Source of the DNA: a virus
Reading direction: 5' to 3' (one strand)
DNA: 31,009 nucleotides
Virus record (IMG/VR): IMGVR_UViG_3300032282_003975
Location: 1-31,009 of that record
Shown: in pieces, positions 1 through 31,009 of the stretch
Numbering within the stretch: position 1 is the stretch's first letter
Layout: each line of letters opens with the position of its first letter
Made by a program: the position numbers and the translations under genes
The notes under the pieces: model-generated
The model's input: only the letters and a program-made list of their open reading frames with translations
The model's database searches: none
Told to the model about the DNA's origin: nothing

Positions 1-612
1 AGTTGCGTCTACGTTACTAACTGTAGTGGTTAAAGCAGAAGTGTTAGCAACAAAATTTGTACCAACACTAAGAACAGCACCGTTAACAGTACCAGTTGTA
101 TAAACACCAAGAGTATTTGCTATGACAGAACTACCAACACTGTGTACAGCAGCATTAACAGTTGTTGCCAATACCGTAGTTGTAGAAATAGTGTTCGATA
201 CAGTAAGGGTGTTTGAAACTTTATCAAAAGTGAAGCCTGCAGTCGCATTAGCAACACCAGAATCGTTAAATTGTACTTGGGTGTTAGAACCAGAAGTACC
301 AGTTCCCCAATAAATCGCAGAACCGTTGGTTACAAGTACTTGACCGTTAGAACCAATGCTACCGTTTGCTGTGATATTTGTGATAACAGCGTTGGCAACG
401 ATAACTTTATCTATGCCAGAAGTAGCATTAGCGACAAGAGCTTGATTGGCTGTTAAAACACCAGGAACTTTTTTACCACCAATTGGTACAACAACCCCAT
501 TAGAACCTATGAAAAGTTGATCACCATTGGCTGTGAAAGCAAGTTCACCGTTCGCCAAAGAAACTGGTGTTGCTGTTGTTAGCGAGCGTTTAATTTGAAT
601 CAGGTTAGACAT
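1..612 (-). CDS. Fibre-like virion structural protein, N-terminal part (runs off the window)
   Basis: The reading frame is open from an ATG at 612 down to base 1, so at least 204 codons are present and the C-terminus lies outside the window. It begins MSNLIQIKRSLTTATPVSLA followed by NGELAFTANGDQLFIGSNG. I recognise this N-terminus from many T4-like marine phage structural or fibre proteins, where it probably anchors a fibre to the virion. The rest is rich in Asn, Thr, Ser and Val (for example KVSNTLTVSNTIS), with no catalytic motif. A perfect TATAAATA late promoter motif and an AGGA ribosome site lie just upstream, so this is probably the first gene of a new late transcript. The exact role (tail fibre or baseplate decoration) is inference. 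Confidence 0.75.
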   Translation of the reverse strand, partial: MSNLIQIKRSLTTATPVSLANGELAFTANGDQLFIGSNGVVVPIGGKKVPGVLTANQALVANATSGIDKVIVANAVITNITANGSIGSNGQVLVTNGSAIYWGTGTSGSNTQVQFNDSGVANATAGFTFDKVSNTLTVSNTISTTTVLATTVNAAVHSVGSSVIANTLGVYTTGTVNGAVLSVGTNFVANTSALTTTVSNVDAT

Positions 613-634
613 TAGGTGAATCCTTTTTTTAAAG

Positions 635-642
635 TATTTATA
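635..642 (-). promoter_or_regulatory. Late promoter TATAAATA
   Basis: The minus strand reads TATAAATA, a perfect match to the T4 late promoter -10 element, in the 33-bp gap between two genes. It lies 23 nt upstream of the ATG at 612. T4-type late promoters need only this element plus gp55, gp33 and the gp45 clamp; a gp33 gene is present in this window. Confidence 0.7.
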
Positions 643-645
643 TTT

Positions 646-927
646 TTAAAAGTCGCCGCCGTCCAAATTACCTGTAACATCAGACAAATTCAATTTTTTA
701 ACAACATATACATCACTAGAGGCATCATAAACCAAAGTTGCGCCATCAGTTTCTCCAATAGCATTCACATCCCTTAAACGGTCTAATCTATCTGCACCAG
801 CACCACTTGTTATGGTTGGAACAGTTTTTAAAGTAACAGGAGTTGTAGAATCTAATATCCCAGCTGTAGCATTAGCAGAAACTTGAATATTTCTTTTTCT
901 AGCAACAACTACGTTTATACTATCCAT
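646..927 (-). CDS. Small conserved virion protein, 93 aa
   Basis: The sequence ends VYDASSDVYVVKKLNLSDV then GNLDGGDF and starts MDSINVVVARKRNIQVSANA. The same pattern occurs in small proteins found beside fibre genes in T4-like cyanophages; the function is unknown. The ATG at 927 is preceded by GAGG, which overlaps the stop region of the upstream gene (stop at 930-932), so the two are probably translated from one message. No transmembrane segment or enzyme motif is visible. It is probably a structural or adaptor subunit because of its neighbours. Confidence 0.7.
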   Translation of the reverse strand: MDSINVVVARKRNIQVSANATAGILDSTTPVTLKTVPTITSGAGADRLDRLRDVNAIGETDGATLVYDASSDVYVVKKLNLSDVTGNLDGGDF

Positions 928-929
928 TT

Positions 930-1253
930 TTACCTCGTTACTTGAGGTGTAACAGTCACAATACCTTCTACAACTCTAGAAATTGTAGTTCCAGAATTAA
1001 TTTCAACGTCGTAAACATATCTTCCAGAAGTCAAATTGCTTGTTTGGTTAGCGGTTAATGAAAGTGTTATGACCCCATTAGCAACTCCAGTTGTGAAAGT
1101 TGCTGAAGCGTTAGAAGAGGTATACCATTTTCTCATTTGAGAATTAGCAGTATAACCCTCAAGATCTAAAGGCGAGCCATATTCATCTTGCAAATTCAAA
1201 GTAGTAGAAAACGTTGCGCCTTGATCTATAACTAGGTTCGCTTTTGTTGCCAT
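930..1253 (-). CDS. Ig-like/BppU-like baseplate or fibre protein, 107 aa
   Basis: The order of motifs is a short N-terminal strand (ANLVIDQGATF), DLEGYTANSQMRKWYTSS, then RYVYDVEINSG and a terminal EGIVTVTPQVTR. This is the signature of a small beta-sandwich protein common in T4-like marine phages and similar in layout to the N-terminal domain of phage baseplate upper proteins. The whole protein is one domain with no catalytic residues. It is separated by 1 nt from the upstream gene's stop (TAACATG). The role as a host-contact or fibre-joining subunit is inferred. Confidence 0.75.
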   Translation of the reverse strand: MATKANLVIDQGATFSTTLNLQDEYGSPLDLEGYTANSQMRKWYTSSNASATFTTGVANGVITLSLTANQTSNLTSGRYVYDVEINSGTTISRVVEGIVTVTPQVTR

Positions 1254-1254
1254 G

Positions 1255-2580
1255 TTACACCACCAAAACGGTTTTTTTGATCTTCAAAGTGGTATTTGTA
1301 GATACAGGAGTAAATAATAATCTTACATTACCAGAAGTGATATCTGTAGTAAACGCACCCAAACTAGTATTAGTGTACATTGTACCAAATTCTGTCAAAT
1401 AAGAATTTGTGCCATTATGTATAATCAATATGTTAGATACTTGATAACCGTTTGCATTATTGTCTTTAACTGATATGGTGTAATCTGCAGAACGATAAGT
1501 TGCTGCAGCAAAACTATCAACCGCCTGTAAAGTTGCACCTGTTGTTGTGTTAGAAACAGAAGTTATTACAGAACCATCTGGAAACTTAAATGAGCTATTA
1601 GTTTCAACAACACCATTAACAGTTAATGCGCTTGTTGGAGCTGTGTTATTGATACCTATCTTATTATTTGTCGTGTCAATAAACAACAAACCTGATTGAA
1701 AGTTAGAATTCGCACCATTAGCATTTACAGAAGAAAAATAACCTTCCCAACGATAACCAGTATTACCTAATTTGTATACCGAATTTTGTGTTGGCATCAA
1801 GTCTCCACCGAACACAGCATTAAATGCCATATTACCAGAAACTATTAAGTCACCGCCGATTCTTAAATTGCCAGCAACATTGGCAGAACCACCAACACCA
1901 AGAGAAGACTGAAGGTTAGCGACACCAACAACATTCAAAGTGTTGCTTGTAGAAATATAGCCTGTAGCTGTTAAATAACCACCAAAACTACCATTACCAC
2001 CAGAAGTTATACCACCGTTGGCTGATATAGTGTTAGCAAAAGCTGCCGATTTAAATACAGTTAAGTTTCCGTTTGTAGAAACTCCATCAGCACTGATGAC
2101 GGTATTAACTGAATTATTACCAACAAATAACCTAGTTGTAGAAATAGAAACGTTAGAACCAACGTTGATATTAGTGTTTGCTAATGCGGTGTCGATGTAT
2201 AAACCTGGTACAGAAATAGTATTAGCAGCTATAACATTACCAGTTATACTTACAGTGTTAACTGCGATGCTAACATTACTTGATGTTGTATTAGAAACTA
2301 CTGAAACTAGATTACTGGTATTATATTTGAAAACAGCATTCGAAGTTACTGATAGTGTGTTAGAAGTTGTACAATTACCACCACGTAAACTATCGATAAT
2401 GAAAACGATATTAGAACCAAGCTGACCTATAACAGTACCGTTACCGTAAGTGAATCCACCAACAAGCGTGTTACTTACCGTTACTGTATTAGATGAAATG
2501 ATAGAAGCAATTTGATTAGTTCTAGCAAGCCAAGTACCAAACGAATCTGCATTTACAATTGGTGTGATAGTAACTGACAT
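1255..2580 (-). CDS. Tail-fibre-like structural protein, 441 aa
   Basis: The N-terminus MSVTITPIVNADSFGTWLAR is the type seen at the head of fibre or baseplate structural proteins of T4-like cyanophages. Residues about 30-230 are a low-complexity beta-rich repeat region of SNTxTVSNT type. It is followed by a DLMPTQNSVYKLGNTGYRW segment and NKIGINNTAPTSALTVNG, both typical of trimeric phage fibres just before the C-terminal region. No chaperone or peptidase motif is visible. The gene starts directly after the upstream stop (TAA-ATG). The assignment as a fibre is by motif and composition, not by a specific homologue. Confidence 0.7.
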   Translation of the reverse strand: MSVTITPIVNADSFGTWLARTNQIASIISSNTVTVSNTLVGGFTYGNGTVIGQLGSNIVFIIDSLRGGNCTTSNTLSVTSNAVFKYNTSNLVSVVSNTTSSNVSIAVNTVSITGNVIAANTISVPGLYIDTALANTNINVGSNVSISTTRLFVGNNSVNTVISADGVSTNGNLTVFKSAAFANTISANGGITSGGNGSFGGYLTATGYISTSNTLNVVGVANLQSSLGVGGSANVAGNLRIGGDLIVSGNMAFNAVFGGDLMPTQNSVYKLGNTGYRWEGYFSSVNANGANSNFQSGLLFIDTTNNKIGINNTAPTSALTVNGVVETNSSFKFPDGSVITSVSNTTTGATLQAVDSFAAATYRSADYTISVKDNNANGYQVSNILIIHNGTNSYLTEFGTMYTNTSLGAFTTDITSGNVRLLFTPVSTNTTLKIKKTVLVV

Positions 2581-2799
2581 TTAATTTTTTTCCATTAACT
2601 TTAAAAGCATTTGTTTGATGTCACTAATATCATTTTTCATTTGGTCGTGTTCTTCTACAACTCTTTTCATATTTAAAAGTTTATCACGTTCTTCTCTATA
2701 TTTATGTAAAGCAGCAGCGTCCACATTCAAAATAGCATTGCTTCTTTTGTCTCTTACAAATTCCGGATGATCTTTCACTTTAATATATTCATCAGACAT
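2581..2799 (-). CDS. Conserved small protein with C-terminal coiled coil, 72 aa
   Basis: The N-terminal part (YIKVKDHPEFVRDKRSNAIL) is a recurring motif in short genes next to structural genes in T4-like marine phages. Residues about 33-70 are charged and heptad-like (HKYREERDKLLNMK, then a run ending MLLKLMEKN), predicting a coiled coil. The function is unknown. The start has AAGAG 7 nt upstream and the gene abuts the next one (TAA-ATG). It could be an assembly factor for the neighbouring fibre proteins, but nothing in the sequence proves that. Confidence 0.7.
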   Translation of the reverse strand: MSDEYIKVKDHPEFVRDKRSNAILNVDAAALHKYREERDKLLNMKRVVEEHDQMKNDISDIKQMLLKLMEKN

Positions 2800-2808
2800 T
2801 TATATCTC

Positions 2809-5292
2809 TTACGCTTGTACCGCGAGTACTCGCATGTCCGCCACGCGAGGGACAATCGCAGTCGAGTTGGAAATTGGAACAATCTTAATAGAGAACTGCG
2901 AATAAGTATCAAATACAAGATCTGAATTGGTAACATATCTTACTACGTTATTGTTTCTATCATTCAAGAAAGCACCAGCCTGAGATTGTAAACCAGGAAT
3001 GTATCCAATTGCAGCATTTGTAGAAGCAAAAGATGGCATTGGATCTACAATAATAGAAGTTGTGTTAGGTATATTTACAATTTCTCTAACGATAAATTTA
3101 GAAACAGAAGTACCAGCTACGTTAGCATCATACAAGTAAACAAAATTACCAACAGCAAGATCAGAAGTGCTATAAGGCGCACCAATAGTTACAGTATTCG
3201 AAGTGGTGTTACACACGTTCGTATTTGGTGAGATATTGATACTTTGAGGGAAACCATAAGAAAGCTCTAGAATATCGTCTTGATCTACTTGGCTGCTCAA
3301 TAGGCTTGGGGAAGATCTTTCTAACAACAAAGACCAATCTTTATTATTATATTGATCTGAATCCTGATTATTTTGAACTTTTGCATAAACTCTCAAATCA
3401 GTAGTTGCTGGTCTGTATGCCGCCAAAAATGCCAATATGTCTTCTGAATTTTGATCTGATGCTAATAGAACATTTTTAGAAATATATCTAGAAGAACGGA
3501 AATATCCATTATCTAAAGTTTCGCTGTAGTATTCTGCTGTTATAATAGAAGCATTAACAGAATTATTACCTAAAGAAGTAGCATTTGCTACGAAATTACC
3601 ATTAGAAACATTAGTAACTCTAACATAAGAAGAATTAGCAAATCTAACTTTACCAGAAACGCCACCTTGTGAAACAGTAGAACCGTTCGTAAAAGAGCCA
3701 TTGTTGTTAGAAAGTGTCAAATAGAAACCAGAAAGCTCATATTCTGGTACACACAAATTCAAAGTAAAATGAGAATATTTTGTGAAATTATCAATCACAG
3801 GCGACATATAAGCATTTGCAGAACTCATACCTGCATATATTTTAACTGATCTTTCGCCAATTCTACCAACTGGTAATTGTGTTAGTTCTTTACTTCTAGA
3901 CATAAAGATTCTTTCAAAATCGATAAGTTCGTTAGAAGTACCTTCTGAAATGTTAATTGGATTGTCGATAGTGTAGCTACTGCTATTCTTTATACCAGTA
4001 AAAGACCAATTGATTCCAGTATTAGCTGGTGCAATATGTGCTATTTGTGGTGAAATATTATTATAAGGCACATTGATGACATCATGAATTTTTGCAGATG
4101 CTCCAGAAAATTGACCAATCAATCTTTGACCGATAGCATTTATGAAGTTATTACCAGTAGTAGATGTCACATTATCGAGAATAACTCTAGTAAAATCTGG
4201 CATAACCATTAAAGAACCCAAACCAGCATGAAGCAACCCATTGTTCATAACTTTACCGTATATGCAATGAGCGTCTGAAAACTGAGAAGTATTCGGGCTA
4301 TTCAAATAAGCATTAGAAAAAGAAATAGTTGTATTGTTAACTATAGAAGTAACTTTTACCATTTGAACAGTAGAAAAATTACTGGTTGCTATGTAAATTA
4401 CATCGTTTGTAGAAAACAAAGTACTGTCTGGAACAGAAAACGTATTAGTTGATGCTGTTATACTAGCATTTTGTGAAACTGTAGTAACATAAGCATTTGA
4501 AACAGAATTCGCATTAAATACGGTGTTTGAAGTAGAAAAAGAAGCAGTTGTATTGATAAGTTTGATTACAGAGCTATTTGAAGCATAAACGTAACCGTAT
4601 GCTGTATTCGCCGAACCATTAGACTGATATACGTAATCTCCCGCCACGAAAGATCCTAACAATCCAGAAACATTCAAAACGGCTACGTTATAAACATTAG
4701 CAGTAGCATATAAAGGTTCGCCAGTTATGTAAGATCCTATAGTGTCTTCAAGTTCTAAGTAATCTTCGTCAGGAGATCTGTAAACAGCTGTACCAGAAAG
4801 CGATGTAAAATTAGCGATATAAATTGTAAATTTCATATCTTCTGTAATTACGGGAATCCAATTCCTATCGTTAGAAGATAAAAATAAATCGCCTGTATCA
4901 TTATTTGTGTAAATTGGAGCATTTGTTAATGCATCATTTTGACCAATTTCTGCTGTCCAAATTTGGTAATCTGGGTTGCCACCCAAAGGAATCAAAACGA
5001 TAGCGTAAGAAACTCCAGATTGAACAAATACTGGAGTTTCGAATTCAAAAGTCGTTGGTGTATTCGCATTATCAGAAGATTTAGGGGGATTTGCACTATA
5101 TGGGTATAAAGTCGATGTACCGAAAGGCAAACGCTCTTGTGTAGGAACACCATTTAATGTTGTTCTAATTTGTAACTCTATACCATATGTAGGACTTACG
5201 TTTTTAAAATAAATGTCTACTTTCGTTATGTAAACACCAGGTATACCTGTTGCTGGTGAATTAACAAAAAACGTTTGACCAATCGGCTTCAT
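2809..5292 (-). CDS. Large virion structural protein (baseplate/fibre attachment type), 827 aa
   Basis: The N-terminus (IGQTFFVNSPATGIPGVYIT, then KVDIYFKNVSPTYGIELQIR) and the region at 600-660 (YISKNVLLASDQNSEDILAF, later YAKVQNNQDSD and KDWSLLLER) match a family of large structural proteins downstream of gp8 in T4-like cyanophages. Residues 214-247 and 532-566 hold two copies of a beta module (G-x-x-V-x-Q, G-x-V, SNSS-x-V, N-V) also found in gp53, gp7-like and gp8 here. The start has GGGGA 5 nt before the ATG, and an AATAAATA motif lies upstream. By position it may take the role of T4 gp9 to gp11 (fibre connection), but I see no direct similarity to those. Confidence 0.7.
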   Translation of the reverse strand: MKPIGQTFFVNSPATGIPGVYITKVDIYFKNVSPTYGIELQIRTTLNGVPTQERLPFGTSTLYPYSANPPKSSDNANTPTTFEFETPVFVQSGVSYAIVLIPLGGNPDYQIWTAEIGQNDALTNAPIYTNNDTGDLFLSSNDRNWIPVITEDMKFTIYIANFTSLSGTAVYRSPDEDYLELEDTIGSYITGEPLYATANVYNVAVLNVSGLLGSFVAGDYVYQSNGSANTAYGYVYASNSSVIKLINTTASFSTSNTVFNANSVSNAYVTTVSQNASITASTNTFSVPDSTLFSTNDVIYIATSNFSTVQMVKVTSIVNNTTISFSNAYLNSPNTSQFSDAHCIYGKVMNNGLLHAGLGSLMVMPDFTRVILDNVTSTTGNNFINAIGQRLIGQFSGASAKIHDVINVPYNNISPQIAHIAPANTGINWSFTGIKNSSSYTIDNPINISEGTSNELIDFERIFMSRSKELTQLPVGRIGERSVKIYAGMSSANAYMSPVIDNFTKYSHFTLNLCVPEYELSGFYLTLSNNNGSFTNGSTVSQGGVSGKVRFANSSYVRVTNVSNGNFVANATSLGNNSVNASIITAEYYSETLDNGYFRSSRYISKNVLLASDQNSEDILAFLAAYRPATTDLRVYAKVQNNQDSDQYNNKDWSLLLERSSPSLLSSQVDQDDILELSYGFPQSINISPNTNVCNTTSNTVTIGAPYSTSDLAVGNFVYLYDANVAGTSVSKFIVREIVNIPNTTSIIVDPMPSFASTNAAIGYIPGLQSQAGAFLNDRNNNVVRYVTNSDLVFDTYSQFSIKIVPISNSTAIVPRVADMRVLAVQA

Positions 5293-5312
5293 ATTATCCC
5301 CTTAAACTGATT

Positions 5313-6446
5313 TTAGATATTTATTGGCTTTGGAAAACCGAATTTACCGCCGAATATTTTACTAATATTATAAAGCACATAAAAAACACCAAGCATAGAA
5401 TATTGTGTAGTTTTATTATTTTCGAATTTAGGAAGCTTGTTGATCCAACGACTGATAGGTGCTCCAACACTCATGATAAACTTTCCAACTTTATTATCTT
5501 TCTCTCTCGCACCCATGACGTATTGCATGTGTTCTGCCCATGGAGTTGCAATACGGTGGGTTACGCGAATGATAAAATCTAATTCTTTTTCTTTACGAAC
5601 CTTTTTATCTTTAATCCAAACAAACATATTTGGTGTGTTACCTGACATCCAATCTACAACTATAGTAGCCCAACGCAAATAACCCTCATAAGTTTCTGGG
5701 CTCGTAGAACGTAGCATTTCACCATAAGCTTCATCAGCTTTGTATGTTTCTTCGTCCATAAGACCTAACTGATACAATTTTGTACAAATAATAGATCCAC
5801 AACCACAACCAGAACCACCGTGTGATGGTGGTGGATCTTCTACATATTCTTGCGTTTCTGAAGTACCCACAGCCAAACCCTCAACAATTTTTTGCTGTGT
5901 TACTGTCGTAGAAGAAACTACGGTTTGACGTGTGTTCAATTTACTACCACCCTTGGCAATAGACAAAGTACTACCGTAATAGACACCGTCTGCTTCTGTA
6001 GTAATGGCGCTTTCACCTTGTGCCAAATCAGAAATATCCAACAACTTGAAAGTTATTTCTTGTGATTTAAATTTACCAGGAGGTATTTTAAAAACACCAA
6101 CACATTTACCATAAGCATCAGAATATAAAGGTGTACCAAAAGCTGCACACTTTTGAGCATTTTCTACAGAATCTTGACTATAACCTTCGTATGTTGGAGC
6201 GCACCAACCAGAAACTGGTACATCTCCGAAATAAGCATAAAGTCTAGTATTTGGTTTCAAACCTTGTGCGAAAAATTGTATAACTACAGAAGGAATTGCA
6301 GGTAAAATACTTACGTTTGTTACAAAATTACCCAAATCTAATTGCTGGTCGTACACAGAATTTTGTAACTGTGTACCAACCTGTTTCATAAGGCTACTTG
6401 TAGTTTGTAGTGTTTGTGTAACGTTTGTTGTTAAATTACCTGGCAT
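5313..6446 (-). CDS. Structural protein with LKPNTR domain and cysteine-rich IICT domain, 377 aa
   Basis: Residues about 60-180 contain FAQGLKPNTRLYAYFGDVPV, a domain I know from the C-terminal part of large DUF4815-type phage structural proteins. Here it follows the DUF4815 gene as a separate ORF. A polar linker leads to SHGGSGCGCGSIICTKLYQL at about 209-228 and a helical C-terminal domain of about 150 residues (YEGYLRWATIVVDWMSG and so on). An IICT-type C-terminal domain occurs in other phage tail proteins and has no established function to my knowledge. AAGGA precedes the ATG by 8 nt. The gene sits 11 nt after the DUF4815 stop, so the two products probably assemble together. Confidence 0.7.
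   Translation of the reverse strand: MPGNLTTNVTQTLQTTSSLMKQVGTQLQNSVYDQQLDLGNFVTNVSILPAIPSVVIQFFAQGLKPNTRLYAYFGDVPVSGWCAPTYEGYSQDSVENAQKCAAFGTPLYSDAYGKCVGVFKIPPGKFKSQEITFKLLDISDLAQGESAITTEADGVYYGSTLSIAKGGSKLNTRQTVVSSTTVTQQKIVEGLAVGTSETQEYVEDPPPSHGGSGCGCGSIICTKLYQLGLMDEETYKADEAYGEMLRSTSPETYEGYLRWATIVVDWMSGNTPNMFVWIKDKKVRKEKELDFIIRVTHRIATPWAEHMQYVMGAREKDNKVGKFIMSVGAPISRWINKLPKFENNKTTQYSMLGVFYVLYNISKIFGGKFGFPKPINI
5318..5325 (-). promoter_or_regulatory. Late promoter candidate AATAAATA
   Basis: The minus strand reads AATAAATA, matching the NATAAATA form described for late promoters of T4-like cyanophages. It lies 26 nt upstream of the ATG at 5292, inside the last codons of the preceding gene. 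AT-rich sequence produces such matches by chance, so it rests on position. Confidence 0.45.
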
Positions 6447-6457
6447 ATTTTTATTCC

Positions 6458-9400
6458 TTAGCCGTAAGAACCATAGTTGTAAGAAACGCTAGCAGAACCG
6501 TTTGGATTACTACCGACATGTTCTGTAGAAGAACTTGTCGCAGAAATCAACGTATTAGCGTAAGTTTTAGAAACAGTTTCCCAATTACCCCATTGTGTTC
6601 CCCAAGCATTTTGTAGATTTACCCAGTTTTGCGCCAAATCAATATTATTAATAACGTCTGGAGAAGTCGTAATATCAGGAGCAGTAGAACCAGTAGGTGT
6701 TAATGTTATGGTTCCTTTCCAAGTGAAAATATTACCTTCAATACAATTTCTATATTTAGATGCATAACCCTGATTGATGAAAACATTATTAGAAGTATGA
6801 GTCAACATAACTAGGTCGCCATGTTTTACGACATTAGTACTCAAATTCGAATCAAAAGTAAAATCAGACCTAACTTGAACGAAAGCTGGTCTTAGTTCTG
6901 TTCTGGTTGGGTCTATAGCAATATAGAATTTAGGATGTTTTGTGTTAGAAAGGTCAAATCCGTTAAATGGTTCTACGAAAATACCATTTTGAAATCTAGT
7001 TTGACCAGTTGTTGTACTTCTAACTTGAAGAGATGCAGCTGAAGATTCTAACAAAGATAAAGAAGTATAATATTCTAGGTTCTTAATACGCTTATCAAAA
7101 CCAGATATATCTTTCATCGTATAACGACGATTTTGAGAAGGTTGAGATTCTATAGCATTATCGTATCTTTTATAAATTTTTGCTTCTTCTGTAGTCAAAG
7201 AAGGATATGGCGGTATCTTCAACAAAGCAAGAGTCATTGTACCGTTAGGTTCGATAGGTGCTGGTGGATTAGTTGATGAAGGTAAACCTTCAAAAACAAC
7301 AGCATTACCAGCAGTATCTATTGAAATTCTATCAGTTCTTGGTAGATAATATTGTATATCAGACTTGAAAATAGAATCAGGAGCTGGTAAATATGGTACA
7401 TAATTAAATGATAATGTTGAAGAAGGATTAATTGTCGAGCTTGCTATAGTTGTAGTTATAGTAGCAGTATTAGAAGCATATGGTCTAAAATCGATAGAAT
7501 CTCTGAGATCTAAAAATCTACCAGAACTTGTAGTGTAAGTCGGTATTTCAGCAGTTGTTATCGCATTAGTGTTTGCTGGGTTGGTGTCATCAATAGGATA
7601 AGAATTTGCATCAAAGAAACCTTTACCCTGAGAAGTATTGTAAGTGAAAGCTGAAACTTGCACCAACATTACTGTATTAGAGTTAAATTTGTCTGTTAAT
7701 GTCGAAGGTAAAAGGCTAATAGAAGCCAAATCATAATAAGCGTCTCTTTGACCTTTATCTAATACAAAACTATTCGCATAGTTTGTTCCTGTATTAGAAT
7801 ATGACTTATTACCACTGGAATCTATATAAACTCCTTTGAGTTGGTAAACGTCAGGTATACCTAAATTCCAAGGACCAATTTTACCACCAGAATTATTTGA
7901 ACAATCTATTTTAACAAAAATATTTTCATTAACTGTTTTCTTAATAGAAGTTGTTTCTGAACGTTTAATAGAATTTACAACCTCAACAGTAAATGTGGCA
8001 TTACATGTTTCTCCAAGGCTAATATAAAGAGTATTAGCATCGACAGTCATTGTTCTATTCGGTCTTGAAATAGAGAAAGGTATAGGATTACCCTTAATGA
8101 ATGCCTTTTGGTGTGTTAAATTAGAAGCATTACCGTTACCATTAGTGTCAGTTGTTATAAACACGTTGTTAGAAATAGAAACAATTGTTCTCGCTTGACC
8201 ATTAGTTAAGATAATATCGCCTACGGAATAATTACTAGTAAATGTTGTTCCTGTTCCCAAAACAGCAGTATTAGTGCTATATATTTGGACATTACCTGTT
8301 TTATTAGAAGAATACCCATTAGAAGTTGGCACAACGACGAAATCATTCATTTCATAAGTTGATAAACCACCACTATATACAAAATTTTCTGAACCGCTAC
8401 CTACAACAGTATCGATACCGATAGAAGTATTACCTGTTGTTAATACTTGTGCATTGGAAACTTTTCTGTAAACAAATTCTTCATGATTGAACCCATTACC
8501 CTTTATAGCCTTTTGACCAAATGGGAAAATCATAGTATTAATTGCTGGGTTATAAAGTGTAGCTACATTTGTATTAGAAGTAGCATTATATGTTTGAACA
8601 ATATCAGCAACACCTTTTAGTGTGCTGCTGTAGTAATGAATAATACTCTTAACATCGCTAAAATTCGTACCTGGGTTCATTTGTATATCGAACAGGTAAA
8701 TTTTATATTGACCAGTAGCTGCGCCTTGAGAACCGTTATCGTAAGAAAAACCTCTTACATAGGCTGTACCTATTTTGGTCGCAGAAGAATACCCAGTCGA
8801 TAACCAAGTTCTTGAAGTTATAGAAGTTTTAGCAATATTGTGTAATTCTACTTGAACGATTCTACTTGTATCTTCGAAATTACCGGAAAGTTCTTGAACA
8901 AGAGCATAATAACCAAAATTTAAAGAAACATTTTGACTCAATTGAGTGGCATAGTCAGTGCCTTTTCTTACTGACTTTGTAACATTATTAATAAATTCTA
9001 CTCTATGACCCTCTACGTATCCGAGACCTCTGCTGATGACAGCGTTAAAATGAGTAGAATAATCTTCGTTAGAGGTGTTAGCAAGTAATTTTGTAGTTAC
9101 AATGAATGGATTTACAACAAAGTTACCATTTGTTTCAAAAGTTCTACGAGCAACTTCTTTTTCTACAGAATTGAATTGTGGATCAAATCTAGCAGTTATC
9201 GGCAAACCTTCTTTGAAATCGACAATTGGGAAAAATGTAGAAGTGTTCGCGCTCGCGGACTCGCGAGTAACCAAAACTGGACTTAATTTTAAACGATCAG
9301 CACCAGGAGCAGCATAGTTCGGTGCGCCAGCGGCATTATCAAAAAGAGAATCGTCGTTATTTGGTGTTATGATACTTTCATCAGCAGCAAAACCAATAGA

Positions 9401-10051
9401 AACACTATCTGGCACATTATTGTATTTGTCCACAATAGTTGTTTGTGGTGTGACGTAAATAAAATATCCCTTTTTGAATATAACACCTTCAGTTACTGTG
9501 AAAGCATAACCATAACCAGATACACTAGAAACGTTTGCAGTAACCACGTTGCCTTGATCTGTATTTGCAGCAGTATAAAAACGTAATGATTCGTTGTTAT
9601 CGAAAGCTTTTTGGCTTCCACCGTTCGAATATGTTCCAGTATTCAAATATTTCAAATAAATTGTGTTAAGGTCTGGGTCTTTTGTTATAAGACCATCTAC
9701 TGTATTAACTACGATACCAGTAAGCCCATATTGACCAGAAACGTAAAGACCATTTAAATCAGAAACAGTTAAAGAAGTTCCGTTTGCGTATGTATCACCA
9801 AGTTTAACGTAAGAGTATTTGTTATCATAAGTCGGCGAACAACCTTCAATAATTGTTCCTTCTTTGTAAATATTATGGCCAAATTTCGAAATTTGATCTT
9901 GAAGTATAGTTTGAAGCTGATTTAGTTCTCTAGTTTGGACAGCTGTTCTTGGTTTGAACAAAACTTTATAAAACTGCTTTGTTTGGTCAAAGTCATCAAA
10001 ATATGGACTCGCATTCAGATTTGTTTCGAGCAGAGAAGTATTTGACGCCAT
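6458..10051 (-). CDS. DUF4815-type large baseplate/tail structural protein, 1197 aa
   Basis: The N-terminus (MASNTSLLETNLNASPYFDD, then FDQTKQFYKVLFKPRTAVQT and RELNQLQTILQDQISKFG) is the hallmark of the DUF4815 family, large virion proteins of T4-like marine phages encoded near gp8. The middle (about 590-660) has an SH3-like segment (TGTTFTSNYSVGDIILTNG). Residues about 985-1010 carry a Tyr/Arg-rich RRYTMKDISGFDKRIKNLEY motif that is conserved in the family, followed by a helical stretch. No enzyme motif is seen. GAGGAAAT precedes the ATG. It probably forms a peripheral baseplate or fibre-base structure; the T4 equivalent is not clear. Confidence 0.75.
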   Translation of the reverse strand: MASNTSLLETNLNASPYFDDFDQTKQFYKVLFKPRTAVQTRELNQLQTILQDQISKFGHNIYKEGTIIEGCSPTYDNKYSYVKLGDTYANGTSLTVSDLNGLYVSGQYGLTGIVVNTVDGLITKDPDLNTIYLKYLNTGTYSNGGSQKAFDNNESLRFYTAANTDQGNVVTANVSSVSGYGYAFTVTEGVIFKKGYFIYVTPQTTIVDKYNNVPDSVSIGFAADESIITPNNDDSLFDNAAGAPNYAAPGADRLKLSPVLVTRESASANTSTFFPIVDFKEGLPITARFDPQFNSVEKEVARRTFETNGNFVVNPFIVTTKLLANTSNEDYSTHFNAVISRGLGYVEGHRVEFINNVTKSVRKGTDYATQLSQNVSLNFGYYALVQELSGNFEDTSRIVQVELHNIAKTSITSRTWLSTGYSSATKIGTAYVRGFSYDNGSQGAATGQYKIYLFDIQMNPGTNFSDVKSIIHYYSSTLKGVADIVQTYNATSNTNVATLYNPAINTMIFPFGQKAIKGNGFNHEEFVYRKVSNAQVLTTGNTSIGIDTVVGSGSENFVYSGGLSTYEMNDFVVVPTSNGYSSNKTGNVQIYSTNTAVLGTGTTFTSNYSVGDIILTNGQARTIVSISNNVFITTDTNGNGNASNLTHQKAFIKGNPIPFSISRPNRTMTVDANTLYISLGETCNATFTVEVVNSIKRSETTSIKKTVNENIFVKIDCSNNSGGKIGPWNLGIPDVYQLKGVYIDSSGNKSYSNTGTNYANSFVLDKGQRDAYYDLASISLLPSTLTDKFNSNTVMLVQVSAFTYNTSQGKGFFDANSYPIDDTNPANTNAITTAEIPTYTTSSGRFLDLRDSIDFRPYASNTATITTTIASSTINPSSTLSFNYVPYLPAPDSIFKSDIQYYLPRTDRISIDTAGNAVVFEGLPSSTNPPAPIEPNGTMTLALLKIPPYPSLTTEEAKIYKRYDNAIESQPSQNRRYTMKDISGFDKRIKNLEYYTSLSLLESSAASLQVRSTTTGQTRFQNGIFVEPFNGFDLSNTKHPKFYIAIDPTRTELRPAFVQVRSDFTFDSNLSTNVVKHGDLVMLTHTSNNVFINQGYASKYRNCIEGNIFTWKGTITLTPTGSTAPDITTSPDVINNIDLAQNWVNLQNAWGTQWGNWETVSKTYANTLISATSSSTEHVGSNPNGSASVSYNYGSYG

Positions 10052-10059
10052 TATTTCCT

Positions 10060-13000
10060 CTAGAATTTAATAATTAATTTTAATTGTTCTGTAGAACTAA
10101 CAGATTTATCAAATTTACCTAAATTTTCCAAATATGTTACATCGCCCGTGTTTCTGATCAAATCTGGAAGTTTTATAGAACCATCCAAAGTAGCTGTACC
10201 GATAGCTTCAGAACTCAAACCATTGATTGTGTGATCACCAACTTGGAATTTACCAGAATAAGTTTCTGACCCAGAACTCACAACTGATCCAACATTATCT
10301 AACACTAAAACACTATATAAACTATTTATAGTGGAAATTTTAGTATTTGCTTCGTTTCTGATAGTATCGCCTTCTTTGAAAGGAGGGTTACCGCCTTCGT
10401 CATAATTTCCGTAAGATACAGAAGTTAATTTCATATATTTCGAAACATTGTTAGAAAAGCTAACTACCGCATTTGCACCTGTATTAGCATTAACTACAAT
10501 ATCTCCTATAGCCCAACTAGTAGACTCATTTTGAAGTACATCTATTTCATCTCTGCTACTGATAATTCTACCTGTAGCGTTTGTTACGTCTTGTAGTACA
10601 TATTCATATAATTCATAAGGTTTCGTATTGCTAGAAAGAGTTATTCTTGCTGTTTGATTAAAACGAAGACCAAATGTTGTTGTTGCGTCTTCTGAACCAT
10701 TGGCGACATAAATTGCAGTAACGTTAGCGTATGTGTTGCTATATGCCTCGTAAATATAATCATTATCAAGGAATGTACCAACTACGTTAGAAACTCTAAT
10801 CATAGTATTAGAAATAGTTTGTGTTACTCTAGCAGAACCGCCTGTTTCTGTATCCAAAATCAATGGGGCGAATTCTGAAGTTACAAATCTAGAAATAGCT
10901 GTATTTGTACAATGAGAATTCGCTCCAGAAGTCCAACCATATATTGCAGTAGAAGTATTACCTGTATTAGAAGAATCTTTTAAGAAAGTTCCTTTAACAT
11001 TTTTAAGTTCTACAAAAGTGCTATTAGAATAAACCAAAACACCAGCAGCATTAGAAGAAGTCTGAACTACTATTTCTCCTTCTTGAAAAACGCTATGAGA
11101 ATTAGCAACAGTCAATTTAATTCTATCGTAATTTCCTATTTCGAAAATAGCGTCATCAAATTCTGGATTTTTGATTATTCCAACTTTTCTATAAGAACCA
11201 TAAGAAGGTAATTTGAAACTTTCGTTTATGGAATTATTAAACTTAATAGAAATTCCAGCATATGTTGAACCTAATTCTGAATAAAGGTCATAACCATGGC
11301 CATGAACAGGGCTAAGTTGTGGAGAAATAACTGCTCCATTGCCGTAAAGTGTATTAGAAGTTATATAAACATTAGCTTGAGTGTAATAGTTACCAGTGCT
11401 GATCATGTTTACAGAAGTTATACCATAATTTGGATTTTCTCCGCTAGTGTCTACAGTACAATATGCAAAAGCACCATTACCATCCCCCACAATATTTACT
11501 GTTGGAGAAATGATATATTCTGTGAGTTCGTTAGGTACACTTGATTTGGCAACAACGATAGCGTTGCCAGTAGGAACATTGTTCGCATATCTCAAATATA
11601 TACCAACACCTGTTATAAATCCACCATAAATTGTGTCTACTGTAATGTTAGGGTAAGAATCATTTGAAACTATATGAGCAGTTACACCAGAAGAAATACC
11701 ATAAAGGTAAAGATTTGAGTTAATAGAACCGTTGACATCTGAAAGAATAACTGTAGAAGAGTTAGAGAAAGAAACAACACCATTAGAGTTTTGTGCTGTA
11801 TTTGCCCCGTCAACAACAACTAAAGTTTCTCCAATAATAAAAGATTTACCGACAGGAGTCAGTGTATCGTAAACGATTTGAGCCGAATTCAAATTGTTAT
11901 ATATTACAGAACCTTCTGTGTAATGTTTAGTTACAGAATCCACAGATAGTGCAGAAGGAACATAATAATTATTAGAAGAAATTAATGTGTTACTGAAAGG
12001 ATAAGAAACTGTAATAACTGTAGAGTTGACAGCTGTTATTCTTCTTATAGCTGTATTGGCATCATTTCCGATTCTAATATAAGCTCCAACAGAATAATCG
12101 TTAGTAAATGCTGTGCTACTTACAGAATTAACATAAACACTATTTGCTGTTACTCTAACTAAACCATTTTTTTGAATGTGTGTATAAGAAGTATTGTAAA
12201 GAGGTCTTAATAAATCAAAATCAGTATTTGACGCATTTTCTAATAAAATAGTTGAAGAATTAGCAGATCTAACTTTCCCGCTCGCGCTTGTACCAGATTG
12301 TACAAATATATCTCCCTCGTTCACGTAACCATTTCTATAAAAATATACAACGGTATCAGTTCTTTGTGTTGCCAACAAACCAATATCGAAATTGCCATTA
12401 GTGTTAGCTAACTTCAAATTTTCATAATAATTGAAAGAAGGATTAACGTAAACTAATCCATTCAAACCATCGTATGCTGTGATTTTTCTAATTTGTCCAG
12501 CACCACTACCAGCTTTCAAATATATAGAAGATTCTGTATAATAATTCGTTATTGTTGAAGAAGTGTTAGGTAACTTGACAACACTATTGTTAACTATACC
12601 ATCCAAAAATCCTTCTTCAAATATTTGATACCCACCACCTGGATTATCAACATTTATATTATCAATAGTCCCAGGAACAACTGCTTCTGATACTGCAGAA
12701 TTTGGGTTTAATGGTACATATTCGGAAGTTTGAAAATTCAAATAATCTGTTGAATCACAAGTGTACATATATTTCCAAATATACCCATCAGCAGTTTCGA
12801 ATGTTCCGACAGTTTGAGTAACTGAAGGTTTTACCGTAGAAGGAACACCATTTGGATAAGAAGGAGAATTACCATTATGAATACATTTGTATACTTGATT
12901 AGTTTCCGTCACTACATAAAATGGTTTGTCATATAAATCTTCATCTGTATGACTATATTGAGTATAAACCGTATTTGAAGTCCAATTATGTCTCTTAATC

Positions 13001-13242
13001 ATAAACGTAACTTCAGCGTTACTTAATTTTTTACCATAAACCATATCTCTATAAACGTCTTGTTCTGTTTGATTTACAGAATTATCAGCAGTTATTATTT
13101 CACTTTCGTCTACAGAACCATTGGAATTTAACCAAGGGGTTGCCTTGGCGACAAAACAATAGTAAGATTTATCGCCACTTTCTATAGAATTGATAAAGTT
13201 GTTAACTACGTCAACTTTATGTTTAATTGTCAGAACTGCCAT
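10060..13242 (-). CDS. gp8: Giant baseplate wedge protein gp8-like, 1060 aa
   Basis: The T4 gp8 signature is visible in pieces in the right order: NFINSIESGDKSYYCFVAKA-TPW (14-37), YRDMVYGKKLS with IKRHNW (64-87), ADGYIWKYMY (151-160), RKVGIIKNPEFDD (685-697) and a C-terminal YLENLGKFDKSVSSTEQLKL ending IIKF. T4 gp8 is about 334 aa, so some 700 residues are inserted, mainly at about 215-670 and 700-1030. The insertions hold repeated beta modules. gp8 forms the dimer that clamps the baseplate wedge. The gene follows the gp7-like gene with a 30-nt gap that contains a CATAAATA motif. The gp8 call is from remembered T4 sequence, not from a search. Confidence 0.75.
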   Translation of the reverse strand: MAVLTIKHKVDVVNNFINSIESGDKSYYCFVAKATPWLNSNGSVDESEIITADNSVNQTEQDVYRDMVYGKKLSNAEVTFMIKRHNWTSNTVYTQYSHTDEDLYDKPFYVVTETNQVYKCIHNGNSPSYPNGVPSTVKPSVTQTVGTFETADGYIWKYMYTCDSTDYLNFQTSEYVPLNPNSAVSEAVVPGTIDNINVDNPGGGYQIFEEGFLDGIVNNSVVKLPNTSSTITNYYTESSIYLKAGSGAGQIRKITAYDGLNGLVYVNPSFNYYENLKLANTNGNFDIGLLATQRTDTVVYFYRNGYVNEGDIFVQSGTSASGKVRSANSSTILLENASNTDFDLLRPLYNTSYTHIQKNGLVRVTANSVYVNSVSSTAFTNDYSVGAYIRIGNDANTAIRRITAVNSTVITVSYPFSNTLISSNNYYVPSALSVDSVTKHYTEGSVIYNNLNSAQIVYDTLTPVGKSFIIGETLVVVDGANTAQNSNGVVSFSNSSTVILSDVNGSINSNLYLYGISSGVTAHIVSNDSYPNITVDTIYGGFITGVGIYLRYANNVPTGNAIVVAKSSVPNELTEYIISPTVNIVGDGNGAFAYCTVDTSGENPNYGITSVNMISTGNYYTQANVYITSNTLYGNGAVISPQLSPVHGHGYDLYSELGSTYAGISIKFNNSINESFKLPSYGSYRKVGIIKNPEFDDAIFEIGNYDRIKLTVANSHSVFQEGEIVVQTSSNAAGVLVYSNSTFVELKNVKGTFLKDSSNTGNTSTAIYGWTSGANSHCTNTAISRFVTSEFAPLILDTETGGSARVTQTISNTMIRVSNVVGTFLDNDYIYEAYSNTYANVTAIYVANGSEDATTTFGLRFNQTARITLSSNTKPYELYEYVLQDVTNATGRIISSRDEIDVLQNESTSWAIGDIVVNANTGANAVVSFSNNVSKYMKLTSVSYGNYDEGGNPPFKEGDTIRNEANTKISTINSLYSVLVLDNVGSVVSSGSETYSGKFQVGDHTINGLSSEAIGTATLDGSIKLPDLIRNTGDVTYLENLGKFDKSVSSTEQLKLIIKF

Positions 13243-13269
13243 TTAAATTTCTCTATTTTGATGTTATAA

Positions 13270-13277
13270 TATTTATG
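13270..13277 (-). promoter_or_regulatory. Late promoter candidate CATAAATA
   Basis: The minus strand reads CATAAATA across the stop codon of the gp7-like gene, 28 nt upstream of the gp8 ATG at 13242. The match is to NATAAATA, and the spacing is similar to that of the perfect motif at 635-642. Confidence 0.5.
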
Positions 13278-15561
13278 ACTGAGAAAAAGAAGATTCCATC
13301 AATACTGTATTATCTTCAATTTCATTTTTAATAACATACCTACCAAACAATTTCATACCTGTAGGATGAACTAAATCTTTAACATAATTTTCATAAGTAT
13401 TTAACATTCTCGAAGCCAGTATTTCATAAGAATAATTTTGATAATAGTTACTATCTTGCAAATACATTAAATCGCTCACAAAACTTTTATTGTCTTCCCA
13501 ATAACCCTTAGAAACACCATTCATATCTACAACAGTTTTACCAGAAACAGAATAAGCATTTTCTTCATTATACAAATCTACGTCTTGATCTCTTTCATAC
13601 CCGAAACCGCTATCAATAATATCTACAGCTGTAACAACACCTTCGGCATAACCAGCTTTAGCATCAACGATAGCATTAAATCCTTTATAGTGACCGTCTG
13701 GTTCCATAATTTTCAAATTATAAATCAAAGGTTCTATAATTGTGACAATTGGATCTAAAGCATAACCAGTTCCTGGGTTAATGTTCTTCAAAGAAGCTAT
13801 AGTTCCTACTTCTTTTTCTACCGATGTCAATGCGTCTTCTATTTGTGTATCCATATTTTCTATATCAGATAAACCAACTGCTGGGAATCCCCAATTAGTT
13901 AATCTCTCAATAGATGTTATCGTAGCATTAGCAGAAGAAGTTTGATCTATCACACTTTCTCCATAAAGGAAATAACCAGACTGACTATTTACAGTAAGGT
14001 AATTCACACCAACTGACAAAACATTTGCTGTACAATTAATCGTAGAAACAGGAAATACTGTATTAATGTATATTATCGAATTAGAAGTTGCACCCTTCAA
14101 AGTTACACCAGAAACTAAATTCGCATTAGATATATCAGAACCCTTCAAAACTAACATACTGTTATCTGTACAACAAACGGTAATGTTATTTAATCCTATA
14201 GAACTGTTAGATACTAATTCTCCATTTGCAACTAAAGTTCCTGGGCTTACCATCAAATAGTCTACTTCTAATATATTAACATTACTCATTTTGATAATGT
14301 GGCCAGAAGAAAAAGTACCATTTTTATTCGTTATATTCAATTTAAAACCAGAAACTGAACTATCTAATCTCGTATTGTAATAAGAATCAATAGTGTCAGT
14401 GTTAATTTTGTAAATTTCTTTATTAACTAAAGAACCAATATCGAAATTTGCACCAGCTCCACCAGTATTTAAATACATATATCCTGTATTAGAGTTATAT
14501 GTGCTATAAGTTGTACCATTCAAAGGAGTAGTTAAAGTTTGGTTAGTGTAAACACTATATGCTGTAGTGTTTATAACGTTAGCAAAATAATCATAAGTTC
14601 CTGTATTAATTTCTGTCATACCTTCAACTTGATCTATTCTTAAAGATGTACCAGAAGATAATTCATGAGGAACAGTTGTGGTAACTACAACTGGGTTTGT
14701 ATTTGTTATATTAGATATAGAAGTAACAGTACCATCAATATTAATGACGGCTTCCATAGAAAAACCTGTTCCACCATCTGCTAATGTAAACTGAACTTGA
14801 CCATTTTTATTTCTAGTTGCCCTAACCCTGGCTATACCACCAACGCCACTTTTCGTTACATTTAATAAATCGCCAACTTTATAATTAATACCGCCGTTAG
14901 TAATACTAATAGAAGAAAGGGAACCAAAAATAATTGGTGAGTTATCAGTTGTTATTTCTGGTAAATCTTCGCAAAATATTCTTTCTCCGTATTTGAATCT
15001 ACCAATTTGTTCAACTAATACTAAAATATTAACTATTTTTCTATTGACAGATTTAACATAGAAATTTTCAACAATAGCTCTCGCACCAGAAGAACTAGAA
15101 TATATTTCTTTACCGATTAATTGAGATAAGTATGGATTATCAGAAACTTCTATATAATAAGGAGTTTTCCAAACACCATCAGATAATTTAAATATTTCTT
15201 TACCTGGAAGATAAATTTCTATATCTTCATTGAAAATCATTTTAAATAGAAGTTTATAAGAAGCTTCTGTACCTTTAGAACGATATAGCTCTATTATGTG
15301 TTTTATTAATAAAGTTTTATCAGATATTACATTTTCTGGTAAAGAATCTATATATTTGTTTTTGAAATGCGTAACAAAATCTTCAAGAGTGTTGTCGATA
15401 TCTCTATAATCTAAAAGTTTTCTAGCTTGAGAAATAGCACCTTCTGTTTCTAACCATTCATAATAAGCTTTAGTGAAATCTATAAAAGTATCGCCTTCCT
15501 CTTGGTAAAAAAGAGGAAATTGAGATTCGATAAACGGCGAAATATATTTTTCTATTGACAT
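13273..15561 (-). CDS. Baseplate wedge protein gp7-like, 762 aa
   Basis: The N-terminus (MSIEKYISPFIESQFPLFYQ, EEGDTFIDFTKAYYEWLE) and the C-terminal block at about 686-745 (GYWEDNKSFVSDLMYLQDSN, later VKDLVHPTGMKLFGRY) are family features of a large structural protein that follows gp6 in T4-like marine phages. Position directly after gp6 corresponds to T4 gp7 and P2 gpI, the partners of gp6/gpJ in the wedge. The middle holds GG-x-x-Y repeats (ITNGGINYKVGD, GTGY, SGFGY) and a copy of the shared beta module (528-550). Its ATG overlaps the gp6 stop by one base (TAATG) with little ribosome-site sequence, suggesting coupled translation. The gp7 equivalence is inferred. Confidence 0.65.
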   Translation of the reverse strand: MSIEKYISPFIESQFPLFYQEEGDTFIDFTKAYYEWLETEGAISQARKLLDYRDIDNTLEDFVTHFKNKYIDSLPENVISDKTLLIKHIIELYRSKGTEASYKLLFKMIFNEDIEIYLPGKEIFKLSDGVWKTPYYIEVSDNPYLSQLIGKEIYSSSSGARAIVENFYVKSVNRKIVNILVLVEQIGRFKYGERIFCEDLPEITTDNSPIIFGSLSSISITNGGINYKVGDLLNVTKSGVGGIARVRATRNKNGQVQFTLADGGTGFSMEAVINIDGTVTSISNITNTNPVVVTTTVPHELSSGTSLRIDQVEGMTEINTGTYDYFANVINTTAYSVYTNQTLTTPLNGTTYSTYNSNTGYMYLNTGGAGANFDIGSLVNKEIYKINTDTIDSYYNTRLDSSVSGFKLNITNKNGTFSSGHIIKMSNVNILEVDYLMVSPGTLVANGELVSNSSIGLNNITVCCTDNSMLVLKGSDISNANLVSGVTLKGATSNSIIYINTVFPVSTINCTANVLSVGVNYLTVNSQSGYFLYGESVIDQTSSANATITSIERLTNWGFPAVGLSDIENMDTQIEDALTSVEKEVGTIASLKNINPGTGYALDPIVTIIEPLIYNLKIMEPDGHYKGFNAIVDAKAGYAEGVVTAVDIIDSGFGYERDQDVDLYNEENAYSVSGKTVVDMNGVSKGYWEDNKSFVSDLMYLQDSNYYQNYSYEILASRMLNTYENYVKDLVHPTGMKLFGRYVIKNEIEDNTVLMESSFSQS

Positions 15562-17339
15562 TAGTTACCAACTACAGTAAAATCTAAACCGTTGATTGTG
15601 TCTATTTCTATTATGTTATTTGTGTAACAATAAACGTCTTGATTAGAAGGTTCTGCATAAATATTAACACCACCATAAGTGTCAAAATACTCAACTTGAC
15701 TCAGTTTGATAATACCTGTGCTATAGTCTACCGTGCCTACTTCTGTATAATTCGGAGTAGTTAGAGCTGGGTTTTGTTCGTAAATATACACTTTACCAGA
15801 ACCAATATCAATATTTTTTATACTGTCTGTAAATATGAAATTTTTACCCAATGAAACAAAAACGTCAGAAGATACAGAACCTTTTTCTATTTCGTTATTT
15901 AAATCACAATAAATTGCGTATGGAGTATTTAAAGGAACATTGAAAGATTTGAAAATAGTTGCATATGTTTCATTGCTAATTATACCAACATCAGATTCGT
16001 TTATCTTTTGCTCTAATTTAGACATTCTAAAAGCAGTATTGAAATTTTGAAGGTTGTTCACATTATAATTTTTAACAGCGGCTGCTGCTTTAGATATTAA
16101 CAAGGTTGATGTGGATTTTGTTGAGTTAAAATCCACATGAATCAACGATTTCAATTTTATATAAATGTAATCAGGATCAACTATTTTAGAGCGTATACCG
16201 ACAGCAGATAAACTATTAACATAAGTTTCTATATCTTTTTTTCTAGATTCTGTCAATATTGTTCCTGAGAATGTGCTAGGAGAAATATAAACAATACCAT
16301 ATTCTACCGCTGTATTGGTTACACCGCCACCATAAACATTAACATACTGTACTTCAGGAAATTTTTGTACAATTGTTGTTCTATAATCGTTGTCTGTTAT
16401 ACATCTTCCTTGTGTTTGAAAATGTTTAGGTGCATTATATCTAATAGATTCAATACCCTCAGCATTAGCACCATAAGCAGAACTAGCGACAACAGTTACG
16501 TCAGAATAAGAAGAAATACCTTGATTATATGTTCCTAAATCTTGATCTACATTGAAAGATTCTACACCATTCGCATCAGAACCACTAGAAACTCTATACT
16601 CTGCAATTATAACTGCACCGTTTTGTGGTTTTTTTCCAAAAATATTATCACCAAAAACTATTTCGTATTTTTGATTTGACGTTGCTTGAATAAAGTAAAC
16701 CGCTGAATTCGAATTCAAACCATAAAGGTTTTCAGCATAAGAAAATACGGTGTTTGTCTCGCCATTGTTTTCTGACACTGTAATTTCTATATCAGAAGTG
16801 TCTATATCAGAAGTAGAAATTACAAAACGTTGATTTTCATAAGAATAGTCAACAACAAAAGTATCTTGTAGATAATTACCTTCGTATATTTCTAAATTAG
16901 AAACAATGTAATAATTATTAGTTGAAAGGAATAATCTTTCATTACTTGTAGTGAAAGTGTAACCGCCATTCGCATTTCTTCCGCTGAAAAGTGTTCCTTT
17001 TGGGACAACTAGAGGAGAAACACCACCAGTCATAGAAATATCAAAAGAAACAACAGCTTTTGCTGACCTTTTAGATCTAGGAAGATAATTCAATTCTTTA
17101 GCATGAGAAACAACTGAGTCTAATTTCTGAGCTGTGTCCAAAAACATTTCTGAACCAACCATATTCAAATAGAACGCATTAAGAAAAGTGTTGTAAGACA
17201 TAACGTCTAGCAACACATTCATATTAGAACCATCATAATTGTAATCTTTAAAAGTCGATTGACTTTGTAGATATTGCTTGAATTGATACTTGAGAGTATC
17301 AAAATCTAAAGATGTTAAATTTAGCGAACTATTTGCCAT
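15561..17339 (-). CDS. gp6: Baseplate wedge protein gp6 (J-like)
   Basis: At 592 aa it is close to T4 gp6 (660 aa). The N-terminus (LNLTSLDFDTLKYQFKQYLQ, then FKDYNYDGSNMNVLLDVMSY) and the following FLDTAQKLDSVVSHAKELNY-LPRS are the gp6 signature; the region around 265-330 (RYNAPKHFQTQGRCITDNDY) is the Baseplate_J core. gp6 forms the ring that joins wedges in the baseplate and works with gp25, gp53 and gp7. The gene starts right after the gp25 stop (TAA-ATG), as in other T4-like phages where gp25 and gp6 are paired. Confidence 0.92.
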   Translation of the reverse strand: MANSSLNLTSLDFDTLKYQFKQYLQSQSTFKDYNYDGSNMNVLLDVMSYNTFLNAFYLNMVGSEMFLDTAQKLDSVVSHAKELNYLPRSKRSAKAVVSFDISMTGGVSPLVVPKGTLFSGRNANGGYTFTTSNERLFLSTNNYYIVSNLEIYEGNYLQDTFVVDYSYENQRFVISTSDIDTSDIEITVSENNGETNTVFSYAENLYGLNSNSAVYFIQATSNQKYEIVFGDNIFGKKPQNGAVIIAEYRVSSGSDANGVESFNVDQDLGTYNQGISSYSDVTVVASSAYGANAEGIESIRYNAPKHFQTQGRCITDNDYRTTIVQKFPEVQYVNVYGGGVTNTAVEYGIVYISPSTFSGTILTESRKKDIETYVNSLSAVGIRSKIVDPDYIYIKLKSLIHVDFNSTKSTSTLLISKAAAAVKNYNVNNLQNFNTAFRMSKLEQKINESDVGIISNETYATIFKSFNVPLNTPYAIYCDLNNEIEKGSVSSDVFVSLGKNFIFTDSIKNIDIGSGKVYIYEQNPALTTPNYTEVGTVDYSTGIIKLSQVEYFDTYGGVNIYAEPSNQDVYCYTNNIIEIDTINGLDFTVVGN

Positions 17340-17780
17340 TTATCGGACTCTTTTTAAAAGCATCGTAAGAGTTGTAGGGTCTGGATTATTTATTAAAGAA
17401 TATACGATTGTTATTGATATAGTGTTATCTTGACCATCTCCAACATCTGCAGTAACATCAATCAAATTAATTCTGGGCTCATTGTATTTAATCATATTTT
17501 TTATATTAAAAATTAAAATATCTGTATGTGGCCCACCGCCACTTTCTGTATCTAGTTCGAATAAAGAAGCATAAACATCAGTGCCAACTGTAGGTTGGAA
17601 TAATCTTTCTCCCAAGTTAGTTTTAACCAAATTTCTCAAAGATTGGTTGACAGATTTTTCGTTAGAAATTTTAGCCAAATCATTACCAAAAGGAGATTTA
17701 TCCAAATTGATAGAAAAGTCAGAAAAATATTCTGTTTTTTTAGTGACTGTTGTTAATGTTTCTGCTCTTGAAATTGCCAT
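17340..17780 (-). CDS. gp25: Baseplate wedge protein gp25 (W-like sheath initiator)
   Basis: The 146-aa length fits the gp25/GPW family (T4 gp25 is 132 aa). The key regions are FSDFSINLDKSPFGNDLAKI, then VNQSLRNLVKTNLGERLFQP with TVGTDVYASLFEL, which carry the family's N-R-L-x-T-x-x-GER-x-F-x-P-x-x-G motif. gp25 sits at the inner baseplate and starts sheath polymerisation. AAGG is found upstream of the ATG, and a TATAAACA late-promoter-like motif lies 19 nt upstream. Its pairing with gp6 immediately downstream is standard. Confidence 0.95.
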   Translation of the reverse strand: MAISRAETLTTVTKKTEYFSDFSINLDKSPFGNDLAKISNEKSVNQSLRNLVKTNLGERLFQPTVGTDVYASLFELDTESGGGPHTDILIFNIKNMIKYNEPRINLIDVTADVGDGQDNTISITIVYSLINNPDPTTLTMLLKRVR

Positions 17781-17798
17781 TTTTAGCCTTTTAATTAT

Positions 17799-17806
17799 TG
17801 TTTATA
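17799..17806 (-). promoter_or_regulatory. Late promoter candidate TATAAACA
   Basis: The minus strand reads TATAAACA (7 of 8 to TATAAATA) in the 28-bp gap between the needle gene and gp25, 19 nt upstream of the gp25 ATG. It is the weakest sequence match of the set but is truly intergenic. Confidence 0.4.
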
Positions 17807-17808
17807 TG

Positions 17809-18900
17809 TTAAACATTGGGTTTACCAATTTTTCCATTCCAAGGCAAAGCAGGAACGTAAGTAGTTGGTTTTCCACCAGCCCCAGCTGTTTTATTAACTT
17901 CAATATAAGTTCCAGACTTAGAAACAATATGATTTGTTTCGCCAGCTTCAATAATAACTGGTCCAGTTTCAGCAGCAATACCAACGTTACCATTCTCACT
18001 ATCAATGAGAATATTACCAGTTTTACCAGTAATTAATTGTATACCGTCGCTACCTTGTGTACTTATACTAATACCATTCGGTTTAATTAAGATAACACTT
18101 TCGCCGACTTTTAATTGTATGTAAGTTAAACTTTCTATATAAATCGTATTGTCTGCTTTTAGTTGGTATTTTTTCTTAACTTTGGTGTCCATATTACCGC
18201 CATCTACCATAATTTGGTATTCACCAGCAGTAACTTTTGTCTTATAATTACCATCTACAGTAGTCACGTACCAACCAGTAGTATGTTGACCCCAATCACC
18301 TTTATGGTTCAAGCAATAAGTGCCTGTGATAGATTGAATTTTATCACCTTTAGCATCATTCATGAAAGTACCACCACCAGTACCTCCAGTTTTTTGATCT
18401 TTTGTACCTTCTATACGAGTTTTACCAGTCGCACTACCGACATCACCGCCAACGTTTTCGTTTTTAGTATTTTCTGTTTTATGATCACTGTGACCATCTA
18501 CTTGAGAACCACTACCTTCAGCCGTGTAAGATCTTTCATGACCTGAGCTCATACTCGCTTTAAATGGTTTATCTCCAGAGTTTTCAGAACCACTAAAACT
18601 ACCAGTATGATCTTGAGTTGTTGTAAAAGATTTCTTTGGTTCTTTAGGATTAGAAAATTCAATTTTCATTTTACCAGTATCATCATGAGAAACTCTCAAA
18701 AATGGTATATCTTCTGGCTTAAATTCGTAACTTTCGAAATCGAAATTAGAAAGTTTCTTTTTAGGGTCTTGTTTTTTCTTATCGCCTGGTTTTGGTGGTG
18801 GTGGGAATGCAGTTTCTATTAATTTATTATCTCTAGGATTATCGCTAGGATATTTAATAGTTCTGTCACCAATCGTATACATATCTCCTGGTGTTGGCAT
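17809..18900 (-). CDS. Beta-helical tail-spike needle (gp5 C-terminal/VgrG-like), 363 aa
   Basis: I take the ATG at 18900 because it overlaps the upstream stop as TAATG and gives MPTPGDMYTIGDRTIKYPSD; a longer frame to 18915 lacks support. Residues about 30-50 are a Pro/Lys linker (FPPPPKPGDKKKQDPKKK). From about 190 the protein has repeated short strands ending in G or DG (VTTVDGNYKTKVTAGEYQIM, then TKVKKKYQLKADNTIYIES and GNILIDSENGNVGIAAETG), the pattern of gp5C and VgrG triple-stranded beta-helices that puncture the outer membrane. In T4 this needle is the C-terminus of gp5; here it is its own gene directly after the OB-fold protein. Confidence 0.75.
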   Translation of the reverse strand: MPTPGDMYTIGDRTIKYPSDNPRDNKLIETAFPPPPKPGDKKKQDPKKKLSNFDFESYEFKPEDIPFLRVSHDDTGKMKIEFSNPKEPKKSFTTTQDHTGSFSGSENSGDKPFKASMSSGHERSYTAEGSGSQVDGHSDHKTENTKNENVGGDVGSATGKTRIEGTKDQKTGGTGGGTFMNDAKGDKIQSITGTYCLNHKGDWGQHTTGWYVTTVDGNYKTKVTAGEYQIMVDGGNMDTKVKKKYQLKADNTIYIESLTYIQLKVGESVILIKPNGISISTQGSDGIQLITGKTGNILIDSENGNVGIAAETGPVIIEAGETNHIVSKSGTYIEVNKTAGAGGKPTTYVPALPWNGKIGKPNV

Positions 18901-20735
18901 TATAACACACTCCATAATAATCTTTGTGCTGAGTAAATACTAGCTTGTTGAATACGTGCTTGTTCCAAAGAAGAAGTTGCTCCCACTAATGTTGTTGCTT
19001 TTGCTACGCTATATCCGGCTGCAGCCCCAGCAATAGTCGATAATCCCTTTATGCTATCAGAACTCAAACCAACAGCTTCTCCTATAGCTCCTGTAACTTG
19101 ACCAGCTATAGAACCACCTATAGCTCCAGTTATACCGCCAGCCAAACCACTAGATAAACCTCCCGCGATCCCGCCCGCGAGACCACCAATATCACCCAAT
19201 GCACCTCCAGCCAGTCCTCCCAAACCACCCAAAGCTCCTCCTGCGAGACCACTTAATCCTCCAGACAAACCAGAAAGTGCAGAAGGTACAGAGAAAGCAG
19301 AAGCTGTAGTGTTTGTCATAAACTTAGCCAAAGCCATTGTTCTAGAATATTCTTGAAGTGTCGTGTTTATAGATCCTACATTTAATACAGATTCTGGTAA
19401 ATAATTTTGTGTAAGGCTAATAGCACCAGAAAGACCACCAAGTAGCGCTGGTAATAAAGACATAAGGTTTGATGAAGAACCTTTACCCATTGCTGCTTCC
19501 ATACCAGTTTTTTTAATATTTTCTAAACAAACGTTTAATGTTTGTTCTAAAATTACAGCTGTTAATTTTTTATTAACAATAAAAGGTTCTAATGTTTTAC
19601 CCAAACCGCTGAAAGCAACGTCGTATATATGCTCTTCTGCAGATTGATATGTCGGTTCGGTTGATGGCGTTTTTGTGTAAACATAATCGCCGTTTGGTCC
19701 TTTCCACTGAATGAAACCAGGATAAGGATTAGAACCTAACTCATAATATTGTTGAACATATAAATCTTTAGGAACACCTACAATGGGCAATGGAACAGGA
19801 ACACCAGGACCCATTTTTACGATAGTTGGTGTTGGGGTGAAGTGTGGTAAATCTGTTTCTTTACCATTATCAGAAATATCTTTTAATAATTGAGAAACGG
19901 CTTCTTGTACAACACCTTGATTTCTTGTACTTAATGTTTGAAATCCACCATTAGATAAAGCTCTCGAAAATTCATCCAAAACAACTCGCAAACCAAGCTT
20001 ATTCGCCAAATATTTCATAGCGTCTGTTAATGCATTTTTAGTTGTTTCGTCTTGAGCGCCAGAAGAAGAATTACTTTTCATCAAAGCTGATACGATAGCC
20101 ATTGCAGAAACCAAACCTGGCAATACTTGAGAAGCCACAGCTCCTGTAGCAATTATTGCTGCGTTTAGATCTTTAACACCCTTTTCAGCTCCAGCAGTAG
20201 TTTTTTCATCAGCCTTTGGTGCATACTTATCTCTGGCAGATTTATGTCCATCAGTTCCATCGTCTTCTTTTTTTACAGGAACTTTACCATATTTTGGAGG
20301 CTCAGTTACTGGCTTTTGACCCAAGTTTATATTTGCGTGATTCTTAGGTAAACCTTTAACAGAACCTGGACTGTCACCATTTTTAACATTAGCTTTGGCT
20401 TTATCTTTACCAGTGGTGCTATCTCTTTGTTGTATATTTGAATTTTCAGGAGGTGCAGATCTGGCAAATGGTCCCAATATAATTGGGTGCTTTTCTTCTG
20501 GATCAGTATCAGCATATGTTATAAGAACTCTAGAACCAACTCTCAAACCATTTGGGGCTATACCCACTCTACCTGTCGCAGCAGAAGTAACAGGTTGTAA
20601 TGGAACCGCCCAAGGTAGGTCTTCGTCTTTAATTAACTTTTCGTCATCCTGAAAACCGTATTTTCTAATTTGAACGTAACCAGCTCTGTCTTCTCCGCCA
20701 AGTTTTCTTACTTCGGCAATATATGTTTTAACCAT
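18900..20735 (-). CDS. gp5: gp5-like OB-fold baseplate spike/hub protein with glycine-rich C-terminus
   Basis: I choose ATG 20735 (MVKTYIAEVRKLGGEDRAGY) because a perfect AGGAGG lies 8 nt upstream; a GTG at 20744 is less likely. Residues 1-95 have the gp5/VgrG OB-fold pattern: RAGYVQIRKYG, LPWAVPLQPVTSAA, GLRVGSRVLITYADTDPEEK, HPIILGPF. T4 gp5 then has a lysozyme domain, which I do not see here. Instead there is a charged linker, an Ala-rich helix (about 190-220), a Pro-rich stretch (297-325) and a 70-residue Gly/Ala/Leu zipper (485-554). The gene overlaps the hub gene by 8 nt and the needle gene by 1 nt, so the three are probably made in step. Confidence 0.8.
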   Translation of the reverse strand: MVKTYIAEVRKLGGEDRAGYVQIRKYGFQDDEKLIKDEDLPWAVPLQPVTSAATGRVGIAPNGLRVGSRVLITYADTDPEEKHPIILGPFARSAPPENSNIQQRDSTTGKDKAKANVKNGDSPGSVKGLPKNHANINLGQKPVTEPPKYGKVPVKKEDDGTDGHKSARDKYAPKADEKTTAGAEKGVKDLNAAIIATGAVASQVLPGLVSAMAIVSALMKSNSSSGAQDETTKNALTDAMKYLANKLGLRVVLDEFSRALSNGGFQTLSTRNQGVVQEAVSQLLKDISDNGKETDLPHFTPTPTIVKMGPGVPVPLPIVGVPKDLYVQQYYELGSNPYPGFIQWKGPNGDYVYTKTPSTEPTYQSAEEHIYDVAFSGLGKTLEPFIVNKKLTAVILEQTLNVCLENIKKTGMEAAMGKGSSSNLMSLLPALLGGLSGAISLTQNYLPESVLNVGSINTTLQEYSRTMALAKFMTNTTASAFSVPSALSGLSGGLSGLAGGALGGLGGLAGGALGDIGGLAGGIAGGLSSGLAGGITGAIGGSIAGQVTGAIGEAVGLSSDSIKGLSTIAGAAAGYSVAKATTLVGATSSLEQARIQQASIYSAQRLLWSVL

Positions 20736-21969
20736 TACCACCACCTCCTGATTTATAAGAACCTTTAACGACTCTTAATATCATAGTGTATCTTGGAGTT
20801 TGTCCAACAGGTTTAATTTTGTGTCTAATAGAAACCACTAGTGCTTTTCCGTTAAATTGAGTTTCGCCAGAAGAATTACCAGCATCAGCTTTTTTGGGTA
20901 AATCTAATTCTATAATACTTCCTATCTTTATTTTAGGATTACCAGGGACTTCTAAATCAGCATAATTTTGAACCAGATGTGAAAGGTAATTCAACTTTTT
21001 TGCTCTAGAATCACCAGTATCAACTTGTTGTTTTTCATTGAAAGATTGATACATTGTTCTTGCCGGAACACCGTTAATATCTTTTGGTGGCGAATCATAT
21101 ATCGGGCTGTCTGCTAATTTAGGTTTAGAATCATTAGTTTTCGGTCTATTTACTGTTCCTGTCGCCATATTATAAGTTACTTCTTGCGGTTTAGATAAAG
21201 ATCTAGAACCACTATTAAATCCATCGCCAACCTTTACCCAAGTTATACTATTTTGTTTACCAGATTGATCACCGCTACCTTCTGTAGACAAAGTTGTTGA
21301 TTGTTGTAGTTTAACAACTGGACTAGATCCAAACATATTGTCTGGAGAATCAAAAACGTATTTTGTACTACTACCTTCTCTAGTTTTAAACAAAAAGAAA
21401 ATACCAGATTCACTTTTTGTGCCAACATACAAGTTGCTCAATTTTCTCAAAGCATCTAAAGGATGCTCTTCATTAAAAACAACTCTTTCTTGTTTAGTGC
21501 TTTCTTTAACATCAACGTTGTCTTTAGATTTCAAATAATTTTGAACTATGTCTTTAGCAATATTACTAGAATTTTCATTATAGCTTTTTGCCACTTTATT
21601 ACCTTGAGCGTTCAAATATTCTGGCGAAACAAATCTAAATTCGTACTGTTTACTGTGCATAGAACCTTTAGCTTCTATAGAAGAATCACTCACATTTTTA
21701 TTTTGAAACATTTTAAATTTAAAACCAACAGTTTCCCCAGAAACACCTGGTGTAGTAAATTCAATTTCTACATCTTCTTTACCATTAATGTTCGCTTTAC
21801 CAACTGCATCAGTAGCGTCTAAAATTCTAACTTCACCATAAGGTCCTAAAGGATTTAAAATAGTTTCGTAAACATTAAAACCTATGAGGGTTGCTTGTTT
21901 AGCATCCTTCAAATCTAAACTACCGATTTTGAATTTTTTGATATCAATATCACCAACAGAACCAGCCAT
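20728..21969 (-). CDS. Baseplate hub protein, gp27-like (phage D/VgrG N-terminal type), 413 aa
   Basis: The N-terminal half has the hub pattern: FNVYETILNPLGPYGEVRIL, VEIEFTTPG, KQYEFRFVSPEYLNAQGNKV and a FNEEHPLDALRKLSNLYVG segment, as in gp27/gpD/VgrG hub proteins (T4 gp27 is 391 aa). The C-terminal half contains a DLEVPGNPKIKIGSIIEL segment typical of the second hub barrel. It lies directly upstream of the OB-fold spike gene, as hub and spike genes do in other contractile systems. AAGG precedes the ATG. I am confident of the hub class, less of exact gp27 equivalence. Confidence 0.65.
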   Translation of the reverse strand: MAGSVGDIDIKKFKIGSLDLKDAKQATLIGFNVYETILNPLGPYGEVRILDATDAVGKANINGKEDVEIEFTTPGVSGETVGFKFKMFQNKNVSDSSIEAKGSMHSKQYEFRFVSPEYLNAQGNKVAKSYNENSSNIAKDIVQNYLKSKDNVDVKESTKQERVVFNEEHPLDALRKLSNLYVGTKSESGIFFLFKTREGSSTKYVFDSPDNMFGSSPVVKLQQSTTLSTEGSGDQSGKQNSITWVKVGDGFNSGSRSLSKPQEVTYNMATGTVNRPKTNDSKPKLADSPIYDSPPKDINGVPARTMYQSFNEKQQVDTGDSRAKKLNYLSHLVQNYADLEVPGNPKIKIGSIIELDLPKKADAGNSSGETQFNGKALVVSIRHKIKPVGQTPRYTMILRVVKGSYKSGGGGNG

Positions 21970-21970
21970 A

Positions 21971-22849
21971 TTATACCTTCATAAGATCTGTTAAATTATT
22001 ACTGATCGTATCAGTCAAACGTCTATCAATAATTCTCACAGATTTGTTATATTCGTTAATTTCTTTTTCGCTATCAGCGTATGTTACAGGAGCCCAATAC
22101 ATTTCTTCACTTTCAATTATATTAGAAACTGTCAATGATGAAGAAGTGAAATGCGTATTAACTTTACTCTCTTCACCATAAATATAACTGTTGCTGTCTA
22201 TAATGACTGTGCTATTTGACAAATAAATGCCTGATACATGTTGTATTTTTAAATCACTATTTGAAGTGTACAAAACTTGTCCCTTTCCGATGTTATTGTC
22301 ATCGAAATAAATTGTACAAATTTCGTCCCTAATAAAATTACTATTTGCTACAGTGTAGGAGATAATCTTATTAGTTGTGATTGTATGATTTGTTTGTTTT
22401 CTTGTGTATTCTAAAATGTTCTGATTGGTACCATAAACTGGTTGCCAATAATTTTTCAAATTGGCAGGTAAAGAATCATAAGCATTGATGTTTATATTTC
22501 TCGAATTATACCAATCATTTCTATAAAACTTCACTTTTTGGTATGCATTCCTAACGGAACCGTATTTCTTATTCAATACTTCGTTAAATTGATTTTCGCT
22601 CAAATACCATTCATAATAAGGATCAACGATTTTATTAGAAATATATATGATCCAGCTCTTATAAGAGTCTCCGAAATACCTATCGCTAAACTGATCTGGT
22701 CTTTCGTCTTGAGAAATTTCATATGGATAGAAAATATATGGATTACTAGAAACCGTTTCGATCATAGTTGTTCTTTTTGTTATATCAACTATGTTATTAT
22801 TCGCATATTGAATTATCGGAAATCTAACGAAATAGCCGTGTTCGCTCAT
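21971..22849 (-). CDS. gp53: Baseplate wedge protein gp53 with insertion, 292 aa
   Basis: The gp53 signature is GYFVRFPIIQYANNNIVDIT-KR (5-26), then YEISQDERPDQFSDRYFGDS, YKSWIIYISNKIVDPYYEWY and LNKKYGSVRNAYQKVKFY. T4 gp53 is 196 aa; the extra length is an internal segment (about 172-240) that carries the G-x-V-x-x-SNSDL/V-x-G beta module seen in gp7-like, gp8 and the 827-aa protein. The C-terminus returns to family form (EINEYNKSVRIIDRRLTDTI). gp53 links wedge subunits of the baseplate. It lies 9 nt after gp48 with an AAGG ribosome site. Confidence 0.88.
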   Translation of the reverse strand: MSEHGYFVRFPIIQYANNNIVDITKRTTMIETVSSNPYIFYPYEISQDERPDQFSDRYFGDSYKSWIIYISNKIVDPYYEWYLSENQFNEVLNKKYGSVRNAYQKVKFYRNDWYNSRNININAYDSLPANLKNYWQPVYGTNQNILEYTRKQTNHTITTNKIISYTVANSNFIRDEICTIYFDDNNIGKGQVLYTSNSDLKIQHVSGIYLSNSTVIIDSNSYIYGEESKVNTHFTSSSLTVSNIIESEEMYWAPVTYADSEKEINEYNKSVRIIDRRLTDTISNNLTDLMKV

Positions 22850-22858
22850 GTTTGAACC

Positions 22859-23620
22859 TTACCCGTCATAATTGTTTTTAGTCCAAAGCTCAATTTCTTT
22901 GAGTTGGATACTTAAATTGACATTTGTTGGTGCACCATTTCTGAAAAAAGAAGGTCCACCAGCTCCTGTATAATCAGCTTGTACAGAAATTATAGCACAA
23001 GGTTTAAACTTGAATGTAAAATATTCGCTAGGATGTATTTGTGGGAATACTATTGTAGGATAATCATATATTGGACCATATTGTTTAGGTAAAGCATAAT
23101 ATTTAAAAAGATTTACCACTTCCCTTAACGTTCTAGATTCAGCTTCATTATTTGGTGTTAATGTCCAAGTTAATGTGTGCTCTTTAAATGAAGGAGATTT
23201 AAACTGCATAAACAAAAATGGGTTCATCGCATATCCAGTCAACGGTCCTAAAGCATCAGCTGCCAATCCCATGCTTTGTGCAACTCCGCCAAGTCCAGCA
23301 CCATTCATACCTTGAGCAGCTAACTGTGTACCCGAAGTTTGGTCCCAAACAACGGTTTGAACATCATTTATCTTCTTAGGTACAGGTAAATATATACTAC
23401 CAGAAGGAGTGTATGATGTTTGTAATCTTGTACCAGCAACCCTATTGATCAAGCTTGCGATTCCACCTACAGCAGCTCCGAAAGTAGTTTGTGATCTATA
23501 GTCCATGAAGTAAAAAGACATAGAAAAATTTCTAGAACCAACCATCAAATCGTTAGGAAAAGAATAATTGTTCTTTGGTCTAGATGGTGGTAAAGGTACA
23601 TTTGAATCTGGTATTGGCAT
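22859..23620 (-). CDS. gp48: Baseplate tail tube cap gp48
   Basis: The C-terminal half has the gp48 pattern: GYAMNPFLFMQFKSPSFKEH-TLTWTLTPNNEAES, then YFTFKFKPCAIISVQADYTG and FFRNGAPTNVNLSIQLKEIE. The length (253 aa) is shorter than T4 gp48 (364 aa) but normal for marine T4-like phages as I remember them. gp48 tops the baseplate hub and starts the tail tube together with gp54. It is the first gene of the minus-strand structural block; the start has AAGG 6 nt upstream and a GATAAATA motif 36 nt upstream. Confidence 0.85.
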   Translation of the reverse strand: MPIPDSNVPLPPSRPKNNYSFPNDLMVGSRNFSMSFYFMDYRSQTTFGAAVGGIASLINRVAGTRLQTSYTPSGSIYLPVPKKINDVQTVVWDQTSGTQLAAQGMNGAGLGGVAQSMGLAADALGPLTGYAMNPFLFMQFKSPSFKEHTLTWTLTPNNEAESRTLREVVNLFKYYALPKQYGPIYDYPTIVFPQIHPSEYFTFKFKPCAIISVQADYTGAGGPSFFRNGAPTNVNLSIQLKEIELWTKNNYDG

Positions 23621-23655
23621 CTAAAACCTTTATTTGAATACTAAATATCTTTATA

Positions 23656-23663
23656 TATTTATC
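23656..23663 (-). promoter_or_regulatory. Late promoter candidate GATAAATA for the minus structural block
   Basis: The minus strand reads GATAAATA, matching NATAAATA, in the 55-bp divergent gap between gp48 and gp4. It would start the long minus-strand baseplate transcript. On the plus strand the same gap has ACTAAATA (23640-23647; 6 of 8 to TATAAATA), a weaker candidate for the gp4 operon. Confidence 0.5.
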
Positions 23664-23675
23664 TTAAGAAATGAC

Positions 23676-24119
23676 ATGGCAAAATACCAAGGATATTTTA
23701 AACCAAAAAATCCCAAAAAATATAAAGGGGATCCTACTAATATTATTTATCGTTCTGGATGGGAATTAAAACTCATGTTTTATCTCGACGAACATAAAGA
23801 TGTCGTTAGCTGGGCTTCTGAAGAAATCGCTATACCCTATAGATCACCGATAGATGGTAGGGTGCATAGATATTTTCCTGATTTTATTGTTACCAAAATA
23901 AATAAAGAAGGTATAAAAGAAACATCTGTGATAGAAGTGAAACCTAAAGCTCAAACAAAACCTCCAAAGAAACAAGAAAATATAACGAAAAGATATTTGA
24001 CGGAAGTTAAAAATTGGGGTATGAATGAAGCGAAATGGAAAGCTGCGAATGAGTTTTGTAAAGACAGAGGTTGGTCATTTCACATATTTACTGAAATAGA
24101 ATTAGGTATTAAATGGTAG
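23676..24119 (+). CDS. gp4: Head completion protein gp4 (nuclease-fold)
   Basis: I choose the ATG at 23676 (MAKYQGYFKPKNPKKYKGDP) because family members begin this way; an upstream ATG at 23634 adds 14 unlikely residues. The 147-aa product matches T4 gp4 in length (150 aa). Visible features are IIYRSGWELKLMFYLDEHKD, WASEEIAIPYRSPIDG, RYFPDFIV and VIEVKPKAQ, which fit a TnsA-like nuclease fold with the acidic E, D and E-x-K residues conserved. gp4 is thought to help finish packaged heads so tails can join. Its stop overlaps the next ATG by 7 nt. It is the first gene of the plus-strand cluster. Confidence 0.93.
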   Translation: MAKYQGYFKPKNPKKYKGDPTNIIYRSGWELKLMFYLDEHKDVVSWASEEIAIPYRSPIDGRVHRYFPDFIVTKINKEGIKETSVIEVKPKAQTKPPKKQENITKRYLTEVKNWGMNEAKWKAANEFCKDRGWSFHIFTEIELGIKW

Positions 24120-24682
24120 ATTTCATTAAACTTTTAGATAGTGCTGGTCAAACCTTAACTGTCAAGGCAAAAGATTCTTCGGCTTGGTTTGCAGATTCTG
24201 TTAAAAATATAAACAAAGACGTCAAAACAGATCCAAATAAAGTATTCACCAAAAATGCTCAGCCACAAATTGGTAGAATGTATTTGTTTGTTTACGATGC
24301 TAAACACAAAGAAACTTTACCATTTTTCGACATTTACCCATTAGTGTTTCCGATAGAATTCTATCATGATGGGTTTCTTGGTATAAACCTACACTACCTT
24401 CCTCCAGGCGCGAGAGCTGCTCTCTTAAATGCTCTCATGACTATATCAAATAATGATAAATATGACGATAGCACTAAATTGAGTATATCGTATGATCTTT
24501 TAAGAGCTTCTTCTAGAAAATTTAGCGGATTTCAAAATTGTGTAAAAAGATATTTGTTTGGTCATGTTAGAAGTTCTTTTCAATATGTTCATCCATCTGA
24601 TTGGAGTAAAGCCGTAACTTTACCTTTACAGAAATGGAGCGTCAACACTAATAAAAGATATGCTGGTTCTCCACCATACTAG
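24113..24682 (+). CDS. Conserved phage protein of unknown function, 189 aa
   Basis: Features seen are a short N-terminal helix, PQIGRMYLFVYDAKHKETLP, FDIYPLVFPIEFYHDGFLGI with NLHYLPP, LSISYDLLRASSRKFSGFQN, then a C-terminal VHPSDWSKAVTLPL. I know this pattern (Y-D-A/P-K-x-K-x-x-LP, G-x-N-x-HYLPP, YL-x-x-H-V-x-S) from uncharacterised proteins of T4-like and other large phages. There is no catalytic motif I can name. It is coupled to gp4 by overlap and followed 8 nt later by a tail-tube-fold gene, so a role in head or tail completion is likely but unproven. Confidence 0.6.
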   Translation: MVDFIKLLDSAGQTLTVKAKDSSAWFADSVKNINKDVKTDPNKVFTKNAQPQIGRMYLFVYDAKHKETLPFFDIYPLVFPIEFYHDGFLGINLHYLPPGARAALLNALMTISNNDKYDDSTKLSISYDLLRASSRKFSGFQNCVKRYLFGHVRSSFQYVHPSDWSKAVTLPLQKWSVNTNKRYAGSPPY

Positions 24683-24690
24683 GATAAGAA

Positions 24691-25242
24691 ATGCCATTTA
24701 ACATAGACACATTTAAGAGCGAAATAGAACAAAACGGTTATATGAAAAATAACCATTTTCGTGTTACGCTTAGACCTCCAAGAATTTTCAATCAAACAGC
24801 TGTTGCCAATGCGATAAGTTTTAGAGCAGAATCTATAAAAGCTCCTGGTATACAATTACTCGTTGCTGACAATAATAGATATGGCGTTGGACCCACTCAA
24901 AAACAACCATTCAGCGCTCAGTATAGCGATAATAGTATGTCTATAATATGCGACAGTTATGGGCGTATATGGAATTTCTGGTATGAGTGGGCAAGAAGAA
25001 TTTTTGAATTTAATGGTGTAGAAAACGGTTTACCAAATTACGTTACTGAATATAAAGACAATTATTCAACAACAATACAAGTTACCAGCTATGACGTTTC
25101 TGGTGAACCTATTCAAGAATTTAATATGTTCGAAGCTTTCCCAACAAATATCGGAGAAGTCGGGTTTAATTGGGGTAATTCAGAACTAACAAAACTTAAT
25201 GTTGGATTTACATATTCTGGTTATACAATGATAACCAGTTAA
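24691..25242 (+). CDS. gp54: Tail-tube-fold protein, probably baseplate tube initiator gp54
   Basis: The 183-aa protein shows the tail-tube fold seen in gp19, gp48 and gp54: NHFRVTLRPP near the N-terminus, IKAPGIQL (30s-60s), ICDSYGRIWNFWYEWARRIF in the middle, and a C-terminal FPTNIGEVGFNWGNSELTKL-NVGFTYSGY, comparable with the PTNVGEL-x-x-DW segment of T4 gp19. Because gp48 and other hub genes are nearby while no sheath gene is, gp54 is the best guess; a diverged gp19 is the alternative. AGGATAAGAA lies before the ATG. Confidence 0.6.
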   Translation: MPFNIDTFKSEIEQNGYMKNNHFRVTLRPPRIFNQTAVANAISFRAESIKAPGIQLLVADNNRYGVGPTQKQPFSAQYSDNSMSIICDSYGRIWNFWYEWARRIFEFNGVENGLPNYVTEYKDNYSTTIQVTSYDVSGEPIQEFNMFEAFPTNIGEVGFNWGNSELTKLNVGFTYSGYTMITS

Positions 25243-25257
25243 AATTGGAGTTAAAAT

Positions 25258-25965
25258 ATGCCATTACCGAAGTTAGATTATCCTATGTATTCTATAAAAG
25301 TTCCTTCTATGAAAAAGGAATATTCTTTTAGACCATTTTTAGTTAAAGAAGAAAAACTTCTATTGATGGCAAAAGAAAGCGAAGTATCTGCTGAAAGTTT
25401 ATCTGCAATTAAACAAGTCGTAAACAACTGTTTGATAGATAAACTTGATGTCAATAAGATGACTGTTTTCGATTTAGAATACGTATTTTTAAAATTAAGA
25501 GCAGTTTCTGTAGAAAATAAAGTTAAAGTTTCTTATAAAGATTTTGAAGATGACAAATTGTATGATTTCGAAGTAGACCTAAATGATGTTGAAATTACTT
25601 ACCCTGAAAAGAAAGATAATATCATAAAAATAAACAAAAATTCAGGTTTGACTATGATTTATCCTTCTGCTTCTTTATATGACGATAAAGAATTTTTAAC
25701 TTTAGAAAAAGATCATATGTTCGAATTGATTATCAGATGTATTGAGAATATTTTCATCAATGACGAAATTTACAAACCAGCAGATTATTCGAAAAAAGAT
25801 ATTGAAGAATTTTTAGAGAATTTAGATGTTAAAACCTTTGAAAGCATAAACGAATTTCTATTGAATGCACCTAAAATCGAACACACCTTAACATATACGA
25901 ATTCTTTGGGCAATGAAAGAAAAATAGTTTTGAGTTCGTTAAATGATTTTTTTACCTTGCGCTGA
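25258..25965 (+). CDS. gp26: Baseplate hub protein gp26 (with frameshift extension)
   Basis: The 235-aa product begins MPLPKLDYPMYSIKVPSMKK then EYSFRPFLVKEEKLLLMAKE, the T4 gp26 signature. GGAG lies 8 nt before the ATG. Middle blocks are INKNSGLTMIYPS and EFLTLEKDHMFELIIRCIEN. The gene ends NDFFTLR with TGA at 25963-25965. A seven-T run lies at 25947-25953 in frame T TTT TTT, followed by a stem-loop, and the -1 frame stays open for 60 more codons, so a 292-aa longer form is predicted. gp26 belongs to the hub assembly pathway. Confidence 0.88.
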   Translation: MPLPKLDYPMYSIKVPSMKKEYSFRPFLVKEEKLLLMAKESEVSAESLSAIKQVVNNCLIDKLDVNKMTVFDLEYVFLKLRAVSVENKVKVSYKDFEDDKLYDFEVDLNDVEITYPEKKDNIIKINKNSGLTMIYPSASLYDDKEFLTLEKDHMFELIIRCIENIFINDEIYKPADYSKKDIEEFLENLDVKTFESINEFLLNAPKIEHTLTYTNSLGNERKIVLSSLNDFFTLR

Positions 25966-26016
25966 ACCATAATAATTTAGAGAATTACTACACAACAATA
26001 TTCTCTTTGGTTCAGC
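25947..26016 (+). promoter_or_regulatory. Predicted -1 programmed ribosomal frameshift signal
   Basis: The slippery run TTTTTTT (25947-25953) is read as T TTT TTT in the gp26 frame. A 7-nt spacer follows. Then GCTGAACCA (25961-25969) pairs perfectly with TGGTTCAGC (26008-26016), and inside it AGAGAAT (25979-25985) pairs with ATTCTCT (26000-26006). The gp26 stop TGA lies inside the first stem arm. Slippery site, spacer and stem are in the normal geometry for -1 frameshifting. Confidence 0.8.
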
Positions 26017-26135
26017 ACCATAAATATTCTATAAGTGATATTGAAAATTTAATGCCCTTTGAAAGAGACATTTATGTTGATATGTTAGTCGCACACCTTA
26101 AGAAAATAGAAGAAGAAAGAAATAAAGGTAACTAA
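25947..26135 (+). CDS. Start-less -1 frame extension of gp26 (gp51 position)
   Basis: From the slippery site the -1 frame runs without a stop to TAA at 26133-26135. Frameshifting would add 60 residues (YLALNHNNLENYYTTIFSLV, QHHKYSISDIENLMPFERDI, YVDMLVAHLKKIEEERNKGN) after F232. No ATG precedes the NLMPFER methionine, so it cannot be a normal independent gene. The sequence is well formed (two helices, charged tail) and its stop overlaps the next ATG as TAATG, which a random frame would not do. In T4 the gene after 26 is 51, a hub assembly catalyst; equivalence is by position only. Confidence 0.75.
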   Translation, partial: FFYLALNHNNLENYYTTIFSLVQHHKYSISDIENLMPFERDIYVDMLVAHLKKIEEERNKGN

Positions 26136-28294
26136 TGGCATCTCAGGATAATAGCATAGCCCAAGCTTTGGGTAAACATGTTTCTAATTTAGGGAGCACA
26201 GTTGGTGCTTTCAGAGATGCTGCTAACAAGCAAAATAGTTCTGTTGGTAAAATCGTAAAAGATATTGGTTCTGTTTTATCCAATAACAAATCTAATATGG
26301 ATGAACTGAACTCAACTATTTCTACACAAAGTTCTTCTATAATTAATATGTCTTCTAAAATTGATGGTTTGAATAATATATTTCAAACATCTCTTAATGT
26401 TCAACAAAATATGTTATCAACTTTAAGAGATATCAAATCAGCAATAGAATCTAGCAGTAAAGAAGGTAATAAAGAGGGTGGAAATAGTGGTGGCGCTAGT
26501 TGGGCTTCTAAATTAATTACTGGCGGTAAAAACTTTGTAGGAAGTACGGTTGGTAAATACGCTTTAGGTGGCGCTGGGTTATTAGCAGTAGGTGCTGGTG
26601 TTGGAGCTGGTGCTACTATGAATGATAGAAGAGGACCAGGCGGTCCATTAACTAATGGTGGTGGTCCAGCATTAGATCCTAGCAGATTTCAAGATCCAAA
26701 ATCAAATACTGATGATATAAACGAAAGTGTTTTGAAAAGATATGAAGGTAGACAACTACCAGCTTCTATAAGATTAAACAATATGGGGGCTATGAGTATA
26801 GGCAATAATGGCAGAAATGATTTTGTTCAAAATATGCCAGGTTATGTCGGTATGACTCCAAGACCAGCAAATGAGGGTGGCTTTTACGCACAGTATGCTA
26901 CACCTGTTCATGGTGTAGCTGCAGCTAGTAAAAATTTAGAAAATTACGGCCAAAGAGGGGTTGACACGCCTGACGCTATAGTTGCGAAATGGACTACAGG
27001 AAAACCAAACCCAACATATTCAGCAATGCTACAAAAATATTTGGGAGAAGGTGTTACTGGTTCTACAAAATTAGATCTTTCTGATCCTATGATTAGAAAG
27101 AAAATTCTTATGGCAAAATCTGAAGTTGAATCTGGTGCTGGTCAACCAGTGTATAAAGAACATGTATATGATAGAGGTGTTCAGGGAGATTTCACTCAGG
27201 TTAAAGCTGGTGGTACAAATACAAATCAAGCTTCAGCTGCAGCTCCTAAAGCAGCATCAGGAACACCAGCACCTGGACCTTCAGGCGGTGCTCAACAAAA
27301 TCAAGAGCCTGTTTCTCCTGGTTTAGGTCAGCAACAAGGCGGTAATACTGCAGCTTTAGCGAAATACAACCTCAAAGACCCTTCTGCGGTAGAAGGAATG
27401 AAACCTGATTTTGCATCGAAACTTAGTGCATTTTTACAAGCTGCAGAGCAAGCTGGTAACCCGATTAATATCAAATCTGGTTACAGAACTGAAGAAAGAC
27501 AAGCTCAGCTTTATAAAGCAGCAGTGCAGAAATATGGTAGCGAAGAAGCTGCACGTAAATGGGTAGCTCCTCCTGGTCAATCAAACCATAATAAAGGTTT
27601 AGCTGCAGATTTAGATTTCAGTTCTGAACAAGCTAAACAATGGGCGCATTCGAATGCTAACAAGTTTGGCTTAAATTTCCGTATGGCTCATGAAAATTGG
27701 CATGTAGAACCAGCTGGTTCTTTTGGTAATGAGGGTGGAGAAAGAGGTATCGGTTCTCAAAAGCCTGGTTTCGGAAACGAAGGTGGCCCAAGTCAAGCTG
27801 GCGTAAGCGCAAGCCTTTCGCCCATGGAAGCTTCTATGATGAATAGATTTCATGGTGGTGGTATGGGAATGGGGGGCATGCCTATGGGTGGTATGGGAAT
27901 GACGCCTGGTATGGCGCTTGGTGGGATGGTCGGAGGGGGGCGAGGAGCAGCCATTGGCGGTTTAGCTGAAGCGTTGGTTGGTGGTATTGGATCATTGTTC
28001 GGAGGCGGTCCTGCGGGCGCGAGAGGCGTTGATCCTAGAACTTCAGCGCTGAATAATGACGCTGTTATGAGACAATCGAGCGAAGATAATGCTAGACAAG
28101 CAGCTGTAGAACAACAGCAAAATTCTAGAAATAATCAGCAAACTTCTGAAGGTCAAAGAGGGCAAAATGCTATGCCTTCTAACGGCTACAATGGCGCAAA
28201 TGATTTACGAGTTTCTGATAACTCTTTCTTTGGTGATCTTATGAAAAGCGGTATGTTTGCGGAACAAACAAAAAACCTCCAATTCTCAGCATAA
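26135..28294 (+). CDS. Tail protein with muramidase-like and M15 peptidase domains, 719 aa
   Basis: Domains in order: residues 1-110, Ser/Asn-rich helices and likely coiled coil; 142-160, a Gly/Ala hydrophobic segment that could cross a membrane; about 195-340, a phage muramidase-like domain (RLNNMGAMSIG, EGGFYAQYATPVHGVAAASK, LDLSDPMIRKKILMAKSE); 360-400, a Pro/Gln linker; about 410-527, an M15 (VanY-type) zinc peptidase with SNHNKGLAAD (H485, D492) and HENWH (E520, H523); then Gly/Met-rich and Gln-rich tails. It would cut both glycan and peptide bonds of peptidoglycan during DNA entry. The long helical start and its place after gp26 allow a tape-measure role. Confidence 0.8.
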   Translation: MASQDNSIAQALGKHVSNLGSTVGAFRDAANKQNSSVGKIVKDIGSVLSNNKSNMDELNSTISTQSSSIINMSSKIDGLNNIFQTSLNVQQNMLSTLRDIKSAIESSSKEGNKEGGNSGGASWASKLITGGKNFVGSTVGKYALGGAGLLAVGAGVGAGATMNDRRGPGGPLTNGGGPALDPSRFQDPKSNTDDINESVLKRYEGRQLPASIRLNNMGAMSIGNNGRNDFVQNMPGYVGMTPRPANEGGFYAQYATPVHGVAAASKNLENYGQRGVDTPDAIVAKWTTGKPNPTYSAMLQKYLGEGVTGSTKLDLSDPMIRKKILMAKSEVESGAGQPVYKEHVYDRGVQGDFTQVKAGGTNTNQASAAAPKAASGTPAPGPSGGAQQNQEPVSPGLGQQQGGNTAALAKYNLKDPSAVEGMKPDFASKLSAFLQAAEQAGNPINIKSGYRTEERQAQLYKAAVQKYGSEEAARKWVAPPGQSNHNKGLAADLDFSSEQAKQWAHSNANKFGLNFRMAHENWHVEPAGSFGNEGGERGIGSQKPGFGNEGGPSQAGVSASLSPMEASMMNRFHGGGMGMGGMPMGGMGMTPGMALGGMVGGGRGAAIGGLAEALVGGIGSLFGGGPAGARGVDPRTSALNNDAVMRQSSEDNARQAAVEQQQNSRNNQQTSEGQRGQNAMPSNGYNGANDLRVSDNSFFGDLMKSGMFAEQTKNLQFSA

Positions 28295-28296
28295 AA

Positions 28297-28318
28297 AAAG
28301 GGAGCCGAAGCTCCCTTT
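28297..28318 (-). terminator. Rho-independent terminator between convergent genes
   Basis: AAAGGGAGC-CGAA-GCTCCCTTT forms a 9-bp stem with a 4-nt loop. Read on the minus strand, the loop is TTCG and the stem is followed by a seven-T tract, a strong terminator for gp32 (stop at 28321). On the plus strand the T-tract is short (TTTCC), so termination of the 719-aa gene there is weaker. Confidence 0.9.
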
Positions 28319-28320
28319 CC

Positions 28321-29226
28321 TTACTTGTTTGCCAAATTCTTAAAAAATGCTAGTGACTCTTCATCTTCATCGTCATCAGCAGCAACATGCTTAGGTGTAT
28401 CAGCTGCCTTAAACTTAGGTGCTGGTTCTGAACGAGCCCAAGGAATATCCTCTTCCTCAGCCTTAGAAACCTTAGTAGAAACTGCTTCATCAAGAACCTT
28501 CATCAAACGATCCTTGAGTTCTTCATAAGTCTTAAAGTTACTAGGCTGCAAGAATTCCTGAAGGGAATATTCTTTTTTCCAAACATTTTCGAGTTCTGAA
28601 TCATCATCGAACAAAGGCTTGGCCTTATCGAACTCTGACTTATCATAATTACGATAACCTTCAACATTACGAATCTTCAACTTGAAGTTAGCACCAGCCC
28701 AAAGATCAAATGGGTTAACTGCCTCTTCATCATCAAACTGAGGATTCATAGCCTCGTTCAACTTATCAAAAATCTTCTTACCGTAACTATAGAGGAAAAC
28801 CTTACCTTCGTTTTCGGGCTTACCAGAATCAGTTACGACATAAATGTTAGAAATAAAGTGGAGACGACGCTTTTGCTTGCGTGCAATTTCCTTATTGGCT
28901 TCAACACCAGAGTTCCAAAGCTTGGAATTGAATTCAGAAACAGGGTCGGTTTTACCCAACGTGGTCAATGAGTTTTCAATATACCAAAGACCTGACGGAC
29001 CCTGAAACCCATGATCAAACATGCGAACGAAGGGAACGTCTTCATTAGGAGGAGCTGGGAGAAAACGAATAACGGCGTAGCCATTGCCAGCCTTATCTAC
29101 AGTGGGTTGCCAGAAACGGTCATCACCCTTTTTAGACTCTTGGGTCCCTGAGACCTTAGTGAGTTCTGCGGTAAGCTGTTCGAGAGACTTCTTACCAGAC
29201 ATTTGCTTGAGCTTAGAAAAATCCAT
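28321..29226 (-). CDS. gp32: Single-stranded DNA-binding protein gp32
   Basis: At 301 aa it equals T4 gp32 (301 aa). The N-terminal basic region (1-35) gives cooperativity. The core has DKAGNGYAVIRFLPAPPNED, FDHGFQGPSGLWYIENSLTT, DPVSEFNSKLWNSG, RRLHFISNIYVV and KVFLYSYGKKIFDKLNEAMN, and ANFKLKIRNVEGYRNYDKSE closes the OB-fold. The C-terminus is acidic (AADDDEDEESLAFF), the part that binds partners. There is no cysteine at all, so the T4 zinc site is missing. It has its own sigma70 promoter and leader hairpin and a strong terminator. Codons differ from the late genes (Lys mostly AAG, Arg CGT/CGC), as expected for high expression. Confidence 0.96.
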   Translation of the reverse strand: MDFSKLKQMSGKKSLEQLTAELTKVSGTQESKKGDDRFWQPTVDKAGNGYAVIRFLPAPPNEDVPFVRMFDHGFQGPSGLWYIENSLTTLGKTDPVSEFNSKLWNSGVEANKEIARKQKRRLHFISNIYVVTDSGKPENEGKVFLYSYGKKIFDKLNEAMNPQFDDEEAVNPFDLWAGANFKLKIRNVEGYRNYDKSEFDKAKPLFDDDSELENVWKKEYSLQEFLQPSNFKTYEELKDRLMKVLDEAVSTKVSKAEEEDIPWARSEPAPKFKAADTPKHVAADDDEDEESLAFFKNLANK

Positions 29227-29267
29227 TTATATTCTCCGTATGTTTTGTATGACAATGTATAATCGTA

Positions 29268-29287
29268 TTGAGCAGTGTAACGCTCAA
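29268..29287 (-). promoter_or_regulatory. Leader hairpin of gp32 mRNA (possible autoregulatory operator)
   Basis: The minus strand has TTGAGC-GTTACACT-GCTCAA, a 6-bp perfect stem with an 8-nt loop, 42 to 61 nt upstream of the gp32 ATG and right at the predicted transcript start. T4 gp32 represses its own translation by binding from a structured element at about this distance. From stem to GGAG the leader is A/U-rich. I do not find a clear pseudoknot partner. Confidence 0.55.
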
Positions 29288-29295
29288 CATTATTT

Positions 29296-29324
29296 AGTAT
29301 ATTCCTATTCGCCAAAATAGTCAA
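29296..29324 (-). promoter_or_regulatory. Sigma70-type promoter for gp32
   Basis: The minus strand has TTGACT (29319-29324), 17 nt, then TATACT (29296-29301): five of six matches in each box with the ideal spacer. Transcription would begin near 29289, just before the leader hairpin. It lies over the 3' end of gp59 and would let gp32 be made apart from gp59. Confidence 0.75.
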
Positions 29325-29883
29325 GTACTATTTTTTTCAAATTTTCTTTATCTACGTTGATGAAAGGAGTATATTTTTCAACTTTGATTCGGAGTGTGTC
29401 CCAAACCAAATCATATTGCATTTTAGAATCCCAGTATTTCTTAGCGCCTGATAATTCTAATAGCAAACACAAAGTATCAAGGCTGATTTGTTTACCTAGA
29501 TACAATTTCATTAAGTGAGGATGTTCGTTATTTTTACACATAAAATTTTCATCAAATTTGGTATCTAAATTACCAAGTTCTTGTTTGAAAATATATGTTA
29601 AAGATTGTTGACGCTTCAACCATTCCTTATATGTCTTTTCAGCTTCTTCACTATATGCCAACTCCCTGATCCAAGCTTTTTCATTGACTGAAAGATTGGC
29701 AACAAGAAAGTTTTTGACATCAGGATGTTTAGCTAACTTTTGGAAAAACAGTTTATCTTTACGGCTATCAAAAGAGGAAGAATTGACCTTAACCTTACCA
29801 TTGTACTTAAAATAGTCGTAAGAAGTTTTAGTAAAATGATTTTTGAGAGCCAAATATTCTTTGTAACATTCTATAGCGGACAT
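29305..29883 (-). CDS. gp59: Helicase loader gp59
   Basis: The T4 gp59 pattern is visible: YDYFKYNGKVKVN, SFDSRKDKLFFQKLAKHPDV, FLVANLSVNEKAWIRELA, KTYKEWLKRQQSLTYIFKQE, and a C-terminal domain with HLMKLYLGKQISLDTLCLLL. gp59 loads the gp41 helicase on gp32-coated forks. I use the ATG at 29883 (192 aa; T4 is 217 aa); a GTG at 29892 would add three residues and also overlap the upstream stop. The gene order gp33, gp59, gp32 is that of T4, with one gene inserted between gp33 and gp59. Confidence 0.85.
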   Translation of the reverse strand: MSAIECYKEYLALKNHFTKTSYDYFKYNGKVKVNSSSFDSRKDKLFFQKLAKHPDVKNFLVANLSVNEKAWIRELAYSEEAEKTYKEWLKRQQSLTYIFKQELGNLDTKFDENFMCKNNEHPHLMKLYLGKQISLDTLCLLLELSGAKKYWDSKMQYDLVWDTLRIKVEKYTPFINVDKENLKKIVLDYFGE

Positions 29884-29884
29884 A

Positions 29885-30343
29885 TCACTCACTTTTAAAT
29901 TTCAAAAATTGAAGATATTTAACATACAAACCCTTTTCTCTACCGTGTGCTTCGATTTCCCAGGGTTGTTCCCAATAGTCGATTTCATCAGTATTGAAAG
30001 TTTCACCTAACCATTTACATTTATTTACTCTAAGATAATCTTTAAGTTCGCCCTTGGCGTATTGTTTGACATGAACCATCTCGTGCGCGAGAGCGAGAAG
30101 CATATTACGCTTACCAAGTTCTCTATCAATAGTTATTATGAAGTCTCTCGAACGATGATTATCGAATTCCCATTCACAGTATGCATATTCTCTATGTTTT
30201 TTGTCGAAAGCTTTGAACACTATTTTGACATTTAATTTGTGGTAAAGGTTCTCGCCCAATAGTTTTCTACCAAAAAACCTAATGGACTCTTTACAAATAG
30301 ACATAGGAACTTTTGTCGGTTTACCTGAAGTTCTAATATACAT
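29885..30343 (-). CDS. SprT-like zinc metallopeptidase, 152 aa
   Basis: The motif ALAHEMVHVKQYAKGE holds HExxH (H87, E88, H91); a downstream EQPWEIEAHGREKG at 125-138 gives a likely third zinc ligand (E129 or E131). This matches short SprT/WLM-like metallopeptidases of large phages. No signal peptide is seen, so it should act in the cytoplasm, possibly on a phage or host protein; the target is unknown. AGGAGGG lies 7 nt before the ATG and a GATAAATA late-type motif 27 nt before it. In T4 there is no such gene between 33 and 59. Confidence 0.75.
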   Translation of the reverse strand: MYIRTSGKPTKVPMSICKESIRFFGRKLLGENLYHKLNVKIVFKAFDKKHREYAYCEWEFDNHRSRDFIITIDRELGKRNMLLALAHEMVHVKQYAKGELKDYLRVNKCKWLGETFNTDEIDYWEQPWEIEAHGREKGLYVKYLQFLKFKSE

Positions 30344-30369
30344 ACTCGCCCTCCTGTCTAATACCGAAG

Positions 30370-30377
30370 TATTTATC
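30370..30377 (-). promoter_or_regulatory. Late promoter candidate GATAAATA before the metallopeptidase
   Basis: The minus strand reads GATAAATA over the gp33 stop, 27 nt upstream of the metallopeptidase ATG. Match and spacing equal those of the structural block, suggesting late expression inside an otherwise early/middle cluster. Not proven. Confidence 0.4.
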
Positions 30378-30600
30378 AGATAGGAAGTCTGGCACCACGC
30401 TTTAGTACATTCAAAACCTCTGCCTCAGCTTGAATTTTAGCTTTCATTGCTGGATCTTTTTTAATCCAATATGCAGCAGTTTCTACTTCTAAATTATTTT
30501 TTTCACACCAATATACAATAGCATCGATGTATTCGATATTTTTAGAGACACATAACTTTTCTATTTCTTCGACAAAATTATTGTTTTTCAGTGGTGTCAA
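30376..30600 (-). CDS. gp33: Late-transcription co-activator gp33
   Basis: The protein (FVEEIEKLCVSKNIEYIDAI, VYWCEKNNLEVETAAYWIKK, AKIQAEAEVLNVLKRGARLP-I) matches gp33 of T4-like cyanophages in order and in the LP-I ending. gp33 bridges host RNA polymerase (beta flap) and the gp45 sliding clamp at late promoters. There is no ATG: candidate starts are TTG at 30615, 30606 and 30600. I prefer 30600 because GAGGG sits 7 nt before it (74 aa). It overlaps the upstream gene by 23 nt. Confidence 0.78.
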   Translation of the reverse strand: MTPLKNNNFVEEIEKLCVSKNIEYIDAIVYWCEKNNLEVETAAYWIKKDPAMKAKIQAEAEVLNVLKRGARLPI

Positions 30601-30793
30601 CTTCAACGCCCTCAAATGCTATTTCCCAACCAATGTTGAAAATCTTCCAATACGAAATGGAGCAAAAGATGATAAGAGGCATAGCAAACCAAACATTTGG
30701 GTTCATAATAACATAATGATTGCCTAATAGAAAGAAATTAGAAACAACCATAATCAAAATACCCACAGGTAAATCTTTGATTTTCTCTTTCAC
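30578..30793 (-). CDS. Small membrane protein, two transmembrane segments, about 71 aa
   Basis: I choose GTG 30793 because GGAG lies 6 nt upstream; an in-frame GTG at 30805 is possible. Two hydrophobic stretches are visible: LPVGILIMVVSNFFLLG and WFAMPLIIFCSISYWKIF, with a short loop between, and an acidic C-terminus. It overlaps the start of gp33. I do not recognise it. Small two-helix phage proteins can be holin-like or act on the host membrane, but nothing here shows which. Confidence 0.5.
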   Translation of the reverse strand: MKEKIKDLPVGILIMVVSNFFLLGNHYVIMNPNVWFAMPLIIFCSISYWKIFNIGWEIAFEGVEVDTTEKQ

Positions 30794-30809
30794 CTTTTGC
30801 TCCACATTT

Positions 30810-30901
30810 TGGTAGGCGTGCTAGGATTTGAACCTAGTCAAGAACAGTCATCTACTGCTAAAGGGTTTATAAGACCCTCCCGTGTACCAACACCCACGCC
30901 C
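30810..30901 (-). tRNA. Class II tRNA, anticodon UAU by best fold (isotype uncertain)
   Basis: Minus strand, 92 nt with encoded CCA. Acceptor GGGCGTG pairs with CACGCCT (one G-U), T-arm CTAGG-TTCAAAT-CCTAG is perfect, and a 24-nt variable region holds a CAGT/ACTG stem. The anticodon arm AGGGT-CTTATAA-ACCCT places TAT at positions 34-36 (30869-30871), which would read AUA (Ile). The long variable arm is normal for Leu, Ser or Tyr, and a one-base change would give Leu UAA. The D-arm (GTG-TTGGTA-CAC) is short. Confidence 0.75.
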
Positions 30902-30906
30902 AATAA

Positions 30907-30983
30907 TGGCGGTCACTGAAGGATTCGAACCCTCGACCCACGGAGTAGAAATCCGTTGCTCTATCCAGCTGAGCTAAGTGACC
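30907..30983 (-). tRNA. tRNA-Arg (UCU)
   Basis: Minus strand, 77 nt with encoded CCA. Acceptor GGTCACT/AGTGACC is perfect, the D-arm has AGCTCAGCTGGATAGAGC, anticodon arm ACGGA-TTTCTAC-TCCGT gives UCU, and the T-loop is TTCGAAT. It reads AGA, the main Arg codon of the AT-rich late genes here. Bases 30984-31009 hold no feature I can identify. Confidence 0.95.
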
Positions 30984-31009
30984 AAAACTGTTGGGGGATT
31001 AGAGCTCCC

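Follow-up and report, generated by a model that had tools for sequence, protein, structure and literature searches.

Introduction

Frameshifted tail assembly chaperones provide the closest described counterparts of the locus analysed here. In lambda G/GT and in other TAC-N/TAC-NC pairs (Xu, Hendrix and Duda, 2004, as cited in PMC10885494), the short chaperone gene has, close to its 3' end, a -1 slip that adds a C-terminal domain, which is also the layout of the present locus. Such signals have been attributed to T4-like phages as well. For T4-like phages with a short chaperone gene and a longer fused one, PRFect (PMC10885494) refers to Vladimirov, Gautam and Davidson (Virology 566:9-15, 2022), and PMC12846349 credits the same work with poly-T -1 signals in T4-like TAC-N genes. 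In view of these citations, the suspicion in the initial annotation that such a frameshift had gone unreported for a T4-type gp26 is not supported. Under the names gp26 and gp51, the frameshift was not found described in the literature searched, the full 2022 Virology paper aside. In T4 itself, gp26 and gp51 are listed as hub assembly chaperones, and gp51 is needed for assembly and absent from the final particle (PMC3004832).

The DNA under study is a viral stretch of 31,009 nucleotides (hereafter the window). Judged from its sequence and that of its relatives, gene 26 of the window would yield the short gp26 together with a minor gp26-gp51 fusion produced by -1 frameshifting, the two constituting a chaperone pair of the G/GT kind; the probability assigned to this reading is roughly 0.93.

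Organisation of the gene 26 locus

Unless stated otherwise, all features lie on the plus strand. The zero-frame gp26 gene (25258-25965) encodes the short form of 235 aa (27.6 kDa), which matches PF12322 (E=8e-53) and PHROG 150 (E=9.7e-59) and terminates at a TGA (25963-25965). Its 3' end reads GAT TTT TTT ACC TTG CGC TGA. The first T of the slippery heptamer (25947-25953) is the third base of the GAT codon, which places T TTT TTT in the -1 slippery register, and the -1 frame is closed by a TGA (25944-25946) directly before the slip site. Behind the site, the -1 frame stays open for 60 codons (25953-26135, stop TAA at 26133-26135), and this frame, which reads FFYLALNHNNLENYYTTIF..., carries the gp51-like C-terminal domain of PHROG 634, ‘baseplate hub assembly catalyst’ (E=1.1e-25). 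The tail alone is helical by prediction. Searches of Pfam and NCBIfam gave no family fitting the tail, a PDB search with its structure model returned no significant match, and an initial tail alignment proved too diverse for use as a search query.

Slippage at this site would give a predicted fusion of 292 aa (34.4 kDa) with the junction NDFFYLALNHN; in the window's phage, the predicted peptide IVLSSLNDFFYLALNHNNLENYYTTIFSLVQHHK would mark the fusion and IVLSSLNDFFTLR the short form. When the letters of the window were worked through afresh, the slippery phase of the heptamer, the upstream -1 stop, the TAATG leading onto the next gene and, by translation, the fusion length and junction peptide were all obtained as the initial annotation had given them.

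In-register TTTTTTN sites are rare, with only two in the 9132 codon positions of the window's genes. The second, T TTT TTC on the minus strand (22943-22949), lies inside a baseplate tail-tube-cap-like gene (22859-23620); as a frameshift site it was rejected, the -1 frame closing after 19 codons, and its occurrence is probably due to chance.

The ATG of the next gene (26135-28294) overlaps the tail stop (TAATG, 26133-26137). Its product of 719 aa bears a VanY peptidase domain (residues 422-519) and matches a tape-measure PHROG only through that domain. In relatives, the genes downstream of the tail mostly match families of unknown function. By position, the product fits a hub protein or enzyme, or else a tape measure.

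Conservation of the slip site among relatives

The tail was matched by tblastn in 560 phage records. The material examined, with profiles for gp26 and the tail, comprised some 20 phage records and roughly 240 loci from IMG/VR; the searches were seeded with tails of slip-bearing phages, and the set therefore leans towards such relatives. In each of the gp26+tail loci (259/259), an in-register TTTTTTN precedes the tail, which lies in -1 phase, and the sole other locus with both gp26 and tail is that of T4, where the tail is fused in frame, in gp51. The gp26 proteins of the surveyed loci reach down to about 28-35% identity with that of the window.

Removal of near-copies left 178 non-redundant loci, which still share kinship, so that counts over them are not independent trials. 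Their heptamers are TTTTTTT (103), TTTTTTC (70), TTTTTTA (3) and TTTTTTG (2). TTT serves as the first Phe codon in 178/178, as against 918 of 1358 (68%) elsewhere in gp26, and an in-register TTTTTTN occurs elsewhere in the gp26 of relatives in 11/34,846 cases.

Apart from the slip site itself, a Shine-Dalgarno-like (SD-like) AGGG/GAGG element stands 12-15 nt upstream of it in many clades, L011 and L010 being examples, and most of the window's clade lacks it. The motif may also reflect an encoded, conserved Glu-Gly-Leu. An apparent trade-off between this element and the hairpin described below (Spearman -0.33; Fisher p=0.002) was lost in phylogenetically independent pairs (median p=1) and was set aside.

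The downstream hairpin

Seven nucleotides past the slip site begins a 9-bp stem, with arms at 25961-25969 and 26008-26016 (GCTGAACCA / TGGTTCAGC), enclosing a predicted inner stem of 7 bp (25979-25985 with 26000-26006). The region, inner stem included, folds to -18.1 kcal/mol (z=-4.40), a stability reached by none of 200 shuffles; the spacer and both stems agree with those proposed from inspection. The mean downstream folding z is -2.43, compared with -0.37 in control gp26 stretches.

For the stem tests, the window's clade was defined as the 63 loci with a zero-frame stop 16 nt after the slip. In these, the outer stem is 91.5% paired, and both sides have changed at four of the nine pairs; the inner stem is weaker, with 71% of cells paired. 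Scored for covariation as a whole, the structure was matched by 0/500 shuffles and by no slid control. Furthermore, 79% of the clade's sequences form at least eight of the nine outer pairs, where a synonymous-codon null gives 6.5%. The outer stem is kept in the window's clade by compensatory changes, beyond coding constraint. RNAalifold gave no consensus structure over all 63 sequences and recovers the stem in the closest 8 to 30.

The stem also bears on an alternative in which RNA polymerase, instead of the ribosome, slips on the T run and so gives messages encoding the fusion. The resulting protein would be nearly identical, and runs of seven to nine T are present in 103/178 loci. Against this, 75/178 loci have six T only, and a covarying RNA stem lies downstream at the usual spacing. 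Moreover, the run begins at the third codon base in 178/178, a register needed by ribosomal slippage alone, albeit one that conserved Phe codons could also fix. Slippage by the polymerase is considered very unlikely.

Expression of the tail

Translation of the tail could also begin anew, through termination-reinitiation or at an internal start, and give a small free-standing protein in place of a fusion. Many records indeed annotate a standalone ‘baseplate hub assembly catalyst’, and certain relatives provide a plausible start for one: Cr30, rhizobial and KVP40-type loci (L011, L013, L015, L017) possess, in addition to the slip site, a -1-frame ATG overlapping the gp26 stop, and these phages may be able to reach the tail by either route. 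The Ackermannviridae-type relatives go further: their tail is still in -1 phase, the T-heptamer is missing, and an ATG overlaps the stop of gp26 as TAATG or TGATG (L270 around 1795-1812, L271 around 2001, L277 around 1200-1216, L278 around 1197-1213). Slippage is therefore not universal in the wider family.

In the window, by contrast, the candidate in-frame starts are a TTG at codon 21 (26007) and ATGs at codons 36 and 46, none of which could yield the complete tail because all fall within the conserved domain. The claim that the tail has no start codon thus fails in its strict form and holds in the sense that none gives the whole tail. Similarly, 65/178 relatives lack ATG, GTG or TTG within the first 20 tail codons, yet the residues ahead of any start are conserved as protein. 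When close relatives are compared, a single-base change in a tail codon is synonymous in 79% of cases if read in the -1 frame, in 14% if read in frame 0 and in 8% if read in frame +1; an excess at third positions is already evident in codons 3-12, ahead of most possible starts. Judged by this substitution pattern, the tail evolves as a protein in the -1 frame, under purifying selection. Production of the tail solely as a separate protein is, for the window, highly improbable.

A sequencing error or a decayed gene can be dismissed as vanishingly improbable: homopolymer runs are error-prone, but the arrangement recurs across many independent metagenomes and isolates (178 non-redundant loci, six-T runs included), and the tail is under purifying selection.

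The frameshift fusion also offers a reading of existing records. In those examined, the tail is either omitted or entered as a gene of its own, a ‘baseplate hub assembly catalyst’ whose start varies, where the evidence points to the end of a fusion. In the records of Syn33 (NC_015285), S-SM2 (NC_015279) and ACG-2014b (NC_027130), for example, the gp51-like tail is annotated with varying internal starts or left out; from their sequences, these annotations look like fragments of a frameshift fusion.

Proposed roles of the short and long forms

Under the frameshift reading, the majority of ribosomes on gene 26 would terminate at 25963-25965 to give the 235-aa gp26, while a minority would shift back by one base on T TTT TTT, aided by the hairpin seven bases downstream, and decode 60 further codons to give the 292-aa gp26-gp51 fusion. 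The two forms, with the N-terminal domain common to both, would act as lambda G and GT do, and the minor form probably uses its additional helical C-terminal domain to contact the tape measure or the hub during tail assembly. T4 and its close allies would produce the equivalent pair from the paralogous genes 26 (short) and 51 (long).

The slip site, the frame, the homology of the tail, the covariation of the stem and the T4 paralogy are read directly from sequences; from these we infer slippage itself, the proportion of the two products and their role as chaperones in the window's phage. The initial proposal of a programmed -1 frameshift analogous to lambda G/GT is, at this level, strongly supported by the conserved slip site, the frame, the tail protein and the clade's covarying stem. 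By analogy, the short and long pair most likely works like G/GT.

Structural comparison is suggestive. The gp26 model is confident (pLDDT 89), and among PDB entries it comes closest to the tail assembly chaperone of HK97, 2ob9, a weak hit (E=0.9, TM about 0.37 by target); 2ob9 chains rank 1 and 4 among 350,542, at E values (0.9-1.3) that are not significant. A PDB sequence search with the gp26 profile returned nothing useful.

Comparison with known systems

The phenomenon has largely been described before, and the window is a solid further example of an arrangement recurring across hundreds of T4-like phages; the tail itself is carried by hundreds of T4-like genomes, many of them cyanophages. 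Possibly new are the survey, the covarying hairpin, the occurrence of an SD-like element outside the window's clade and the departure seen in Ackermannviridae-type loci.

With respect to lambda-type chaperones, the likeness lies in the layout of the slip, whereas the window's gp26 has no significant sequence or fold match to them, HK97 2ob9 (E=0.9) being the nearest fold. The tail chaperone loci of Pakpunavirus Adele and of Andersonviridae, from phage families other than the window's, are likened to it by slip arrangement: a GTTTTT -1 slip has been proposed at the end of TAC-N, and the -1 frame is open and conserved ahead of the tape measure (PMC12846349).

With T4 gp26 and gp51, the window shares the protein family (PF12322; PHROG 150/634), the existence of short and long forms and the C-terminal tail domain. 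The two T4 proteins are paralogues (pairwise E 2e-6; both PF12322), and the tail is present in gp51 only, not in gp26, in T4, JS98, 44RR, ZZ1 and Klebsiella phage CP-p-KP-21068. A rapidly built tree, which contains long branches, places both kinds of gene, short and long, to the same side of a branch with SH-aLRT 90; this is consistent with, though short of proof for, a single duplication in the T4 lineage. The two forms of T4 are thus separate genes, 26 and 51, without a slip site, whereas the window has one gene with a slip site and hairpin.

Taken with the Ackermannviridae-type loci, these comparisons tentatively suggest, at slightly less than even odds, that T4-like phages have at least three coding strategies for the chaperone pair (slippage, two paralogous genes, and an overlapping start without a slip site) and, as part of the same reading, that the stimulator differs among slipping lineages, being a covarying hairpin in the window's clade and an SD-like element 12-15 nt upstream in others. 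The frameshift reading also ties T4 genes 26 and 51 to lambda's scheme of tail assembly chaperones, and a single pair reached through slippage, gene duplication or an overlapping start provides a setting in which to ask why two chaperone forms are made, and in what ratio.
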